Positions 1-64,000 of a DNA stretch of 64,000 bases are shown here, piece after piece. Source of the stretch: Anaerolineales bacterium (lineage in GTDB: Bacteria; Chloroflexota; Anaerolineae; Aggregatilineales; UBA2796); assembly GCA_015075625.1 (NCBI GenBank), contig JABTTZ010000001.1:1178001-1242000 (forward strand), in the 5' to 3' direction. The notes beneath the pieces were generated by a model. It was given only the letters and a program-made list of their open reading frames with translations. It had not been told where the DNA came from and did not search any database. The translations under genes were made by a program, and so were the position numbers. The number at the start of each line of letters is the position of its first letter. Position 1 is the first letter of the stretch.

Positions 1-2397
1 GGCGTCCCAGAGAGCGACAAGACAAATAATGTGGCAACCCGCGAAGTGACGGTTATTGTGGCGACGGTGACGAATCCCACCGCCACCGCCACCCCGACGG
101 ATACGGCGACGCCCGATGTGACGGCAACGCCCATCCCGCCAACGGAAACCCCCGTCCCGCCCACCGAAACCTTGATTCCGCCGCCGGATACGGCGACGCC
201 AGAGCCAGAGACGGCAACGCCGGAAGCGCCAACAACGACGCCAGAGCCAGAGACGGCAACGCCGGAAGCGCCAACAACGACGCCAGAGCCAGAGACGGCA
301 ACACCGGAGGCGCCAACAACGACGCCAGAGCCAGAGACGGCAACACCGGAAGCGCCGACGACAACGCCTGAACCCCCCACCGAAACGCCCATTCCGGCAA
401 CGGCAATGCCCTCGATCAGCGTCCAGCCAAGCTGCACGGCGGAACTGGTCGCCTCGTTCGTCCTGATCAACAACGGCGGGGCGATGAGCGCCCCGACGGC
501 ATTCACGATAACGAACATAAACGGGGCGGTGGTCTTGGCGGGCGGCGATCTGCTCATGGAGGCGGGCGGCAGCCGCGTCCTCACGGTGCAGGGCGTCTCC
601 GGCGTGCTGACGCTGAGCATCCCGCAGTATCAGGTCTTTGCGCAGGCGGACTGCCCCGTGCCAACGGCAACGGCTGAACCGCCGACAGTGACGCCCGAAC
701 CAGCCACCGAGACACCCATCCCGCCCACCGAGACGCCCATTCCGGCAACGGCAATGCCCTCGATCAGCGTCCAGCCAAGCTGCACGGCGGAACTGGTCGC
801 CTCGTTCGTCCTGATCAACAACGGCGGGGCGATGAGCGCCCCGACGGCATTCACGATAACGAACATAAACGGGGCGGTGGTCTTGGCGGGCGGCGATCTG
901 CTCATGGAGGCGGGCGGCAGCCGCGTCCTCACGGTGCAGGGCGTCTCCGGCGTGCTGACGCTGAGCATCCCGCAGTATCAGGTCTTTGCGCAGGCGGACT
1001 GCCCCGTGCCAGCCACCGAGACACCCATCCCGCCCACCGAGACGCCCATTCCGGCAACGGCAATGCCCTCGATCAGCGTCCAGCCAAGCTGCACGGCGGA
1101 ACTGGTCGCCTCGTTCGTCCTGATCAATAACGGCGGGGCAATGAGCGCCCCGACGGCATTCACGATAACGAACATAAACGGGGCGGTGGTCTTGGCGGGC
1201 GGCGATCTGCTCATGGAGGCGGGCGGCAGCCGCGTCCTCACGGTACAGGGCGTCTCCGGCGTGCTGACGCTGAGCATCCCGCAGTATCAGGTTTTTGCGC
1301 AGGCGGACTGCCCCGTGCCAACGGCAACGGCTGAACCGCCGACAGTGACGCCCGAACCAGCCACCGAGACGCCCATCCCGGCAACGCCCATGCCAGCGAT
1401 CAGCGTCCAGCCAAGCTGCACGGCGGAACTGGTCGCCTCGTTCGTCCTGATCAACAACGGCGGGGCAATGAGTTTCCCGACCAGTTACACGGTGGTTGAT
1501 AGCAGCGGCATCCCGCTCTTGGGAGGCAGTGATCTCCAATTGGAGGCGGGTGGAAACCGCGTCCTCACGGTGCAGGGCATCCCAGGCGTGATCACCCTGA
1601 ATGTGCCGGAATATCAGCTTGTCTCACAGGCGAACTGCCCGCTCCCAACGGCAACCCCCGAACAGGCGACGGCAACCCCAGAGCCAAGCGTAGACATCGT
1701 TGATCTGGGTGCTGTTGCCGTACAGCCGAGCTTGAACAATCAGACACAGCAAATCATGCGCGGGATTCACGCCCTCTGGCTGCAAAGCGGCGGGACGGGG
1801 AATGATTTCAGCCTGACCGGAAACGGACTGCTGCTAGGAATCAGCGATCTCTACAGCCAAAGCGCGAACTTCGATCAATATGCCGGACTTGCCCAGAGCA
1901 TCCTCGATAACTACGGGGCAGCCGTCCAAGCGCTGCAAGGGCGCTATGGGCAGTGTAATGCCGGCACGCCGATCCAATGCCCGCAGGGAAGGTCGCCGCT
2001 CGTCTTTATCGATACCGTCAGTGTGGCAATGCAAACGGGAACGCCCGTCGATACCTATCGGAACGATCTGACGGCGCTCGTGGGGCAGTTGGCACAGCAA
2101 GGGATGATCCCCGTCCTTGTGACGACGCCCGGACGCGCCGATGATCAGGCGCTTGCCACCTACAACACAGCGGTGTTCCGCGTTGCCGAGGCAAACCAAC
2201 TCCCATTGTTCAACCTGTATGGAATTGGGGCGGTCAATCCGGCGCTGCTGGACCCCTTCGGAAAACTGACCGACCCCGGCGCCGGCGCACGGGCGGACTT
2301 TTCAGCCGGGGTATTGGCAACCTTTGGGGTGAACAACGCCGTCCTTGAACTGATGACGCTTTTGGAGGAGGTGCGCACGACGATCTTCACACCGTAG
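1..2397 (+). CDS. 5'-truncated CARDB / Thr-Pro-rich surface protein with four internal Ig-like repeats
   Basis: The reading frame is open from base 1, and its first residues (GVPESDKTNNVATREVTV) look like the last strand of a CARDB adhesion domain. The gene therefore starts left of the window; the GTG at 31 is only the first in-frame start codon. Next come a Thr/Pro/Ala/Glu-rich linker, four ~85-residue repeats each starting near ISVQPSCTAELVASF and ending near QADCP (two conserved Cys each), more TP-rich spacers, and a ~220-residue C-terminal domain with a vaguely SGNH-hydrolase-like layout (GNGLLLGISDLY, VFIDTVSVAM, PVLVTTPGR). I do not see a complete SGNH catalytic set. Repeats 1-3 are nearly identical in DNA and repeat 4 has diverged. 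An extracytoplasmic location is inferred from composition. Substrate and function are unknown. Confidence 0.75.
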   Translation, partial: GVPESDKTNNVATREVTVIVATVTNPTATATPTDTATPDVTATPIPPTETPVPPTETLIPPPDTATPEPETATPEAPTTTPEPETATPEAPTTTPEPETATPEAPTTTPEPETATPEAPTTTPEPPTETPIPATAMPSISVQPSCTAELVASFVLINNGGAMSAPTAFTITNINGAVVLAGGDLLMEAGGSRVLTVQGVSGVLTLSIPQYQVFAQADCPVPTATAEPPTVTPEPATETPIPPTETPIPATAMPSISVQPSCTAELVASFVLINNGGAMSAPTAFTITNINGAVVLAGGDLLMEAGGSRVLTVQGVSGVLTLSIPQYQVFAQADCPVPATETPIPPTETPIPATAMPSISVQPSCTAELVASFVLINNGGAMSAPTAFTITNINGAVVLAGGDLLMEAGGSRVLTVQGVSGVLTLSIPQYQVFAQADCPVPTATAEPPTVTPEPATETPIPATPMPAISVQPSCTAELVASFVLINNGGAMSFPTSYTVVDSSGIPLLGGSDLQLEAGGNRVLTVQGIPGVITLNVPEYQLVSQANCPLPTATPEQATATPEPSVDIVDLGAVAVQPSLNNQTQQIMRGIHALWLQSGGTGNDFSLTGNGLLLGISDLYSQSANFDQYAGLAQSILDNYGAAVQALQGRYGQCNAGTPIQCPQGRSPLVFIDTVSVAMQTGTPVDTYRNDLTALVGQLAQQGMIPVLVTTPGRADDQALATYNTAVFRVAEANQLPLFNLYGIGAVNPALLDPFGKLTDPGAGARADFSAGVLATFGVNNAVLELMTLLEEVRTTIFTP
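199..366 (+). repeat. Four tandem 42-bp repeats encoding a TPEPETATPEAPTT linker
   Basis: A 42-nt unit starting CCAGAGCCAG recurs at 199, 241, 283 and 325 with only a few third-position changes. It encodes a 14-residue acidic Thr/Pro linker in the surface protein. The unit length is a multiple of three, so copy-number changes keep the frame. Confidence 0.9.
391..1656 (+). repeat. Four long in-frame direct repeats (offsets 348, 309, 327 bp)
   Basis: The segment beginning ATTCCGGCAACGGCAATGCC starts at 391, 739 and 1048, with a diverged fourth copy from 1375. Copies 1-3 are almost identical over ~270 bp, including synonymous positions, and differ mainly in the length of the TP-rich spacer. This suggests recent unequal recombination or gene conversion. 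All offsets are multiples of three. Confidence 0.9.
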
Positions 2398-3205
2398 CCC
2401 CGTGCGGCGTCCAGCCATGATCGCCCGCCGCTAAAGCAGCGGGCTGAGGCTGACCACCCCTACGGGGCTTGAAGGCAAATGCGGCACGGTGCATTCCGTG
2501 TTAAGCCCCAACGGGGTGATCATGCCTAGCGCGGGTGTTTTAACCCCGCGCCATGTGTTTCCCCGCGCCCGCCCCCCGCGCCCCGTGCGGCGTCCAGCCA
2601 TGATCGCCCGCCGCTAAAGCAGCGGGCTGAGGCTGACCACCCCTACGGGGCTTGAAGGCAAATGCGGCACGGTGCATTCCGTTTTAAGCCCCAGTGGGGT
2701 GATCATGCCTAGCGCGGGCGTTTTAACCCCGCGCTAGGTGTTTCCCCGCCTCCCGTGCGGCGTCCAGCCATGATCGCCCGCCGCTAAAGCAGCGGGCTGA
2801 GGGTGACCACCCCTACGGGGCTTGAAGGCAAATGCCGCACGGTGTATTCCGTCTTAAGCCCCAACGGGGTGATTATTCCTAGCGCGGGCGTTTTAACCCC
2901 GCCATGTGTTTCCCCGCCTCCCTGCCTCCCGCCCTCCGCGCCCCGTCCAGCCATGATCGCCCGCCGCTAAAGCAGCGGGCTGAGGGTGACCACCCCTACG
3001 GGGCTTGAAGGCAAAGGCGCATCCTGTATTCTGGTTTAAGCCCCAACGGGGTGATTAGTCCTAGCGCGGGCGTTTTAACCCCGCGCCCCCCTACGGGGCT
3101 TGAAGGCAAAGGCGCATCCTGTATTCTGGTTTAAGCCCCAACGGGGTGATTATTCCTAGCGCGGGCGTTTTAACCCCGCGCCATGTGTTTCCCCGCCTCC
3201 CTGCC
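2398..3205. repeat. Tandem array of ~170-183-bp palindromic intergenic repeat units
   Basis: This 0.8-kb gene-free stretch holds four units starting near 2401, 2584, 2754 and 2937, plus a truncated fifth from about 3087. Each unit contains several short palindromes: CCCGCCGCT/AGCAGCGGGC, CACCCC-TA-CGGGGCTT, its partial inverse AAGCCCCAACGGGGTG about 35 bp later, and GCGCGGG-N9-CCCGCGC. The last lies around a GTTTTAA core. Degenerate single copies of the first half occur at about 9762, 9910, 45305, 49446 and 59246, always between genes. There is no ORF and no spacer variation, so this is a REP-like dispersed family, not CRISPR. Confidence 0.8.
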
Positions 3206-3295
3206 TCCCCCCCGCACCCACATCACCTTATCATCGTTCACTTCCCCATTGATCAGCGGCGAACACCCGTAGGGTGATCACTGGGGATCAATCGG

Positions 3296-3323
3296 TTGCG
3301 CGGACTCGCACCTCTCTTATACT
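3296..3323 (+). promoter_or_regulatory. Predicted sigma70-type promoter of the alpha-2-macroglobulin gene
   Basis: TTGCGC (3296-3301), a 16-bp spacer and TATACT (3318-3323) lie ~34 bp before the chosen start codon. Sequence match only. Confidence 0.45.
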
Positions 3324-3356
3324 CATGCTTAGGTATGTATGGGAGGAAGTTTCTTT

Positions 3357-6300
3357 ATGAGTCGTCTACGTTTTGCGCGTCGCCGCGACACCTTACTATC
3401 CCTTTGGATAGGGAGTTTTGTCCTCTTTTTAGCGATCATCGCTCCTGTCCTCCACGTCCGCAGTGCCGCTGATGACATTGCCCCAGAGGTTGTGGAAACC
3501 GACCCCTTCCGAGGGACGGAAATCACCCTAGATAACCCACTGACCCTTTATTTCAACGTCCCGATGGATCGCCAGAGTACAGAGGCGGCATTCGCCACCC
3601 GTCCGACGATTCCCGGACGCTTTTCGTGGGCGGACGATCTGACGCTCACCTTCACCCCCACCGCCGCGTTGGAACGTGCCGCAGAGTACGTGTTCACGCT
3701 GAGCGAAGGGGCGAAAAGCACGGCGGGCGTGCCGCTGAAACAGCCGTTCCGCCTTGCCTTGCAGACCGTTGGCTACCTTGAGGTCGTGCGTTTGATTCCC
3801 GCTGATGGGACGACGGACGTAGAAACTGTGCCAACGATCACGGTTATTTTCAACCGTCCCGTTGTGCCACTGCTGCCCATTGCCGAGATGCGAGCGCTCC
3901 CCTCGCCCATCGTCGTTGAGCCGGCTGTGACCGGAACGGGCGAATGGATCAGCACCTCGATCTACACCTTTAAGCCCGATGGCTTGAAGGGCGGCAGCGC
4001 CTTCACCGTGCGCGTGCCAAAGGGCTTAAAAGATGTCACTGGCAGTGAACTGACCGACGATGTGGTTGCCAAGTTCACCACACTTCGTCCGGCGATCATT
4101 CAGGTTTATCCAAGTGATAAAAATAGCAGGCTTTCGCGCAAACCGGTGATCAGCCTCACCTTTAGCCAGCCAATGGATCGCAGCAGCACAGAGAACGCCT
4201 TCCAACTGCTCTCTGATAAAAGCGGGGCGCTCATTGCGGGCAAGATCACGTGGAATGACCGCAACACACGGCTGACGTTTGAGCCGGACGAGCTGCTTGA
4301 TTACGCCTCCACCTATTTTTTCACGGTTGCCACCAGCGCCCGCAGCGCCACCGGCGCCCCGCTGAACATGGCGACGGATTTCCGCTCCAGATTTACCACG
4401 TTGGAACTGCCTGAATTACGCAGCGTCTACCCCAGAGAGGGCATGAACAATGTGCAGGCGTCGGGCGCCTCCTTTGAGTTCTCTGTGCCAATAAACTTCA
4501 AGGATTTTGACAAACGGATCACTGTCTCCCCCGAGCCCAAGCTCCGTTTTGAGAACTACTCCTACGATTACGAATACAACTTTTCCTTCAGCCACGAGCC
4601 GGCAACGACCTACACCGTCACCCTTGATCCGGCAGGCTTGGTCGATGTCTACGGCACGCAAGTGACTATCCCCGCCTCGGATCGCTACCGCATCGAAAAC
4701 GGGAAGGTCGTCTTTACGTGGTCAACGGGGAACTACCCCTCCGAGGCATCCCTGAAAACGGGAACGGATGTTGGCTTGTACAGCGCCTATGCCGCCACCA
4801 CCCGCCTGTTCTCCACCCATCGCAACATTGAGCAGATCAACCTCGCCCTTTACGAACTGCCCTTAGAAGAACTGCTTAAGACGGCGGAGCGCTATTGGTA
4901 CACCCCCGACCTGAGCAAAACCACGAAACTGCGCTCATGGACGGTGAAGGTTGAAAACCCGGCGAATGTCCTGCGCTATGACATGCTGACGATCAGCGAT
5001 CAGGGCGAGAGCTACCCGCCAGCCCCCATCACCTGTGAGGGGGCGCCGCCCTCCCGCTTGCGTCCGGGGATGTTCGCCTTTGTTCTGCCCGATGATCCAA
5101 CGCCGCTGAACGTCCGCAAGGATGCCCGAACGGACGCCGAAAAAATTACCCAACTGCCGGTGAACACCCAATTCATGATTCAAGATGGTCCCGTCTGCCG
5201 CAGTGGGATTGTCTGGTGGAACATCCAAGCCACTCCCGATAAATCGATTCGCGGGTGGGTGGCAGAAGGCGTGGGGACGAAATACTTCATCGGGGAACGC
5301 GGCGCGTCAGGCGTTGTAGACCCCACGTATATCCAAAAGTATGACGAGGCAAGCCCTGCCAAGCCCGCCCTCCCCCCCGGTGCGTATTACCTCACCTTCA
5401 ATTCGCCGGAAATCCCCTACGGCAGTGGGCTGCGCCATGTCATGTTCGTGGCAAAGAGCAACCTCACCCTGAAGCTGACCCCCTATGGCGTCATGGCGTG
5501 GGTGACCGATTTGCAAAGCGGGCAGCCCGTGCCGAATCAGTCGGTCACGTTCTACAACGTAGAGCGCACAGACGGCGCAAACAACGACACCCGCTACAAC
5601 GTGATCACGCTTGGGGAGGCAATGAGCGATGCCGATGGCATTGCTTACTTCGCCTTCCCAAAGCCGCTCGACAACCTTTACACGGGGCTGGTCGCCGCTG
5701 TGGGGGAGAAGAGTCACTTTGGCATTGGCTCGTTGAATTGGGATGGTGGAATCGCCTCGTGGGATTTTGAGCAGCCCTCGAATTACTATCCCTCGAATGT
5801 CTCCATGTACATCTACAGTGATCGTTCGCTCTACCGTCCGGGGCAGCCCATTTACTTCCGAGGTGTGCTGCGTGACCGCAAAGACATCACCTACACGATC
5901 AGTCCGGTGAAAACCGTCTGGGTGCAGGTTGTTGATGGACGGCAGCAGGTGATCTATGAAAAGGAACTGCCTGTCACCGATTTTGGCACGTTTGCCGATC
6001 ACGCCGATGTTGCCGTCGATGCGCCACTGGGCTACTACCAAGTCCTTGTCCGGCTAGGGCAGAAGGGCGACGCAGACAAATACAGCGGACCCGTCTTCTC
6101 GCGGGGGGTCAATATCGCTGAGTACCGCGTGCCAGAATACCAAGTGACCCTCACCCCGGAGCAGGTTCAGCTTGTTCAGGGCGATACGATCCGCGTCACT
6201 GTCGAAAGCACCTACTTCTTTGGCGGGGCGTTGAGCAACGCCACTGTTGAATGGTCTGCCTTCAGCGACGATTACTACTTCTCCTACAAAGGCAAGGGGC

Positions 6301-9300
6301 GCTACAACTTCATCGACTACAACGAAGATGAAGGCTACAGCGAAACCTACCGCCCCTATGGGGAAGAAATTGCCACTGGCTCAGGGACAACCGACGGGCA
6401 AGGGAAATTCGTCATCGAACTCCCCGCCAGTTTGGGGAAGGCAGCGCAAAGCCAATCGATTGCCATTGAAGCGCGGGTGCGCGACGAGAGCGACCAAATC
6501 ATCGCCGGACGCGCTACCGTGATCGTCAATCAGGGCGAGTTTTACATTGGCGCAGCGCCGGAAGAATACATCGGCACGGCGGGCAAACCCCAACAGGTGA
6601 ACCTGATCACCGTCACCAGCGAGAGCGCCCCGCAGCCAAACACCCCCCTTGCCGTGACCGTTGTCGAACGGCGCTGGCGCAGTGTGCAGACTGTTGAACC
6701 CGCCACCGGACGCACTGTATGGAACTACGACGTGGAAGAAAAGCCCGTCACCGATGGGGAGGTGACCACCGACGCCGACGGGAAAGGGACGTTCACCTTT
6801 ACGCCGGAGGCGGGCGGCATCTACAAAGTCTATGTCACCAGCCGCGACTCGCGCGGGAACGCGATCAAGACCTCCACCTTCCTATGGGTGGCGGGTCCGA
6901 ACTACGTCCCCTGGCGGCAGCAGAACAGCAACCGCATCGATCTGAAGATTGACCGCGACAACTACGCCGTTGGCGATACGGCAAACATCCTGATCGCCAG
7001 CCCCTTCCAAGGGGAGACGACAGCGCTGATCACCGTTGAGCGTGGCGACATCATCAAACGGGAAGTCCTCCGCCTCCCAAACAACAGCTACGTCTACCAA
7101 CTGCCGATCACGGCTGACCTTGCCCCGAACGCCTTCGTCTCCGTCGTGATTATGAAGGGTGTGGACGAGACAAACCCCGTCCCTGCCTTCCGCGTCGGGC
7201 TGATCGGACTAGGCGTTGAGGTGGAGCGGCTGAAACTGAACATCACAGCGACCCCCGATAAAACGCGGACGGGTCCGGGCGAAACAGTCACCTACACCCT
7301 GAAAGTGACCGATTACAAGGGCGAGCCAGTCCAAGCCGAAGTGGGCGTCGGGCTGACCGATCTTGCTGTTCTCTCGCTGCTGCCCGATACCAGCACGCCG
7401 ATCTTGGATTTCTTCTATCGGCAGCAGGGCTTGAGCATCCGCACGAGCGCCTCGCTCACGGTGAGCGTTGACCAGCAGACGCAGGAAATCTTGAACACAG
7501 TGAAAGGCGGCGGCGGCGGCGGACCGGAGGGCGGCATTTTCCAAGTGCGCCAGAAGTTTATCGACACCCCGTTGTGGCAGCCGAGCGTCGTCACCAATGA
7601 ACAGGGCGAGGCGACGGTTGCCGTGACGCTGCCTGACCAACTGACGACATGGCGCTTGGACGCCCGCGCCGTGACGCTCCCCATTGGCGAGACGAAAAAC
7701 ACCCTTGTTGGGCAGAACACGGTGGATATCCTCAGCACGAAACCGCTGCTCATCCGTCCGGTGACGCCGCGCTTCTTTGTGGAGGGCGATAAGACGACGT
7801 TGGTGGCGGTGGTGAATAACAATTCCGGCGCGGCGCAAGAGGTCAAGGTGCATATCGACTTGACCGGCGCAGCGGCGCTGGAAGGCACAGAGCGCGTCTT
7901 GAGCATTCCCGATGGGGATCGCGGACGCTTTGAATTCCCCATTGAGGTTGGTACGGGCGAGGCGGTGGGCGTCACCTTCTTCGCCAGCAGCGCCGATGGC
8001 GCGTTCACCGATGCGGCAAAGAGCGCCGTTGGGCAGGGCGAGGAAAAGACGCTCCCCATCAAGCGCTATGAAGTGCCGGAAACAGTTGGCACGGGTGGGG
8101 CGCTCAGCACGAATGACCTCGCGATTGTGGAAGGAATCATGCTCCCCCGCCGTTACGAGGTGAAGGAAGGGCGCTTGGACATCCGGCTGGATCGTTCGTT
8201 GGCGGCAAGCACACTGGACGCGCTGGAGGCGCTGCGCTACTTCCCCTACTACTGCACAGAGCAGACGATCAGCCGCTTCTTGCCCAACCTTGCCACCTAT
8301 GGTGCGTTCACCAAACTGGGCGTGAACGATCCGGTTTTGAAACGCCAAGTGGAAGAGGCGCTCAGCGCCGCGCTCCAACGGCTCTACAACGATCAAAAAT
8401 CGGATGGCGGGTGGGGCTGGTTCAAGCGCGATGAGAGCAACCCGCTGGTCACCGCCTATGCCCTGATCGGCTTGGTCGAGGCGCGCTCACAAGGATTCAC
8501 CGTAGAAGATAAGGTGATCAGCCGCGCTGCGGGCAGGCTGCAAAGCGACCTCGCCCGGATGAACGTTGGACGGCTGACCCCACGCTGGCAGTTGAACCGT
8601 CAGGCGTTCATGCTCTACGCGCTGGCGATGGCAGATGTGGGCAGTTTCAGCCGCTCGTTGGCAATCTACGAGGTGCGCGAATCGCTTGACCTTTACGCAC
8701 GGGCGTATCTGGCGATGGCGTTCCACAAGATGGACCCGGCAAATAAGACCTACACCGATACCCTGATCAGCGATTTGATCAATCGGGCGTCGATCTCGGC
8801 GACGGGAGTCTCGTGGACGGAAGATGGCAGCGACTATATCAACTGGAACACGAATACGCGCTCCACAGCGCTGGCGCTGAAGGCGCTGCTCCAGATCGAT
8901 CCCGCTAACCCATTGATCCCCAACGCCGTCCGTTGGTTGATGATCGCCCGCCAAGCCGATATGTGGGAAACCACCCAAGAGACGGCGTGGTCGGTCATGG
9001 CGCTGGTGGACTACATGCAGTACACGGGCGAACTGAACGGGAACTACACCTTTGGTGTCACGCTGAACAACACGGCGCTGGCGGACACAGAGACGACAAC
9101 CCCCGCGAACATTCGCCAATCGGTGAAACTCTCGGTGGATGTTGCCGACCTCTTGAAGGGCGAGGTGAACCGCCTGCGTTTCAACCGTACCGCTGGCGAG
9201 GGGATGCTCTATTACACGGCGCACATGCGGGTGAACCTGCCGGTGGAACTGGTCGAAGCTGAATCGCGGGGGATCACGGTGGAGCGGCAGTACACGATTG

Positions 9301-9719
9301 TCGGCGGCGATGGGACACCCGTCACTGAAGCAAAGGTGGGCGATACCATCCGCGTCACGCTGACGATCATCCTTCCAAGCGATCAACACTACATCGTCAT
9401 CAACGACCCAATCCCCGCCGGAACAGAGGCGATCAACCCCAACCTTGCCACCAGCACAGTGGGCGAGCCGCCCAATCTGCGCTTGGATAACCCCTTCCGC
9501 GATGGGTGGGGCTGGTGGTGGTTTAGCGAGACCGAACTGCGCGATGACCGCACCGTTCTGTATGCGACATACCTTCCCAAAGGGACGTACAAATACACCT
9601 ACACCGTGCGGGCGGGCATGGCGGGGACGTTCAAGGTGATCCCCACGACGGGCGAGGCGTTCTATACCCCAGAGGTGTACGGGCGCAGCAGCGGATCGCT
9701 GTTCACCATCAAACCGTAA
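3357..9719 (+). CDS. Bacterial alpha-2-macroglobulin family protease-trapping protein
   Basis: This 2120-residue extracytoplasmic protein is expected to trap proteases through a reactive thioester. A GGAGG Shine-Dalgarno at 3342-3346 lies 10 bp before ATG 3357, so I prefer this start to the ATG at 3339, which overlaps it. The N-terminus is RRR-rich followed by a hydrophobic signal/anchor helix ending near VRSAA; no lipobox Cys is seen. Next are about four SbsA/Big_5 Ig-like repeats (residues ~30-450), an SH3b-like segment (~570-645, LNVRKDARTDAEKITQLP), macroglobulin domains, a Gly-rich stretch (~1384-1389) near the expected bait region, and the TED domain. The TED domain carries the thioester motif CTEQ (Cys1633; bases 8253-8264). 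In Proteobacteria this family is often beside pbpC; no such gene is adjacent here. Confidence 0.9.
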   Translation: MSRLRFARRRDTLLSLWIGSFVLFLAIIAPVLHVRSAADDIAPEVVETDPFRGTEITLDNPLTLYFNVPMDRQSTEAAFATRPTIPGRFSWADDLTLTFTPTAALERAAEYVFTLSEGAKSTAGVPLKQPFRLALQTVGYLEVVRLIPADGTTDVETVPTITVIFNRPVVPLLPIAEMRALPSPIVVEPAVTGTGEWISTSIYTFKPDGLKGGSAFTVRVPKGLKDVTGSELTDDVVAKFTTLRPAIIQVYPSDKNSRLSRKPVISLTFSQPMDRSSTENAFQLLSDKSGALIAGKITWNDRNTRLTFEPDELLDYASTYFFTVATSARSATGAPLNMATDFRSRFTTLELPELRSVYPREGMNNVQASGASFEFSVPINFKDFDKRITVSPEPKLRFENYSYDYEYNFSFSHEPATTYTVTLDPAGLVDVYGTQVTIPASDRYRIENGKVVFTWSTGNYPSEASLKTGTDVGLYSAYAATTRLFSTHRNIEQINLALYELPLEELLKTAERYWYTPDLSKTTKLRSWTVKVENPANVLRYDMLTISDQGESYPPAPITCEGAPPSRLRPGMFAFVLPDDPTPLNVRKDARTDAEKITQLPVNTQFMIQDGPVCRSGIVWWNIQATPDKSIRGWVAEGVGTKYFIGERGASGVVDPTYIQKYDEASPAKPALPPGAYYLTFNSPEIPYGSGLRHVMFVAKSNLTLKLTPYGVMAWVTDLQSGQPVPNQSVTFYNVERTDGANNDTRYNVITLGEAMSDADGIAYFAFPKPLDNLYTGLVAAVGEKSHFGIGSLNWDGGIASWDFEQPSNYYPSNVSMYIYSDRSLYRPGQPIYFRGVLRDRKDITYTISPVKTVWVQVVDGRQQVIYEKELPVTDFGTFADHADVAVDAPLGYYQVLVRLGQKGDADKYSGPVFSRGVNIAEYRVPEYQVTLTPEQVQLVQGDTIRVTVESTYFFGGALSNATVEWSAFSDDYYFSYKGKGRYNFIDYNEDEGYSETYRPYGEEIATGSGTTDGQGKFVIELPASLGKAAQSQSIAIEARVRDESDQIIAGRATVIVNQGEFYIGAAPEEYIGTAGKPQQVNLITVTSESAPQPNTPLAVTVVERRWRSVQTVEPATGRTVWNYDVEEKPVTDGEVTTDADGKGTFTFTPEAGGIYKVYVTSRDSRGNAIKTSTFLWVAGPNYVPWRQQNSNRIDLKIDRDNYAVGDTANILIASPFQGETTALITVERGDIIKREVLRLPNNSYVYQLPITADLAPNAFVSVVIMKGVDETNPVPAFRVGLIGLGVEVERLKLNITATPDKTRTGPGETVTYTLKVTDYKGEPVQAEVGVGLTDLAVLSLLPDTSTPILDFFYRQQGLSIRTSASLTVSVDQQTQEILNTVKGGGGGGPEGGIFQVRQKFIDTPLWQPSVVTNEQGEATVAVTLPDQLTTWRLDARAVTLPIGETKNTLVGQNTVDILSTKPLLIRPVTPRFFVEGDKTTLVAVVNNNSGAAQEVKVHIDLTGAAALEGTERVLSIPDGDRGRFEFPIEVGTGEAVGVTFFASSADGAFTDAAKSAVGQGEEKTLPIKRYEVPETVGTGGALSTNDLAIVEGIMLPRRYEVKEGRLDIRLDRSLAASTLDALEALRYFPYYCTEQTISRFLPNLATYGAFTKLGVNDPVLKRQVEEALSAALQRLYNDQKSDGGWGWFKRDESNPLVTAYALIGLVEARSQGFTVEDKVISRAAGRLQSDLARMNVGRLTPRWQLNRQAFMLYALAMADVGSFSRSLAIYEVRESLDLYARAYLAMAFHKMDPANKTYTDTLISDLINRASISATGVSWTEDGSDYINWNTNTRSTALALKALLQIDPANPLIPNAVRWLMIARQADMWETTQETAWSVMALVDYMQYTGELNGNYTFGVTLNNTALADTETTTPANIRQSVKLSVDVADLLKGEVNRLRFNRTAGEGMLYYTAHMRVNLPVELVEAESRGITVERQYTIVGGDGTPVTEAKVGDTIRVTLTIILPSDQHYIVINDPIPAGTEAINPNLATSTVGEPPNLRLDNPFRDGWGWWWFSETELRDDRTVLYATYLPKGTYKYTYTVRAGMAGTFKVIPTTGEAFYTPEVYGRSSGSLFTIKP

Positions 9720-9761
9720 TCTATCCTATCGGGGCGACCCTGTGTGGTTGCCGTGCGTGAA

Positions 9762-9811
9762 CACCCGCCGCTAGAGCAGCGGGCTAGGAGCAACCACCCC
9801 TTCAGGGCTTG
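9762..9811. repeat. Single degenerate copy of the palindromic intergenic repeat
   Basis: CCCGCCGCTAGAGCAGCGGGCT followed by an ACCACCCCTTCAGGGCTTG-like half matches the first part of the unit at 2401. It lies just downstream of the alpha-2-macroglobulin gene. Confidence 0.7.
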
Positions 9812-9838
9812 CCCCCCTAACAGAGAGAAGGAATCTCT

Positions 9839-9868
9839 CCCCCTTTCCCCGTAGACAGGGAAAGGGGG
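9839..9868. terminator. Strong 11-bp hairpin downstream of the alpha-2-macroglobulin gene
   Basis: CCCCCTTTCCC (9839-9849) and GGGAAAGGGGG (9858-9868) form a perfect 11-bp stem with an 8-nt loop. No T-run follows, so termination is only plausible. A related fragment (CCCCTTTCCCTCGTATACAGG) lies near 59190, so this may be part of another dispersed repeat. Confidence 0.4.
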
Positions 9869-9909
9869 TAGGGGGGATAGGGGTTCTGAACCAAGCGGCG
9901 CAAGGCGTG

Positions 9910-9961
9910 CGCCCGCCGCTAAAGCAGCGGGCTAAGAGAACCACCCCTACGGGGCTTGAAA
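9910..9961. repeat. Second copy of the palindromic intergenic repeat in this gap
   Basis: CCCGCCGCTAAAGCAGCGGGCT then CCACCCCTACGGGGCTTGAA, close to the 2401 unit. The rest of the 9720-10062 gap shows no ORF worth reporting. Confidence 0.75.
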
Positions 9962-10062
9962 GACAAAAATGCCATTCATCATTCCCCCTTCTCCTTGCGA
10001 AAGACGAGGGTAGGGCATGAGGGCAGCGGGGGACGACCCTCTGGGCTTAATTCGGATAGGCG

Positions 10063-11004
10063 CTAAGCCAGCACCGCCTCAATGCGGGTGATCACCTCTG
10101 GAGTCAGGGTCACATTGGCGGCGGCAACGTTATCCTCCAACTGGGCAACTTTCGTTGCCCCGATGATTGCGCTGCTCACACCGGGCTGACGCAATATCCA
10201 CGCCAATGCCAACTGCGAACGGGTGATCCCCAAGTCATCGGCAATCGGTTTCAACGCCTTCACCTTGTTTACATTCGTCTCGGTCAGGAAGCGTTCTCTC
10301 ACCCACCCCTCGCGGGCAAAACGCGAATCTTCGGGCAAGCCGCTGTCATACTTCCCTGTCAATAAGCCCTGGGCAAGGGGCGAAAAGACCACTAAACCCA
10401 TACCATTCGGCTCGGCGACGGGCAGCACATCCTTTTCAACAGCATCGCGCCAGACCATCGAATACTGCGGTTGATCGGTTTGGGGCGGGTAATACCCACC
10501 CTTTGCACAGATATCCAGCGCTTCCCGAATCTGCGCCCCCGACCAGACCGATGTTCCCCAGTATAAAACCTTCCCCATCCGCACCAAATCATCCATCGCA
10601 CGGATCGTCTCAATCATGGGCGTGTCCGGGTCGGGACGGTGGCAAAAGTAAATATCCACATAGTCTGTCCCAAGCCGTTGCAGGCTTTTATCGATGCTCT
10701 CAAAGATGTGCTTGCGTGACAAGCCTTGATCATTCACATCGTCGGACATGGGCCAAAAGACCTTTGTAGCAATGACAAGAGTGTGTCGGGGGTATTTCTT
10801 CAGCACCGCACCCATCTGTTTTTCTGCCTCGCCGCGCCCGTAAACATCGGCAAGATCGAAGTAATTGATCCCGTTGGCATAGGCGGCTTCAACCACCTCT
10901 TTGGCAGTGTCCTCAGCAACCTTCCCCTCACCATAATTGATCCATCCCCCAAAGGAAATGGCGCTGACTTTCATTCCGGCATGTCCTAGCCGTCGATACT
11001 GCAT
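10063..11004 (-). CDS. Aldo/keto reductase family oxidoreductase
   Basis: A 313-residue NAD(P)H-dependent oxidoreductase of the voltage-gated-K+-channel-beta / YghZ-like AKR branch. The start is the ATG at 11004 (MQYRRLGHAG), preceded by an AGGAG Shine-Dalgarno; the longer frame to 11076 has no such support. The AKR catalytic tetrad is visible: Asp50 and Tyr55 (FDLADVYGRG), Lys81 (IATKVFW) and His122 (YFCHRPD). A Gly/Ser-rich cofactor-binding C-terminal segment (SSAIIGATK) is also present. The physiological substrate cannot be read from sequence. It stands alone on the - strand, divergent from the YCII gene. Confidence 0.9.
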   Translation of the reverse strand: MQYRRLGHAGMKVSAISFGGWINYGEGKVAEDTAKEVVEAAYANGINYFDLADVYGRGEAEKQMGAVLKKYPRHTLVIATKVFWPMSDDVNDQGLSRKHIFESIDKSLQRLGTDYVDIYFCHRPDPDTPMIETIRAMDDLVRMGKVLYWGTSVWSGAQIREALDICAKGGYYPPQTDQPQYSMVWRDAVEKDVLPVAEPNGMGLVVFSPLAQGLLTGKYDSGLPEDSRFAREGWVRERFLTETNVNKVKALKPIADDLGITRSQLALAWILRQPGVSSAIIGATKVAQLEDNVAAANVTLTPEVITRIEAVLA

Positions 11005-11286
11005 AATCCTGTTCTCCTGGGTGAATCTAGTTATGAGACGAATGTGCCTCATTGCTCTATGCCTTAAAAGACACAAGGCGAGGCAGCAGCGGATGAGCGC
11101 AAATCGATAACGCCTATAATCATAGTCAGAGATGACTGAGTTTGCCCAAAAAATGAGAGGAAGATGAGTGAGATAAGACCTATGTCATGGTGGGAAGGTC
11201 GCCCGCGACGTATGTATAGAAACGGCAGCACCTTGCCGTTTTCATCAGCATAAAGCCCAATCAAAGGCAGTGAGGAACATCCGACC

Positions 11287-11637
11287 ATGAAGTACATTTT
11301 CTTGCGCTACGAAAAAGAAGCCAGCCGTCAGGCGTGGACTCCTGAGGATTTCCAAAAGGAAATGAGCGACTACAAGGTTTTTGGGGCAGAGCTACAGTCT
11401 CGGAATCTAATGATCGGAGGCGAGGCGCTCCATGATACGAATACGGCAACGACAGCACGCTTCCGCGAGAGGAAAACGCTCACGACGGATGGTCTTTTTG
11501 CCGAGACTCATGAGCAGCTAGGCGGATTCTATATCGTGGATGGCAAAGACCTTGACGAGGCAAGCGAACTGGCGGCAAAGATTCCCGGCGCAGCCGAGGG
11601 CTGTGTTGAAATCCGTCCGTTGGTTGTCTTTGAGTAA
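11287..11637 (+). CDS. YCII/DGPF-domain protein
   Basis: A 116-residue single-domain ferredoxin-like protein starting MKYIFLRYEKE and ending VEIRPLVVFE, typical of the YCII-related (DGPF) family. The motif GGFYIVDGKDLDEASELAAKIP is the usual second half of the fold. Members of this family are commonly encoded next to ECF42-type sigma factors, and exactly such a gene, now broken, follows 11 bp downstream. Molecular function in the family is poorly defined; a small-molecule or regulatory role is inferred only from that association. Confidence 0.85.
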   Translation: MKYIFLRYEKEASRQAWTPEDFQKEMSDYKVFGAELQSRNLMIGGEALHDTNTATTARFRERKTLTTDGLFAETHEQLGGFYIVDGKDLDEASELAAKIPGAAEGCVEIRPLVVFE

Positions 11638-11648
11638 TCAGAGGGGTC

Positions 11649-11853
11649 ATGACCGAGACGGCGGCGGTTATTGAGCGCATCGTTCAAGACGAATACGGGC
11701 GTATCCTTACGGCGGTGATCAGCCCGCATCGGGGACATTGCCACGGCTGAAGATACCCTTCAAGAAGCGCTGATCGAGGCGCTGGAGCGGTGGGAGGTGG
11801 TGGGTATCCCCCGCAGCCCCGCCGCATGGCTGACAACGACAGCAGAGGGGTGA
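11649..11853 (+). pseudogene. Frameshifted, truncated ECF (ECF42-like) RNA polymerase sigma factor
   Basis: ATG 11649 opens a frame reading MTETAAVIERIVQDEYGRILTAVIS, the N-terminus of an ECF42/SigJ-type sigma factor. It then runs out of frame. A one-base shift near 11720 restores RIGDIATAEDTLQEALIEALERW, followed by GIPRSPAAWLTTTA, the canonical region 2. The frame stops at 11851-11853 exactly where TTARNRAIDRLRR would normally follow. Only ~68 of the ~400 residues remain, so region 4 and the C-terminal extension are gone. It is a decayed partner of the upstream YCII gene. Confidence 0.8.
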
Positions 11854-11893
11854 GGCGGGCATCCCAGGATTGGTTCTTTGAAAGACGCCCCCC

Positions 11894-11922
11894 TTGTCAA
11901 CAAAACACCTTCGCTGTACAGT
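11894..11922 (+). promoter_or_regulatory. Predicted sigma70-type promoter
   Basis: TTGTCA (11894-11899), a 17-bp spacer and TACAGT (11917-11922) lie ~40 bp before the ATG of the small protein / NUDIX pair. Confidence 0.5.
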
Positions 11923-11961
11923 AGGGCAGAATCCTACGGTCTGATCAAAACCAGAGGCATC

Positions 11962-12216
11962 ATGAGCGACGATCCAAAACCGGCAATGACACCCCCCGCC
12001 GATAACGGTGGGAGCGCCCAAGAAAATGCAGTAAACCGCCTGAGTGGGGAAGCCGCCCCTGACCTCTCGCCAGAGGAATTTGCCCGCTTGCAGCGGCGGG
12101 GCGAGACGATTGACATTGACTCGCGGGGGCGTGTGCGTGTGGATCGCTTGGCGGAAGATAACCCGGGCGTTTCCCTTCGTAAACGACGGGCATGGTATAG
12201 CCCAATCACCCTATGA
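11962..12216 (+). CDS. Small hypothetical protein coupled to a NUDIX hydrolase
   Basis: An 84-residue hydrophilic protein (MSDDPKPAMTPPADNGG...), not recognised. ATG 11962 has an AGAGG five bases upstream and follows a good promoter; the frame could extend to 11878, but that would cover the promoter. It ends in an ATGA overlap (12213-12216) with the NUDIX gene, indicating translational coupling. The C-terminal half (LSPEEFARLQRRGETIDID) looks like a short charged helix plus strand. It has no membrane segment or signal. Confidence 0.6.
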   Translation: MSDDPKPAMTPPADNGGSAQENAVNRLSGEAAPDLSPEEFARLQRRGETIDIDSRGRVRVDRLAEDNPGVSLRKRRAWYSPITL

Positions 12217-12854
12217 CAAGCACCATCCCTCCGATCACATTGGATGTTTTGCGGGCAGCCCTGGCGCTCCCCAACTTCGACGTGATCGCCGCACGGATGC
12301 GGATGGCGCCTTCCGTGCGCCCTTTTCAGCGGTTGGAGCGCGAGGGGAAGGCGAAACAATCCGCCGTCCTCATGCTCACTTACCCCCACCCGCCCTCGCC
12401 CGATTTGCATCTTGTTCTCATCCAGCGTGCCGAAGGGCATGGGGCGCATAGTGGGCAGATCAGCTTTCCCGGTGGGCGTCAAGAGGCGGGCGAAACGCCT
12501 ATCGAAACGGCGCTCCGCGAAACAGATGAGGAAGTGGGCGCAAACGGGGCAGATATCTTAGGGCAATTTGAATCGCTCTATGTGCCGCCCAGCGATTTTG
12601 AGATTCACCCTGTCATTGGCTACACCCCCCTGCGCCCTGAGTGGAAGCCTCATGCAGCGGAAGTCGCCGCCATCCTTGAAGCGCCGCTCTCCGTGCTGCT
12701 GGATGATTCGCTCAAGGGGCATGAGCCGTTTGTGCGGGGTGAGATCACCTTTGAGAAGCACTACTACCTCATCTGCGGGCAGCAGGTCTGGGGGGCAACA
12801 GCGATTTTGCTCTCCGAACTGGAGAGGCGGCTGCGGGCGGTCTTAGCCGAGTAA
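12213..12854 (+). CDS. NUDIX hydrolase, CoA-pyrophosphatase (NudL/YeaB) type
   Basis: A 213-residue protein with a complete NUDIX box at residues ~88-110 (G-RQEAG-E-TPIETAL-RETDEEVGA). The box is preceded by the family signature LVLIQRAEGHGAHSGQISFPGG, which resembles the CoA-pyrophosphatase pre-motif. Likely role: Mg2+-dependent cleavage of CoA or related nucleotide diphosphates in the cytoplasm; the substrate is inferred from that motif. It overlaps the upstream small ORF by 4 bp. Confidence 0.88.
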   Translation: MTSTIPPITLDVLRAALALPNFDVIAARMRMAPSVRPFQRLEREGKAKQSAVLMLTYPHPPSPDLHLVLIQRAEGHGAHSGQISFPGGRQEAGETPIETALRETDEEVGANGADILGQFESLYVPPSDFEIHPVIGYTPLRPEWKPHAAEVAAILEAPLSVLLDDSLKGHEPFVRGEITFEKHYYLICGQQVWGATAILLSELERRLRAVLAE

Positions 12855-12864
12855 CGTTCACCGC

Positions 12865-13236
12865 TCAGGCGGGTTTCGGCGTCTCCAACATGGTGCGGAT
12901 ACGTTCGCTCAGTTCGTCAATGCGGATCGGTTTTGCCATCCACGAATCCGCCCCGACACTTTTCGCTATGGCTGCCACATCGGCATGAGCCGAGACAACT
13001 AATACCGGTATTTTCTGAAGTTCGGGCGTCCCCCGCATAAAGCGCAAGGTGGTATCCCCAGAGGCGTTGGGCATCATCAAATCCATGATGATCAGATCGG
13101 GCAAGGCACGCAGGGCAGTTTTCACCCCTTCTAAGCCATCTTCCGCCTCGATCACCTCATGCCCCAGTGAATCCAACAGATCACTAATCAACTGACGCAT
13201 ATCGGGGGAGTCTTCAACGATCAATATCTTTGCCAT
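12865..13236 (-). CDS. Single-domain response regulator (CheY-like receiver)
   Basis: A 123-residue receiver domain with no output domain. Acidic pocket Glu8/Asp9 (ILIVEDS), phospho-acceptor Asp52 (LIIMDLMMPN), Ser82 (VVSAHAD) and Lys102 (MAKPIRID) are all present. It probably relays phosphate or binds a partner kinase. No histidine kinase is adjacent; soluble kinase genes lie 4 kb and further away on the opposite strand. Confidence 0.92.
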   Translation of the reverse strand: MAKILIVEDSPDMRQLISDLLDSLGHEVIEAEDGLEGVKTALRALPDLIIMDLMMPNASGDTTLRFMRGTPELQKIPVLVVSAHADVAAIAKSVGADSWMAKPIRIDELSERIRTMLETPKPA

Positions 13237-13318
13237 GTGGTCGCCACTCGTTTCCTACCCATTCGTAGAATACCCCAAATAGTACCATGTGGTGGGCGAA
13301 AGGCAACCTCGCCCCGCC

Positions 13319-15799
13319 TTAGCCATCCTTCAGAGGGTTGCGCGTAAGCGTTAGATCGCTTGTTGGTTCAGACTGCCCAACGATTTTCGCTGTCTCAAAG
13401 GGACGGTTGGCGGTGAACTCGACCACACCATTTTCGTGATACCACAGAGGCGCTTTGCGATCATCAATCAGCACCTCTGTCGGCTCGCTAACAACGCCAT
13501 AGATGCGACAGCGGACGCGCTTGTAGCCGGGATCAAATTTTCCCGCTTGCCGCCAACTGAGCATCAAGCCACCATCGCTCGTCGCCTTGCAGGTGAAATA
13601 GAGCCAGCGGTAAACCCCTTTCTGATAGTCCAACCCCTCCCCGGCATCCTCATAAAGCGTGATCTCGCCATCCCCTCGGTAGGCGTTCAGCGCCAACTCG
13701 GTGATCGGCTTTTCCCCCACATATTGCTGCACCGTCCACATCGGAATGACATGCCCCGCCCGAATGAAGATGGGCAGTGTCTCCAACGAAGCGGGGATAG
13801 TGATTGTCCGTCCACCCTCATAGCCTTCCCCGCTGAAAAAGTCATACCAACGCCCTTTGGGAAGGCGCACATCCCGTTTTGTTGCCCCTTTTTCAACCAC
13901 TGGGGCAACCAGTATTGACTCCCCAACCATATAGGCATCCTCAATGCCCCGCAGCGCCTCATCCGCCGGATCAGCCAGCAGCAGCGGGCGAATCATCGGT
14001 TTGCCATTCTGTGTACATTCGGCAAAGACAGAATACAGGTAAGGGAGCAGTTCATAGCGCAGTTCAATGATGCGCTTGGCAATCTGTTCTGTCTCCGCCC
14101 CAAATGCCCAGGGTTCTTGGGGGCGTGTCCCCGCCGAGGTGTGAACACGAAAGAAGGGCATCAGCGCCGCTAGTTGCAGAAAGCGGGTGAAAAGTTCCGG
14201 CTCACAATCGCCAAAAAAGCCGCCCACGTCCGGTCCCGTGAACGCCAACCCCGCCAACCCCGAATTCACCGTCATACTGATTGCCAGCTTCAGATGATCC
14301 CAATCCGAGACGTTATCGCCCGTCCAGTTGGAGGCGTAGCGCTGCGCTCCGGCGTGCGCCGCCCGAACGATATTGAACGGACGTTTATCAGGACGCGCTT
14401 TTTCCAGCGCCTCGCGGCTGGCGCGTGCCATGAGCATCCCATAGACATTGTGCATTTCAACGTGGCTTGCCCCTTGCCCTTCAAAATCGTGACGCACGGC
14501 ATCGGGCATCTCTGTTTTGCTCCCTCGGTTGAAGATCACCGGTTCGTTCATATCGTTCCACACGCCCGCAATCCCCGGCTTGAGGATCGCTTCAAAGTGG
14601 GCGCGCCACCAGATTCGCGCCTTGCCGCTGGTGAAATCGGGAAAGACTGAATCCGCCGCCCAAACGGGTCCGATAAAGGGTTTGCCATTCGGATATTTGA
14701 GGTAGATATTTTCGGACAGCCCGCTTTGATAAACGCTGTAGGTGGGATCTACCTTGATTCCAGGATCGAGAATCGCCACTGTCTTAAAGCCCTGATCGGC
14801 AAGCTCCCCAATCAACACTGCCGGAGCGGGGAAATCTACCGGATTCCACGTAAAGCAGCGGTAGCCATCCATGTAATCAATATCAAGGTAGAGCGCATCA
14901 CAGGGGATGTTCCGGCGGCGCAGTTCATTGGCAATTTCGCGCACCTTGTCAGCGGGGGTGTAGCTCCAACGGCTGAGGTGAAAGCCGAGCGCCCAAAGCG
15001 GCGGCATGGGCATTCGTCCGGTCAGTTCCGTGTAGCGGGCAAGGACGGCATCGGCGTCCCGCCCGACAATCTGATAATAGCGGAACTCCCCTAACTCTGA
15101 GGCAAAGACAAGTTGATCGCGCTGTGCTGCCCCCACATCAACATACCCCCGACTGGGGTTATCCCAAAACAAGCCGCTGGCAAATGAACCCTGAACACCC
15201 AAATAGAACGGAATGGTGAAATAGCTAGGGAGTTTCTTTCGCGCTGTGCCAACCGGATCGGTGTTCCAAATGGGGTAGCGCGTCCCGCGTAGATCAATCC
15301 CCACAGGCTGCGACGCCAAACCTAGACAGGCTTCCTCGACGGGAAGTGTGCGCGTCAGGGTCATTTCGCCCTCTCGCCATGCCAGCGGTTCGGCATCCGC
15401 CGCGATCACTGATCTGGCAGCGTTGAGGAAGGTCAGGCGGGCATCGGTGCGGCTCACCTGACAGATAATTTCCCCCGCCGAGAGGCTGATCGCCTCATCG
15501 GTCTCGCCAATTGTGTAGGGGGCATCGCTCCACATGACCTTTGCTACCGCGTAGGAAAAGGGGACGGGAAACTTTCCCGACGGCTGAAAGCGAACTTGGA
15601 TCATGTCCGGCGTGATCACGCTCAGCCGCAGCACCCCTTGCTGGCAGGTAAGCGTGATTCCCCGTTCGCTGGCGGTGTAGCCCGTCACTTTTCCCGGTGT
15701 GCTGAACGTCCCACTTGGTGTTTGCCGTCCATAGCGCCGCTCCGCCAACCAGCGTCGAATCTGGTAGCGAAGTTTCGCCCGTTCAATGCTGCGATCCAT
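13319..15799 (-). CDS. Glycoside hydrolase family 31 (alpha-glucosidase/alpha-xylosidase type)
   Basis: An 826-residue retaining glycosidase with no signal peptide, so probably cytoplasmic. The N-terminal galactose-mutarotase-like beta domain precedes a (beta/alpha)8 barrel. The nucleophile motif GVWNDMNEP lies near residue ~412 (Asp) and the acid/base segment NWTGDNVSDWDHL near ~493, both diagnostic of GH31. The C-terminus carries the proximal and distal beta domains (GRWYDFFSGEGYEGG). The ATG at 15799 is preceded by AGGGGACAGGG. It lies 19 bp downstream of the BenE-like transporter on the same strand; a functional link is not obvious. Linkage specificity is not determinable. Confidence 0.93.
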   Translation of the reverse strand: MDRSIERAKLRYQIRRWLAERRYGRQTPSGTFSTPGKVTGYTASERGITLTCQQGVLRLSVITPDMIQVRFQPSGKFPVPFSYAVAKVMWSDAPYTIGETDEAISLSAGEIICQVSRTDARLTFLNAARSVIAADAEPLAWREGEMTLTRTLPVEEACLGLASQPVGIDLRGTRYPIWNTDPVGTARKKLPSYFTIPFYLGVQGSFASGLFWDNPSRGYVDVGAAQRDQLVFASELGEFRYYQIVGRDADAVLARYTELTGRMPMPPLWALGFHLSRWSYTPADKVREIANELRRRNIPCDALYLDIDYMDGYRCFTWNPVDFPAPAVLIGELADQGFKTVAILDPGIKVDPTYSVYQSGLSENIYLKYPNGKPFIGPVWAADSVFPDFTSGKARIWWRAHFEAILKPGIAGVWNDMNEPVIFNRGSKTEMPDAVRHDFEGQGASHVEMHNVYGMLMARASREALEKARPDKRPFNIVRAAHAGAQRYASNWTGDNVSDWDHLKLAISMTVNSGLAGLAFTGPDVGGFFGDCEPELFTRFLQLAALMPFFRVHTSAGTRPQEPWAFGAETEQIAKRIIELRYELLPYLYSVFAECTQNGKPMIRPLLLADPADEALRGIEDAYMVGESILVAPVVEKGATKRDVRLPKGRWYDFFSGEGYEGGRTITIPASLETLPIFIRAGHVIPMWTVQQYVGEKPITELALNAYRGDGEITLYEDAGEGLDYQKGVYRWLYFTCKATSDGGLMLSWRQAGKFDPGYKRVRCRIYGVVSEPTEVLIDDRKAPLWYHENGVVEFTANRPFETAKIVGQSEPTSDLTLTRNPLKDG

Positions 15800-15818
15800 G
15801 CCCTGTCCCCTTATTTTA

Positions 15819-17045
15819 TCAGGTGCGTCTGCCCTGTTTTTCGTGCTTTCCCCACTGCATCACCGCATACACCAATACCCCTGCTACCAAGCCCCAAAAC
15901 GGCGCGGCAATGCCCATCCATGTGAAATTAGCGGCGGTGCAGAGGAACGCCACCAGCCCTGCCTCCTGATTTGCGCTGTCTGCCATTGCTCCCGATAGTG
16001 CCGTGATCAGAACACCAACCAGTGCCAAACCAGCAATGGCGGCGATCAGTGCCGAGGGCAATCCGGCAAAGACAGCGGCAATCGTCGCCGCGAACGAGCC
16101 AATAAGCATATACCACACGCCGGAGGCAAATGCTGCGGCAAAGCGTTTCGTCGGGTCGGGGTGTGCTTCCTCTCCGGCGGCGATTGCTGCTGTGATGGCA
16201 GCAAGGGTGATGCCATGTCCACCAAAGGGGGCAGTCACCACCGAGGCAGCCCCGGTGATCGTCGTTGCCTCATCAATGTTTGTGTCGTATCCGGCGGCAC
16301 GCATCACCGCCAATGCGGGCGCATTTTGTGCCGTCACCGCCAGCGCAAAGAGGGGAAGCGCCAACCCCAAGAGCGCCTCAAGGGTGAAGGTCGGTGCGGT
16401 GAGGACGGGCGTCGTCAACAGGAACGATACCCCCTCTAGGTGGATTTTCCCACCAAGCGCGGCAATCGCCAACCCCACGACGAGCGCCCCCGCTGCCGGA
16501 GCGCGAAATTTCACCCGCCGCAGGGCAAAAAAGACGAACGCCATACCAATGACAAGGATGGGTTCGGTGGGCAAGACATTGAATAAATTGACCCCAAAAC
16601 GGAGCAGCACCCCTCCCAACATGCCCATCACCACAGGGCGTGGCACAAGACGCATCACCCGCCCAAACAACCCCGACACCCCTAAAAGGGTCATGGCGAC
16701 GCCCGCCACAAGATATGCCCCAATTGCCTCTGAATAGGTGTAATGGGCAAGGCTGGTCACCAAGAGCGCCGCCCCGGGCGTTGACCATGCGGCAACAACA
16801 GGCTGCCGAAACCACAGCGACAAAAAGACACTGGTCACGCCTGTTCCGAAGGTCACTGCCCAAATCCATGAGGCGGTTTGGGCGGGGGGAAGGGCGGCAT
16901 TGCTTGCCGCCTGAAAGACAATGGGCAGCGAGGCAGACACACCCACAAGGACAACGATCAGCCCCGTTAACCATGCCGTCACGCCCAATGCCGCTGGCAA
17001 GCCCCGTAGACCATCTCCTAAGCGTTGTCTCGGTTGGCGCAGCAT
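15819..17045 (-). CDS. BenE-family benzoate/H+ symporter-like permease
   Basis: A ~408-residue polytopic inner-membrane protein with about 12 hydrophobic segments and BenE-family motifs (SASLPIVFQAASNA, VVAAWSTPGAALL, PFGGHGITLAAITAAIA). The family takes up benzoate or other aromatic acids with protons. There is no aromatic-degradation gene nearby, so the substrate is open. The frame can also start at a TTG (17051, two codons earlier); I prefer ATG 17045. Confidence 0.88.
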   Translation of the reverse strand: MLRQPRQRLGDGLRGLPAALGVTAWLTGLIVVLVGVSASLPIVFQAASNAALPPAQTASWIWAVTFGTGVTSVFLSLWFRQPVVAAWSTPGAALLVTSLAHYTYSEAIGAYLVAGVAMTLLGVSGLFGRVMRLVPRPVVMGMLGGVLLRFGVNLFNVLPTEPILVIGMAFVFFALRRVKFRAPAAGALVVGLAIAALGGKIHLEGVSFLLTTPVLTAPTFTLEALLGLALPLFALAVTAQNAPALAVMRAAGYDTNIDEATTITGAASVVTAPFGGHGITLAAITAAIAAGEEAHPDPTKRFAAAFASGVWYMLIGSFAATIAAVFAGLPSALIAAIAGLALVGVLITALSGAMADSANQEAGLVAFLCTAANFTWMGIAAPFWGLVAGVLVYAVMQWGKHEKQGRRT

Positions 17046-17179
17046 GTTCAAGGTAGGGACTCTCTTTGTGGCGATAGATGGGTTTTGTCTGTGTTCATAT
17101 CCGCGTTATGATAGACGAAGTTCGTAAAGTTTGCCCATCACAGCCCAATTCCATTTTTTGAGGGGTGGTAAGACACGGC

Positions 17180-18046
17180 ATGAGCGATCAATCTCACGAT
17201 GCATTAGGAAAGGCGCGGGCAATCATCGCGTCGCTGCGCGGAACAAGCGAGAATACGCCCGACCACCTAAGCGACAGCCTAACCAAGGTGGATGCCCTCC
17301 TCGCGGCGGTGGGCGATGAGCTCAACGTTTTGCGCGGCGGTCTGGATGCCTTTAAGGTCGATACGGCGAAACTGAACTCTGTTATGGTGCATGAAATTCG
17401 TAAGCCAATGACGAGCATCCGGGGTTATACCGATTTGCTCTCCAAAACGGCGGGCGAAGCGCTTAACGACATGCAAAAAGGGTTCATCGACACCATCAAG
17501 AGTAACATTATCGCCCTTGAAGGGTTGGTGACGAACATCAGTGATTTTGGCAAGCTCAAAAATGGTGTCCTCAAGCTCAGCCCAAAGCCGACGCCCTTCC
17601 TCATGGTGTCCATGGATATCAAAAAGGGGGCGGGGGCGCTTGCCGATCAATTTGGGCATACGCTGACCGTCGAATCCGGACCAGACCTGCCCGAATTAGC
17701 GCTTGATACCATGTGGCTTTCCAAAGCCATTCTGCACCTTGTTCGCAATGCCGCCATGTATACCCCCAAAGGCGGGCAGATTAAAATCACCTTTATGCCC
17801 ACTGAAAGCGGTGGAATCACGATTAGCGTGATCGACAGCGGCATTGGGATGAAACCTGAGGACAGCGCCCGCATGGGAGAGCCATTCTTCCGTGCCGATC
17901 ACTCCTTAGTCACCTCCCAAAAGGGATATGGCTTGAGTATTCCGGTGGTTTGTGGTCTGCTAGCGCTGATGGGCAGTACCCTTGAGGTGGACTCCACCCT
18001 TGAGGCGGGCAGCACCTTCCGCTTTACTCTCCATAACCCTGCCTAA
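17180..18046 (+). CDS. Soluble histidine kinase
   Basis: A 288-residue cytoplasmic sensor kinase with no membrane segment or recognisable sensor domain. An N-terminal helical region (1-60) precedes HisKA with phospho-acceptor His71 (VMVHEIRKPMTSI) and the HATPase domain with N-box Asn190 (LHLVRNAAMYTP), DSGIGM (219-224) and GYGLSIP. The start is ATG 17180, although the frame is open from GTG 17165. Two bases separate its stop from the next gene. Partner regulator unknown; a single-domain receiver is encoded at 18914. Confidence 0.9.
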   Translation: MSDQSHDALGKARAIIASLRGTSENTPDHLSDSLTKVDALLAAVGDELNVLRGGLDAFKVDTAKLNSVMVHEIRKPMTSIRGYTDLLSKTAGEALNDMQKGFIDTIKSNIIALEGLVTNISDFGKLKNGVLKLSPKPTPFLMVSMDIKKGAGALADQFGHTLTVESGPDLPELALDTMWLSKAILHLVRNAAMYTPKGGQIKITFMPTESGGITISVIDSGIGMKPEDSARMGEPFFRADHSLVTSQKGYGLSIPVVCGLLALMGSTLEVDSTLEAGSTFRFTLHNPA

Positions 18047-18048
18047 CC

Positions 18049-18798
18049 ATGCCCAAAATTGACCTAAGCGGGCAAACGATTTACTATGACTCCCTCGGCA
18101 AGCCCGATAACCCGCCACTCTTGCTGATGCACGGGTGGTTGGAAGTTGGGCGTGATCACCTTGCCCTTGCTAACGAACTGGCGGCGGGCGGCTACCGTGT
18201 GATTGTCCCTGATCTCCCGGGGTATGGACGCAGCACGCCGCCGGAGCGCACCTACCCGACAGACTTTTACCAGCGCGATGCCCGTCTGATGGGTCAGTTT
18301 CTAGATGCCCTCGCTATCGAGAAAGCGCATGTGATGGGCTTTAGCGATGGCGGTGAGATTGCTCTGCTGATCGGGATCACCCGCCCAGAACGCTGCCGAT
18401 CTGTCGTTGCGTGGGGGGCAACCGGCTATTATGCCCCTGATTTGGGAGCATGGGTGCGCGATGCTATGCCTCGTCTAATCCCCCAAGCTAGCCACCGCGC
18501 CCGCCACCCAGGACAGACCATTGATGGCTGGCAAGCGGCGTGGATTGAGGCGTTCACGGCAATTGTCGCAGCAGGAGGCGATCTCAGCCTGAGCCATGCC
18601 GAGGATATAACCTGTCCCCTCTTGATCATGGTGGGGGAACACGATAGGTTAAACCCCGCTGCCGATGTCCAGCGCTTTGCCGAACGTGCTGGGGAACGGG
18701 CGCAGTTTGTCTTTTTCCCTACTGTGGGTCATGCCATTCACATCGAATCCCCCCAAGAATTCCTGAAAACCGTCCTCACCTTTTTGAAGCCTCTCTAG
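18049..18798 (+). CDS. Alpha/beta hydrolase
   Basis: A 249-residue single-domain hydrolase. The nucleophile elbow is GFSDGG (Ser99), the acid is Asp199 (MVGEHDRLNP) and the base is His228 (TVGHAIHIESP); the oxyanion HGW motif is at 28-30. It starts 2 bp after the histidine-kinase stop, so the two are probably co-transcribed. The substrate is not predictable. Confidence 0.9.
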   Translation: MPKIDLSGQTIYYDSLGKPDNPPLLLMHGWLEVGRDHLALANELAAGGYRVIVPDLPGYGRSTPPERTYPTDFYQRDARLMGQFLDALAIEKAHVMGFSDGGEIALLIGITRPERCRSVVAWGATGYYAPDLGAWVRDAMPRLIPQASHRARHPGQTIDGWQAAWIEAFTAIVAAGGDLSLSHAEDITCPLLIMVGEHDRLNPAADVQRFAERAGERAQFVFFPTVGHAIHIESPQEFLKTVLTFLKPL

Positions 18799-18861
18799 AA
18801 CAAAATCAATCCATTCCATTCCAAAAGTATCCCTTCCTAGAAAGATCAAGGCGTCACACGC

Positions 18862-18895
18862 TATAATCACTTTATCGTGCCTTATCGCTGATAAG
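18862..18895 (+). promoter_or_regulatory. Candidate -10 box and short inverted repeat before the response-regulator/GAF block
   Basis: A consensus TATAAT (18862-18867) lacks a good -35. It is followed by CTTATC-GCT-GATAAG (18881-18895), a perfect 6-bp inverted repeat that would sit in the 5' leader or act as an operator. ATG 18914 follows. Suggestive only. Confidence 0.35.
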
Positions 18896-18913
18896 TGGTA
18901 ACAGGTTATCATC

Positions 18914-19294
18914 ATGCCGCGAGTTCTCTACATCGAAGACCGCCCCGATAACCGCAGCCTTGTGAAGCGCGTCCTGATGGCTGAGGATATTGATATGCTA
19001 GAGGCGACCAACGCACCCGACGGAATCGCCCTTGCCCTCCGCGAAATGCCCGATTTGATTCTTATGGACATTAACATGCCTGGGATGGATGGCTACACAG
19101 CCACCGCCGAGATTCGCAGCTATGAGGAACTGACCGAAATTCCCATCGTCGCCCTCACTGCGAATGTCATGAAGGGGGATCGGGAGAAATCGTTGGATGC
19201 TGGCTGCGATGGGTATATTCCTAAACCCATTGATGTGGATCGTTTTCCCGGCGAGATTTTAAATTATATTCGTAAAGGGCGTTTAAAATCATGA
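18914..19294 (+). CDS. Single-domain response regulator (DivK-like) heading the GAF sensory cluster
   Basis: A 126-residue receiver domain with Glu8/Asp9, phospho-acceptor Asp52 (LILMDINMPGMDGY), Thr82 (VALTANV) and Lys104 (YIPKPIDV). There is no output domain. Its stop overlaps the start of the first GAF gene by 4 bp (ATGA, 19291-19294), indicating coupled translation. It is a reasonable phosphorylation target of the hybrid-less giant kinase at the end of the cluster, but this is inference from position. Confidence 0.93.
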   Translation: MPRVLYIEDRPDNRSLVKRVLMAEDIDMLEATNAPDGIALALREMPDLILMDINMPGMDGYTATAEIRSYEELTEIPIVALTANVMKGDREKSLDAGCDGYIPKPIDVDRFPGEILNYIRKGRLKS

Positions 19295-20955
19295 GCGACA
19301 CCCGCGATCTGCTAGACGATTTAACCACGTTGGCGCTCCAACTGAACCGCCAAGCCTTTGCTCAGCCCCCTGTGGAAGGCTGGTTGAATTCCTTTTTGGC
19401 AATGCTGTGCGAACGCTTGCGCACGTTGGCGGTACGCGGTGTGCAGGTTGTGCAAGTTATTGGCAACGCCATGCTCTCCGTTGCCGTTGCGGGGAATGTC
19501 CCCGCCGAAGCTGGCGAGCAAAGCATGATCGATGAATCTTCCCCGATCATGCCCGTTCTCAGAAACCGTCAGATTGGGACGATGCCTAATGCCCGCATTT
19601 ACCCCATCCTTGTTGGCAATGATCCACTCGGCGCCATTGTCGTGTACCTCAACCCCGATGCCGATCCCGTGACGCTGGATCGTGCCTTTACCCTCATTGG
19701 TGTTCAGCTTGGACCCGCCCTTCTCGGTCACCTCAAAATGCCCGGACCGCGTACTGGACGACTCATGCGCCAAATTGAGATGATGCGTTCGCTGTATGAA
19801 ATCACCCGTAATTTCAGCAGCGCCCTCGATAGCCCTGAAATTTTGAATCGGGCAGCTAAAAGCCTTGTCGAAACGCTCAAGATTGATCACGTTGGCATTG
19901 TCGCCTATAACTATGGGGAGACGATGGGGCAGGTGATTGCCGAATTTCCCGACAATGCCATTGTGGGTACGCGCATTCAGGGCAGCCACCCCATTCACGA
20001 ACGCTTGGTTGCCACCCGCGCTCCCGTGATCATTCCCAATGTGGATACCGCCACCGATTTGGGCGCAGAGCAGATGCTCTTGCAACAGTTGGGGATCAAA
20101 TCCATCGCGGTGATTCCGATGGTTGTCCAAAATGAGGTGATCGGCAGTGTGGGGCTGGATTCCTACTACGAATATCACGAATTCACCCCAGAGGAAATCG
20201 AAGCGGCTGCCGCTGTCACCTCGCAATTGGCAATCACCGCCCATAACGCCCACCTTTACGAAGAACTGAAGCGGCGGGCGCACCAGTTGGAGCGGATTAC
20301 CGAACTGGGACGGCAAGTGACCAGCACCTTTGACCAAGCACGCATTTTCCAGATTGCCAAAGAAGAAACACTCCGCCTGACTGATGCCGATATGGTTGTT
20401 GTGGCGCTTCGCAACCCCGATAGCCCCGTCCTCACTGTCCACCTGCTGCTGGATAGCGGACCCGTGACGGCAGATTTTCCCAATGATCGGGCGGCGCTCC
20501 GCTTTGTCTTTAGCACCGCCGAACCTTTCGTCATTGACGACATCAGCGGCTCGGACGACGCCGATTACCGCATGTTTTCCGGCGCAGGGATGCGGGCGCT
20601 GGCAACCGTCCCTCTCATCGCCGGGGGGCGCGTCGTCGGCGCGTTCGGCATCCTCCACCGCGAACCCGGACATTACATCGCCATTGATCTAGCGGTTTTG
20701 GAGCAAGTGGGAAACCAGCTTGCTATCGCCCTTGAAAACGCCCGCATGTACGCCCAAACCTCCCAACGGGCGGAGACCGAACGTCTCATGAACCGCCTCA
20801 GCAGCGGCTTTCAAAATCGGGGCGACCTGAATACGATCTTGTTGAACACCGTCCAAGAGATTGCCGAGGCGCTGAATGCGCGGCGGGCGCGTGTTCGGTT
20901 GGAACTACCAACCTCACCAGGGAGTGATCCGCTGCGCGATGGGGGACTTAAATGA
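19291..20955 (+). CDS. Soluble triple-GAF sensory protein without output domain
   Basis: A 554-residue cytoplasmic protein. GAF-like modules lie at about 10-150 (diverged), 175-320 (FSSALDSPEILNRAAKSLVE ... IAVIPMVVQNEVIGSVGLDSY) and 340-495 (VTSTFDQARIFQIAKEE ... ATVPLIAGGRVVGAFGILHR). Coiled linkers and a C-terminal half-GAF (MNRLSSGFQNRGDLNTILLNTVQEIAEAL) are also present. There is no kinase, cyclase or DNA-binding domain. It overlaps both neighbours by 4 bp. It may bind a ligand and modulate a partner kinase or scaffold. Confidence 0.85.
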   Translation: MSDTRDLLDDLTTLALQLNRQAFAQPPVEGWLNSFLAMLCERLRTLAVRGVQVVQVIGNAMLSVAVAGNVPAEAGEQSMIDESSPIMPVLRNRQIGTMPNARIYPILVGNDPLGAIVVYLNPDADPVTLDRAFTLIGVQLGPALLGHLKMPGPRTGRLMRQIEMMRSLYEITRNFSSALDSPEILNRAAKSLVETLKIDHVGIVAYNYGETMGQVIAEFPDNAIVGTRIQGSHPIHERLVATRAPVIIPNVDTATDLGAEQMLLQQLGIKSIAVIPMVVQNEVIGSVGLDSYYEYHEFTPEEIEAAAAVTSQLAITAHNAHLYEELKRRAHQLERITELGRQVTSTFDQARIFQIAKEETLRLTDADMVVVALRNPDSPVLTVHLLLDSGPVTADFPNDRAALRFVFSTAEPFVIDDISGSDDADYRMFSGAGMRALATVPLIAGGRVVGAFGILHREPGHYIAIDLAVLEQVGNQLAIALENARMYAQTSQRAETERLMNRLSSGFQNRGDLNTILLNTVQEIAEALNARRARVRLELPTSPGSDPLRDGGLK

Positions 20956-22682
20956 GCGCACCGTCTACCACACAAACACAAACTGCATCCGCCGTTACTG
21001 CATGGGCGGCGTTTCTGCGGCGTATCTTCCCCCTAACGCACTACACCACCCCGCTTGGGAGGCGTCGGGCGACAGGGACATACCTGATCGCTGGTATATT
21101 GTTCCTCACCCTGATTCTTGCTGCGGCGATTGCTTTCTTGCTGCATTTGCAAGAAGGCACACTCCTCAGCGCATCAGGGACGATAGTACGCGGGCTGCTC
21201 CTCTTAGGGGCAGCAACCAGCGGAGTGATCCTCACCTCACGCGGGCAGCAAGCATGGGGAGCGCTCACTCTCCTTTTGGCATGGCTCGTCCTCCTTTTAC
21301 CGTCTATGATGTTGGGGCAGTTTAGTGTGACGCTTGGCTTTGCCGCCATGCTCGTCGGCATCTCTTTTGCTGCGCTGCTCATCAGCGAAAGCGCTGTCTA
21401 TTTCAGCGCGGTCTATACTTTTGCCGCAGTTTTTCTGACCATCCTTTCGGCTGGTGCGCCACCTACCTTTACAACCCTGACCCAACCCTTCGCGCTCCTT
21501 TATGTGGTTGTTCCCATCCTAGCTCTTCATGGCGGGATCAACGCTGTGATCGCCCGCAGTCTGGCAACCATTAGCATAGAAACAAAAGCACAGGTGGAAC
21601 AGCACCACGTGCGCCTTTCTGCCGCAAGCGGGGCGTTGGCGCAGCAGCTTCTTGCCGCTCGCTTGGATTTAGGGGCGCTTCTGGAACGCACGGTAAAACT
21701 CGTTCGGGAATCTTTTGCGGATGTTTCCGAAGCGCAGCTTTTTTTAGTTGATAAAGATCGGCGTAACGCGACACTGGTTGCCACCACAAGCACCTTTGGA
21801 CGGGCGGGCTTGGGGCAAAAAGTGGGCGTGGGGAGCTTGAATGTCGTTGGGCGCGTGACGATCAGCGGGCAATCCGTCCTCGTCCGCGATAGTGTTGATG
21901 AACAGGCGTACCGGCGTTCCGGCTTGTTGGAGGGGTCGCGGGCAGGGTTGGTGCTTCCCTTGCGCGTTGGCAGTGATACCATCGGGGCGCTTGATTTGCA
22001 AAGCACCTCCCCCACCGCCTTTGCCAACGAGGATGTTGAACTCCTTGAAACCCTTGCCGCGCAGATCGCCGTTGCCATTGATAACGCGCTCCTGTTTGCC
22101 GATGCCCATGAAAAGGCAGCCGAAAACCAACGCCTTTACGAACAGGCGAATACCAGCCTTCAGACCATTGAGCGGCTGAATCAGGAATTGATGGGTGGCG
22201 CATGGACGGAATACTTGCGCGGGATTACCACCCTCCCCGCCTTTACCATCGATCCGAAATCGGGGCGGGTGGAAGATGCGGCAGAGCGTACCCCCACCAT
22301 GATTGAGGCGGGGCGGCGCAACCAAGTGATCATTCGCCCCGGTCAATCCGCCAAGACAATCACCCTTCCGATCAACGTTCGGGGGCAAGTGATCGGCACG
22401 ATGGAATTTGAACTTGCACCCGATTACAATGTATCCAGCGAACAAATGACCCTCCTCAAACAAGTTGTGGAGCGGCTCGGCTTAGCAGCGGAAAATATGC
22501 GTTTGTTGGAAGAAGCTCAGCGTATTGCCCAGCGTGAGGCAACGGTGAATGAAATTACCGCCCGGATGCAGGCAGCAACGAATGTTGAGGCAGTGGTGGC
22601 AACCGCCGCCCAAAGCCTTGCCGATGCCTTTCAAGCGCCCCGTGTGGCAATCCGCCTTGGCGCACCGGTAAAAAAGACCTAA
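20952..22682 (+). CDS. Six-TM GAF sensory protein, tandem paralogue 1
   Basis: A 576-residue protein. About six transmembrane helices occupy residues ~40-205, then a coiled coil (VEQHHVRLSAAS...), GAF-1 (~235-385, ending VEDVELLETLAAQIAVAIDNALLF), a helical linker with RLNQELMGGAWTEY, a second GAF-like half (TLPINVRGQVIGTMEFE) and a C-terminal unit ending AFQAPRVAIRLGAP. No output domain. It shares this complete layout with the next two genes, so the three look like tandem duplicates that have diverged. ATGA overlap with the preceding gene. Confidence 0.85.
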   Translation: MSAPSTTQTQTASAVTAWAAFLRRIFPLTHYTTPLGRRRATGTYLIAGILFLTLILAAAIAFLLHLQEGTLLSASGTIVRGLLLLGAATSGVILTSRGQQAWGALTLLLAWLVLLLPSMMLGQFSVTLGFAAMLVGISFAALLISESAVYFSAVYTFAAVFLTILSAGAPPTFTTLTQPFALLYVVVPILALHGGINAVIARSLATISIETKAQVEQHHVRLSAASGALAQQLLAARLDLGALLERTVKLVRESFADVSEAQLFLVDKDRRNATLVATTSTFGRAGLGQKVGVGSLNVVGRVTISGQSVLVRDSVDEQAYRRSGLLEGSRAGLVLPLRVGSDTIGALDLQSTSPTAFANEDVELLETLAAQIAVAIDNALLFADAHEKAAENQRLYEQANTSLQTIERLNQELMGGAWTEYLRGITTLPAFTIDPKSGRVEDAAERTPTMIEAGRRNQVIIRPGQSAKTITLPINVRGQVIGTMEFELAPDYNVSSEQMTLLKQVVERLGLAAENMRLLEEAQRIAQREATVNEITARMQAATNVEAVVATAAQSLADAFQAPRVAIRLGAPVKKT

Positions 22683-22774
22683 ATTCGTCTTTCTAGAGGT
22701 TTTCTAGGGATGCTCTCTAGGGCGTCCGCCAGCAGGTAGAATTTGATGAGGGCGGCACAAGGGACAGGGACACA

Positions 22775-24523
22775 ATGCAATCCTTATTGACCGATGTATT
22801 CACCATTTTATTTGTCCCCCGTTTCCGTTACAGCGGCGGAATTGCCCAACTTCGCGCTCGGATCACGCTCATCTTCACTGTGCTGCTCTCCAGTGCGGGG
22901 TTAATCGCTATCATCGGCGTTGCCGTTGGTGCAGCACAGGTGCAAACCATTGAGACGATCATCGCCCTCATTACGGTGGGCGTTTTGCTCAATATTGTTC
23001 TGATTGCCCTCATTCATAGTGGGCAAGCATTCCTCGCCTGCCTCGCTCAATTCGCCTTTATGAATGTTTTTGCTTTAACGCTCTTCGGTACATATGGCAT
23101 TGATTACGGATCGCTGCTCCCTGCCGCTGTGATCATCCTCTATGCGGGCGTGCTTGGCACGGCATGGTCGCCGGCGCTGATGACCGTCATCTATGGTGGT
23201 GTCACCATCATTGCCCATCTCTTGCAAGTACGTGGCATCATCGTCTCACCTACCGTCACCGTTCACGCCGATCAACACACCTTACGGCTGGTCAGTTCTG
23301 TCGGCTTACTCAGTGTGATGGGTATCCTCAGCACCTTATTCGCCTATGAACTACGGCGTGGTTTTAGCGCTGGCGGGCGAACGCTCACCCAACTGCGTGC
23401 TATTGCCGAGGTTGCGAAAAACACCGCCGAGGCAACGACCCTCGGTGATCTCCTCCAACGAACAGTAGATTACATTCGGGATCGCTTTGGCTTTTTCCAT
23501 GTCCAGGTGTTCCTTCTGGATAACGAGCGCCGCTATGCCAACCTTGCTGCCAGTACGGGCGATCTTGGCGAACAACTCATGCAGCGTGGCTACCGTTTGG
23601 CAATGGGTTCACAAAGCATGGTGGGGCGGGCGCTGATCAGCGGTGAGCCGATCATCACGGGCAGTTATGAGGATGATAGTCTCGGACGCAGTAACGAACT
23701 CCTGCGCGAAATGCGCTCTGAGTTGGTCTTGCCCCTCATTGTAGGCGAGGCGGTTATTGGGGCATTGGATATTCAAAGCGCCCGCGCCAACGCCTTCAGC
23801 AATGACGAAGTGAACACCCTGAAAGTCCTTGCCACACAGGTTGCCCTCATCGTCTATAACGGGAAGCAGTTGGAAGAAGCCCGTCTTCAACTCAACGAAA
23901 CGCGCCGCCTCCTTTTGGAAACAGAGGTAAGCCTGCGTGATACACAGCGCCTGAACCAGCGCTTGACGGGTGAGGCATGGGAGGGATATCTCAAACTGCG
24001 CAATGCCGCTATCATCGGCTACACCCTTTCCGATACCCGCCTCACCCGTGATACCAGCTGGACACCCGGCTTGGAACAAGCGGCGGGGAAACGCCGTCCC
24101 GTTTTGACCCCCCTCACCACCGAAAGCGGACAGCAGCGGCAGCTTATCGCCGTTCCCATTGAACTACGCGGGCGCACCATTGGCGCTATCGAAGTAGAAA
24201 TGGATGGCACCATCCGCCAAGCAGAAATGCTCGATGTCTTGCAATCAGTCTCTCAGCGCCTTGCCCTCAGCGTCGATAACGCACGTCTCTTTGAACAGGC
24301 GCAGGAACTTGCCCAACGAGAATTGGAAGTGAACGCCATTTCCAGCCGCTTGCAAGGCATTGGCGATATTGATGAGTTGGCGAAAATCACCCTTCAAGAA
24401 CTAGGGCGGGCGCTTGGGGCGGCACATGCTGTCATTCGCTTGGGCGCACCGGGGGCAATTGCCAATGGCAGCACCGAGGCACTGCCTATCCCACCAAGTA
24501 CCTCTACGGAAGGGGAAATTTAA
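22775..24523 (+). CDS. Six-TM GAF sensory protein, tandem paralogue 2
   Basis: A 582-residue protein with six predicted TM helices (~20-205). GAF-1 follows (~225-370; RDRFGFFHVQVFLLDNERRYANLAASTGD-type start), then the linker motif RLNQRLTGEAWEGY, a second GAF-like half (VPIELRGRTIGAIEVE) and the C-terminal unit ending AHAVIRLGAPG. No output domain. It is 92 bp after the previous gene and 3 bp before the next. The function is presumably ligand or redox sensing at the membrane; the ligand is unknown. Confidence 0.85.
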   Translation: MQSLLTDVFTILFVPRFRYSGGIAQLRARITLIFTVLLSSAGLIAIIGVAVGAAQVQTIETIIALITVGVLLNIVLIALIHSGQAFLACLAQFAFMNVFALTLFGTYGIDYGSLLPAAVIILYAGVLGTAWSPALMTVIYGGVTIIAHLLQVRGIIVSPTVTVHADQHTLRLVSSVGLLSVMGILSTLFAYELRRGFSAGGRTLTQLRAIAEVAKNTAEATTLGDLLQRTVDYIRDRFGFFHVQVFLLDNERRYANLAASTGDLGEQLMQRGYRLAMGSQSMVGRALISGEPIITGSYEDDSLGRSNELLREMRSELVLPLIVGEAVIGALDIQSARANAFSNDEVNTLKVLATQVALIVYNGKQLEEARLQLNETRRLLLETEVSLRDTQRLNQRLTGEAWEGYLKLRNAAIIGYTLSDTRLTRDTSWTPGLEQAAGKRRPVLTPLTTESGQQRQLIAVPIELRGRTIGAIEVEMDGTIRQAEMLDVLQSVSQRLALSVDNARLFEQAQELAQRELEVNAISSRLQGIGDIDELAKITLQELGRALGAAHAVIRLGAPGAIANGSTEALPIPPSTSTEGEI

Positions 24524-24526
24524 CCC

Positions 24527-26227
24527 ATGACTACCACCACCCCTCCCACTCGTTTGGGGTCTCGCTATAACCTGACGCGCTTTTACACCAACCCGCTTGA
24601 CCTTCAACAGGCACGGGCGCTGCGGGCGATCATCATTGGGCTGCTGATTTTTGTCTCGCTCAGTTCGTCATCTGTTTTGGAGCAAGACAAAACAGATATT
24701 CTCTATTTCACAAATGTCCCTATTGCCCTCACGATTATTCCCTATCTGGTCATTATCCTCGCCTTCTTTGCGGGCATGGGCTTCACCATTTTTAGCCTCT
24801 ACCGCCGCGTGCTGCTCAGCGCAAAAATCCTTTTTTTGGCGACGACTATTTTTTACACAGTGGCGAATTATGTCCTCACCGAACCAGCCTCTGTCAGCTT
24901 GATCACGCTTCTCATTGCACCGGTAGCAGCGGGTGTCCTTTTGGAACGGCGCGGCGTGATCACGACAACCTTGATTATGAGCGGCTTGCTCACCATCATT
25001 GTGATTCTTCACCAGGTTGGCGTTCTCGCTATTGAGGCGGAGATTACCGGCACGAGTTTTGATGCGGTTATCTTTGGCATTCCGGTCATGCTCTTGCTCG
25101 TCGTTTTGGCGGCAGCCTTTTCCGGTGGGCAGCGCGTCCTACTCCAACGCAATATTTCCCTTGCTAACGAGTTGACCGGGCTGACTGAAATCGTCAAGAT
25201 GATTGGGGCGGGCATCTCTCAAGAGGACTTGCTCACCTACACCGTTGAGATGACCCGCGATCAATTTGGCTTTTACCATGTCCAAATTTTCCTTGTCGAG
25301 GAAAAATCAGGCGTCGTTATTCTCGTTAGTGGGACGGGCGCACGTATCGAAGGCAGTTCCTTACGGCGGCGCATCATCCCCGATGATCCGTCGATCATCA
25401 ATACCGTCATTGCCGAAGGCAAAACACGGCTCATCACCCTGAACGATCCTGACATGCAGCGCACTGAATTCTTACCCTCCACCCGCGCCGAACTCCTGAT
25501 TCCCCTCGCCTACAAAGGGCAGGTTGTTGGCGTTTTGGATATTCAGAGCATCCAAAGCGATGCCTTTTCTCCCCGTGATGTGGAGGCGCTTGAATCAATT
25601 GCCTTGCAGGTTGCTGGCGTCGTCCACACCAACCGCCTTACCGATGCTTTTAGCCAAATCCTTGATGAGCGCTCAGCGTTGGTCGATCAGCTTCGGAAAA
25701 TGCGCCAAGACAACCAACAACTGGCACAAGAGGCAGGTGGGCAGGCGTGGGGGATTTACCTTGAAAACCGTTTCGGGCGGCAGGTTGGCTATGAATTTAG
25801 GGATGGCTCAATCATCCCCTCGCCCAATGTGGCACTCAGCCTTCCCGACCTAACCACACCCCGCCTTGTCCACATGGACAATGATCCCGTGCTGCTTGTC
25901 CCCATTACTTCGCGGGGGCAGCCGCTTGGCTTTATGGAATTTCGTGGCAAAGATAAAGAAGCATGGGATGAACGGAGTCTTGATTTGGCGAAGGCGATTG
26001 CCCAACGGGTGGCGCTCTCGCTGGATAACCTTCGTCTCTTTGAACGCGCCCAACTCGCCGTCACCCGTGAACAAATCGCCAACCAAATCGCCACTATTTT
26101 GCAATCGAAAAATGACGTTGATTCGCTCGTCACCGCCGCTACCGAAACCTTCCAACAAGCGCTCGGTGCCACCCGTGCCAGCGTTCGCTTGGGCGTTTTC
26201 GATACGCTTGATGAGGGGAAAGGGTAG
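24527..26227 (+). CDS. Six-TM GAF sensory protein, tandem paralogue 3
   Basis: A 566-residue protein with about six TM helices (~22-205) followed by GAF-1 (~215-370; FGFYHVQIFLVEE ... LIPLAYKGQVVGVLDIQS). The linker motif is here QLAQEAGGQAWGIY. A second GAF-like half (LVPITSRGQPLGFMEF) and the terminal unit ending GATRASVRLGVF follow. No output domain. It lies 3 bp after the preceding stop and 6 bp before the next ATG, so almost certainly in the same operon. Confidence 0.85.
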   Translation: MTTTTPPTRLGSRYNLTRFYTNPLDLQQARALRAIIIGLLIFVSLSSSSVLEQDKTDILYFTNVPIALTIIPYLVIILAFFAGMGFTIFSLYRRVLLSAKILFLATTIFYTVANYVLTEPASVSLITLLIAPVAAGVLLERRGVITTTLIMSGLLTIIVILHQVGVLAIEAEITGTSFDAVIFGIPVMLLLVVLAAAFSGGQRVLLQRNISLANELTGLTEIVKMIGAGISQEDLLTYTVEMTRDQFGFYHVQIFLVEEKSGVVILVSGTGARIEGSSLRRRIIPDDPSIINTVIAEGKTRLITLNDPDMQRTEFLPSTRAELLIPLAYKGQVVGVLDIQSIQSDAFSPRDVEALESIALQVAGVVHTNRLTDAFSQILDERSALVDQLRKMRQDNQQLAQEAGGQAWGIYLENRFGRQVGYEFRDGSIIPSPNVALSLPDLTTPRLVHMDNDPVLLVPITSRGQPLGFMEFRGKDKEAWDERSLDLAKAIAQRVALSLDNLRLFERAQLAVTREQIANQIATILQSKNDVDSLVTAATETFQQALGATRASVRLGVFDTLDEGKG

Positions 26228-26233
26228 GGTGCC

Positions 26234-28441
26234 ATGCTTCGTATTATTGCCTCGCTACCACTCCGCCTGAAGATTTTCTTGGGGTTGATTCTTGCCTCAA
26301 TTGCGGTGATCCTCCCTGCCAGCTATTCGGCAAACGAATACCGCCGTGCCGTCCAGCCAATCTCTGGGATACTCACACAGTCCCTCGCCAACCAACGCTC
26401 AGATTTGATGACTACTATTGCCACAAGCTCACAGCTTGCCCTGCGCACGCTTGCCAACGATCCGCTCCTCATCTTTTCCATCAATGGTTTTGCCGTCGCG
26501 CAGCAGTCTTCTGAATTCCAAATCAAGGGCATGTTTCAGCGCATTTTGAACGCTGATCCTAGCATTCGGCAAATGCGCTTTCTCAATACCTTTGGGCGGG
26601 CGTTGGTGTCTGTTCCTAGCACAAGCGATGAGTCCGATATTGAATTTCCTGTCATTAATGATTATCTCCGCCCCTCGGCAGCAACCTCTGGTCGCCTTTA
26701 TGTCGGTCCGCTGCGGGGAACAGATGCCCCCGAACTGACCTATGCCATTGCCGTGCGGGGGCAGGAAACCTCTCTGGGCTATCTCGTCATGCGCATTGAT
26801 CCATCGGGGAGTGCTGACCCACTCTTGCCCAGCCTATATTCCAGCTTGCGCCCGCAAATACTAGAGACGGGGACGATCATTTTCTACCTTCTCCGCTCAG
26901 ATGGCACAGTAGAATCGCCCTTTGCCGAGATCATCGGCTCGGCGTCGGATGCTGCACAGCGGGCGCGAACGCTGCTTGCCGGCGAGACAAGCAGCGCCCG
27001 TGAATATGTCAGCCCCATCATCAACCGTTCGGTGACTGGCTACATCATCCCGCTCACAGCGCTCAACCGAACGCTTGTTGCCGAGGCACAGTTGATCCGC
27101 CTCGGCGTTGAAGAAGATACTGGGCGCTTTTTGCTGACGCTTGGGGTGTTGGTCATTGGCAGTTTGCTCCTTCTCATCTTTGTTGGCGGTTTCTTTGAGA
27201 CGTTGGTTATTCAGCCCATGAAGCGCTTGCTCGCCATGAGCTTTCGGGCAGCGCGTGGCGAACGGATTACCATTCCCACAAATGCTCCCACCGATGAAGT
27301 GGGATCGGTCATGCGCTCGATTGGTGCTCTAACAACGCTTGCTCGCCAAGACATTACCGCCCTTGAAGCGCGTGTGGAAGAACGAACTCGTGATATTCAG
27401 GCAACCCGTGATATTGGGGCAATCCTCTCCAACATTCGTGATGTGGACACCATTTTACGGCGCGTGGTTGATCTGATTCGAGAGCGCTTTGAAAGCATTT
27501 ACCACGCCCAAGTCTTTCTGGTTGACCCCACCCGCCAATGGGCGGTGCTGCGTGCCTCAACGGGCGAACCGGGAAAGATGCTCCTCGAACGCGGTCACCG
27601 CCTTGCCGTTGGTAGTGTCAGCGTCATTGGACGGACAACCTCCGAGGCACAGCCGACCATTGCCCGTGACACCTCGCGGGACGCCGTTCACCGGATGAAC
27701 GAACTGCTCCCCGAAACACGGGCAGAGTTGGCGCTCCCTCTTCGTGCTGCCGAAGGGGTGATTGGGGCGCTTGATCTTCAGAGCAAGCGCGTAGACGTGT
27801 TTTCCGACCAAGACATTGTGCTGTTCCAGAGCATCGCTGATCAACTCACCATTGCCCTGACGAACGCCCAGTTGTTCCAAGAATCGCAAACGCGCTTGAT
27901 AGAAATTGAGCAGTTGAACCGCCGTCTGCTTGGCGAGGCATGGCGGGGCTATGCCAACACCCGCCAACGGGCGGTGGGCGGCGGCAATCAGATTGTCCCG
28001 AAAGAAGAAGCGTGGTCGGATATTCAACGGCAGGCGGTGGAGACGAAAACACTTGTAGAGCGTCTCATTGGGGATAACATGACCTTTGCCGTGCCTGTCA
28101 TGCTCCGCGATCAGGTTTTTGGGGCGGTAGAATGGACAGTGCCACAGATCAGCTATAATGAAAACACGCGGCTTTTGGCGTGGGAACTTGCTGGACGTTT
28201 GGCAGTGAGCGCCGATAACGCCCGCCTTTTGGAACAATCGCAGCGCTTTGCCGCCCGTGAGCGCATGGTCAGCGATATTACGAACAAGCTCGTCCAGCAG
28301 GCGAATGTTGAGGCTGTGTTACAAACAGCAATCCGCGAGTTAGGGGTGGCGCTGCGCGTCCCACAGGCATCCATCCGCTTGGCGACGACGACAGCCGTTT
28401 CTGAAAGCGCCGAACCAGAAACGCCCACCGCCAGCGATTAA
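26234..28441 (+). CDS. Cache-like/HAMP/GAF membrane sensor without kinase domain
   Basis: A 735-residue protein. TM1 (~11-30), a ~265-residue extracytoplasmic sensor of Cache-like layout, TM2 (~298-325), HAMP (~326-378; PMKRLLAMSFRAARGE), GAF-1 (~395-545; YHAQVFLVDPTRQWAVLRAS), linker motif QLNRRLLGEAWRGY, a second GAF-like half (AVPVMLRDQVFGAVEW) and a terminal unit ending VPQASIRLATT. The architecture matches the first third of the next, giant kinase, but stops before any catalytic domain. It may be a decoy or co-receptor for that kinase. Confidence 0.85.
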   Translation: MLRIIASLPLRLKIFLGLILASIAVILPASYSANEYRRAVQPISGILTQSLANQRSDLMTTIATSSQLALRTLANDPLLIFSINGFAVAQQSSEFQIKGMFQRILNADPSIRQMRFLNTFGRALVSVPSTSDESDIEFPVINDYLRPSAATSGRLYVGPLRGTDAPELTYAIAVRGQETSLGYLVMRIDPSGSADPLLPSLYSSLRPQILETGTIIFYLLRSDGTVESPFAEIIGSASDAAQRARTLLAGETSSAREYVSPIINRSVTGYIIPLTALNRTLVAEAQLIRLGVEEDTGRFLLTLGVLVIGSLLLLIFVGGFFETLVIQPMKRLLAMSFRAARGERITIPTNAPTDEVGSVMRSIGALTTLARQDITALEARVEERTRDIQATRDIGAILSNIRDVDTILRRVVDLIRERFESIYHAQVFLVDPTRQWAVLRASTGEPGKMLLERGHRLAVGSVSVIGRTTSEAQPTIARDTSRDAVHRMNELLPETRAELALPLRAAEGVIGALDLQSKRVDVFSDQDIVLFQSIADQLTIALTNAQLFQESQTRLIEIEQLNRRLLGEAWRGYANTRQRAVGGGNQIVPKEEAWSDIQRQAVETKTLVERLIGDNMTFAVPVMLRDQVFGAVEWTVPQISYNENTRLLAWELAGRLAVSADNARLLEQSQRFAARERMVSDITNKLVQQANVEAVLQTAIRELGVALRVPQASIRLATTTAVSESAEPETPTASD

Positions 28442-28569
28442 GTACAGCATGGAAACTCCCCCCTTTAAGTCATGGAGAGGGGATGCTGTTCATTAAACGC
28501 CGTTAAGTTAATGGTGTAAAGTAGGCAACCCAACGTTATGGCAGCCCGTATCGGTTGAGGAGCGCGATC

Positions 28570-31500
28570 ATGATTGGTCTGTGGCGACGGTTATCCATTG
28601 GGGCAAAGTTGTTGCTGCCGATCCTCGGCGTCTTCGCCTTGCTCTTGCTCACCTATTTCCTCTTGATCCTTCCAGCACTGAATCGCTTGGTAGAGGAAAA
28701 TACCGCCGCCGCCTTTGAGACGCAGCTTAGCGGTTTGGATGCGCGGCTGGCGGCACTTTTGGAGGACTCGCGGCTCACCATCACCAGCCTTGCCGGAAGT
28801 TTTGAAGCACGCGAACTGATCACCTATGCCAAACAGGGCGATCTGGCTCGCTTGGCAACGGCGCAAACGGTGATGGAAAACCGCATGGCGAATACCTTCA
28901 GCGCTCCCCGCTTGCAATTTGCCGATATGCGTTTCTTAAACGCGGTAGGCGACCAGCTTGCCCGTGTTCGGGTGGGCGGGATACAACCGGGGACGCCGGG
29001 CTTTGCGATGGGCAAGGAATCCTTCATCAATGAAGGGGATCGTCCCTATTACACAGACATTACCCGCCTTCGTTCGGGGCAGTTTTATATTTCTGCGCCA
29101 TCGCTTGCCTTGCCCATCGGGCAAACCGGCGAGGCAACCGACCTCGAATTTCAGATCGCCTCGCCCATCTATGTGAACAACGAATATGCCGGGGCGATTG
29201 TGGCAAGTTTCCGCCCCCGTCGTCAGTTACTCGAAATCTTTGGGCGTGATGAAGACCGGACGATCACCTTCGGGTTCTACCTCCTCGATAACAATGGTAT
29301 TCCGCTTGCTTTTCACACGGCGGAAGAAACGACCCTCATTTACGGCGACGGCGGGCTGCCCACACCGGTTTTCCCAGAGCCAGTTTATGGCGAGGCAGAG
29401 GTAGCTCTAACAGAAGCTGACAATGTGAATTATCGTTCGCGGTCTTTCGCCAGCTTTGCCGAAGGGCGTTATGTCAACCTCCAGTGGCGTTTGGTCGTAT
29501 TGGCAAACGCCGGACAGCCCGAAGCGGGCTATCGCGCTCTCGCGGCGGACGTTCTGAACCGGACGCTGACACTTTTGTTGGCGGCGGCGGCGCTTTTTGC
29601 CCTTGTCACCTATGCGGTGGTGCGCCCGCTGCGGCGGGTGACGCAAGGGGCGAATCGCTTGGCAGGCGGCTACCTTCAGGCAAAGATCGCCGTAGATAGC
29701 GAGGATGAAATTGGGCAGTTGGGGCGCGTCTTGAACGACATGGCTGATCGCCTCTTTCAGTCCTTCAGCACGATGGAACAGCGCGTCAAAGACCGGACGC
29801 GAAACATCGAATTGGCGGCGGATATTAGCCGTGACGCCTCACGGATTCGGAACATTGATGACCTATTGCAGAAAACAGTGGAAGCCATTCGGGATCGCTT
29901 TGGCTTTTACCATGCCCAAGTGTTCTTGATTGATGATGTCGGTAAAGATGCCATTCTTGTCACCAGCACGGGCGAGGCGGGGCAAAAACTCTTGGCGATG
30001 AAGCATAAGCTCGCCGTTGGCTCAAAGTCCATCATTGGGACGGTGACAGAGCGCCGGCGGGCAATCGTCGCCCTTGATACGCAATCCGGTGATGTGGCGC
30101 ACCGCTTCAACCCATTGCTCCCGCTGACCCGCTCAGAAATTGCCCTTCCCCTGTTGGTGGGCGATAAAATCATCGGAGCGCTGGACATTCAGAGCGTTGA
30201 GCCAGATGCCTTCAACGACGATGATAGGCAAATCTTCCAACTTTTGGCAGACCAATTGGCAGTGGCAGTCGATAACGCCCGCCTTTTGGAGGCACAGGCA
30301 AAACAACTCCGCGAGATTGACCAACTAAACCGCCGTCTGACCCGCGAAACGTGGGAAACTTACGAAGACGAACGCCCCACTGATGCCCTCGCCTTCAAAT
30401 ACGATCTGCGTGATGTGAAACCGCTCAGTGGGGATGGCTATGGCGATGAGACGAATGGGCATGGGATGCCAGCCGCCAGCGGGAATGGCGATCACGAACG
30501 ATCTGTTGAACTCCCGATTATGGTGCGTGGTGAGGCGATTGGCGAACTAACCGTCACCGAAGACCAAAACCTTCCCCTGACGGCGGATGATCGGGCGATG
30601 ATCCGGGCGGTGGCAGACCGCGTGGCGCTGGCGATTGAGAACGTTCGCCTTGTGGAGCAAACCCGCGACGCTTTGAAACGTGTCGAGGACCTTTACGAGA
30701 CGAGCAAGCAAATTACCTCGGCAGAGGATTTGGAAAAGGTCTTTCGCATGGCGTCGGATCGCCTTGCCATCTTCCCCGGTGTGGAGATTGTCGGTGTTTA
30801 CCTTACCCATCCAACGCCTCGCCCAGATGCTCCGTATATCCGTTTTGCTCATATTTGGGCAAAGACAGAGGAACAGAGGAACGCCTTCCAAGTGGGTGGC
30901 ATTCTTCCGCGCACAATGCTGCCCCCCGCCTACACCAAATATGACACCAGTGCTGGGGCAATTGATGGCAGCAATCCCGACTATGCCCCTGATGATGTGG
31001 TAAGAGGGCTTCTGCTTGGGCTAGGCATTGAGGGGGTGGCAATGACGCGGCTCAAGACTGCCAGCCGCGATTTTGGGGCGATTTTTGTGCATGGCACACG
31101 CTTAGCAACCTTCAATGAGACGTTCCTCCAATACTATGCAGCGCTTGGCGACCAAGTGGCGGCGGCGGTGGAAAACCGCTGGCTCTTTGAGCAATCCGAG
31201 GGCGAAGCGCGGCGCAACCGCGCCCTTGCCGAAGCCGCACAGGTCGCCGGACAGTTGGGTGTCGCCTTTGAGCAGCGCGTCGTGAATGTTATTCAAGTGG
31301 CAGCCGGTGCAGCTGACTTTGATCGCTGGTGGTATGGTGATATTCATGTTGGGACAGGTGGAATAGTCACCCTACGGCGGATCACAGGCAATTTTCCGGC
31401 GGAATCGCCCCTCTTGGCACTTGTCGAAATTGAATTGGACGTTGCCCAAAACGCCCTAGCCGTTGCCGCTCGTAAAGGCGAGACAGTGATTGTCAATATG

Positions 31501-34500
31501 CCCACAGAGAGTAAGGCATTGCGGGGCTTGCCGCCGCGCTTGGCAACACATTACGGGAAACATGTGGCAATCCCCGTGCGCAGCGGACAAGAAACAGTGG
31601 GGGCGCTCTATCTGGGGCGTGATGTGAATGGGGCGGATATTACTGAGCGCGATGTTCAATTGGCAGCAGCACTCGCCAGTCAAATCGCCATCACCGCCGA
31701 GAACCGTCGTCTCTTTGATGTGGCGCAAGCAGAACGAAACACCTTGCAGGTGATCCTTGACTCCTTGCCAACAGGGGTCATGGTTGTTGACGCAATAACG
31801 CGAGAGCGGACGCTAATCAACCAACAGGCACGCTTGCTTTTAGGCTTGGACGAGCCAACCGCCTATCGCCTGTGTTATGGGAACTCCGATGTCGAGTATG
31901 AACAGGATGAATTCCCGATCAATCGCGTTTTGGAAACAAGTGAAGCCGTTTACGCCGAGGATATGACGGCAATCAGCGTAGAAGGGCGGCGCAACGACCT
32001 GCTCGTGAACGTCGCCCCGATCCTTGTCGATGGTGTGATGCGGAACGCTGTCGCCGTGTTCCAAGATGTCAGCGAACTACGGGAATTGGAGAACGTTCTC
32101 CAAGAGAACCTGCGCGAAACAACAACGCTCTACCTGATCAGCCGCGCCATTGGTGCGGAAAACGATCTGATAAACATTTTGCGTGTGGTTGCCTCGCAAA
32201 CCTATGCGCTCCATGCCCCCGATGAACTGCTTGCCATCCTGACCGATTCGGCAGGCAATCCGGCACAATCGTTCACATTGGGCGTGAATGAAGATGGCGG
32301 CTATGCCTTTGCCATTGAGGACGGGCTGCCTGTCCCCCGTCAAATCCTGATCAAAGATCAGCTTTTCGAGGAACAGGATGTTTTGAATAACCTCGCATTG
32401 TCAGAGGATGAGCGCCTTCGGGCGCGTGGAGTGCGGGGGATTATGTGCCAGTCCCTAACGGCACGCAGCCGGACGGTAGGCTGGCTGATCTTGATCTACC
32501 GCAAACCGCGTATGCTTTCTACAGAGGAGCGACGGACGCTTGCCAGCGTTGCCGACCAAACTGCTGTAGCAGCGGAGAGCGTCCGCCTTGCCGAGCAAAC
32601 GGCGCTTGCCCTGACGACGGCAACACTGCTTTACGAAGCGAGTTTGAACCTGAACAGCGCAGAGACGATTGAAGGGGCTTTAGCCGCGATCCGCGATCAA
32701 CTGCGTTATTTTGAACCATCCCATGTCGATATTCTCCTCGTTGATCCGCGCAGTGATGAACGGATTGCCGATTGGGTTGTCCGCTGGCGGCGGGACGATC
32801 CAGACAGCACGGAGGAGGTTATCCTCGAAAACGTCCCCAAATTCTTGAACTGGGCGGTCATCAACGCCGACCCCTACTTTGTGGAAGATGTTCGCCGCGC
32901 CGACCCCGCCCTTGTCGAGGTGATGAGTCAGTTCCCCTTCTGGGGGGAATTTGCCGCCCAAGCGTCCATCCCGATGCAAAGCAAAGGACAGCAGATTGTC
33001 GGGCGGCTGGTGATCAGCTTTGACCAACCCTATCAGTTTGGGCGAACAGAACAACAGGTGATCACCACCCTTGCCGATCAGGGTGTGGTCACCTTGGATA
33101 ACTTCCAACTTGTGCGGCAGACCCAAGAATCACTAGATGAGACGGCACTTCTCTACCAATCCAGCCGCGCCATTTCCAGTTCGCTGACTCCCTCTGAGCA
33201 GTTGAGCGCAATCATTGATTACGCGGTGACGCCAATCATCACGCACGCTTTCCTGATTCGCCTGCTGAGCGAAGATTGGGAGGCGGCAAACGCTAGTATT
33301 CGCGTTATTGCCACGTGGCACGCCAAAGAGATTATGATTGACCTCGCCAATGTGCGCTTCACCCCTGATCAGTTTCCGGCGTGGGCAGAACTCACCGCCG
33401 GGCAGGTGGTTTGGGCAGAAGATTTGGACGACCCCGACAAATCGGTGGTTGTGGATGACGCTTTTTACCGCTTGTTTGACCTACGCTCGGTGATCGTCTT
33501 GCCGCTGGGTGTGGCGGGCGCCCCCATTGGTGTGTTGATCTTGGGGTCGGATCAAATGTGGAAATATACCGAGCGGGAAAATCGCATTTATGCTGCCATT
33601 GCCGACCTGCTTGCCAACGCTATTGAACGCCGCCGTCTGCTTGACCAAACCGAACAACGCGCCCGACAGCTTCAGCTTTCGGCGCAAATCTCGAAATCGG
33701 CGGCGACCATCCTCGACCTAAAAGACCTGTTTGAACAGACGATCTACCAAATTAAGGATGGCTTTGAGTTCGACCATGTTCAAATCTTCCGTATCACGGA
33801 GGATGGGCGCGAGGCACGGGTGGTTGCCTCGACGGGCGATGCCGGGCGCGAATTGCTGCGCATCCGGCACTACCTACCTGTTGGGTCACGCTCGGTCATT
33901 GGGCAGGTGACTGAACACGGTCAGCCGCAAATCGTCTCTGATACCACCGACCCCCGCGCCGTCCACCGCCCGAACCCTTACCTTCCCAACACGCGGGCAG
34001 AAATGGCGCTCCCACTGATTGCCCGAAATCGCATCCTCGGCGCGTTGGACGTGCAGAGCAACGAACCCGGCGCGTTTTCGGCGGACGATGTGAGTGTTCT
34101 CTCCACATTGGCAGACCAGATCGCCATCGCCATCGACAACGCCGAACTGTTTGAAACCTCTACCCGACGGGCAGAGGAAATGCGCTTCCTCTTTGATGTG
34201 ACACGGCAGGTTGCCTCGGCAGACCCTACCAACGAGGAAGCCTACCGCGCTGTGGCAGAGCAGATCATGGATAACTTAGGCGGTTCGGCGGCGGCACTGC
34301 TCATTTTGGATCAGACGAACAGCCGCCTAAAACCCTATGTCGCCACAGAGCCGGGCATTGAAGTGAACGAACCAGAGTATTACGACTTCCGCACCCCGGC
34401 GTTTCAGGCATTTGTGGATGAACGCGATGCACTGATTCTCAACGATCTGCCCACGCTGCGAGAGCGCCTACGGGTGGGGACGGTATCTCGCTTGGGGCAA

Positions 34501-35469
34501 GGGCGGTTGGCAAACCAATTTAGCGATCTGCTCCCCGACGCTGGCTCAATGATGGTCTTGCCGCTGACTTCGGGAGAGATTCTGCTAGGGATGATTGTCG
34601 TCCTCAAGAAGCAGCAGTACGGCTTTAGCGATGATATTCTGCCGCTGATGCAAACGTTGAATTCGTCTACGGCTTCAACACTGCAAAGCGCCCGCCTTCT
34701 GCGGGAAGTTCAAGAGGCAAATGTGCGCTTGTTGGAATTGGACAAACTGAAAAACCAATTCTTAGCGAATATGTCTCATGAACTGCGGACGCCGCTGAAT
34801 TCCATCATCGGTTTCTCGCGGGTGATTCTGAAAGGGATCGACGGACCGCTGACGGAAATGCAAACGCAAGACCTGCAAACAATCTACGAGAGCGGGCGGC
34901 ATTTGCTTGGGCTGGTGAACGACATCCTTGATCAGGCAAAGATTGAGGCGGATCGGATGGAGTTCAACTACACCCACTTCAGCATGGTTGATCTGGTGCG
35001 GGGGGTTATGTCCACCGCCGTTGGCTTGGTGAAAGATAAACCGATCCAATTGATCCAAGAGATCGAAGCCGACTTGCCGTTGGTGTGGGGCGACGAGTTC
35101 CGCACCCGCCAAGCACTGTTAAACCTCGTCTCGAACGCTTGCAAGTTTACTCAACAAGGGAATGTGCGGGCAGCCGCCTTCCGCATAGAGACGGAGGGTG
35201 TGCCGATGGTACAGATTTCAATCACCGACACCGGAATTGGTATTCCCAACGATCAGTTGGCGGATATTTTCGAGCCGTTCCGTCAAGTGGAAAATACGGC
35301 GGCGCGGCAGTACGAAGGAACGGGCTTGGGCTTACCATTAGCACGAAAGATGATTGAGCGGCAAGGTGGCAAGCTGTGGGTGGAAAGTCACCTCGGTGTG
35401 GGGTCCACCTTCTCGTTCACCATCCCTGTCAACCCGATTGAGGGGTTGGAGACGGCGGCGACGCAATAA
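28570..35469 (+). CDS. Giant Cache-HAMP-multi-GAF-PAS histidine kinase
   Basis: A 2299-residue sensor kinase. ATG 28570 has GAGGAG seven bases upstream (28557-28562), so I prefer it to TTG 28555. Layout: TM1 (~10-30), extracytoplasmic Cache-like domain (~35-325), TM2 (~330-350), HAMP (~352-405), GAF with the QLNRRLTRETWETY linker and second half, then roughly seven further GAF modules. A PAS domain sits at ~1060-1180 (VILDSLPTGVMVVD). HisKA follows with His2070 (NMSHELRTPLNSIIGFS), then HATPase with NLVSNACKFT, DTGIGIP and GTGLGLP. It has no C-terminal receiver. A diffusible receiver such as the one at 18914 is a plausible partner. It closes a run of four GAF proteins and is ~3-4 times longer than a typical sensor kinase. 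Confidence 0.92.
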   Translation: MIGLWRRLSIGAKLLLPILGVFALLLLTYFLLILPALNRLVEENTAAAFETQLSGLDARLAALLEDSRLTITSLAGSFEARELITYAKQGDLARLATAQTVMENRMANTFSAPRLQFADMRFLNAVGDQLARVRVGGIQPGTPGFAMGKESFINEGDRPYYTDITRLRSGQFYISAPSLALPIGQTGEATDLEFQIASPIYVNNEYAGAIVASFRPRRQLLEIFGRDEDRTITFGFYLLDNNGIPLAFHTAEETTLIYGDGGLPTPVFPEPVYGEAEVALTEADNVNYRSRSFASFAEGRYVNLQWRLVVLANAGQPEAGYRALAADVLNRTLTLLLAAAALFALVTYAVVRPLRRVTQGANRLAGGYLQAKIAVDSEDEIGQLGRVLNDMADRLFQSFSTMEQRVKDRTRNIELAADISRDASRIRNIDDLLQKTVEAIRDRFGFYHAQVFLIDDVGKDAILVTSTGEAGQKLLAMKHKLAVGSKSIIGTVTERRRAIVALDTQSGDVAHRFNPLLPLTRSEIALPLLVGDKIIGALDIQSVEPDAFNDDDRQIFQLLADQLAVAVDNARLLEAQAKQLREIDQLNRRLTRETWETYEDERPTDALAFKYDLRDVKPLSGDGYGDETNGHGMPAASGNGDHERSVELPIMVRGEAIGELTVTEDQNLPLTADDRAMIRAVADRVALAIENVRLVEQTRDALKRVEDLYETSKQITSAEDLEKVFRMASDRLAIFPGVEIVGVYLTHPTPRPDAPYIRFAHIWAKTEEQRNAFQVGGILPRTMLPPAYTKYDTSAGAIDGSNPDYAPDDVVRGLLLGLGIEGVAMTRLKTASRDFGAIFVHGTRLATFNETFLQYYAALGDQVAAAVENRWLFEQSEGEARRNRALAEAAQVAGQLGVAFEQRVVNVIQVAAGAADFDRWWYGDIHVGTGGIVTLRRITGNFPAESPLLALVEIELDVAQNALAVAARKGETVIVNMPTESKALRGLPPRLATHYGKHVAIPVRSGQETVGALYLGRDVNGADITERDVQLAAALASQIAITAENRRLFDVAQAERNTLQVILDSLPTGVMVVDAITRERTLINQQARLLLGLDEPTAYRLCYGNSDVEYEQDEFPINRVLETSEAVYAEDMTAISVEGRRNDLLVNVAPILVDGVMRNAVAVFQDVSELRELENVLQENLRETTTLYLISRAIGAENDLINILRVVASQTYALHAPDELLAILTDSAGNPAQSFTLGVNEDGGYAFAIEDGLPVPRQILIKDQLFEEQDVLNNLALSEDERLRARGVRGIMCQSLTARSRTVGWLILIYRKPRMLSTEERRTLASVADQTAVAAESVRLAEQTALALTTATLLYEASLNLNSAETIEGALAAIRDQLRYFEPSHVDILLVDPRSDERIADWVVRWRRDDPDSTEEVILENVPKFLNWAVINADPYFVEDVRRADPALVEVMSQFPFWGEFAAQASIPMQSKGQQIVGRLVISFDQPYQFGRTEQQVITTLADQGVVTLDNFQLVRQTQESLDETALLYQSSRAISSSLTPSEQLSAIIDYAVTPIITHAFLIRLLSEDWEAANASIRVIATWHAKEIMIDLANVRFTPDQFPAWAELTAGQVVWAEDLDDPDKSVVVDDAFYRLFDLRSVIVLPLGVAGAPIGVLILGSDQMWKYTERENRIYAAIADLLANAIERRRLLDQTEQRARQLQLSAQISKSAATILDLKDLFEQTIYQIKDGFEFDHVQIFRITEDGREARVVASTGDAGRELLRIRHYLPVGSRSVIGQVTEHGQPQIVSDTTDPRAVHRPNPYLPNTRAEMALPLIARNRILGALDVQSNEPGAFSADDVSVLSTLADQIAIAIDNAELFETSTRRAEEMRFLFDVTRQVASADPTNEEAYRAVAEQIMDNLGGSAAALLILDQTNSRLKPYVATEPGIEVNEPEYYDFRTPAFQAFVDERDALILNDLPTLRERLRVGTVSRLGQGRLANQFSDLLPDAGSMMVLPLTSGEILLGMIVVLKKQQYGFSDDILPLMQTLNSSTASTLQSARLLREVQEANVRLLELDKLKNQFLANMSHELRTPLNSIIGFSRVILKGIDGPLTEMQTQDLQTIYESGRHLLGLVNDILDQAKIEADRMEFNYTHFSMVDLVRGVMSTAVGLVKDKPIQLIQEIEADLPLVWGDEFRTRQALLNLVSNACKFTQQGNVRAAAFRIETEGVPMVQISITDTGIGIPNDQLADIFEPFRQVENTAARQYEGTGLGLPLARKMIERQGGKLWVESHLGVGSTFSFTIPVNPIEGLETAATQ

Positions 35470-35526
35470 GAGACTGAACACGACTAAATACGATGGGGGT
35501 GGACGTTTTCTGGAGCATCCCCACGA

Positions 35527-36555
35527 ATGATCACAACCCTTCTCAATGCCCGCCTCGTCACGCCTGACGGGGCGATGTTGACCACGCTCCGTTTTGGCGG
35601 GCGTATCCTCGCCTGGGATGTGCGTCCTCAACGTGGGGACGCTGTGATCGATGCTGGGGGATGCTTTGTTTTTCCGGGGGTGATCAACGCCCACGATCAC
35701 CTTGAACTGAACCACTATCCGCGCACGAAATTTCGGGAGATGTACCCCAACGCCAGCCAGTGGGGAGATGAATTTTTGCCCCGTCTGAAAGACGAACCCT
35801 TCCGCACCTTGCGCCGGCTGCCCTTAGCTGAACAATGTCGCATTGGGGTGCTGAAAAATCTCCGCGCTGGCGTGACGACGATAGCGCACCATAATCCGCT
35901 TCATCGCCCGCTGCGGTGGCGCTATGGGCGCGTCGTTGTGCAGCGCTACGGGTGGGCGCACTCCCTCCATATGACGCCAAGTGAGGACATTCGCGCCCGC
36001 TATCGGGCAACGCCAGCCGATGCGCCCTTCATGATCCACCTTGCCGAGGGGACGGACGATCAAGCGGCGGGGGAGTGGGCGCGGCTGGATGTGTGCGGTG
36101 CGGCGGGGGCAAAGACGGTGATTGTGCATGGCGTGGGACTATCCGAGGTGGATCGGGCGGCGTCGATAGAGCGCGGCGTTGGGCTGGTGTGGTGTCCATC
36201 GACAAATCACTACCTTTTGGGGGCGACAGCACGGGTTGAGGCGTTCGCCGCAGCGGGCTTGCTGGCGGTGGGGTCGGACAGCCGTCTGACGGCGGATGGC
36301 GATTTGTTGGATGAACTGCGGGCGGCGGCGGCGACGGGACAAGTCACGGCGAACGCCCTTTTTCGGGCGGTGACGGTGGATGCGGCACGTCTGCTGCGGC
36401 TGCCGGATCGGGGGTCGCTGCTGCCCGGCTGCCGAGCGGATGTGGTGATCGCGGCGGCGGGGGAGGGCGATCCCTTTGCGGCGCTGCTTGGGCTGAGTCC
36501 GGCGGGGATTCAGGCGGTCTATATCGGCGGACGGAGGGTGACATTGGAGTCTTGA
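35527..36555 (+). CDS. Amidohydrolase-superfamily protein (cytosine-deaminase/TRZ-ATZ-like)
   Basis: A 342-residue metal-dependent hydrolase. The composite beta domain begins LLNARLVTPDG and closes GSLLPGCRADVVI. Barrel motifs include the first metal pair HDHLELN, His residues in IHLAEG and VIVHGVG, and the Asp in GSDSRLTADGDLLDEL. This order fits the ATZ/TRZ-like deaminase/amidohydrolase group. The substrate is not recognisable. It sits alone, 57 bp after the kinase. Confidence 0.82.
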   Translation: MITTLLNARLVTPDGAMLTTLRFGGRILAWDVRPQRGDAVIDAGGCFVFPGVINAHDHLELNHYPRTKFREMYPNASQWGDEFLPRLKDEPFRTLRRLPLAEQCRIGVLKNLRAGVTTIAHHNPLHRPLRWRYGRVVVQRYGWAHSLHMTPSEDIRARYRATPADAPFMIHLAEGTDDQAAGEWARLDVCGAAGAKTVIVHGVGLSEVDRAASIERGVGLVWCPSTNHYLLGATARVEAFAAAGLLAVGSDSRLTADGDLLDELRAAAATGQVTANALFRAVTVDAARLLRLPDRGSLLPGCRADVVIAAAGEGDPFAALLGLSPAGIQAVYIGGRRVTLES

Positions 36556-36586
36556 AAACAAAAAATAGCTAACACCATTCACCTCA

Positions 36587-36614
36587 TTGCTCTGCTCTAA
36601 AAATTCGCTACGAT
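36587..36614 (+). promoter_or_regulatory. Predicted promoter of the acyl-adenylate ligase / Crp operon
   Basis: TTGCTC (36587-36592), a 16-bp spacer and TACGAT (36609-36614) lie 50 bp before ATG 36664. Moderate match. Confidence 0.35.
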
Positions 36615-36663
36615 CTTCACCACAATAGACGAATACATTTCTTCCTCAGCCAAAGGTAGCTCG

Positions 36664-38433
36664 ATGACTGTGCAAACAACTCCCTCCGCCGACGTTGAGA
36701 CGCTTGCCAAGATCAGCGAGGCGCACACCTATCGTGGACGCCCGCCCACCGACTCGTTCGTTTCTTATCTCACACTGGGCAGCCTCCTTGCGGAGCGTGT
36801 CGCCGCAGCGCCCGATAAGACATGGCTGATTCACTACAACGCGGCGGGCGAGAGGGAATCCCTCACCTATGCCGCGTTCAGCGCCCGTGTGAACCAAGCG
36901 GCAAACTACCTCTACACCGATTTGGGTGTCCGTCCGGGGGATCGCGTGGCGACAATTGCCTACAACCACAGCGACACGGTGATCCTCTATTTTGCCTGTT
37001 GGCTGATTGGGGCGATGGTTGCCCCCCAAAATGTGACGGAGGACGACGCACGGATCGCTTTTATCTTGCGCAACAGTGAGGCGGTGATTGCCCTCGTCCG
37101 CGAGGAATATCTTGAACGGGCTGAACGCATCATTCGGGGGACGGCGGAGGGGCTTGGCGCAAGCAACATCCGCCAGATTGTCCAAGTGGGCGGCGCGGCG
37201 CGGACGGAGTATCGCCATTTTCACACAGAGAGCGCCGTTCATCTAACGACCTTCACCCCGCCCGCCGAGGTCAGCCGCGAGTCGGAAAGTTTGCTGGTCT
37301 ACACCAGTGGCACAACGGGCGCCCCAAAAGGTGTTGTCCTCACCCAGTACAACATGATGGCGGACGCGCACGGAATCAGCGCATGGCAAGGGATCACGGC
37401 AGAGCAGCGGCTTATGGCGGTGCTGCCTATTCACCATGTGAACGGGATCATCGTTACGCTGATCACGCCATTATATGTCGGGGGGAGCGTCGTCCTGAAC
37501 CGCCAATTCACAGTGTCGGCGTTTTGGTCACGAATCGCCCGCGAAGGCGTCCATATCGTCAGTGTTGTGCCGACGCTGCTCCAGTTTTGCTGTGAATATG
37601 CCGACGCCCAAGAAGGGGCGGGGAAAAGCATCTGGGGCGAGGGAGTCAGCCGCGCTGACCTAACGAATTTCCGCCACCTGATTTGTGGGGCGGGGACGCT
37701 GGCGGTGGCGCTGGTGCGGCGTTTTGAAGATCGCTTTGGGGTGCGCGTCCTGCATGGCTACGGTCTGAGCGAGACAACCTGCTATTCCTGCTACCTGCCG
37801 GTGGATTTGACGGATGAGGAACACGCCCACTGGCTGTACGAGTTTGGCTATCCAAGCATTGGCTCTCCGATTGGGGTGAACGAGATGGCGATCTTCGCCC
37901 CCGATGGGTCGGGCGTCATGCTCACTCCGGGCGAACGCGGCGAAATCTGTATCCGGGGGCATAACGTCATGCGCTGCTACTACCAGCGCCCCGATGCCAA
38001 CCGCGAAACGTTCAAGTTCGGCTGGTTTCGCTCTGGCGATGAAGGGTTTTATGAGGTTGATGAGAAAGGGCGGCAGTTTTTCTTCATTACCGGACGGTTA
38101 AAAGAACTCATCAATCGTGGGGGGGTGAAGTTTTCGCCTTTTGATATTGAAGAAGTTCTGCTCACGCTTCCGGGCGTCAAGGTTGGGTTGGCAGTTGCCT
38201 TCGAGAATGATTATTATGGGGAAGAAGTTGGCGCGTATGTCGTCCTTGAGGAAGGGACGGCACTGACGGCGGAGGCGGTGATTGCCCACTGCCGAGGGCG
38301 AATGTCGTTTGAGAAATCCCCGAAGGTCGTCCTGTTTGGGACGGAAGTTCCCGTGACGACAACGGGAAAATACCAACGGTTGAAGCTGCGCGATCTGTTC
38401 GCCGCCTATAAACCGACCCAATTTAAGCCATAG
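36664..38433 (+). CDS. AMP-dependent acyl-CoA synthetase/ligase family enzyme
   Basis: A 589-residue ANL-superfamily enzyme expected to adenylate a carboxylic acid and pass it to CoA or another thiol. Motif A3 is LLVYTSGTTGAPKGVVLT, A5 is GYGLSETT, A7 is RSGDEGFYEVDEKG, A8 is FITGRLKELINRGGVKFSPFDIEE and A10 is TTTGKYQRLKLR, containing the catalytic Lys. The acyl substrate is not predictable. The stop codon is 17 bp from the Crp/Fnr start, suggesting an operon. Confidence 0.88.
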   Translation: MTVQTTPSADVETLAKISEAHTYRGRPPTDSFVSYLTLGSLLAERVAAAPDKTWLIHYNAAGERESLTYAAFSARVNQAANYLYTDLGVRPGDRVATIAYNHSDTVILYFACWLIGAMVAPQNVTEDDARIAFILRNSEAVIALVREEYLERAERIIRGTAEGLGASNIRQIVQVGGAARTEYRHFHTESAVHLTTFTPPAEVSRESESLLVYTSGTTGAPKGVVLTQYNMMADAHGISAWQGITAEQRLMAVLPIHHVNGIIVTLITPLYVGGSVVLNRQFTVSAFWSRIAREGVHIVSVVPTLLQFCCEYADAQEGAGKSIWGEGVSRADLTNFRHLICGAGTLAVALVRRFEDRFGVRVLHGYGLSETTCYSCYLPVDLTDEEHAHWLYEFGYPSIGSPIGVNEMAIFAPDGSGVMLTPGERGEICIRGHNVMRCYYQRPDANRETFKFGWFRSGDEGFYEVDEKGRQFFFITGRLKELINRGGVKFSPFDIEEVLLTLPGVKVGLAVAFENDYYGEEVGAYVVLEEGTALTAEAVIAHCRGRMSFEKSPKVVLFGTEVPVTTTGKYQRLKLRDLFAAYKPTQFKP

Positions 38434-38450
38434 TGAGCCAGAGGGACATC

Positions 38451-39131
38451 ATGGGCTGCTCGTTGAATCATGCTTGGATTGCCCGTGTGCCAATGTTCAT
38501 CCGGCTCTGCACCAAAAGCCAGCAGGCGCTTGATGCCCATGTCCTGATTCGCGCTTACCCAAAGGGTGGGGCGATTTTCCTTGAAGGGCATCACCCCACC
38601 GGTTTGTGTATGGTCGTCTCTGGCTTGGTGCGCATTTACCGGATGTTGGAGGATGGGAAGATGCACGTGCATACCTACGTGCGTCCTTACGCCACCTGCA
38701 ATGTGATCGCCGCGCTGGATGGACGCCCCAACCCTACCAGCGCCGCCGCCATGACAGACACGCAGATTGGCTGGCTCCCCCGCGAGGCGCTGATCACGCT
38801 CATGGCAAATGATGCCGATTTGATGATGGCGTGTATCCGCCTGCTGACGCTTCAGAATCGGGAACTCATGGCGCGGGCGGATGATCTCAGCTTTCGCACC
38901 GTGCCAAGTCGTTTGGCACGGCTGCTGTTGCAGCGGGGCGGCTTTGAGGGCGAGGCGAATATCCCCCTCGACAGCCTCTCCCAAGACGAGATCGCAGCGG
39001 TTTTGGGAACAAGCCGCGAGGTATTGGGGCGGGCGCTACGCCAACTCTACGATCTCGGTCTGATGCGGCGGGAGGGGCGGAAATACGTGATCATTGATCG
39101 GGCGGGCTTGGAAACATTAGCGGGAGAGTAG
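38451..39131 (+). CDS. Crp/Fnr-family transcriptional regulator
   Basis: A 226-residue regulator. The N-terminal cyclic-nucleotide-binding-type beta barrel (~20-125; GGAIFLEGHHPTGLCMVVSGLVRIYR) is followed by a dimer helix and a winged helix-turn-helix (~150-226; LSQDEIAAVLGTSREVLGRALRQLYDLGLMRREG). ATG 38451 has AGAGGG upstream; the frame is also open from a GTG at 38433 that overlaps the previous stop. No Fnr-type Cys cluster is seen, so oxygen sensing through an Fe-S cluster is unlikely. The effector is unknown. Confidence 0.9.
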   Translation: MGCSLNHAWIARVPMFIRLCTKSQQALDAHVLIRAYPKGGAIFLEGHHPTGLCMVVSGLVRIYRMLEDGKMHVHTYVRPYATCNVIAALDGRPNPTSAAAMTDTQIGWLPREALITLMANDADLMMACIRLLTLQNRELMARADDLSFRTVPSRLARLLLQRGGFEGEANIPLDSLSQDEIAAVLGTSREVLGRALRQLYDLGLMRREGRKYVIIDRAGLETLAGE

Positions 39132-39166
39132 ACGCCACGATCTGCACCCTGCATCCTTGTGATGAG

Positions 39167-39196
39167 TTGATTCCCCGTTAGGAATCACGCTACACT
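39167..39196 (+). promoter_or_regulatory. Promoter with embedded inverted repeat upstream of the CHAT-FGE gene
   Basis: TTGATT (39167-39172), an 18-bp spacer and TACACT (39191-39196). A perfect inverted repeat GATTCC-N6-GGAATC (39169-39186) overlaps the -35 and spacer, a common position for a repressor operator. An AGGGAGA ribosome-binding site precedes ATG 39238. Confidence 0.5.
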
Positions 39197-39237
39197 CTCC
39201 CTAAGTTCGCTCTCCGCACCCTCATAGGGAGAACCGC

Positions 39238-41550
39238 ATGGCATTGGACTACCTTAATTTTGACCTTCGTTTGGATGATCATCCCCTCGGCGGTTATACG
39301 GTTGCGGTGGTCAATTCCCCCGCTGGTGAAACATCTGGCACATTTGATCTCCAATTTCCCGATCTTGAAAACCTCCTTCTGCGCCTTGAAAATGCGGTGA
39401 TAAAGGGGTCACAACGGGGCGGCGCACGACGGCGACTTTACTCTCCAGAAGAAAAGACCGTGCAAGATTTTGGTCATCAGTTGTTTCAGACATTGTTTCC
39501 CGCCGATATACGAAGTCTCTATGATCAATCGCGTATCCTTGCCCAGAACGAGAGTAAGGGACTTCGCCTTCGCCTGCGGATCAATTCCCCCAAACTGAGC
39601 GCCATGCCATGGGAATTTCTTTACGATCCGCGTGGGGCGGGACGGTACCTGAGTCTTTTCAACGATACACCCCTTATCCGCTATTTAGAAACACCTTACC
39701 CCGTTACCCCTCTCACCATTCCAGCCGGTGAGCCATTACGCATTTTAGGGATGATTGCCGCCCCAACGGATCAAGAGGCATTGGATGTAGACGGGGAACG
39801 CGCCCATATTGAGGACGCCTTATCTGATGTATCGAATGTTGCTCTCACATGGGTCTCTGGGGGGACTGTTCGAGCCCTGACTAACGCCCTTGATGCGGGG
39901 CAATGGCATATCTTTCATTTCATTGGGCATGGGTTGCTCAATACCCGAACAAAGGAGGGCATGATTGCCCTTTGCAACACGCAAGGAAAAACCCATCCGT
40001 TCAGTGCCAGCCAATTGGCAACATTACTTGCGGATCACCAACCCTTGCGCTTTGCCTATTTGAATTCTTGCGAAGGGGCAAAAAGTGACAGTGCTGATTT
40101 GTATTCCAGCACCGCCTCTATTCTTGTGGGGAGCGGTTTGGCGGCAGTGTTGGCAATGCAGTATGAAATTTTTGATGAGGGCGCCAAATGCTTTGCCAAA
40201 CGCTTCTACGAGGCGTTGGCAAACGGCGATCCTGTGGATCAAGCGGCAACTAAGGGGCGTAAGGCAATACGGAGCGAGGCGGGCAGCATCATGGAATGGG
40301 GGACGCCCGTCTTGACGATGCGCAGCCCCGACGGGGTGTTGTTCACGGTGCGTCCCGCCCAGAAACCCGCCCCCTCCCCGCTTGCGGGGAGGGATGAAGA
40401 CCCCGTCGCGTTGTTCAATGAGGCAAGCGCCTGTGTAGAGGGCGAGCGCTACAGCGAGGCAACTGCCCTCTACGAACGGCTTTTGGGGTGGGCACCTCCC
40501 TTCCGTGAGCGGCAGGTACGCGCCCTCTTGAAGCAGGCGGAAGAACTTCTTGCCGAACAAGAGAAGGCACGCGCTGCGCAGAAACGGCTGGAAGAAGCAG
40601 AAGAACGTTTTTCGGACTTGGAAACCTTCGTCCAGCTTGCCCGAACAGAGAGCGCCAAAGCGCACGCCCGCGAGGAGATTCAGCAGTTCTTAGCGGATTA
40701 CCCCGAATACAAGACCGATGCCAACGTCTTGGCGCTGTGGGAGAGGGTGAAACCGCCCCCACCGCCGAAACCCCCCGAACCCGCCCTGGGCACGCGGATG
40801 ACCGACGAGAAAGGGGTAATCATGGTCTACGTCCCGCCGGGGACGTTCCAAATGGGGAGCAGCAATGATGCTGACGAGCGGCCGATCCATTCGGTGACCA
40901 TTGAACGGGGCTTCTGGCTTGACCTGACGCCGGTGACAAACGCCTCCTATGCCCAATTCATCAAGGACGGCGGCTACAAAACGGAAACATACTGGACGCC
41001 CGGCGGCTGGGCATGGCGGAAAACGGCGGACAAGACCGCACCGAGGGACTACGACGACTTCACCGCTCCCCAGCAGCCCCGCGTGGGGGTGACATGGTTC
41101 GAGGCATACGCCTACTGCCAATGGCGGGAAGGTCGCTTGCCCACCGAGGCGGAATGGGAATGGGCAGCGCGGGGAGAAAGGAGTCTCGTTTACCCTTGGG
41201 GAAATGACTTCAAGCGCGATAGCAGCGTGGTGATCTATGGTGAGAATTCTGGCAGAAAAAGCCACCCTGTGGGGGAGGGGATACGGGTGGCGGGGGCGTC
41301 ATGGGTGGGGGCGTTGGACATGAGCGGGAATGTGTGGGAGTGGATAAGCAGCCTCTACACCCCATACCCTTACGACGGCAATGACGGGCGCGAGGCGGAC
41401 ACCGGAGACCGCACGGATGTTCTGCGCGTGCTGCGGGGCGGGTCTTGGGGCGACAGTCAGGACAACGTTCGCGCTGCGAATCGGTTCAGGGTCGACCCTG
41501 CCAACCAGTTCAACCGTTGGGGGTTCCGTCTTGCCCGCTCTTACAGATAG
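39238..41550 (+). CDS. CHAT caspase-like protease fused to an FGE/C-type-lectin-fold domain; candidate DGR target protein
   Basis: A 770-residue protein. Residues ~1-375 form a CHAT peptidase with the catalytic dyad His231 (HFIGHG) and Cys278 (YLNSCEGA) and the characteristic WGTPVLTMRSPDG end. Residues ~390-520 are TPR/coiled-coil-like (ALFNEASACVEGERYSEATALYERLL), with a Pro-rich hinge (PPPPPKPPEP). Residues 529-770 are a formylglycine-generating-enzyme/sulfatase-modifying fold (VPPGTFQMGSS, GRLPTEAEWEWAARG, MSGNVWEW, VLRGGSW...GFRLARSYR). No sulfatase gene is nearby. The C-terminus has the layout of DGR variable proteins. It is probably a hypervariable sensor controlling a protease; that role is inference. 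Confidence 0.88.
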   Translation: MALDYLNFDLRLDDHPLGGYTVAVVNSPAGETSGTFDLQFPDLENLLLRLENAVIKGSQRGGARRRLYSPEEKTVQDFGHQLFQTLFPADIRSLYDQSRILAQNESKGLRLRLRINSPKLSAMPWEFLYDPRGAGRYLSLFNDTPLIRYLETPYPVTPLTIPAGEPLRILGMIAAPTDQEALDVDGERAHIEDALSDVSNVALTWVSGGTVRALTNALDAGQWHIFHFIGHGLLNTRTKEGMIALCNTQGKTHPFSASQLATLLADHQPLRFAYLNSCEGAKSDSADLYSSTASILVGSGLAAVLAMQYEIFDEGAKCFAKRFYEALANGDPVDQAATKGRKAIRSEAGSIMEWGTPVLTMRSPDGVLFTVRPAQKPAPSPLAGRDEDPVALFNEASACVEGERYSEATALYERLLGWAPPFRERQVRALLKQAEELLAEQEKARAAQKRLEEAEERFSDLETFVQLARTESAKAHAREEIQQFLADYPEYKTDANVLALWERVKPPPPPKPPEPALGTRMTDEKGVIMVYVPPGTFQMGSSNDADERPIHSVTIERGFWLDLTPVTNASYAQFIKDGGYKTETYWTPGGWAWRKTADKTAPRDYDDFTAPQQPRVGVTWFEAYAYCQWREGRLPTEAEWEWAARGERSLVYPWGNDFKRDSSVVIYGENSGRKSHPVGEGIRVAGASWVGALDMSGNVWEWISSLYTPYPYDGNDGREADTGDRTDVLRVLRGGSWGDSQDNVRAANRFRVDPANQFNRWGFRLARSYR
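41431..41550 (+). other. Candidate DGR variable region (VR) at the 3' end of the CHAT-FGE gene
   Basis: Codons 732-770 (LRGGSW to the stop). Sites that are Asn-rich in DGR template-encoded versions of this fold read GGC, GAC, AGT, GAC after SW and TTC, AGG, GTC, GAC and TTC, AAC, CGT further on. Most end in C, as AAC codons would after mutation of their adenines. The framework (NVRAANR, WGFRLA) is conserved. The matching template repeat is not in the window. Confidence 0.65.
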
Positions 41551-41607
41551 TTCTGATTCCTGATCTTCTGTTTTCTGAATTCTGATTTTCTGTTTTCCTG
41601 TGGGGGT

Positions 41608-41626
41608 TCGGGGGCGAAGCCCCCGA
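41608..41626 (+). promoter_or_regulatory. DGR-like hairpin/cruciform downstream of the variable region
   Basis: TCGGGGGC (41608-41615), loop GAA, GCCCCCGA (41619-41626) form a perfect 8-bp GC-rich stem 57 bp after the target-gene stop. In characterised DGRs a short hairpin of about this size with a small purine-rich loop lies downstream of the VR and promotes retrohoming. The stretch 41551-41600 before it is a degenerate TTCTGATT repeat. Confidence 0.6.
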
Positions 41627-41664
41627 TCAAATTTTTTGGCTTTTGAGGGGCCCACCGGGTTGTT

Positions 41665-41879
41665 ATGAAAACCTACACAAATTTGTATCCGCGTATGCTG
41701 AATTTCAACGCCATACTCCGGGCGTGGCGCAAGGCACGGCGGGGCAAACGGTACACCCATGCCGCTGTCGAATTTGAACAAAATCTGGATAGCGAATTGA
41801 TCGCCCTCAATCGGGGGTGCAGGGGAGGTTAGACGCAGGCGAATGGTTATTAGCAGATTGTGTGAGGAATTCCGGCTAA
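41665..41879 (+). pseudogene. 5' remnant of a DGR-type reverse transcriptase
   Basis: ATG 41665 opens a 55-codon frame reading MKTYTNLYPRMLNFNAILRA, then WRKARRGKRY and FEQNLDSELIALNR, and stopping at 41830-41832. This matches the N-terminus of reverse transcriptases of the DGR / group-II-like type. A frameshift near 41825 restores RLDAGEWLLADC, resembling the next conserved step (usually L-x-x-G-x-Y), before a stop at 41877-41879. None of the catalytic RT motifs (for example YxDD) survives. The gene is cut to about one sixth. Confidence 0.7.
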
Positions 41880-41951
41880 TCCGCCGTATAATAAAGCGGT
41901 TTGGGCTAGTCACGTTCGCGCTGCTGACACATTTTTTGAGGTTGGTCATCC

Positions 41952-43373
41952 ATGTCCCCTATTGGCACATCAGAATCCCCCCTGCGGGTAGCGATCATCG
42001 GGTCGGGACCCTCTGGGTTCTACGCCGCCGAACATCTTTTCAAACAGACAGATCGCATCATTGAGGTGGACATGTATGATCGCCTCCCCACCCCTTATGG
42101 TTTGGTGCGCGGTGGGGTTGCCCCTGATCACGACAAGATCAAGACGGTGACGAAAGTCTACGAAAAAATTGCCGCCAACCCCCATTTTCGCTTCTATGGA
42201 AACGTTGAATTCGGGCGCGACCTGACCCATGCCGAGGTGAGCGCTCACTACCACGCCGTGATCTACGCCGTTGGCGCACAGACAGACCGCGCGATGGGCA
42301 TCCCAGGCGAAGACCTCCCCGGCAGCTACGCCGCGACGGAATTCGTTGGCTGGTATAACGCCCATCCCGATTTCAGGGATCACACGTTTGATTTTAGCGC
42401 CACCGCCGTCGCCGTTGTGGGGAATGGGAATGTAGCGATGGATGTGGCGCGTATCCTTGCCAGTGGCGAGGGCGAACTGCGCGGCACGGATATTGCTGAT
42501 TATGCGCTAGAGGCGCTCTGCAACAGCCGCGTCACCGATATTTACCTGCTTGGGCGGCGCGGACCCGCACAGGCGGCGTTCACTCACCCAGAGTTGAAAG
42601 AATTTGGCGAGCTTGCCGAAGCCGATGTGATCGTCGCCCCCTCTGAGGCGGCGTTAGACCCGCTCAGCGCTGACGACCTCAAACGAACGCCGAATACCCT
42701 TGCCGAGAAAAATCTCGCCCTGCTCAAAACGTTCAGCGTTCGCCCGCCTTATGGGAAACCGAAACGCATCCACATGCGCTTTTTGGTCTCCCCGCTGGAA
42801 CTTCGCGGGAATGGCAAGGTTGAGGAGATCGTTTTGGTGAAGAATGTCCTTACTGCCGCGCCGGATGGATCGCTCCGCCCGAAGGCGACGGAAATCACCG
42901 AGACGCTCAAAGTTGGGATGGTCTTTCGTTCCATCGGCTATAAGGGAGTCCCTCTGCCCGATGTGCCGTTTGACGCCAAAGCCGCTGTGATTCCCAACAA
43001 AGCGGGGCGCGTCATCGATCCGGCAACGGGTGCGGTGCGGCGCGGTGACTATGTGGTGGGGTGGATCAAACGGGGTCCCTCCGGCGTGATTGGGACGAAT
43101 AAGCCGGATTCAGTCGAAACGGTGAACTGCCTCTTGGAAGACCTTGCCAGCCTTTCGCCGCTCTCGCCGCCGACTTCGGGAGCTACCCACCGCGAGGCAG
43201 TGGAGGCGCTTTTGGCGGCGCGTCAGGTTGCTTACGTCACCTTTGAGGATTGGCAACTGCTTGACCAAGCAGAAGTGGCAAACGGGGCAGCAATGGGGCG
43301 TCCTCGCTTGAAATACGCTCGCATCCCCGATATGTTGGCGGCGATCCGTGAACGCAAAGCAAAGCGTGCCTAG
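41952..43373 (+). CDS. Ferredoxin/adrenodoxin-NADP+ reductase (FprA-like)
   Basis: A 473-residue FAD flavoprotein. The N-terminal FAD Rossmann motif is VAIIGSGPSGFYAAEHL and the diagnostic PYGLVRGGVAPDH follows. The NADP(H) motif VVGNGNVAMDVAR and the C-terminal YVVGWIKRGPSGVIGTNK complete the adrenodoxin-reductase/FprA signature. It transfers electrons between NADPH and ferredoxin in the cytoplasm. A possible -10 box (TATAAT, 41887-41892) precedes it without a clear -35. It is followed 21 bp later by the GT39-like gene. Confidence 0.92.
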   Translation: MSPIGTSESPLRVAIIGSGPSGFYAAEHLFKQTDRIIEVDMYDRLPTPYGLVRGGVAPDHDKIKTVTKVYEKIAANPHFRFYGNVEFGRDLTHAEVSAHYHAVIYAVGAQTDRAMGIPGEDLPGSYAATEFVGWYNAHPDFRDHTFDFSATAVAVVGNGNVAMDVARILASGEGELRGTDIADYALEALCNSRVTDIYLLGRRGPAQAAFTHPELKEFGELAEADVIVAPSEAALDPLSADDLKRTPNTLAEKNLALLKTFSVRPPYGKPKRIHMRFLVSPLELRGNGKVEEIVLVKNVLTAAPDGSLRPKATEITETLKVGMVFRSIGYKGVPLPDVPFDAKAAVIPNKAGRVIDPATGAVRRGDYVVGWIKRGPSGVIGTNKPDSVETVNCLLEDLASLSPLSPPTSGATHREAVEALLAARQVAYVTFEDWQLLDQAEVANGAAMGRPRLKYARIPDMLAAIRERKAKRA

Positions 43374-43394
43374 ACAAGGGACTATTAGCGACTT

Positions 43395-45284
43395 ATGACC
43401 TTTTCACAATCAACCACCTCGCCCATGACGGGTGAAACACCTGTCAACGGGCTAATCAGCATCCGTCTTGATGTGCTGATCATCGCCGTGCTGCTTGCCG
43501 CCGCGTTTGTCCTTCGCTTGCCAAACGTAGATGTGATTCCCTTGAATAACAGCGAAGCGCGAGAGGCGTTCGCCGCCTACAAGGTGCTTAGCCCCACCTT
43601 CCCGGGCGAGACGCCCACAAGCCGCAACCCGCTTTTATTTGCCGCCACCACCCTGAGTCTTACTATTGGCGGGGCAGAACATGGCGCAGCGCGGCTGCCC
43701 TCGCTGCTCATCGGGCTTGTCCTCACCGCTATGCCCTATCTGTTTCGGCGCTGGTTGGGGGCGACCCAAATGGTCATTTTGATCGCCTTACTTGCCTTTT
43801 CACCTGTCGTTATGTTGGCGGCGCGGGGGATGCAAGGGGCGCTCTGGTCAGCGGTATTGGCGCTGCTGACGGTCTATGGCTTTGGGATGTATGCCGAGGT
43901 GCGCCGCGCCGGATATGCATCCTTAGGGGTGGTGGGGTTGCTGCTGCTCATTTTTGCCGCCGAACCCGCCGGATTTCTGACCGCCGCTGGCTTGGGTGTT
44001 GGGTTGGTGTTCGCCCTTGCCTCTGGGGAAGACCGCACGCCCGGCGCAGTCGTGGGGGATGTACTGAAAGGCTTTCCACGCGGCGCGGCGTTGTTTGCCG
44101 CCCTCACTGCCCTGATCGTTGTGGGATCAGTCTTTCTGATCGCCCCTATGGGGTTGCAGAGCCTCAGCGAATCGATCAACGCGGGGCTGCGTGGGCTTTC
44201 CGAACGCCCACCCGGTGTTCCTGCCATACTTCCTCTGATCATCAGCCTGACCTATGAACCCGTCTTATGGGTGATGGGCTTAGCCGGAGCATATATCGTC
44301 CTGTTTGGGGAGGGGGCAGCCCACCAACGCGGACAGGAACTGCTTCAGCGCGGCTTGTTGGGGTGGTTTGTCGCCTCTGTCGCGTGGGCGCTTGCCTATG
44401 GCGGCACAGAGTCCGGTCATGCCTTGTGGCTGACACTCCCCCTTGCTGGTTTGAGCGCCGTTGCCATTGAGCGGGCGCTGACGCCTGTCCAAGACCCCTT
44501 CTGGCGCGTCCCGCGTTGGGCAGTATGGGTGCAGGCAGTGGCAATGGTCGCCCTGCTGATGATCCTCCTCGTCAACCTTGCCTTTGTCGGGCGGGATATT
44601 GTAAGCGTCCCCGCTGATTGGGCGCCGCCGCTGACCGCCGATACCGTCCGGCGGGCGCTGCTGATCCCGATTGGCTTGCTGCTATCGGTGATCACCTTCT
44701 TCCTAGCGGGAAGCATCTGGGGAGCGCGGACGGCATGGCGCGGGGCGGGCTTAGGACTCCTGTTGTTCCTCGGCGGCTATGGAATCAATGCTGGCTTTGG
44801 CGCGGCACTTGTCCGCCCCGACGACCCCCGTGAATTATGGCATATCCGCCCATCCTCGCTCAACCTGAATCTTTTGGAGGATGCGCTGGAAACAGCCTCC
44901 TTGCGGGCGACGGGGAAACGCCACGAGGCAGAGGTTGTCGTTTATGTGCCGCCCGGAATGCGTGACTACACCTACAGTCCGCTGGCGTGGACACTTCGCC
45001 ACTTCCATAAGCTGCGCTATGTTCAAGACATTACGCCGGCAATCACCGCCCCTATTGTGATCGCCCGCAAGGAGGACACCCTGCCTGATTTAGGTGGGCA
45101 GTACGTGGGGCAAGATTTCGTCACATGGCGAACGTGGGAGGTGGGGACGATGCAGTATTGGGATATTTTCCCCTGGCTCTATAACCGCCTGACCCGCGCC
45201 CAACCCACCGACGGCGAACGGGTGATTCTCTGGGTGCGTAGCGATGTTTACGGGGTGGGCGATATCCCCGGTGCGGGACAATAA
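43395..45284 (+). CDS. Polytopic GT39/PMT-like glycosyltransferase (TIGR03663-like)
   Basis: A 629-residue membrane protein with about 12 hydrophobic segments and an extracytoplasmic C-terminal domain (EVVVYVPPGMRDYTYSPLAWTLRHF). The first loop holds NNSEAREAFAAYKV, where PMT-family GTs carry their acidic catalytic residues. It probably transfers sugar from a polyprenyl-phosphate donor to a cell-surface acceptor. It precedes a polyprenyl diphosphate synthase, which would supply the lipid carrier; that link is inference. Confidence 0.75.
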   Translation: MTFSQSTTSPMTGETPVNGLISIRLDVLIIAVLLAAAFVLRLPNVDVIPLNNSEAREAFAAYKVLSPTFPGETPTSRNPLLFAATTLSLTIGGAEHGAARLPSLLIGLVLTAMPYLFRRWLGATQMVILIALLAFSPVVMLAARGMQGALWSAVLALLTVYGFGMYAEVRRAGYASLGVVGLLLLIFAAEPAGFLTAAGLGVGLVFALASGEDRTPGAVVGDVLKGFPRGAALFAALTALIVVGSVFLIAPMGLQSLSESINAGLRGLSERPPGVPAILPLIISLTYEPVLWVMGLAGAYIVLFGEGAAHQRGQELLQRGLLGWFVASVAWALAYGGTESGHALWLTLPLAGLSAVAIERALTPVQDPFWRVPRWAVWVQAVAMVALLMILLVNLAFVGRDIVSVPADWAPPLTADTVRRALLIPIGLLLSVITFFLAGSIWGARTAWRGAGLGLLLFLGGYGINAGFGAALVRPDDPRELWHIRPSSLNLNLLEDALETASLRATGKRHEAEVVVYVPPGMRDYTYSPLAWTLRHFHKLRYVQDITPAITAPIVIARKEDTLPDLGGQYVGQDFVTWRTWEVGTMQYWDIFPWLYNRLTRAQPTDGERVILWVRSDVYGVGDIPGAGQ

Positions 45285-45304
45285 GCCCTTTTTCAACCCC
45301 CCAC

Positions 45305-45359
45305 CCCCGCCGACGGTAAACCATCGGCTCGGATTAACCAGCCCTTCAAGGCTTGAAAT
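45305..45359. repeat. Degenerate copy of the palindromic intergenic repeat
   Basis: CCCGCCGACGGTAAACCATCGGCT followed by CCAGCCCTTCAAGGCTTGAA keeps the two palindromes with compensating changes. The rest of the 45285-45577 gap holds only the promoter below. Confidence 0.5.
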
Positions 45360-45495
45360 GCGCTCTCACCCCCCTCAACCCACAAAGGGCGAGAGGGAAT
45401 CCATAGTTGCCACACCTTCGTAGGGACGTGCTACAGCGCGTCCGCGCCTTCGCCTGTGAAGGGGCGGTAATGGGAATTTCTTTCCCCATCTTGTG

Positions 45496-45525
45496 TTGCC
45501 ACCTTCTCGGTTTTCGTGTTACAAT
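45496..45525 (+). promoter_or_regulatory. Predicted sigma70-type promoter of the polyprenyl synthase gene
   Basis: TTGCCA (45496-45501), an 18-bp spacer and TACAAT (45520-45525). Each hexamer differs from consensus at one position. Confidence 0.55.
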
Positions 45526-45577
45526 ACATTCAGAAAGTTCTAAAAGACACAAATAGAGCATGAGGGGCGAGGGCGTC

Positions 45578-46504
45578 ATGGACATGGAACACGCACTACA
45601 AGCCGTTGAAGCAAAGATGATCGCCAGCGTCGGCAGCGATGTGCCTGTGCTGCAAGACGCCAGCCGTCACATCCTTCAGGCAGGGGGCAAACGGATGCGC
45701 CCGCGCCTTGCCATGCTCGCTTATGAGTCGGTTGGGGGGCGTGAGCGGATGGAGGTTGTGCCGATTGCCGCTGCTGTAGAACTCGTTCACACGGCGACGC
45801 TCGTCCACGACGATATTAACGATCACGGCGTGACACGGCGCGGACGCCCAACAATCAACAGCATTTGGGGGCGCACCTTTGCCCTCCTAACGGGTGATTT
45901 CCTCTTTACAAAAGTCTATGAGTTGATGGCGCCCTACGGGGATTTGAACATCACCTTTGCCCGTATGACGAGCGACCTTGTGGAAGGAGAGACGCTCCAA
46001 GCCCACGCCGCCAAGACAGGGACGCTGGATCGGGAAACGTATGCCCGTATCATTGCCAAGAAAACAGCGTCACTTTTTGCGGGGGCGGCAAAGATGGGGG
46101 CGATCCTCGGCGGGGGGACGCCCGCCCAAGTCGATCTTTTGGAGCAGTATGGTTTCAACGTTGGCTTGGCGTTCCAGATCACCGATGACATTCTTGACCT
46201 GATCGCCGACAGCGAAACATTGGGCAAAACCGCCGGAATCGACCTTGCACAGGGACGGGGCTTTGCGATGGCGTCGCTCAATGGGACGAGTGGGACGGGG
46301 GTTGCCGTTGCCGAGGCGGTTCAGGACGATGCGGTGACTGCCTTCAAACGGAAGTTACTGACCGGGAATTACATCCAAGAGGGGCAAGAAAACGCTCGTC
46401 AGTTGGCGTTGATCGCAGAAATGAGCCTTAGCGGACTACCAGAAACGCCCGCCCGTGATTTGCTCTGCGATTTAGCCCGACAGGCAGTAGATCGCACGTA
46501 TTAG
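45578..46504 (+). CDS. Polyprenyl diphosphate synthase (trans-isoprenyl, IspB/HepT-like)
   Basis: A 308-residue enzyme that condenses isopentenyl diphosphate onto allylic diphosphates to make the chain of quinones or lipid carriers. The first aspartate-rich motif is DDIND (78-82, LVHDDINDHGVTRRGRPT) and the second DDILD (203-207, FQITDDILDL), with GGKRMRP near the N-terminus. ATG 45578 has GAGGG just upstream; ATG 45560 does not. Chain length cannot be set reliably from sequence. Confidence 0.92.
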   Translation: MDMEHALQAVEAKMIASVGSDVPVLQDASRHILQAGGKRMRPRLAMLAYESVGGRERMEVVPIAAAVELVHTATLVHDDINDHGVTRRGRPTINSIWGRTFALLTGDFLFTKVYELMAPYGDLNITFARMTSDLVEGETLQAHAAKTGTLDRETYARIIAKKTASLFAGAAKMGAILGGGTPAQVDLLEQYGFNVGLAFQITDDILDLIADSETLGKTAGIDLAQGRGFAMASLNGTSGTGVAVAEAVQDDAVTAFKRKLLTGNYIQEGQENARQLALIAEMSLSGLPETPARDLLCDLARQAVDRTY

Positions 46505-46568
46505 GGTGCGGGAGAGCAGGGCAAAGGGTGAGGACATCCAAACCCCACAGGGGTGGTCAACCATAGGT

Positions 46569-46590
46569 GGGCGCACACACGGGTGCGCCC
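46569..46590. terminator. Hairpin between convergent genes
   Basis: GGGCGCAC-ACACGG-GTGCGCCC, a perfect 8-bp stem in the 127-bp gap between the convergent polyprenyl synthase and a membrane-protein gene. No T-run, so bidirectional termination is only suggested by position. Confidence 0.35.
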
Positions 46591-46631
46591 CTACTTCCAG
46601 AGCTGCCATTTCCTCTTGTCTCCGATTGCGC

Positions 46632-47024
46632 TCATCGAAGAATTTGCCAACCAAGAAGAATCAAGATCGTCCAAACGAGGGCGAAAACCGGCGGGATGGG
46701 CAAGGCAAACCCCCACCAAAAAATGCCACCGATAGGGACGAGTACAAGCGCCAGAACCGCCCCAGACATGTAAGCATCCCACAACAACTGACCCGCCACC
46801 ACTTCGAGAACGCACACCAAAAGAAAGCCAGCCAAGAGAGGGACGGTTGTCTGTATCCCAATCCGCTCAAACGGTCCCCGTCCATAGGCGGGAAACCCCA
46901 TGACGATAGGAATGGGGCGTCCGCTCAGCAGATTCCGAATGGCAGGGAAACAGAAGATGCCAAGTCCGGCGGCAATAAACCAATGAAGTCCGGCGGCTAG
47001 GCGCAGCAGCGTTAGCTCATTCAT
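46632..47024 (-). CDS. Small four-TM hypothetical membrane protein
   Basis: A 130-residue hydrophobic protein with about four transmembrane helices (LHWFIAAGLGIFCFP, VPLLAGFLLVCVLEVVAG, AVLALVLVPIGGIFWWGF, VFALVWTILILLGW). Composition and length look real, but I recognise no family. It faces the polyprenyl synthase tail to tail. Confidence 0.65.
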   Translation of the reverse strand: MNELTLLRLAAGLHWFIAAGLGIFCFPAIRNLLSGRPIPIVMGFPAYGRGPFERIGIQTTVPLLAGFLLVCVLEVVAGQLLWDAYMSGAVLALVLVPIGGIFWWGFALPIPPVFALVWTILILLGWQILR

Positions 47025-47109
47025 GGTGATACCGCCTTACCGCACCTTAAAATGGCAGGTGATCTCATTTCTGGGACATGTTGTAGAAAGGGCATGGGGG
47101 GATAGGGGT

Positions 47110-47160
47110 GGGCGACTCCCTCTAGAGTCGCCCTTACAATAGTTCTAGAGCGCTCTAGAA
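47110..47160 (-). terminator. Hairpin and 18-bp perfect palindrome at the LysM gene 3' end
   Basis: TTCTAGAGCGCTCTAGAA (47143-47160) is a perfect palindrome that contains the LysM stop codon. Beyond it, GGGCGACTC-N6-GAGTCGCCC (47110-47133) forms a 9-bp stem. Together they look like a termination region for the - strand gene. Confidence 0.45.
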
Positions 47161-47805
47161 CGCTGTATTGCGGAAGGTGTTATAGCCAAAGTAACCGGAG
47201 ACAGGGTCTTTCACCAGCACGGTGGGGTAAGCCCCGACCAAGGGGACACCGCCCGCATCGTTCGGAACGGTGAAGTTTGTGCTGAGCGTGCCATCAGCAT
47301 TCGTTGTCGCTGTGGCAGAGGCTGTCGCCGCGTAGTTTGTCCCCCATTGGGTGATAAAAATCTGCACCTGACGAGGACCGGGGAAGTTCGTTCCGGTGAT
47401 CACAATCGTGTCACCCGGACGGGCAAAATAGGTGTTGAAGTGGATGCGCGGGTAAATCCCATAGGGCGGGAAGAAACTCGCCGGAGGGGGTGCGGGCGGC
47501 AGCGGTGTGGCGGGCGGCAGCGGTACAACAATGGGTGGGTTTGCCGGAACAGCGCCGGGTGGGTAGCAAATAATTTGTCCAACGTAAATCTGGTTCGGGT
47601 TGTAAATACCGTTGATGTGTTGGAGAACTGTCCATGTCACATTGTAGGCAAGACCGATGCGGAACAGGTTATCTCCGGGCTTCACCACATGGTAGGTTGT
47701 GCAGCGCTGCCCGGGGTGCGCCTTGACAGGGTTGCTAACAGAAAGTACGCTCAAGGCGGCAACAACAACAACCGCCATGAGAATAAAACGGGTGATACGG
47801 TTCAT
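47155..47805 (-). CDS. Secreted LysM-domain protein
   Basis: A 216-residue exported protein. Residues 1-30 are a signal peptide (NRITRFILMAVVVVAALSVLSV...KAHPG). A LysM domain follows at ~38-82 (YHVVKPGDNLFRIGLAYNVTWTVLQHINGI), then a Pro-rich linker (~84-112) and a C-terminal beta domain (~118-216; RPGDTIVITGTNFPGP) like an IPT/TIG-type fold. LysM binds peptidoglycan or other GlcNAc polymers, so a cell-wall-bound location is likely. Confidence 0.85.
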   Translation of the reverse strand: MNRITRFILMAVVVVAALSVLSVSNPVKAHPGQRCTTYHVVKPGDNLFRIGLAYNVTWTVLQHINGIYNPNQIYVGQIICYPPGAVPANPPIVVPLPPATPLPPAPPPASFFPPYGIYPRIHFNTYFARPGDTIVITGTNFPGPRQVQIFITQWGTNYAATASATATTNADGTLSTNFTVPNDAGGVPLVGAYPTVLVKDPVSGYFGYNTFRNTAF

Positions 47806-47965
47806 AGCTAATTTCGGCGTACCCCCCCATTCGTGTTATTTGGGGAACGCCATTCTCCTTTCTGAAAAAAAAGAACGCGCCTCTTTACACAGTGTATCCA
47901 TTCTTCATTTTCCGGCAACCACGAATTTTGCACAACAGACCGTTTTTCGTTAGAAAAAAGAAACT

Positions 47966-49420
47966 ATGCTGCTACTTCAACTGATCTATGCCGCCCTCAT
48001 CGCCCCACTTATGATCTATGCAATGGGGGTCTTTTACCTTGTGTTTGTCTACTTCCGTCCGGCGCGGCGGGTAATCGTACCGCACTACTTTGCCGAAGAT
48101 GACCTGCCTTTGGTCACTGTTCAACTTCCGCTCTACAACGAACGGTATGTTGTTGGGCGTTTGCTTGATGCCGTCGTCCGTTTGGATTACCCTCGTGATC
48201 GCCTTCATATTCAAGTTCTCGATGATTCGACGGACGAGACAACAGGAATCGCCGCCGGGCGTGTGCGGGCGCTGCGTGCGGCAGGGGTTCACATTGATCT
48301 GCTGCACCGGACGGATCGGGCGGGATTCAAAGGCGGGGCATTAGGGGAGGCGCTGGCGCATACAGAAGGCGGATTTGTCGCTATTTTTGACGCTGATTTC
48401 ATCCCCCCAACGGACTTTCTGCGGCGGACGATTCCTATCCTGCTGAGTGACTCCCGCTGTGGGGTGGTGCAAGGGCGCTGGGCGCATCTGAACGCGGAAG
48501 AAAACATCCTCACGCGCTGTCAGGCGCTCATGCTTGATGGGCATTTCGCCATTGAGCAGCACGCCCGCAGCAAAGGCGGGCTGTTGTTCAGCTTTAATGG
48601 CACGGGCGGCGTCTGGCGGCGGGCGGCGATTGAGGATGCTGGCGGCTGGCAAGGCGATACCTTGACCGAGGATGCCGATCTGAGCCTGCGGGCGCAGATG
48701 CGCGGGTGGCAGTTCGTCTTTCTGCCAGACCTTGCCACAGCGGGGGAGGTCTCCCCAGTGATGAGTGGATTCAAAGGGCAGCAAGCGCGATGGGCAAAAG
48801 GCACAACCCAAACGCTGTTCAAACTTGGGAGGGCGCTGCTCCGTTCGCCGCTCACCGCCCGTCAAAAGATCATGGCGATTTTGGGGGTGCTGGCGTACCC
48901 TATTCAACCGTTGGGCTTGGCGCTCTTGCTAATCATGCCGCTTCTGATGGTCAGTGGGGCGCTGCGCGATATGCCCGTTGCGCCGTTGGGGGTGGCTGGT
49001 CTTGCCGTTCCGCTGCTTTACATCCTCGGACAGAAAGCACTTTATGGTGCATCGTGGGCATGGCTGCGTGGTGCAGCGCGGCTGCCGCTCCTCTTGATTC
49101 TGAGCAGTGGTATGGCGTTGAATAACACAGTTGCCGTTCTAAGTGCCTTTCGGGGAGGGGTGGGGGTGTTCCAGCGGACGCCGAAATTTGGCGATGCTCC
49201 TTCAGGGAAGGGCTATACCATTCGCCCTGATCTGACGACCATTGGGGAGTTTTTCCTTGGTGTCTACAGTGTGTGTGGGGCGGTGTTGGCGTGGCGCTAT
49301 GCCCCCGGTCTGATCGTCTATTTTGCCACCTACGCAGTCGGCTTTTTTATGGTATCGGGGTGGACACTTGCCGATCTATGGTCGGCACGGCGTCATATGT
49401 TTGGCAAACTTACCTCATAG
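47966..49420 (+). CDS. Processive family-2 glycosyltransferase (cellulose/mannan synthase-like)
   Basis: A 484-residue membrane GT2. TM1 lies at 1-28, then the catalytic domain with LPLYNERYVV, DDSTDET, the DAD motif (AIFDADFIPP), TEDADLS and the QxxRW signature (QQARW) of processive synthases. At least four C-terminal TM helices (IMAILGVLAYPIQPLGLALLLIMP and on) would form the translocation pore. The polymer is unknown; it could be a beta-glucan or mannan. No PilZ domain is attached. Confidence 0.88.
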   Translation: MLLLQLIYAALIAPLMIYAMGVFYLVFVYFRPARRVIVPHYFAEDDLPLVTVQLPLYNERYVVGRLLDAVVRLDYPRDRLHIQVLDDSTDETTGIAAGRVRALRAAGVHIDLLHRTDRAGFKGGALGEALAHTEGGFVAIFDADFIPPTDFLRRTIPILLSDSRCGVVQGRWAHLNAEENILTRCQALMLDGHFAIEQHARSKGGLLFSFNGTGGVWRRAAIEDAGGWQGDTLTEDADLSLRAQMRGWQFVFLPDLATAGEVSPVMSGFKGQQARWAKGTTQTLFKLGRALLRSPLTARQKIMAILGVLAYPIQPLGLALLLIMPLLMVSGALRDMPVAPLGVAGLAVPLLYILGQKALYGASWAWLRGAARLPLLLILSSGMALNNTVAVLSAFRGGVGVFQRTPKFGDAPSGKGYTIRPDLTTIGEFFLGVYSVCGAVLAWRYAPGLIVYFATYAVGFFMVSGWTLADLWSARRHMFGKLTS

Positions 49421-49445
49421 GAACACCCCGTCACAGGTTGTATGT

Positions 49446-49493
49446 CACCCGCCGCTCAATCCGCAGGCTGAGGGGGAATCTCACCCTTCAGCC
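49446..49493. repeat. Degenerate copy of the palindromic intergenic repeat
   Basis: CACCCGCCGCTCAATCCGCAGGCTGAGG then ATCTCACCCTTCAGCC, at the same position relative to gene ends as the other copies. Confidence 0.45.
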
Positions 49494-49608
49494 GCACCTC
49501 GTCTATTCCCTTTACCCGTTTGTAGGGTGCTTATAAGGCACTTGTAGAAGTGTTCCAGAACAATGATACAATGCAGAGGATATTGGCTATGCGCGGGAGG
49601 GACTTCCG

Positions 49609-51588
49609 ATGGCAGCATCGACAGCATCACTCGGCGGCACAACGACCACCCTCACTAGCGGACGCCCGCTCTTCCTGCTGCGCCTCATCTATGGCGTGCT
49701 GGTCATTCTGGTCTTGGTCATTTTCGTGGGGAATTTGCCCTATGCCTATGGACGGGGCTTGGCAACGCTAGGCGGCGAACAACAAGCGATCATTGCCTTA
49801 GGGCTGCCCCCCGAACTTCCCGCCATCTTTGATCTTCTGTTGCGGACGGTTTTCCTCAGTGGGTTTATGCTTATGTCATTGCTGTTGTTTTGGCAGCGGG
49901 CGGCTGACCCAATGGCGGCACTGGTCAGTTTTTTGCTACTTAGCACAGGCTATCTCTACAGCGTCTCTGCCCCGCGTGATCATGCTTTGTGGCTAGCAGG
50001 CGTCGGGTTAAACGCCCTTGCCGAGACAACGCAAGTCCTCTTTGTGTTCAGCTTTCCGAACGGACGATTCGTACCAGCATGGACACGGCGCTTGGCAATC
50101 CCTATGTTCTTGTTTCGATTCCTGATCTGGCTGAATATTTTTGTTCTGCGTACCGGACAAGGCGGGGTGGAAGTAGGCATTGTCGCCGCCTTCATCGTGG
50201 CGGGGATAGGGACGCAAAATTACCGCTATCGTCGGTTGGCGTCACCCGCCCAACGCCAACAACTGAAATGGCTGTTGGGGAGTGTGGTCGTTGCCGTAAC
50301 CTTGGTTGTCCCCTCCATCTACCTTATGAGCATCACCGATACGGTTTCACCTGAACGCAATGTGTTCCTCTATTTAGCCGTGAAAACCGTCCGCGATCTC
50401 GCCTTGCTCAGCTTTCCGCTGATGATCGGCGCGGCAATCTTGCGTTACCGGTTGTGGGAGATCGATCTGACGATTAACCGCTCACTGGTAGGGGTTGCCG
50501 TCACGGTCATTTTGGGTGGGTTGTTTATCATTGGTTTCCTCGCCCTTCAGTGGGTTTTTGGGCGTATTTTGGGCAGAGACCAGCGCGAGCTTGAGGTTGC
50601 TATTGCGGGGGCGATGGTGGGCATTGCCTTCAACCCCGTGCGCGTCCGTGTGCGCCGTTTTGTAGACCGCCGCCTCTATAAATTTCGCTTCGACCTCGAT
50701 CAGTTGGATCGGGCGCATGGCATCCGCCCCAAACCGGAAGTGAAAACGCCTTCCACGCTGACAGGAAAAATCGTTGGTGGCTATGAAATTCTCGATCTGA
50801 TTGGGCGCGGGGGGATGGGCGAGGTCTACAAAGGGTACAAAGAGGGGGAGATCGTCGCCGTGAAAGTTCTGCGGGACGACCTCAATCAGATTCAGCCCGA
50901 CCTCTTCGCCCGTTTTCAACGGGAAGCGACTGTGTTGCAGAATTTCCAGCACCCCAATATCGTGAAGGTGTTGAGCGCCGATACCAGCGCCGATGTGCCA
51001 TTCTTGGTCTTAGAGTACCTTGAAGGGGAAACGCTTGGCGATCATCTCAAAACGAAAGGCGCACTCCCGTTCTCTGAATTTCTTCCGTTGGCGCTCACCC
51101 TGACAGAGGCACTCGAATACATCCATGCACGGGGCGTTGTTCACCGTGATCTCAAGCCCTCAAACATCATGCTGCGCCCGACGACGACTGCCGTCCCTGC
51201 CGCGCCTATACCTGTTTTGATGGATTTTGGTGTGGCGCGGGGGGATACCTTAGGCGTTACCTTGACTGGCTCGAACGCCGTCGGCACGATTGAGTACATG
51301 GCGCCTGAACAAATCGAATCGGCGCACGATGTCGATCATTATGCCGATATTTACGCTTTAGGGATCGTATTCTATGAAATGTTGGTGGGGAATCCACCGT
51401 TTCAGGGGCGCCCCGCGCACGTCTTGTTTGCGCACCTTCAGCAGCCACCGCCCGACCCACGCAAAACCCGCCCAGAGATACCCGATCCGTTTGTCTACTT
51501 ACTACGGCGGGCGCTGGCGAAAAAGCCGGAAGATCGTTTCCCGTCCGCCGCCGAACTAGGGGAATACCTTCAGGATGCCGTGTCCTAA
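49609..51588 (+). CDS. Membrane Ser/Thr protein kinase with histidine-kinase-type N-terminal module
   Basis: A 659-residue protein. GGGAGGG lies 7 bp before ATG 49609. Residues ~20-330 contain about eight to nine TM helices. The last part (YRLWEIDLTINRSLVGVAVT ... NPVRVRVRRFVDRRLYKFRFD) is the membrane module typically seen in front of NarL-type histidine kinases. Residues ~391-655 are a complete Hanks-type kinase: Gly loop GRGGMGEVYKG, Lys419 (VAVKVL), HRD 512-514 (VVHRDLKPSN), Asp539 of DFG and YMAPEQ. No PASTA domains. Signal perception by the membrane part is inferred. Confidence 0.92.
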   Translation: MAASTASLGGTTTTLTSGRPLFLLRLIYGVLVILVLVIFVGNLPYAYGRGLATLGGEQQAIIALGLPPELPAIFDLLLRTVFLSGFMLMSLLLFWQRAADPMAALVSFLLLSTGYLYSVSAPRDHALWLAGVGLNALAETTQVLFVFSFPNGRFVPAWTRRLAIPMFLFRFLIWLNIFVLRTGQGGVEVGIVAAFIVAGIGTQNYRYRRLASPAQRQQLKWLLGSVVVAVTLVVPSIYLMSITDTVSPERNVFLYLAVKTVRDLALLSFPLMIGAAILRYRLWEIDLTINRSLVGVAVTVILGGLFIIGFLALQWVFGRILGRDQRELEVAIAGAMVGIAFNPVRVRVRRFVDRRLYKFRFDLDQLDRAHGIRPKPEVKTPSTLTGKIVGGYEILDLIGRGGMGEVYKGYKEGEIVAVKVLRDDLNQIQPDLFARFQREATVLQNFQHPNIVKVLSADTSADVPFLVLEYLEGETLGDHLKTKGALPFSEFLPLALTLTEALEYIHARGVVHRDLKPSNIMLRPTTTAVPAAPIPVLMDFGVARGDTLGVTLTGSNAVGTIEYMAPEQIESAHDVDHYADIYALGIVFYEMLVGNPPFQGRPAHVLFAHLQQPPPDPRKTRPEIPDPFVYLLRRALAKKPEDRFPSAAELGEYLQDAVS

Positions 51589-51625
51589 AGAATAACTCAC
51601 CGATAAAAGGGTAGGGGTGTGGATA

Positions 51626-52786
51626 CTAAGCCCCTACCCCCCTCACCGCCGCCAGCAGCGCCGCCGCCACGCGCTCCACATCGGCGCGGGTGAGGCGCAA
51701 GTGCATGGGGAGGGAGATCAGTCGATCACTGGCACGGGCAGCCTGTGGAACGCGCCCTAACCACTGGTGATACATCCGATAATGACCGTTATCGCGATAA
51801 TGGACACCTGGGTAAATTCGCTCCGCGTTGAGCGCCGCCATAACCTGATCGCGGCGATCTACCATGACCTGATACAAATGGCGCGAGGGTTCACATTCCG
51901 GCGGGATGGGGATGCGCTCAATGCGTGGCTCGTCAGCTAAGAGGGCATCGTACCACGCGGCAACCTGACGGCGGTAGGTATTGTCCTCGTCCACATACTG
52001 GATCGCCACCAAGCCAATCGCCGCCATAATCGAATTCCCGTGATACTTGAAGCCAACCTGCTCCACATCGTAGTACCATGTGTAACTGCCGCCGCTGTTT
52101 GTGCGGGCGTAGGTGTCTTTGTTGATGCCAAGCCACGTCCACTGTCGTGTCTGTGCGTCAAAGGCGGGGTCTCGCCAGCAGATCATGCCCGCATCAGCAG
52201 TGGGCAGGTTTTTAACGGCTTGAAAGCTGAAGATGGTGGCGTCGGCGTCATGCCCTATATGGCGTCCATGTAAGCGCGTGCCGGTCATGTGGGCGGCATC
52301 AAGGATCAGCGCCAATCCGCGTGCGCGGCATAGATCACGCACCGCCTCATACTGCCCGCTGCTGCCGCCCATCCCCACAAACATGACCGCACGGGTGCGC
52401 GGCGTGATCTGGGCTTCCACCGAGGCGGGGTCAAGGCATAAATGGACATCAATATCGGCAAAAACAGGGGTGAGGCGTTCATAGAGAATGGCGTGATTCG
52501 TGCTGACAAAGGTCAGCGGGGTGGTGATCACCTCATCACCATCTTGCCAGCCGTGCGCCGCTTTCAACTGGGCAAGGGCAAGATGCAGTCCGGCGGTTGC
52601 CGAACTGAGGAAATGGGCGTGAGGCAGCGCGGTGTAATCTCGAAATGCCGCCTCGAACGCAATGGTTTTGAAGCCTAAGCCTGTCCAGCCGCGCTCCAGA
52701 CATTCACGAATCGCGGCAAGGGTTTCCTCAACGCGAAAGGTGGGAACGAATAGTTGAATGGGGGGGAGAGAGGGTAATGTGGACAA
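51626..52786 (-). CDS. DegT/DnrJ/EryC1/StrS-family PLP aminotransferase
   Basis: A 386-residue PLP enzyme of the sugar-aminotransferase family. It shows the substrate/PLP phosphate segment (SATAGLHLALAQL), DAAHMTG and the Schiff-base lysine region FSFQAVKNLPTADAGM. These enzymes usually aminate keto-sugars for surface polysaccharides. The start is a TTG at 52786 with AGAGGG overlapping the jag stop; no ATG is close. It ends the rpmH-to-jag - strand cluster with an 11-bp gap, so co-transcription is likely. Confidence 0.85.
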   Translation of the reverse strand: MSTLPSLPPIQLFVPTFRVEETLAAIRECLERGWTGLGFKTIAFEAAFRDYTALPHAHFLSSATAGLHLALAQLKAAHGWQDGDEVITTPLTFVSTNHAILYERLTPVFADIDVHLCLDPASVEAQITPRTRAVMFVGMGGSSGQYEAVRDLCRARGLALILDAAHMTGTRLHGRHIGHDADATIFSFQAVKNLPTADAGMICWRDPAFDAQTRQWTWLGINKDTYARTNSGGSYTWYYDVEQVGFKYHGNSIMAAIGLVAIQYVDEDNTYRRQVAAWYDALLADEPRIERIPIPPECEPSRHLYQVMVDRRDQVMAALNAERIYPGVHYRDNGHYRMYHQWLGRVPQAARASDRLISLPMHLRLTRADVERVAAALLAAVRGVGA

Positions 52787-52797
52787 AAAACAACCCT

Positions 52798-53760
52798 CTA
52801 CTCCGTCGTTGGCTTGCGGGGAACAACGGTCACCTTGCGCCGATCCCCTTCCCCGACGCTCTCTGTTTTTACGTCGGGATGATCCTGTAGCTCAAGATGG
52901 ATGATCCGCCGCTCATGGGGGGGCATCGGCTCCATTGCCACAGCCTTTCCGCGCTGGATCGCCTGTTCCGCCATGCGCTGCGCCAAACGCCGAAGCTGCG
53001 CCTCGCGGCGTCCTTTGTAGCCATCCAGATCAATGACGAGGTGCGCCCGCCGTCCGGTCTTACGGCTGACGAGAATGCGCGTTAGGTATTGGAGAGAGGC
53101 AAGCCCTTCGCCCTTGTAACCCGTCAGGGTGCTGACCTCACTGCCAGTGACATCCAACACCCAATGGCGGGGTTCTTTGCCATCGGTCACCGCCCGCTTG
53201 GGTGTGATTTGGGGCGTCAAGCCCATATGCTTCAGTAGTTCGCCTAACACCTCAATGCCCACCTTGACCTCGGCGGCAATCTCCTCATCGCTGAGATGAG
53301 CAGCACTGGAATCATCCTCGTCATCGTCAAAACGGGGTGTGTTTTCGGCGGGGAATTCTTGGGTTTGGCTGGCGCTGGTGGTTGGTTTTCGTCCGCGCCC
53401 CGAACGCTCTGCCTGCCGTTGTGGGTCTTTCTGTTCTTTGGTTTCTTTTCCTTCGGAACGCTCGGCACGGGGGCGTTTCGCTGGTTTTTCGGCGAGGGGG
53501 GCATCGCTTGGAAAGACGATGATTTCATCTTCCGGCGGTGGGACGCTGACAGCCGGCGGCGCGGCGTGTTCGGCGGGAGTACGGATCATCGTGATGCGCA
53601 CCCGCGCTTGTTTATTCCCCAAACCCAGCATCCGCCGCGTTGGTTCTTCAAGTACCTCAATGATCACATCCTCACGGGTGACACCAAGCTGCTTGATTCC
53701 CTCGTTGATGGCGGTTTCTATGTCGGAGGCGGTTGTTTCGACGGATCGCAAATCGCTCAT
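52798..53760 (-). CDS. jag: Jag/SpoIIIJ-associated RNA-binding protein (KH-R3H)
   Basis: A 320-residue protein. The N-terminal Jag_N domain (SVETTASDIETAINEGIKQLG ... EPTRRMLGLGNKQARV) is followed by a long acidic/basic low-complexity linker (~75-150), then a KH-like domain (~165-240; LTGYKGEGLASLQYLTRILVSRK) and R3H (~245-310; MPPHERRIIHLELQDHPDVKTESVGEGDRR). Jag binds RNA and is linked to YidC-dependent envelope control in Gram-positive bacteria. Located directly after yidC, its usual partner, although a 15-bp hairpin separates them. Confidence 0.93.
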   Translation of the reverse strand: MSDLRSVETTASDIETAINEGIKQLGVTREDVIIEVLEEPTRRMLGLGNKQARVRITMIRTPAEHAAPPAVSVPPPEDEIIVFPSDAPLAEKPAKRPRAERSEGKETKEQKDPQRQAERSGRGRKPTTSASQTQEFPAENTPRFDDDEDDSSAAHLSDEEIAAEVKVGIEVLGELLKHMGLTPQITPKRAVTDGKEPRHWVLDVTGSEVSTLTGYKGEGLASLQYLTRILVSRKTGRRAHLVIDLDGYKGRREAQLRRLAQRMAEQAIQRGKAVAMEPMPPHERRIIHLELQDHPDVKTESVGEGDRRKVTVVPRKPTTE

Positions 53761-53846
53761 GCCTGTTTTTCCTTACCCCGCTGCATAAACCTGAAGGGGG
53801 GTGTATGTAATGATCATCACGCAAAAGAACTCTAGTTTACCCTAAC

Positions 53847-53881
53847 ACGATAAGGGCGCATGCGTGATGCGCCCTTATCGT
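53847..53881 (-). terminator. Perfect 15-bp hairpin between yidC and jag
   Basis: ACGATAAGGGCGCAT (53847-53861), 5-nt loop, ATGCGCCCTTATCGT (53867-53881). It lies 6 bp after the yidC stop and ~87 bp before jag in the transcription direction. There is no downstream T-run on the - strand, so it may be an attenuator or RNA-stabilising element rather than a full terminator. Confidence 0.6.
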
Positions 53882-53886
53882 ATGGG

Positions 53887-54807
53887 CTATTTTTTGTTTT
53901 TGCGGGCTTGCCCCGCCTTCGTCTCGTTTAATTTGCGCTTTGCCGTTGGTGCGGCAAGTGGGGCAGGGGTGTTTCGCCCGCCGCCGCTGTTTGCCCCGGC
54001 AGGGGCGGGGGCAGTGATCTTCCGCTTACTGGGCATTGCCTCAATCGCCTTCAAATCAATATCCTTGAGGGAAACCGTCTTAGCGGGCGTGGTGACTTTG
54101 CCGCGGAAGTTGCGGAAATCAATCCGCCCCATGAGGGCATATTGGATAATCCCTAGCGTATTGCCAACCACCCAATAGATGGACAACCCCGACGCAAACT
54201 GCAAAGAGAACAAGCCGATCATGAGCGGCATGATCGTCGTCATGTTGCGGGTCATTGCTGCCGAAGGATCCTTGGGGTCAGCAACGGGAGGCATGGTCAA
54301 CTTCATTTGCAGCCATGTGGTCGCCACGACAAGGATTGGCAAAACGAACAACCCATCGGGCTGCCCTAAGTCCATCCAAAGAAACTGCGTATGAAGGGGG
54401 ATCATCTCAGAGAGACTGGGCATCTGCAAGCGGTGGCTGAGATCAAGCAGTTGCAGCGGCGTATGCCCTAGTGAGGCATAAATCGCGCCATACAAGCCAA
54501 ACAAGATCGGCATCTGGATGAGCAGCGGAAAGCACCCCGCCAATGGATTTACCCCATAGGTCTTGTAAAGTTCCATTTGCGCCTGCGCCTGCTTTTCCCG
54601 ATCCCCTTTGAATTTCTCGCGGATTTCTTTCAGGGCGGGAGCAAGTTCCTGCATTTTCTTGGTCGATTTCATCTGTTGGGCGATGAGGGGGAAGGTGACG
54701 ACGCGAGTCATCACGGTGAAAACCACAATCGCTAAGATCAGGCTCCCACCCAAAAAGTTATACAGCCACAACAGAATGATGATGAACGGATTCGTTAGAA
54801 AGTCCAT
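53887..54807 (-). CDS. yidC: Membrane protein insertase YidC/Oxa1
   Basis: A 306-residue Gram-positive-type YidC without the large periplasmic P1 domain. Core motifs are present: FTVMTRVVTFPLIAQQMKSTKKMQELAPALKEI, then NPLAGCFPLLIQMPILFGLY, followed by LQFASGLSIYWVVGNTLGIIQ. About five TM helices and a basic C-terminal tail (KRKLNETKAGQARKNKK) suited to ribosome contact. Starts 19 bp after the lipoprotein stop. Confidence 0.95.
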   Translation of the reverse strand: MDFLTNPFIIILLWLYNFLGGSLILAIVVFTVMTRVVTFPLIAQQMKSTKKMQELAPALKEIREKFKGDREKQAQAQMELYKTYGVNPLAGCFPLLIQMPILFGLYGAIYASLGHTPLQLLDLSHRLQMPSLSEMIPLHTQFLWMDLGQPDGLFVLPILVVATTWLQMKLTMPPVADPKDPSAAMTRNMTTIMPLMIGLFSLQFASGLSIYWVVGNTLGIIQYALMGRIDFRNFRGKVTTPAKTVSLKDIDLKAIEAMPSKRKITAPAPAGANSGGGRNTPAPLAAPTAKRKLNETKAGQARKNKK

Positions 54808-54826
54808 TGGCGAACTTCCTCTCCTG

Positions 54827-56053
54827 CTACTTCGGTGTACTGGGGGTTAGGGTGAGACGATTAAAATCATCATTGTTCGGCTTGCGGACAAACCATGAGC
54901 GCCCGCCTGTCTCAAGGTTGAAGGCGACCATCAGTTGATTCTCGCTGAGGGTGGTGACGATCACATCATTCTTGATCACGATCAAATCGCCCAGAATACG
55001 GTCATCAGTGGGAGGGCTGCTTGTCCATAACAACGCGCCATTCGTGCGGTTGAAGGCTTTGACGTATTTCTGCTCCCCTGCCGCGATCACCTTATCATCA
55101 ACGACGGCTACGCGCCCGCGTGCGGCGCCATCGACCTTTGCCTTCCAAACCACAGAGAAATCCGCCGCATTCACGGCATAGACCGCCCCACTAAGGTCGC
55201 CAAAGTAGAGAATGCCTTCTTGAAGGATGGGCGTTGACCACAACCACCCTTCGGTGGACAGTTTGCGGACGATCTGAGGCTGGTTGGCGCTCACATCAAT
55301 GGCGATCAGTTCACGGTTGAACGTCCCCACATAAAGGGTGTTGGTTGCCTTGTCTAGAAGTGGCGTCGCGCCAATTGCCCCACCCACATCCACCTTCCAA
55401 CGCAAAGCGAGGGTGTCCGCCGCCAGCGCGTAGAGGGTTTGATCCATCGATCCGAGGTAGAGGGTGTTTGTTTCGGGGTCAAAAGCAGGGGCTGCCCATG
55501 TGCCATTTTCGGTTTCGCTAAAGGCAAGACGCCGCGCCCCGGTCTTGGCATCGTAGGCAATAATCCCTTTATCGCCTTGTCCCTGAAAGACGACGCCATT
55601 GACGTAGAGCGGGCTGGCAATCATCGCCATCGCGCTTGGGGTGGGAACAAAGCTGGAAATTACCGTCTCGCGGGGGGTATTGAACGGCGAATAGGCGTAC
55701 ACCGTGTTGTTGTACGATCCGACATAGACCGTGCCATCTTCGCCTAGTGCCGGGGCGGTGAATAGTTTCTGCCCATGTGCCGCCCAATCGACAAGGCGTT
55801 CGGTGGGACGGCTTTCGGGATAGTTTTGGGTATCCACCCGAAAAACGGTATCCCGATAAGCAGCATAGAGATAACGGGCGTCATAGCGACCATCCTCTTG
55901 CTGCTTTCCATCGGGGGTGACCCCCGCCCAACTTTCGGGGAGAACAAGTGGCGAGCAGGCAGTAAAAAGCAAGAGAAACACAAAAACGCCGATCCACGCA
56001 CGGGGTCGGCGGAGGACAGCCACAATTGTAGACAAGGACTTCACGAATGACAT
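54827..56053 (-). CDS. Beta-propeller (PQQ/BamB-like) lipoprotein inserted between yidD and yidC
   Basis: A 408-residue lipoprotein. The start is ATG 56053, four bases after the yidD stop; the frame extends to 56146 but would overlap yidD. The lipobox is LLLFTAC with Cys33. The rest is a run of PQQ-type WD-like blades (DGTVYVGSYNNTVYAYS, TNTLYLGSMDQTLYALAADT, TNTLYVGTFNRELIAID, GILYFGDLSGAVYAVNA). It resembles BamB-like propellers, but there is no outer-membrane assembly context here. Its place in the yidC operon suggests a membrane-anchored folding or scaffold role; that is inference. Confidence 0.85.
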   Translation of the reverse strand: MSFVKSLSTIVAVLRRPRAWIGVFVFLLLFTACSPLVLPESWAGVTPDGKQQEDGRYDARYLYAAYRDTVFRVDTQNYPESRPTERLVDWAAHGQKLFTAPALGEDGTVYVGSYNNTVYAYSPFNTPRETVISSFVPTPSAMAMIASPLYVNGVVFQGQGDKGIIAYDAKTGARRLAFSETENGTWAAPAFDPETNTLYLGSMDQTLYALAADTLALRWKVDVGGAIGATPLLDKATNTLYVGTFNRELIAIDVSANQPQIVRKLSTEGWLWSTPILQEGILYFGDLSGAVYAVNAADFSVVWKAKVDGAARGRVAVVDDKVIAAGEQKYVKAFNRTNGALLWTSSPPTDDRILGDLIVIKNDVIVTTLSENQLMVAFNLETGGRSWFVRKPNNDDFNRLTLTPSTPK

Positions 56054-56057
56054 TCCC

Positions 56058-56267
56058 TTACGGCACAGGGTCGATCCCGCCGGGGTTGAATGGGTGACAG
56101 CGCATGATCCGCCGAACCCCCAACCATCCACCGCGAAAGAACCCATATTTGTTGATCGCTTCGTAGGTGTATTGCGAACAGGAGGGGTAAAAGCGGCACG
56201 CCGACGGCAATACCTTCGAAAGCGTGCGCTGATACAGCCGGATCATGCCCATCGCCACGAATTTCAC
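56058..56267 (-). CDS. yidD: Membrane protein insertion efficiency factor YidD
   Basis: A 69-residue protein with the full YidD signature: [28 protein letters not shown], with the conserved CRFxPSCSxY core, and [15 protein letters not shown] at the C-terminus. It overlaps rnpA by 4 bp and precedes the lipoprotein, the standard order rnpA-yidD-yidC. Confidence 0.95.
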
Positions 56268-56635
56268 GGCGTATTCTCCTGTACTGGCTGGTTAGACGAT
56301 TCCCGGCGAAGTCCCGCTTTGCCGACAAGGAGCAGCAGGGACATTTCAAGAGCAGAGAAAGACGTTGAACGCATTTCGGAGCGGGCAATCAAGACAACAT
56401 CATAACCAACCACAAGATGATCATCGAGCAGACGCAGCGCCTCACGCAGCCGCCGCTTTACCCGATTACGGATGACTGCCCCTCCAATACGTTTGCCGGT
56501 GATCACACCATAGCGGTTGTGAGGCAGCCCGTTTGGGGTATAGGCAAGGGTGAAGAATGTCCCTCGGATTGTTTTTCCCACGCTGCGCAGATGGGCGAAA
56601 TCCGCCGCCCGACGCAGGCGCAAGTCACGCCGCAT
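56264..56635 (-). CDS. rnpA: Ribonuclease P protein component
   Basis: A 123-residue basic protein with [18 protein letters not shown] at the N-terminus and the RNR motif [19 protein letters not shown]. It binds RNase P RNA to process tRNA 5' ends. Flanked by rpmH and yidD as in most bacteria. Confidence 0.95.
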
Positions 56636-56660
56636 CCCTTTGCCCCATTACCCCGCTCAA

Positions 56661-56834
56661 TTAGCTGTTCCAGTTAACCTTCTTCACATGGGTGCGCTTC
56701 ACCGTCAGACGGTGCCGCCCCTTTGCCCGCCGTGCTTGCAGGACATTACGCCCATCGGCGGTCAACATCCGGCGACGAAAGCCATGCACCCGCTGGCGGC
56801 GGCGAATTTTTGGCTGCCAAGTACGTTTCACCAC
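56661..56834 (-). CDS. rpmH: 50S ribosomal protein L34
   Basis: A 57-residue frame reading [20 protein letters not shown] followed by [22 protein letters not shown], the full L34 signature, with a short C-terminal extension ([10 protein letters not shown]). The start is a GTG; of two adjacent GTG codons I chose 56834, nine bases after GGAGG (56844-56848). It is followed by rnpA 25 bp downstream. Confidence 0.9.
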
Positions 56835-56927
56835 AATCTCAATCCTCCATTGGGCGCCGACCCGTGATCATGAATACGCAGGGATCGGCGGTAACGTTTC
56901 GTTTGATAGGAAAAACCTGAAGTAGAA

Positions 56928-56956
56928 AGTATAGCCGATGGGGTAGGGCGGGTCAA
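56928..56956 (-). promoter_or_regulatory. Predicted sigma70-type promoter of rpmH-rnpA-yidD-yidC
   Basis: On the - strand TTGACC (56956-56951), a 17-bp spacer and TATACT (56933-56928), ~95 bp before the rpmH GTG. Good match to consensus. Confidence 0.6.
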
Positions 56957-57113
56957 TGTCCAGCTTGTTTTGCTTGCAGTACCCTCGCTGGTTGGGCTGC
57001 AACCAGCCTTCTTACAAGACGGGCGAACCTAGTGATTTTACCCCTTGATCACCACCGCATACCCCCATTTGAGGAGTATATCAGGATGAACAGGGCTGTC
57101 AACCAATAAGGGG

Positions 57114-58208
57114 TCAATCTTCTTGAAAAATGTTGTAGGTCGCTCCATCGTCAGCGGTTGTCCCATTCCCCGTGACTGCTGTATCCGCCCCTTCGCCTGT
57201 CGTCCCGTCTTGTTTGAGCGCGTTAATTTCTCGTAAGGACTCTAAAACGCTTTGTTCCATTGCCCACAGGGGCAGCCGCTCACGCTGATTCAAGAGCGCC
57301 TCTAGACGAGGATAACCGTTCAGGTATTCGTCTGCCCAATTGCGGGCAAACTTACCCTCCCGAATCTCATTGAGAATATCGCTCAGGTTGCGGCGCAAGC
57401 GGAGATCATGAACGCGATCTAGGCGGGAGAGCGTCCCATATTGGCTGACCAATGCCTGATTGCGCAAGGCGGGCATAACGCCCATGCGTCCGGCGGCGGC
57501 AAGTGCCGCACTCAGTTTTCCGGCAAGGTAGGCATCCAAAAACGCCGCTTCCACCGGATAGTTTTCCTTCACCAGCACCTCGGCGGCGGTGGCGATCAGA
57601 TGGTGGAGAGCGGGCATCACCCCCTGATCGATAAAGTGGGTGAGTTCTGCCTCTTGCCGAAAGGTGATCTCAAACGCACCACGTCCCAGAGCACCAACCG
57701 CCCAAGCAAGGGCGAGCAGGGTTCCCCATGCCCGTCCGGTGGCGTCTTGTTCCACGCTGAGAAAACTAAGAAACCCGCCCTCGGTTTCATAGGCGGCACG
57801 GATGAGCGTCCCATAGGTGCGCGGGGCGATCATGACTGTATCGACAAAGGCGGGCGGCTCAAGGTAGCCGAAGGCGATGCTGTAGCCACTGCTAAAGACC
57901 AAGACATCGCCTTCTTTTAGGGAAGGGGCAAGGGCGCTTAGGTACAGATCGGGGACTTGCTCATCGGGCAGGGTGATGATCTTCACATCGGCACGGGCGG
58001 CGGCATCACCAGCGGTAGTCACTTCAAAGCCCTCGGCGCGAGCGCGGGCAGCACGGTTTTCGTTCGTCGCCCCAATGATTGGACGGTAGCCAGTGTCCAT
58101 TAGGTTCAGGGCGAAGCCGCGTCCTAATTCGGTGTAATCGAAGATTGCTAACGTGCGTCCGGCAAGGTAGCCGGGATCGGCGTCGGCGTCGGTATAGCGG
58201 GCAGTCAT
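57114..58208 (-). CDS. Ketol-acid-reductoisomerase-like protein with altered active-site residues
   Basis: A 364-residue protein related to IlvC. An N-terminal Rossmann-like part (TLAIFDYTELGRGFALNLMD) precedes the KARI-type helical knot, where FRQEAELTHFIDQ corresponds to the family segment E-E-T-E-T-D-L-F-G-E-Q. By eye, the metal ligands Asp and Glu of that segment are Thr and Asp here. The second acidic pair in AYFECLHELK is replaced in AAFLDAYLAGK (Glu to Asp and Ala). The GxGxxG loop is also non-canonical. Canonical KARI activity is therefore doubtful. The ATG at 58208 overlaps the hydrolase stop by 4 bp, fixing the start. Confidence 0.75.
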   Translation of the reverse strand: MTARYTDADADPGYLAGRTLAIFDYTELGRGFALNLMDTGYRPIIGATNENRAARARAEGFEVTTAGDAAARADVKIITLPDEQVPDLYLSALAPSLKEGDVLVFSSGYSIAFGYLEPPAFVDTVMIAPRTYGTLIRAAYETEGGFLSFLSVEQDATGRAWGTLLALAWAVGALGRGAFEITFRQEAELTHFIDQGVMPALHHLIATAAEVLVKENYPVEAAFLDAYLAGKLSAALAAAGRMGVMPALRNQALVSQYGTLSRLDRVHDLRLRRNLSDILNEIREGKFARNWADEYLNGYPRLEALLNQRERLPLWAMEQSVLESLREINALKQDGTTGEGADTAVTGNGTTADDGATYNIFQED

Positions 58209-59101
58209 AATCCCCCTAGAAAATCGTTCATGATGGGCATGATCTGCGCCGGGTGGCGGACGGCACAATCGTGCGAGCCGCGTGGGATCACCAGCAGATG
58301 CGCCCCAGAAATTCGCGCTGCCGCCCGCCGCGTTTGTTGAATTGGGATAAGTGGATCGAACGCGCCAGCAATGATCAAGGTTGGGATGGGGATTCGTTCC
58401 AATGGCGGGTCAAATGTCCGAATTTGGGCAATATCCAGCGCGTAGCCAGCTTGCCGTGCGCTGGCGGGGTTTGTTTGCTGGAATGCCCGCAAAATGGCAA
58501 GCGTTTCGGGGTCACGTTCCAACAAAGGGAGGGCGGTTGCCGTTGTTCGGGAAAGAACCCAATTCAGGAAGTCCGAACGGTTGGCAAGGGCAATGGGGGC
58601 AAGGACATCCATCACCAAACGGTTCAGAACGCCCATCACCGGACAGCCGAGGATCAGCCTTCGACAGCGATCTGAGTGGCGAAGAGCAAAACTGATCGCC
58701 GCCATGGCGCCCGCAGAATAGCCTGCCATCACCACACGATCTATAGATAAAGCATCAAGGAGGGCGGCAAAGGTATCCGCCATCTCGTCGGGGGTTAAGC
58801 CAGCAAGGGTTGGTGTGCGAAGGTAGCCCGCCCGCGAAACGGCAATCACGCGCCGCCCCGGAAAACGCCGCCCAATGACCAGGCATTGATCATAGCCACC
58901 CATGCTTTGATGGCTGATCAAAACCGCTTCGCTGGCGTCAGGGGCACCGCCGAGAGCATATTCAACAACACCACGCCGCGTTTCGATCAGGCGGCTGTGC
59001 GCTTGTTGTTCCGCCGCCGCCGAGGTCAACTCGTCAAGATAAAGGCGAGGGACATTGAGCGTCTCGCCAAGCCGCTGCCAGAGGGGTTTTGAGAGTGTCA
59101 T
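58205..59101 (-). CDS. Alpha/beta hydrolase coupled to the KARI-like gene
   Basis: A 298-residue alpha/beta-hydrolase-fold protein. Oxyanion region LISHQSMGGYD, nucleophile elbow AGYSAGAMAA (Ser), acid in IIAGAFDPLIPI and base in PRGSHDCAV. Substrate unknown. It ends in an ATGA overlap with the KARI-like gene, so the two are translationally coupled and probably act on related metabolites. Confidence 0.88.
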   Translation of the reverse strand: MTLSKPLWQRLGETLNVPRLYLDELTSAAAEQQAHSRLIETRRGVVEYALGGAPDASEAVLISHQSMGGYDQCLVIGRRFPGRRVIAVSRAGYLRTPTLAGLTPDEMADTFAALLDALSIDRVVMAGYSAGAMAAISFALRHSDRCRRLILGCPVMGVLNRLVMDVLAPIALANRSDFLNWVLSRTTATALPLLERDPETLAILRAFQQTNPASARQAGYALDIAQIRTFDPPLERIPIPTLIIAGAFDPLIPIQQTRRAAARISGAHLLVIPRGSHDCAVRHPAQIMPIMNDFLGGL

Positions 59102-59245
59102 CCGCCTAATCAGTTTCGTTCAGATGGGTTATCTATGGTGAGTCTATTATACCGAGGTTGTGTTGAGTATTTTGTTTGCGAACCCCTACCCCTTTCCCTC
59201 GTATACAGGCTGCGGAAAGCAAGGCGGCTGCGGGAGGAGAGTTTT

Positions 59246-59270
59246 CTAAGCCCCGTAGGGGCTTGAAAGG
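59246..59270. repeat. Half-unit of the palindromic intergenic repeat
   Basis: CTAAGCCCCGTAGGGGCTTGAA, the CGGGGCTTGAA palindrome seen in the 2401 array. Confidence 0.5.
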
Positions 59271-59327
59271 CATCGTCGCACCGCCTATTCTACACTTCTT
59301 CACCCCAAAGGACTTTGGTGGTGGTAC

Positions 59328-61187
59328 TTAGCTCCCACGAACAACATGCCCCAGTTTTCCGCCTGCGGCTGCCAACTGCGCCCTTGCCTGTTCAGGATCA
59401 AGGCTCAAGCGATGGGCAGCAATTGCCGTTTTCATCTCCCCGCCGCAGCGATCCAACAAAGCGGTTGCCGCCGCCTGATCCAAGCCCGTCGCCTCGCTGA
59501 CGATCCGCGCTGCTCGCACCCGCAGTTTGATGTTCCCCGCCTGCATATCGGTCATTAGGTTGCCAAAGGTGCGCCCCGCCCGCACCATCACGGCGGTGCT
59601 GATCATGTTTAGGGCAATTTTTTGCGCGGTTGCTGCCTTTAAGCGCGTTGATCCGGTGAGTGCTTCCGCCCCTGTGGGAAGGGTAATCGGATGACGAACG
59701 ATCTCGGCAAGAGGGGCGTTCACGGCGTTCACGATGCAGCCCGTGATTGCTCCGCGTTTGGCAGCTTCCCGCAATGCGCCAATCACGTAGGGCGTTGAAC
59801 CGCTAGCGGTGATCCCGATCACGGTGTCTTTGTCGCCCACCGCGTGGTGGGCAATCGCGGCTTCGCCGTCCGGTTCGCTGTCCTCCGCGCCTTCTATGGA
59901 ATGGGTGATTGCCCCCTCACCGCCAGCGATGATCCCGATCACGCCATCTGTGCTGAACGTCGGCGGACACTCCGAGGCGTCAAGGACTGCCAAGCGTCCG
60001 GGCGTCCCCGCGCCGATGAAGATGAGTCGCCCGCCCTCCTCGAAGGCAGGGGCAATGGCATCGACAAGGGCGGCAATCTGGGGGAGCTGATGGGCGAGGA
60101 TTCCGGCGATGCGGGCGTCCTCGCTGTTCATGGCATGGAGGAGGTGGAGCGTGGGCTGTTCGGCAATGCGCATCGTCAGCGGGTGGCGGCGCTCTGTTGC
60201 CCGCAGGGTGTTTCCCGCCGGAAAGGGTATATCTTCTGCCGGCGTGTGAATACCCGCTGCACTAAACGCCATGAGCGCCGCACCGAGGGGGGCATCGTGT
60301 TCCCGATCCAAAATGACCGCCTGGGGGAGGGCGGTTTGCACATGGAGAGCGAATAGATCGCGCAGAAGGGCGGAATATTTGAAGATGCTCCCCGACAACA
60401 GAACCGGGAACACCTCGCCAGTGGCGGCAAAGCCTAGTTTCCGTCCGGCGGTGATTGTCTCCTGGGCAAGGTGATCGGCGGCTTCGGCAATGATCCGGCG
60501 GGCGACGAGATCACCCTCCCCTTCTTCGGCAAGGATCACCGCATGACGTGCCAATGCTGCGATCTCGTCAATGCGGCGCTTGGGCGCATATGCCCAATCA
60601 ATAATCCCTGTTGCGTCGCTGAGGGCAAGGTCGTTCAGCACGGCGTCGCTGAGCGCCGTTGGGATGTCCGACCCATCATAGGCGGCGGCGACGGCGTTCA
60701 TCACCGCACGGGCGATCCAATAGCCGCTGCCAGCGTCCATGTAATGCCCCCACCCACCGCTGCGGGCGCGTTCCCCCCGCCCGTTGACGCCGAGGGCAAT
60801 CATCCCTGTCCCGCTGATGGTGACGATCCCAAACGCCCGTCCCACGCCTGCCACCAGCGCCGCCAGCGCATCGTTCTCAACGACGATCCGCTGTTTGGGG
60901 TAAAGCGATCCGAAAATCTCTAGAAACAGGGTGCTATCGGCGGGACGATCCACGCCGGACAAGCCCGCCCCTATGCCCACGACGTGATCAAGTCCAAGCC
61001 CAGAATCGTGCAGCAGGCTTTCGATGCCCGCTTGAATCGTTTCTTTCGCCGTCTCCACGCCAATGTAATTGGGGTTGCTTGGGCCGACCTCCGCACGGGC
61101 GAGGATTGTCAGGTCGGTATCGGTCAGGACGAGGGAGGTGTGTGTCCCCCCACCGTTGATGCCAATGGCTAATTCTTTTTGTGACAC
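59328..61187 (-). CDS. Fusion of BadF/BcrAD-type amino-sugar kinase and MurNAc-6-phosphate etherase (MurQ)
   Basis: A 619-residue bifunctional protein starting at a GTG with AGGA upstream. Residues ~5-325 are an ASKHA kinase of the BadF/BadG family (GINGGGTHTSLVLTD phosphate loop, GIVTISGTGMIALGVNG) like GlcNAc/MurNAc kinases. Residues ~345-615 are MurQ, an SIS-fold etherase (FIGAGTPGRLAVLDASECPPTFS with the catalytic Glu, ITASGSTPYVIGAL, TNLM-like FGNLMTDM). Together they would phosphorylate MurNAc and cleave the lactyl ether to GlcNAc-6-P and D-lactate, that is, cell-wall recycling. The kinase specificity is inferred from the fusion. Confidence 0.9.
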   Translation of the reverse strand: MSQKELAIGINGGGTHTSLVLTDTDLTILARAEVGPSNPNYIGVETAKETIQAGIESLLHDSGLGLDHVVGIGAGLSGVDRPADSTLFLEIFGSLYPKQRIVVENDALAALVAGVGRAFGIVTISGTGMIALGVNGRGERARSGGWGHYMDAGSGYWIARAVMNAVAAAYDGSDIPTALSDAVLNDLALSDATGIIDWAYAPKRRIDEIAALARHAVILAEEGEGDLVARRIIAEAADHLAQETITAGRKLGFAATGEVFPVLLSGSIFKYSALLRDLFALHVQTALPQAVILDREHDAPLGAALMAFSAAGIHTPAEDIPFPAGNTLRATERRHPLTMRIAEQPTLHLLHAMNSEDARIAGILAHQLPQIAALVDAIAPAFEEGGRLIFIGAGTPGRLAVLDASECPPTFSTDGVIGIIAGGEGAITHSIEGAEDSEPDGEAAIAHHAVGDKDTVIGITASGSTPYVIGALREAAKRGAITGCIVNAVNAPLAEIVRHPITLPTGAEALTGSTRLKAATAQKIALNMISTAVMVRAGRTFGNLMTDMQAGNIKLRVRAARIVSEATGLDQAAATALLDRCGGEMKTAIAAHRLSLDPEQARAQLAAAGGKLGHVVRGS

Positions 61188-61407
61188 GTTCTTTATCCTA
61201 TCCCCCTTACCATATACCAGAGTGAAAAGGCTTGTTGTCTAGATCGTTCCCCCTTCCCACAGATAACCCTTCTTTTCCTCGCTTACATAGGCTGAGGAGG
61301 GGGGGATTGACGGGCGACCACGTGGGGTTGCCCATGGAAGGTGTGATTCCCCTTTTCTAGCGGGGAGAAGGGTGCTGCCGCTCCCCAAGAGACTGTCCTG
61401 TTATTCG

Positions 61408-62487
61408 TTAATAGGGAAGCGCCGCCCGCAGCACACGGAGAAAGTTCCCGCGCTCTATCGCCCCAATATCGGCGTCGCTGTAGCCACGCCCCGCCAAAAG
61501 CGGGCGCAGCAAGCGCAAATCGCCAATGGTATCCATCTCGGCTGGAATACGCTCCATCCCAAAGCCGCCATCCCAATCCGACCCCAAGCCCACGTGCCGT
61601 GCTGAGCCGGTCACTTGGCAGATGTGATCGATGATCTCGGCAATGCGCGTCATAGGCGCATCGGCTTTGTCGGGGGTGGCGCTCAACTGCCACATAAAGC
61701 GATTGTACATGACGACGCCCATCACCCCATCGCGTTCGGCAAGGCGGCGGACCATATCGTCGGAAAGGTGGCGGTCACTCTCGCAAAAGCGGCGCGGGTT
61801 GCTGTGGCTGGCGATGATCTGCCCCTCATAGCGATCTACCGCCTGAAGGTAAGCCTCCTCCGCCATGTGGCTCAAATCAAGGATCGCCTTGTAGCGGCTC
61901 ATCACCGAGAGCAGGTCATGCCCTAGCGGGGTCAAGCCGCCGGGGGATGCCGTCCCCCCGCTGTAGCGCGTCGCGCCCCACGCCGGACCAATAATGCGCA
62001 CCCCGCGCTCATACCAAAAGTCCACTTCGCTCGGTTCGCGGATCGGATCAGCGCCCTCCATGAGGATGACAATGCCCACTTTGTGATCGGTGAGGGGGAC
62101 TCCCTCTGCCCACGAATCGAGGACGTTTTGAAGTTCCTTTTGGGTGCGGATGAGGGCGATGTTGGGGTGGCTGTCCGCCAGCTTGTGGTAGATGTCGGCT
62201 TGGGTCAGCCCTAGCGTATGCGCCTGACCGGGGGTTTCGTAGCCCCGCCCGCGTGAAAGTTTGGAATTGGCGGGTGGCGTGTAGATCGTTCCAAAAGCAA
62301 TCCCCACCCGCCCTAAAAGCATTTCGGGGAGTCCCACCGTCGCTCCGCCGAGGTAGGTTTCCACCTCGCTGCCAACTTCGCGGGTGCGTTTGCTGAGGGC
62401 ACTCTCGGTAAAATCCCGCCCAAAAAGATCGGCATTCCAGGCAATATCAAGATGGGCATCAAGAATAATGTGTGGGTCGTTTGACAT
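61408..62487 (-). CDS. Membrane-dipeptidase-family (M19) zinc peptidase
   Basis: A 359-residue M19 dipeptidase. The first metal pair is in DAHLDIAWN (HxD), a bridging Glu lies in VILMEGADPI, and His residues are in LDLSHMAEEA and IIASHSNPR. C-terminal GLGSDWDGGFG is family-typical. Its neighbour is the MurNAc kinase/MurQ fusion, so cleavage of cell-wall-derived dipeptides is a plausible role. No signal peptide is seen. Confidence 0.9.
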   Translation of the reverse strand: MSNDPHIILDAHLDIAWNADLFGRDFTESALSKRTREVGSEVETYLGGATVGLPEMLLGRVGIAFGTIYTPPANSKLSRGRGYETPGQAHTLGLTQADIYHKLADSHPNIALIRTQKELQNVLDSWAEGVPLTDHKVGIVILMEGADPIREPSEVDFWYERGVRIIGPAWGATRYSGGTASPGGLTPLGHDLLSVMSRYKAILDLSHMAEEAYLQAVDRYEGQIIASHSNPRRFCESDRHLSDDMVRRLAERDGVMGVVMYNRFMWQLSATPDKADAPMTRIAEIIDHICQVTGSARHVGLGSDWDGGFGMERIPAEMDTIGDLRLLRPLLAGRGYSDADIGAIERGNFLRVLRAALPY

Positions 62488-62488
62488 T

Positions 62489-62518
62489 ACTTTTTATCTC
62501 TCTACTTTTTATCTCTCT
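62489..62518 (-). promoter_or_regulatory. Duplicated 15-bp leader containing the M19 ribosome-binding site
   Basis: ACTTTTTATCTCTCT is present twice in tandem (62489-62503, 62504-62518). On the - strand this gives AGAGAGATAAAAAGT twice just before the ATG, that is, two candidate Shine-Dalgarno sites. Confidence 0.6.
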
Positions 62519-62576
62519 GCGCCGTAAAACCTCTCCATTTAGGCATAGGAGGTATGTCACTAAAGCCTTTAGTGGG

Positions 62577-62607
62577 TAAAGAAAAGGGCGATCTGGTGGA
62601 TCGCCCT
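62577..62607 (-). terminator. Rho-independent terminator of the thioredoxin-like gene
   Basis: On the - strand AGGGCGATC-CACCA-GATCGCCCT, a perfect 9-bp stem (62585-62607), followed by TTTCTTTA. It lies 18 bp after the stop codon of the DsbA-like gene. Confidence 0.8.
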
Positions 62608-62624
62608 ATGTTCTTAGAAAGGGG

Positions 62625-63431
62625 TTACTGTCGTTTGGCGGCAACCTTTGCTTCGATGATCCCGCGCAATTGCGAGAGCGAGGGTCCGCTCTGACCGTTC
62701 GCCGTCTCTGGGTAGAGTTTTTCACCGTCCACATACACGGTGGGGGTAGCGTTGACGCCACGTGCCTTCATCGCGTCTTCGGAGGCTTTTAGGCGGTCAT
62801 TCGTGCTGCTGCTGCCCAAGCATTGATCAAAGGCGCTGGTATCCAAGCCAAGCTGCCCTGCCGCAAGGGAAAGCCGACGGCTGTCGTTCGATCCGCTGGC
62901 ATAGCGTGTTTGCCAATCAAACATGACCTCATGCATCTCCCAAAACTTTGCCGGGGATTGCTCTCCGGCGCAAATTGCCGCTCGTGCCATGTTCTCAGAA
63001 TTGAAGCCGCCGAACGTCCACAGGGGGATATAGACAAACTTGACATCCCCTGCTTCGATTTTATCCTTCAGATTTTTGAAGTAGTTTTCGTGGTAGCTGA
63101 GGCACGCCGGACAGGAAAAGCTCGAAAATTCTTCAATTAAGACGGGTGCATCTGCTTTGCCAATGAAGAAAAAGCCCTGCTCCGTTTTGCCCGTGAAACC
63201 TTCTTTGCTGGTGATGGCGGTCAGTTCCGCCTCGACTGTCTCATCAATGGTGGCGTCAATAGGGCGACTTTGGATCAAGATCACAATCACGGCGACGGCG
63301 AGGACGGCAAAGCCGATGATGCTGGCGACGATAGTGCGTTGCTGCTGCTGCTGCTTGCGGCGGCGCTCGGCGGCTGCCTTCTTGTCACTGATGGGTTTCT
63401 TTTGGGGGGCTGCGCTCCCTTTTGCTGTCAT
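62625..63431 (-). CDS. Membrane-anchored DsbA/thioredoxin-fold protein
   Basis: A 268-residue protein. The ATG at 63431 (MTAKGSAAPQ) is preferred because the longer frame to 63542 adds an unrelated segment overlapping hicA. A basic/Gln-rich cytoplasmic tail (QQQQQQ) precedes TM ~33-53. The extracytoplasmic DsbA-like domain carries the active-site CPAC (Cys107/Cys110, SSFSCPAC) and the cis-Pro loop ATPTVYVDG. Like BdbD/DsbA proteins it probably oxidises or shuffles disulfides outside the membrane. Confidence 0.88.
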   Translation of the reverse strand: MTAKGSAAPQKKPISDKKAAAERRRKQQQQQRTIVASIIGFAVLAVAVIVILIQSRPIDATIDETVEAELTAITSKEGFTGKTEQGFFFIGKADAPVLIEEFSSFSCPACLSYHENYFKNLKDKIEAGDVKFVYIPLWTFGGFNSENMARAAICAGEQSPAKFWEMHEVMFDWQTRYASGSNDSRRLSLAAGQLGLDTSAFDQCLGSSSTNDRLKASEDAMKARGVNATPTVYVDGEKLYPETANGQSGPSLSQLRGIIEAKVAAKRQ

Positions 63432-63538
63432 AGGGTTTTCGCTGAACGTCCTTCGTTGGAATAGTGAATTTAAGGTGAGGGAAAGTATAGCAAACCATGC
63501 GCAAAAATCAGGATGAATGTTTGGAGAGTAGACGCCTC

Positions 63539-63760
63539 TCAAAGAAGGGCAATAAATTCAGCGATGCTCAGCCCTGCCTGACGGATAATGGATCGAAGGG
63601 TACCCGGAGCGAGTTCTTTATGATCGGGGATAGGAATGGTGGTGAGAGGCTCAGCACAACGCACAATGATATGGCTGCCTGTTTGACAAACGCTGAGAAA
63701 GCCGATTTTCTCTAACGCTTTAACCCAACGTCCCCCTGAAATTACGGGAAGTGGAGGCAA
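63539..63760 (-). CDS. hicA: HicA-family mRNA interferase toxin
   Basis: A 73-residue dsRBD-fold protein with the HicA signature: LPVISGGRWVKALEKIGF then QTGSHIIVRC, with catalytic His30, and PIPDHKELAPGTLRSIIRQAGL. The start codon is TTG 63760, two to four bases after the end of the hicB frame. HicA cleaves mRNA and is neutralised by HicB. Confidence 0.85.
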   Translation of the reverse strand: MPPLPVISGGRWVKALEKIGFLSVCQTGSHIIVRCAEPLTTIPIPDHKELAPGTLRSIIRQAGLSIAEFIALL

Positions 63761-63764
63761 GGAA

Positions 63765-63990
63765 TCAGCCTACCGGAACAACCATAAGAAGGGTGGTATA
63801 GGTTTCCAGAGGGACGGGATCACCAATCACCAGCCTCTTCCATAACGGCAATTACGCCCTGAATAGCATCTTGAATAGCGCGGATGGCGTCCTCGCAGGT
63901 TTCGCCTTGGGTAACACAACCGGGAAGGCTAGGACATTCAGCAATCCAGAAGTTGGATTCGGGATCGGGGTAGAGGACGATCTGGCGCAT
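63765..63990 (-). pseudogene. hicB: HicB antitoxin, frameshifted (or sequencing error)
   Basis: ATG 63990 opens MRQIVLYPDPESNFWIAECP followed by SLPGCVTQGETCEDAIRAIQ, a short HicB antitoxin. In frame it stops at 63820-63822 after MEEAGDW. A shift of one base near 63825 restores GDPVPLETYTTLLMVV, the usual HicB tail, ending at 63765 just before hicA. The region length is 3n+1, consistent with one extra base. The order hicB-hicA is retained. It may be a true frameshift or an assembly error. Confidence 0.65.
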
Positions 63991-64000
63991 ATTGCAGTAC

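Follow-up and report, generated by a model that had tools for sequence, protein, structure and literature searches.

The variable end of a CHAT-FGE gene and the probable remains of its DGR in an Anaerolineales genome

The last 40 codons of a CHAT-FGE gene in the window (the whole stretch of 64,000 nucleotides analysed) raise the question of whether they were rewritten by a diversity-generating retroelement (DGR) and, if so, whether they are still being rewritten. In a DGR, the RNA of a template repeat (TR) with its spacer is copied by a reverse transcriptase (RT) that makes errors at adenines, and the cDNA replaces a variable region (VR). DGRs have been studied as live mutators, and their loss and the fixing of their products are little documented. 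A reading made from the sequence only had seen a signature of NNC codons here and had interpreted it as adenine-specific DGR diversification. We find that the interpretation was right but that the codon statistic alone is no evidence for it. We also find, a point missed in that reading, that the system looks dead here because the RT is a 55-codon remnant, the assembly holds no intact DGR RT and the template lies inside another gene. It is very probable, in our judgement, that the last 40 codons are a DGR VR whose machine has decayed and which is most likely frozen, and that the gene-template fusion on another contig (C3, below) arose by VR × TR recombination.

The variable region and its template

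The target gene and the parts of its VR are as follows.

39238–41550, + strand: CHAT-FGE gene, putative DGR target (variable protein); 770-aa ORF with PF12770 and PF03781.
41424–41540 (5' limit approximate), + strand: VR with conserved 5' and 3' homology to the template, from alignment to the C3 template; layout as at the intact loci of relatives.
41449–41520, + strand: adenine-diversified core, from the same alignment; 16 of 31 template adenines and none of 41 other sites changed.
41536–41540, + strand: VR-type junction CGCTC (CGACC in template copies), as in 6/6 loci with VR and TR aligned.

A family search of the 770-aa protein gave a CHAT domain (PF12770, E = 6.6e-25) and a C-terminal FGE-sulfatase domain (PF03781, E = 2.4e-54), and the FGE part matches 2y3c, a DGR variable protein of solved structure (sequence match, E = 2.5e-15). 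Judged by these last two matches, the gene whose 3' end carries the VR would encode a CLec/FGE-type fold. The variable codons listed earlier between the RGGSW and GFRLA blocks are present at their positions in the gene, but the list is incomplete, as CAG (41458), GCC (41500), CGT (41515) and TGG (41518) have also changed, and it includes one codon, GAC at 41461, that is identical to the template codon. The NNC signature as such is at chance level: 17 of the last 40 codons have this form, as do 228 of the remaining 730 (p = 0.096, Fisher's one-sided test). Among the 731 stretches of 40 codons in the gene, 126 contain at least 17. We have therefore dropped NNC enrichment as evidence, and since the NNC content is unremarkable, a template is needed to test the DGR reading.

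None was found in the window by a TR/VR scanner run over 36001–48000, and nowhere in the whole window does a 24-codon stretch hold more than 7 AAY codons. The template was located instead by a DNA search of the organism's own genome (G000; an unclosed assembly of 4.68 Mb in 5 contigs, with 98.46% completeness), in a sister CHAT-FGE gene on C3 (797-aa ORF, C3:377151–379544) whose ungapped alignment with the window gene spans 1150 bp (95% identity). Opposite 41449–41520 the C3 copy reads AAC AAC AAT CAA GAC AAC GTT CGC GCT GCG AAT CGG AAC AGG AAC AAC CCT ACC AAC CAG AAC AAC AAT AGG, with 12 AAY codons, which is what a typical template would look like. The earlier suggestion that AAC or AAT template codons had been randomised at their adenines alone, and that an alignment should show differences only at template A, is supported by this same-genome template: all 16 differences fall at A (16/31), and the other 41 sites are unchanged throughout (hypergeometric p = 7.3e-8). 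The changed adenines have become G in 9 cases, T in 6 and C in 1, and the codons GTT CGC GCT GCG AAT CGG, singled out earlier as an unchanging framework, are the same in template and VR. In the 1053 bp just upstream of the VR, 9 of 38 differences fall at an A of the C3 copy. When the VR of the window gene or either of the two other VRs of this genome (below) was used as a mock template, no A bias appeared with any of the three.

On C3 the template is fused in frame to the end of the sister gene, directly followed by the TR-type junction CGACC (CGCTC at the end of the window VR) and by a spacer RNA that looks intact; the template lies inside a target gene and the spacer after it. Given this junction, the spacer RNA and the lack of a hairpin, we reject the idea that C3 holds a VR into which an unmutated copy had recently homed. 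The protein predicted from the ORF of the fused gene has unmutated Asn-rich loops and a new C-terminus, PCTYETSVS. Over the part shared with the window gene upstream of the VR, dN is 0.032 and dS 0.055, values that suggest at most weak constraint on the C3 gene and its putative product. An FGE gene at C1:656964–657626 has an end (NNGDDSVRAANRLRYAPTNEDLIAGFRCARSYRSP) that resembles the template protein, with neither hairpin nor TTCTG tract, and is perhaps an undiversified relative of the DGR targets.

Two other VRs were found in this genome. The end of a kinase-FGE gene on C2 (C2:807536–809788; kinase by its ORF sequence alone) differs from the template at 13 of 31 A and 9 of 41 non-A sites (p = 0.06); these 9 non-A differences, with an A bias that alone is not significant, count against our main reading. 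The second belongs to a broken FGE gene on the minus strand of C3 (FGE match C3:496662–496880, VR C3:496579–496693) and differs at 18 of 31 A and 8 of 41 non-A sites (p = 0.0008). Because these two VRs have several non-A differences in common, for instance GAG for CAG and GTT for AGG, a second, slightly different template was probably once present and is now lost. At the framework codon AAT (41479–41481) both adenines are kept in all three VRs, despite frequent change of template A elsewhere; selection or a context effect might account for this.

Remains of the machinery

Three further features follow the stop codon of the window gene.

41551–41601, + strand: TTCTG-rich tract from stop to hairpin; common to the C2 target gene and seen 3' of VRs in relatives.
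41608–41626, + strand: GC-rich hairpin with 8-bp stem and GAA loop, candidate target-site cruciform; fold −10.8 kcal/mol, z −2.9, with a copy after the C2 gene.
41665–41829, + strand: truncated DGR RT, N-terminal 55 codons with no catalytic core; from PHROG 1423 and the RTs of relatives.

The block of TTCTG tract and hairpin recurs 3' of the C2 gene with 94% identity over 79 bp. Our genome has 17 FGE matches, and in the 16 genes taken for this control (the pseudogene was left out) tract and hairpin follow only the window and C2 genes. The window VR combines a junction unlike that of the template with a downstream hairpin, an arrangement to be expected of a DGR VR given the junctions of the 6/6 aligned loci. 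The terms IMH and cruciform come from work on BPP-1 (PMC3240598), and the hairpin here is known from its sequence alone.

The RT frame begins MKTYTNLYPRMLNF, matches PHROG 1423 (reverse transcriptase, E = 1.5e-9) and is 54% identical to the N-terminus of the DGR RTs that relatives have in intact form. The frame ends ahead of all catalytic motifs, with weak homology continuing to ~41877 through three stops. A search of the 98.46%-complete assembly with a relative's full-length DGR RT found no intact enzyme: the matches were this N-terminal fragment, a C-terminal piece (residues 275–348) at C2:738651–738872, and two RTs of other classes. The latter (PF00078 matches at C3:394346 and C1:342158) were rejected by class as enzymes acting in trans. 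One is a retron-like RT in C3:392001–398000 (L019 2100–3287, minus strand; best PADLOC model RT_XIII, E = 4e-140), and the other a 1078-aa RT in C1:340001–346000 (L022 493–3729; best model RT_UG35, E = 1.3e-195) that is a candidate defence RT. The retron-like gene lies ~15 kb from the C3 template. The accessory protein Avd was not found in the window or in four other loci of this genome (L018, L020, L066 and L174).

A repeat of ~167 bp is present in at least 40 copies, 91–99% identical, in this genome, and two copies sit at DGR relics: one at C2:809930–810106 (L020 4930–5106), between FGE gene and spacer of the C2 locus, and one at C2:738904–739067, after the C-terminal RT piece.

With these remains in view we can weigh whether the gene ends are simply those of diverging FGE paralogues, with a DGR-like codon pattern arisen by chance. 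Among the 16 FGE genes of this genome, ends vary widely where DGR hallmarks are lacking, and NNC enrichment alone is not significant. (A separate FGE alignment took 15 of the 19 first-listed sequences, leaving out L085, which has a stop in the range, L098, L108 and L114.) Set against this are 16 of 16 changes at A and 0 of 41 elsewhere (p = 7e-8), the RT remnant, the hairpin, the TR-type junction and the spacer RNA. Changes that run in one direction and at A only, together with the remnant of the RT, refute chance divergence, to which we give practically no credence.

Intact loci, spacer RNA and fusions in relatives

Intact systems show what has been lost. In G011, G017, G106 and G114 (same order) an FGE gene with VR, an RT, Avd (PF22296), a TR and the spacer RNA lie on one strand, and at the first three of these loci 22/22, 16/16 and 20/20 of the mismatches in 70 bp are at TR adenines. 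G021 and G036 have another order (VR, TR, RT), with 18/18 and 14/15 at TR adenines. The VR ends in CGCTC and the TR in CGACC at all six loci with both aligned, out of nine RT-bearing spacer loci; L200, L201 and L204 are not counted, no VR being found in the piece examined. Among the best 80 of 575 matching loci, a + strand scan for TR/VR pairs found them in 4 and tblastn found a DGR RT in 6. An RT match at E ≤ 1e-15 occurs in 6 of 61 genomes (our own and 60 relatives), that of G015 being weak (27% identity), and in none of the 10 other genomes of the genus or family.

The ~100 nt 3' of the C3 template are conserved with relatives and form a predicted structure of two helices, in which 56/56 pair cells are kept in four sequences and both partners have changed in 4 of the 14 pairs; controls with slid partners kept 34–41%. 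Rfam at the gathering threshold gave no match over six loci. A covariance model of the spacer found 17 loci in 12 of the 154 genomes of the order, including the four sequences used to build it. At nine an RT adjoins (some of these loci are cut by contig ends) and at eight there is none. The model finds DGR loci independently of the RT, so that RT-less cassettes, which are missed by surveys based on the RT, can be counted.

The RT-less loci are of several kinds. In two of the eight, C3 of our genome and G098:C44, an FGE gene is fused directly to a TR-type end and spacer; the C3 fusion keeps the template, whereas in G098:C44 a diversified VR is followed by CGACC and the spacer. These are the two products expected of a crossover between directly repeated VR and TR, before or after the variable core. 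The best match to a DGR-like RT in G098 has 29% identity, in a 627-aa frame, and no such RT was found there. In G096 and G074 an IS200-like transposase gene (Y1_Tnp, a Pfam match below the curated cut-off) lies between FGE gene and spacer. At G017:C35 (L196 2871–6361) a 909-aa gene with an FGE end, Avd, an AAC-rich template and the spacer occur with no RT, while an intact DGR RT is on another contig of G017; this cassette is a candidate for action in trans. G089:C177 and G092:C197, the latter near a contig end, have a spacer with no FGE gene or RT detected.

The G017 case bears on whether the DGR of our genome might likewise be active in trans, its RT and Avd residing on an unassembled piece, a plasmid or a phage and using the C3 end as template to diversify the window and C2 genes. 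The C3 template and spacer look intact, the kept structure of the spacer RNA counting against long decay, junction and hairpin are both retained at the window VR, and an RT might have escaped an assembly that is unclosed, at 98.46% completeness. But the full-length search returned a pair of RT fragments plus the two RTs from other classes, no Avd lies near the relics examined, the RT beside the VR is truncated and the third FGE target is a pseudogene, and we regard present activity in trans as unlikely. Less likely still is an assembly error that joined VR to TR at an intact locus and so created the apparent gene–template–spacer fusion on C3, with the relic in the window either real or misassembled in the same way. 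VR and TR are repeats, but the contigs are 0.8–2.1 Mb long, exact stretches common to VR and TR are only short, a fusion of the same type occurs in the unrelated assembly of G098, and the other relics decayed by different routes.

We therefore return to a decayed DGR as the preferred reading. The sequences themselves show the A-specific divergence, the relics, the fusion and the lack of an intact DGR RT in the assembly, and from these we reconstruct the probable history as follows. In the past, TR RNA with its spacer would have been copied by the RT with errors at A, and the cDNA swapped in up to the CGCTC junction, so that loops of the CHAT-FGE protein, which may serve in ligand sensing, were rewritten by adenine-mutagenised cDNA from the template repeat. 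The directly repeated VR and TR could then have recombined, removing hairpin, RT and Avd and yielding the C3 arrangement in one step. At present the VRs are most likely frozen because no enzyme was found. Several relics of a single system survive in this genome together with a preserved template, so that the history of each frozen VR can be read.

Known systems and a possible off switch

The system shares with the DGR of Bordetella phage BPP-1 the A-specific change from TR to VR, the VR at the 3' end of the target and the GC-rich hairpin after it (PMC3240598). The BPP-1 target is a tail fibre and here it is a CHAT-FGE protein; the RT is broken in our genome, unlike that of BPP-1; and the hairpin, whose loop is GAA, is found ~70 bp beyond the VR, where the phage set of that paper has 4-nt GRNA loops at 4–34 bp.

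Other parallels are the conflict-system DGRs of multicellular bacteria such as Thiohalocapsa PB-PSB1 (PMC10907252). There too FGE/CLec targets are joined to CHAT, kinase or NACHT parts, and a CHAT-FGE target would fit a sensor in such a system; one C-terminal module is shared by different N-termini, reported as module shuffling; and MITE-like repeats degrade DGR parts, with the RT deleted in some strains. Thiohalocapsa PB-PSB1 has many intact DGRs according to that paper, whereas our assembly has none, and its template is fused to a target gene.

In cyanobacteria, remote or remnant variable proteins (Nostoc all3226, Anabaena sp. 90) similarly show VR homology with no nearby RT. PMC7517822 reports dispersed targets of kinase type, transposases of the IS200/IS605 type in the neighbourhood of DGRs and a degraded cassette with only an RT close to transposases, and suggests that components were removed. 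Nostoc PCC 7120, by the same account, keeps two DGRs elsewhere, while here several relics show how parts were lost. Unlike the cyanobacterial cases, the order studied here shows both products expected of VR × TR recombination. Such collapse as a route of DGR loss is not described in the literature searched, which covers few subscription journals. Recombination between TR and VR is called rare in a reconstituted DGR (PMC12875486), which counts against the crossover reading.

A more tentative idea, which we consider rather doubtful, is that VR × TR recombination is a recurrent one-step off switch for DGRs in the order. Hairpin, RT and Avd would be removed, and a pristine template (as on C3) or one variant (as in G098) left joined to the spacer RNA. 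If common, such collapse would give bacteria a simple means of ending the diversification of a sensor with a single variant retained. The ends would be reusable as template, the collapsed gene lending its coding end to a DGR RT that arrives later, and silencing would possibly be reversible. At three loci (L033, L034 and L035) a similar block (GTGGGGACACCGGGGCGC or close to it) lies just upstream of the TR and is possibly the 5' part of the template RNA.

Follow-up and report, generated by a model that had tools for sequence, protein, structure and literature searches.

Remains of a dismantled diversity-generating retroelement in an Anaerolineales genome, with its probable template attached to a paralogous target gene

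The reverse transcriptase (RT) fragment and the gene in front of it in the window, the 64,000-nucleotide stretch of an Anaerolineales bacterium genome analysed here, very probably represent the left half of a diversity-generating retroelement (DGR) that is now dead, its RT and template (TR) having been deleted and its cognate TR being kept on another contig, C3, in a paralogous target gene. In DGRs, an error-prone RT introduces changes at adenines as it copies TR RNA, and the variable repeat (VR) of the target gene is then exchanged for the cDNA at an IMH marked by a hairpin (PMC3240598; PMC10907252). The original prediction held that such a cassette had been deleted here with its target gene left in front, and the RT stub, the adjoining target and the loss of the remainder support this.

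The in-frame N-terminal part of the stub, approximately 49 residues encoded at 41665-41811 on the forward strand, is homologous to full RTs. Profile and sequence comparison traced its continuation in a shifted frame through 41812-41846 (forward strand), where recognisable RT ends with LDAGEW, read in the third frame at 41829-41846. This frameshifted continuation had been predicted and is present, but it runs to about 41846 and not to 41879, the sequence from 41875 onward being the promoter region of the neighbouring gene. The open reading frame at 41665-41832 encodes 55 amino acids, the same sequence that the original prediction had quoted. Pfam and NCBIfam searches of the stub returned no match because 55 residues are too short, and a phmmer search against the PDB gave a weak match to the BPP-1 RT alone (E = 0.16). 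Scanning 84,980 species genomes revealed 20 confirmed relatives of the 55-residue stub (36-62% identity, E down to 2e-16), mostly from Anaerolineae/Chloroflexi, the best of which are 56-62% identical across 47-50 residues; a scan of viral contigs found no stub relative. At most of the relative loci with enough sequence, the stub corresponds to the N-terminus of an RT of approximately 350 residues or longer that carries (Y/F)xDD, and GNxTSQ is common to the ten relative RTs that were aligned. A DGR RT profile built from these ten RTs (model length 357) matches the BPP-1 DGR RT structure (8ub7) with an E value of 1e-72, group II RTs following far behind at 6.5e-36, and in the family genomes it recovered the window locus (E = 8e-16), where the match covers model positions 1-64 and contains two in-frame stops. 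The 41665-41811 frame is confirmed by this homology as the start of a DGR RT, as had been predicted: the proposed search of the 55-residue frame did find RT similarity, and the nearest full-length relatives lie in complete target-VR-RT-TR cassettes.

Past 41846, no RT similarity was found. The RT at the window locus keeps only codons 1 to approximately 60, roughly the first sixth, so that the catalytic motifs are missing as anticipated, together with the whole catalytic domain; the YxDD RT is not intact, and what is missing after LDAGEW amounts to about 290 RT codons plus the TR. A sequencing or assembly error that truncated an intact RT would fit the one frameshift present, but the loss of approximately 290 codons and the TR, with the neighbour's promoter in their place, is beyond a base error and makes this explanation extremely unlikely. 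It is also very unlikely that the 55-residue frame encodes a functional small protein, such as an RT-binding or Avd-binding fragment. Although 49 residues are still in frame and a locus in another genome (G090) likewise retains an RT start behind a target, ten family genomes hold no orthologue of the frame, the two stubs stop at different places, and the homology continues out of frame and with stops, as decay predicts. Nor is the frame conserved as a stand-alone gene, being absent from the family relatives and elsewhere the start of a full RT.

The deletion junction zone, placed by promoter comparison and lack of RT similarity, spans 41847-41874, with RT homology to its left and the conserved promoter GCTAATCCGCCGTATAAT of the gene at 41952 to its right. 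In a same-genus genome, GCTAATCTGTCTTATAAT stands at the matching place upstream of the orthologous gene, and the likeness to the promoter region of this orthologue begins at 41875 (GCTAATC.G.C.TATAAT). The gene itself (41952-43373, forward strand) encodes an NAD(P)-dependent, ferredoxin-NADP reductase-like oxidoreductase; it lies outside the DGR and is conserved in relatives, being present in 11/11 family genomes, and the relatives examined have neither target gene nor RT in front of it. Homology beyond 41847 was also considered as a TR flank and was rejected by sequence comparison.

Four complete DGRs whose RTs are among those closest to the stub (L005, L007, L008 and L012) served as reference. 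In each, the VR lies at the 3′ end of an upstream target, 91-121 bp separate it from the RT behind it, and 346-376 bp lie between the RT and the TR that follows. Mismatches between VR and TR fall at TR adenines in 19/19, 14/16, 18/18 and 18/18 cases, respectively. All four share an IMH/IMH* pair in which the VR ends in ...CGCTC and the TR in ...CGACC, and between VR and RT they carry a hairpin that is GC-rich, has a GAA loop in most cases and occupies the same position as in the window.

The gene in front of the stub (39238-41550, forward strand) is intact and encodes a 770-residue CHAT-FGE target (variable) protein (Pfam CHAT, E = 7e-25; FGE-sulfatase, E = 2e-54) that retains the CHAT residues FIGH (228) and NSCE (276). 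Its VR occupies 41424-41540 on the forward strand and consists of a 5′ constant block (41424-41448), a variable part (41449-41518) and then a 3′ constant block with the IMH; comparison with the four complete DGRs identified the latter as VR-type, ...GCCCGCTC, at 41531-41540. A GC-rich hairpin of 8 bp with a GAA loop, TCGGGGGC-GAA-GCCCCCGA, follows at 41608-41626 on the forward strand (folded as DNA, z = -2.2) and is presumed to be the target-recognition hairpin or cruciform of DGRs; it occurs in exactly two copies in the genome, the other being on contig C2 at 809 kb, where it follows a kinase-FGE gene's VR. VR and RT are 130 bp apart, and the order of VR, IMH (CGCTC), hairpin and RT start up to the stub is that of the complete relatives.

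The window gene shares a 1,150-bp C-terminal module, 95% identical, with a paralogue on C3, the CHAT parts being different. Outside the VR, the paralogues differ at 38 of 1,053 positions (3.6%), and 9 of these 38 are C3 adenines. Within 41449-41535, all 16 differences (16/16) fall at C3 adenines, of which the C3 copy has 31 among the 87 positions (hypergeometric P = 2.5e-9, for limits chosen after seeing the differences, with no further difference between 41424 and 41537). Judged by this signature, the 39238-41550 gene is a genuine former DGR target. An RT of the DGR clade, a VR that differs from a TR-type copy at adenines only, and an IMH with a downstream hairpin all place the locus among DGRs by ancestry; the intact YxDD RT and the stand-alone TR beside an RT that mark a functional DGR are both lacking. 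Proteins that combine a CHAT protease with a variable FGE fold have been proposed as antigen sensors in multicellular bacteria, and a sensor role would be conceivable for the CHAT-FGE protein described here. Since the target frame and FIGH/NSCE are intact, the protein may remain active, with a single fixed specificity.

The C3 paralogue is one of 17 FGE matches in the genome (C3:378798-379514, within a CHAT-FGE gene). After its variable part, it carries not the VR-type end but IMH* (CGACCTTGC, CCCGACCTTGCA), behind which follows a TR 3′ flank, GTAAGAGTGCCGGCTGTTCCCGCCC...GGGCAAATA. Over approximately 100 bp, this 3′ side (GTAAGAGTGCCGGC, TTCCCGCCC, GGGCAAATA) can be aligned with what follows the TR in the four complete DGRs, and no alignment was found with their VR flanks. 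The frame is open through the TR-type end and encodes an FGE end, NNNQDN...NNNRGF. We therefore read the C3 copy as a target::TR fusion because its end, IMH* plus approximately 100 bp of TR 3′ flank, is of TR type: the C3 gene is a target whose end was replaced in frame by the cognate TR, and not a VR. That it is instead an ordinary, never-mutated target without any TR fusion would agree with its being in frame and encoding an FGE end, but is unlikely given the TR-type 3′ side, which matches none of the VR flanks, and the lack of the hairpin at C3 in a whole-genome search that located both copies elsewhere; a naive C3 target was dropped as a candidate once the 3′ flank aligned with TR flanks. 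The fusion joins the target 5′ of the VR to the TR and its flank, with no RT between, and the join falls inside, or immediately upstream of, a 24-bp block shared by VR and TR, CGCGTGCTGCGGGGCGGGTCTTGG, which matches window positions 41425-41448. The C3 fusion is most simply read as the scar of a homologous VR × TR recombination that deleted the RT. It is the sole TR found, a search of window and genome having returned no stand-alone TR. An orphan target beside an RT stub, as originally proposed, is therefore supported, with a cognate template surviving on C3, beyond the view of that proposal.

A complete DGR elsewhere in the genome, which the original prediction had suggested looking for, was sought by profile and not found: in the five-contig assembly (C1, C2 and C3 among them; 98.5% complete), Pfam and the DGR-specific profile detected no DGR RT beyond the window stub and a scrap on C2. 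Pfam RVT_1 matched two intact RTs, one at C3:394 kb (L001), for which the best PADLOC model is a type XIII retron RT, and one of 1,000 residues at C1:340727-343729 (L002), which matches the UG35 DRT model (E = 1e-195); judged from these models, the RTs at C3:394 kb and C1:342 kb are not DGR RTs. The retron-type RT lies approximately 15 kb from the target::TR fusion. The scrap at C2:738,648-738,875 (L081:8652-8870) comprises 76 C-terminal residues of a DGR RT with stops, and no target or TR was found near it. It was considered as the missing half of the window RT and rejected, being only 37-48% identical to the stub's lineage; its identity to most members of a second DGR RT lineage, in which the TR lies between target and RT (two members checked), is 67-72%, and by this likeness it is a trace of another lost DGR. 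The kinase-FGE gene at C2:809144-809860 (L046) is a further orphan target, with a diversified-looking VR, an IMH of VR type and the hairpin flank that the window target also has; its VR and the C3 TR disagree at several non-adenines, which suggests either a slightly different TR or drift. A DGR-specific flank common to the RT scrap at C2:738 kb and the target at C2:809 kb was also considered and rejected, the shared approximately 105 bp being a repeat. This dispersed repeat (L081:8905-9010) occurs at at least 40 places in the genome with 90-99% identity, none of them in the window, and carries TTGACA-N17-TATACT, possibly as a mobile promoter-like element. The genome thus used to carry at least two DGR lineages, of which none appears to be working today.

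The original prediction had left the target either frozen or served in trans by a remote RT. Because no DGR RT was found in the genome, the target is most likely frozen and its diversification stopped, the completeness of 98.5% in five contigs leaving some residual doubt about that absence. A DGR RT located elsewhere, in an unassembled part, on a plasmid or in a co-resident strain, could use the C3 or another TR to diversify the target in trans. The window target retains the IMH and hairpin, a related genome (G037) has an RT-less target-avd-TR unit together with a complete DGR on another contig, and trans-diversification is suggested for Thiohalocapsa (PMC10907252); with neither a DGR RT in the assembly by Pfam and DGR-specific profile nor an independent TR, however, we consider ongoing diversification in trans quite improbable. 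The G037 unit (L192:4475-5360, G037:C35), composed of a target with VR, an avd-like open reading frame and a TR, is a candidate trans-served unit.

The frozen state would have arisen as follows. The ancestral element would have been ordered as in the nearest complete relatives, with a CHAT-FGE target carrying VR and IMH followed by hairpin, RT and TR, and while live it would have diversified the C-terminal FGE (C-type-lectin-like) fold of the target by adenine mutagenesis. A frameshift, and a deletion that began near RT codon 60 and stopped immediately short of the neighbour's promoter, would then have removed the remaining RT and the TR, leaving the intact window target with a fixed, already mutated VR. 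On C3, homologous recombination between VR and TR, which could remove the RT because the two are direct repeats that flank it, would have looped the RT out and left the TR as an in-frame 3′ end. Diversification would have ended for want of a DGR RT in the genome.

Among 154 genomes of the order, a second fusion was found in a different family (G082; L191:3739-5560, G082:C44), where a TIR-FGE gene has a mutated variable part followed by IMH* and the TR 3′ flank; there is no RT near it and no full DGR RT among the matches of this genome. Its N-terminal domain is unrelated to that of the window and C3 targets, and it is joined at the 3′ constant block, compared with the 5′ shared block on C3. That the two joins fall at different VR/TR-identical blocks is better explained by recombination than by chance fusion, although no rule can be drawn from two cases. 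Elsewhere in the order, a decayed DGR in G090 (L153:5454-5968, or L004) has a mutated VR, behind which only residues 2-92 of an RT are left, an RT-start remnant independent of the window stub.

An RT stub by itself would be ordinary decay. Truncated RTs, orphan targets and loss of RT or TR are already known, but we found no description of TR-captured targets, and the literature searched, with subscription titles mostly outside its scope, held no account of VR × TR recombination or of TR fusion to or capture by a target. Repeated loss and horizontal gain have been posed as two possible reasons for the patchy distribution of DGRs (PMC3521204). The genome described here presents a dismantled cassette, with a mutated target and RT stub at one place and the template joined to a paralogous target at another, and template-ended targets offer a sequence signature for counting dead DGRs in RT-less genomes, by which the route of loss becomes testable. 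Tentatively, and as something possible rather than probable, a DGR may carry its own exit, VR × TR recombination deleting the RT and fixing the target permanently with a TR-derived end. If this were general, TR-ended targets would be countable scars of past DGRs, and the loss of hypermutation would be a regular, directed lock-in step rather than random decay.

The RT family (bRT, 8ub7) and the VR with IMH and then a GC-rich hairpin are shared with the BPP-1 DGR, from which the window locus differs in its GAA loop instead of a GRNA tetraloop, in being cellular rather than phage-borne and in being non-functional (PMC3240598). The DiGReF survey recorded DGR RT genes that a frameshift, a nonsense mutation or a transposon had disrupted, whereas the window locus has physically lost the TR and most of the RT and keeps approximately the first 60 codons beside the target (PMC3521204). 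In Thiohalocapsa PB-PSB1, according to the available part of PMC10907252, DGR loci were degraded by MITE-like arrays, with RT or TR lost at some; CHAT, TIR and kinase targets with C-type-lectin ends and duplicated C-terminal modules on different N-terminal domains are common to both cases, as is the loss of RT or TR, whereas other complete DGRs remain there and none here, and the capture of the TR by a target gene seen here is not described in that part. Treponema denticola isolates similarly contain orphan DGR targets in genomes lacking both RT and TR, with VRs that differ from a known TR mostly at adenines (PMC4891356); no TR is left in those genomes, whereas the present one keeps an RT stub beside its target and, as the end of a paralogous target, the cognate TR.
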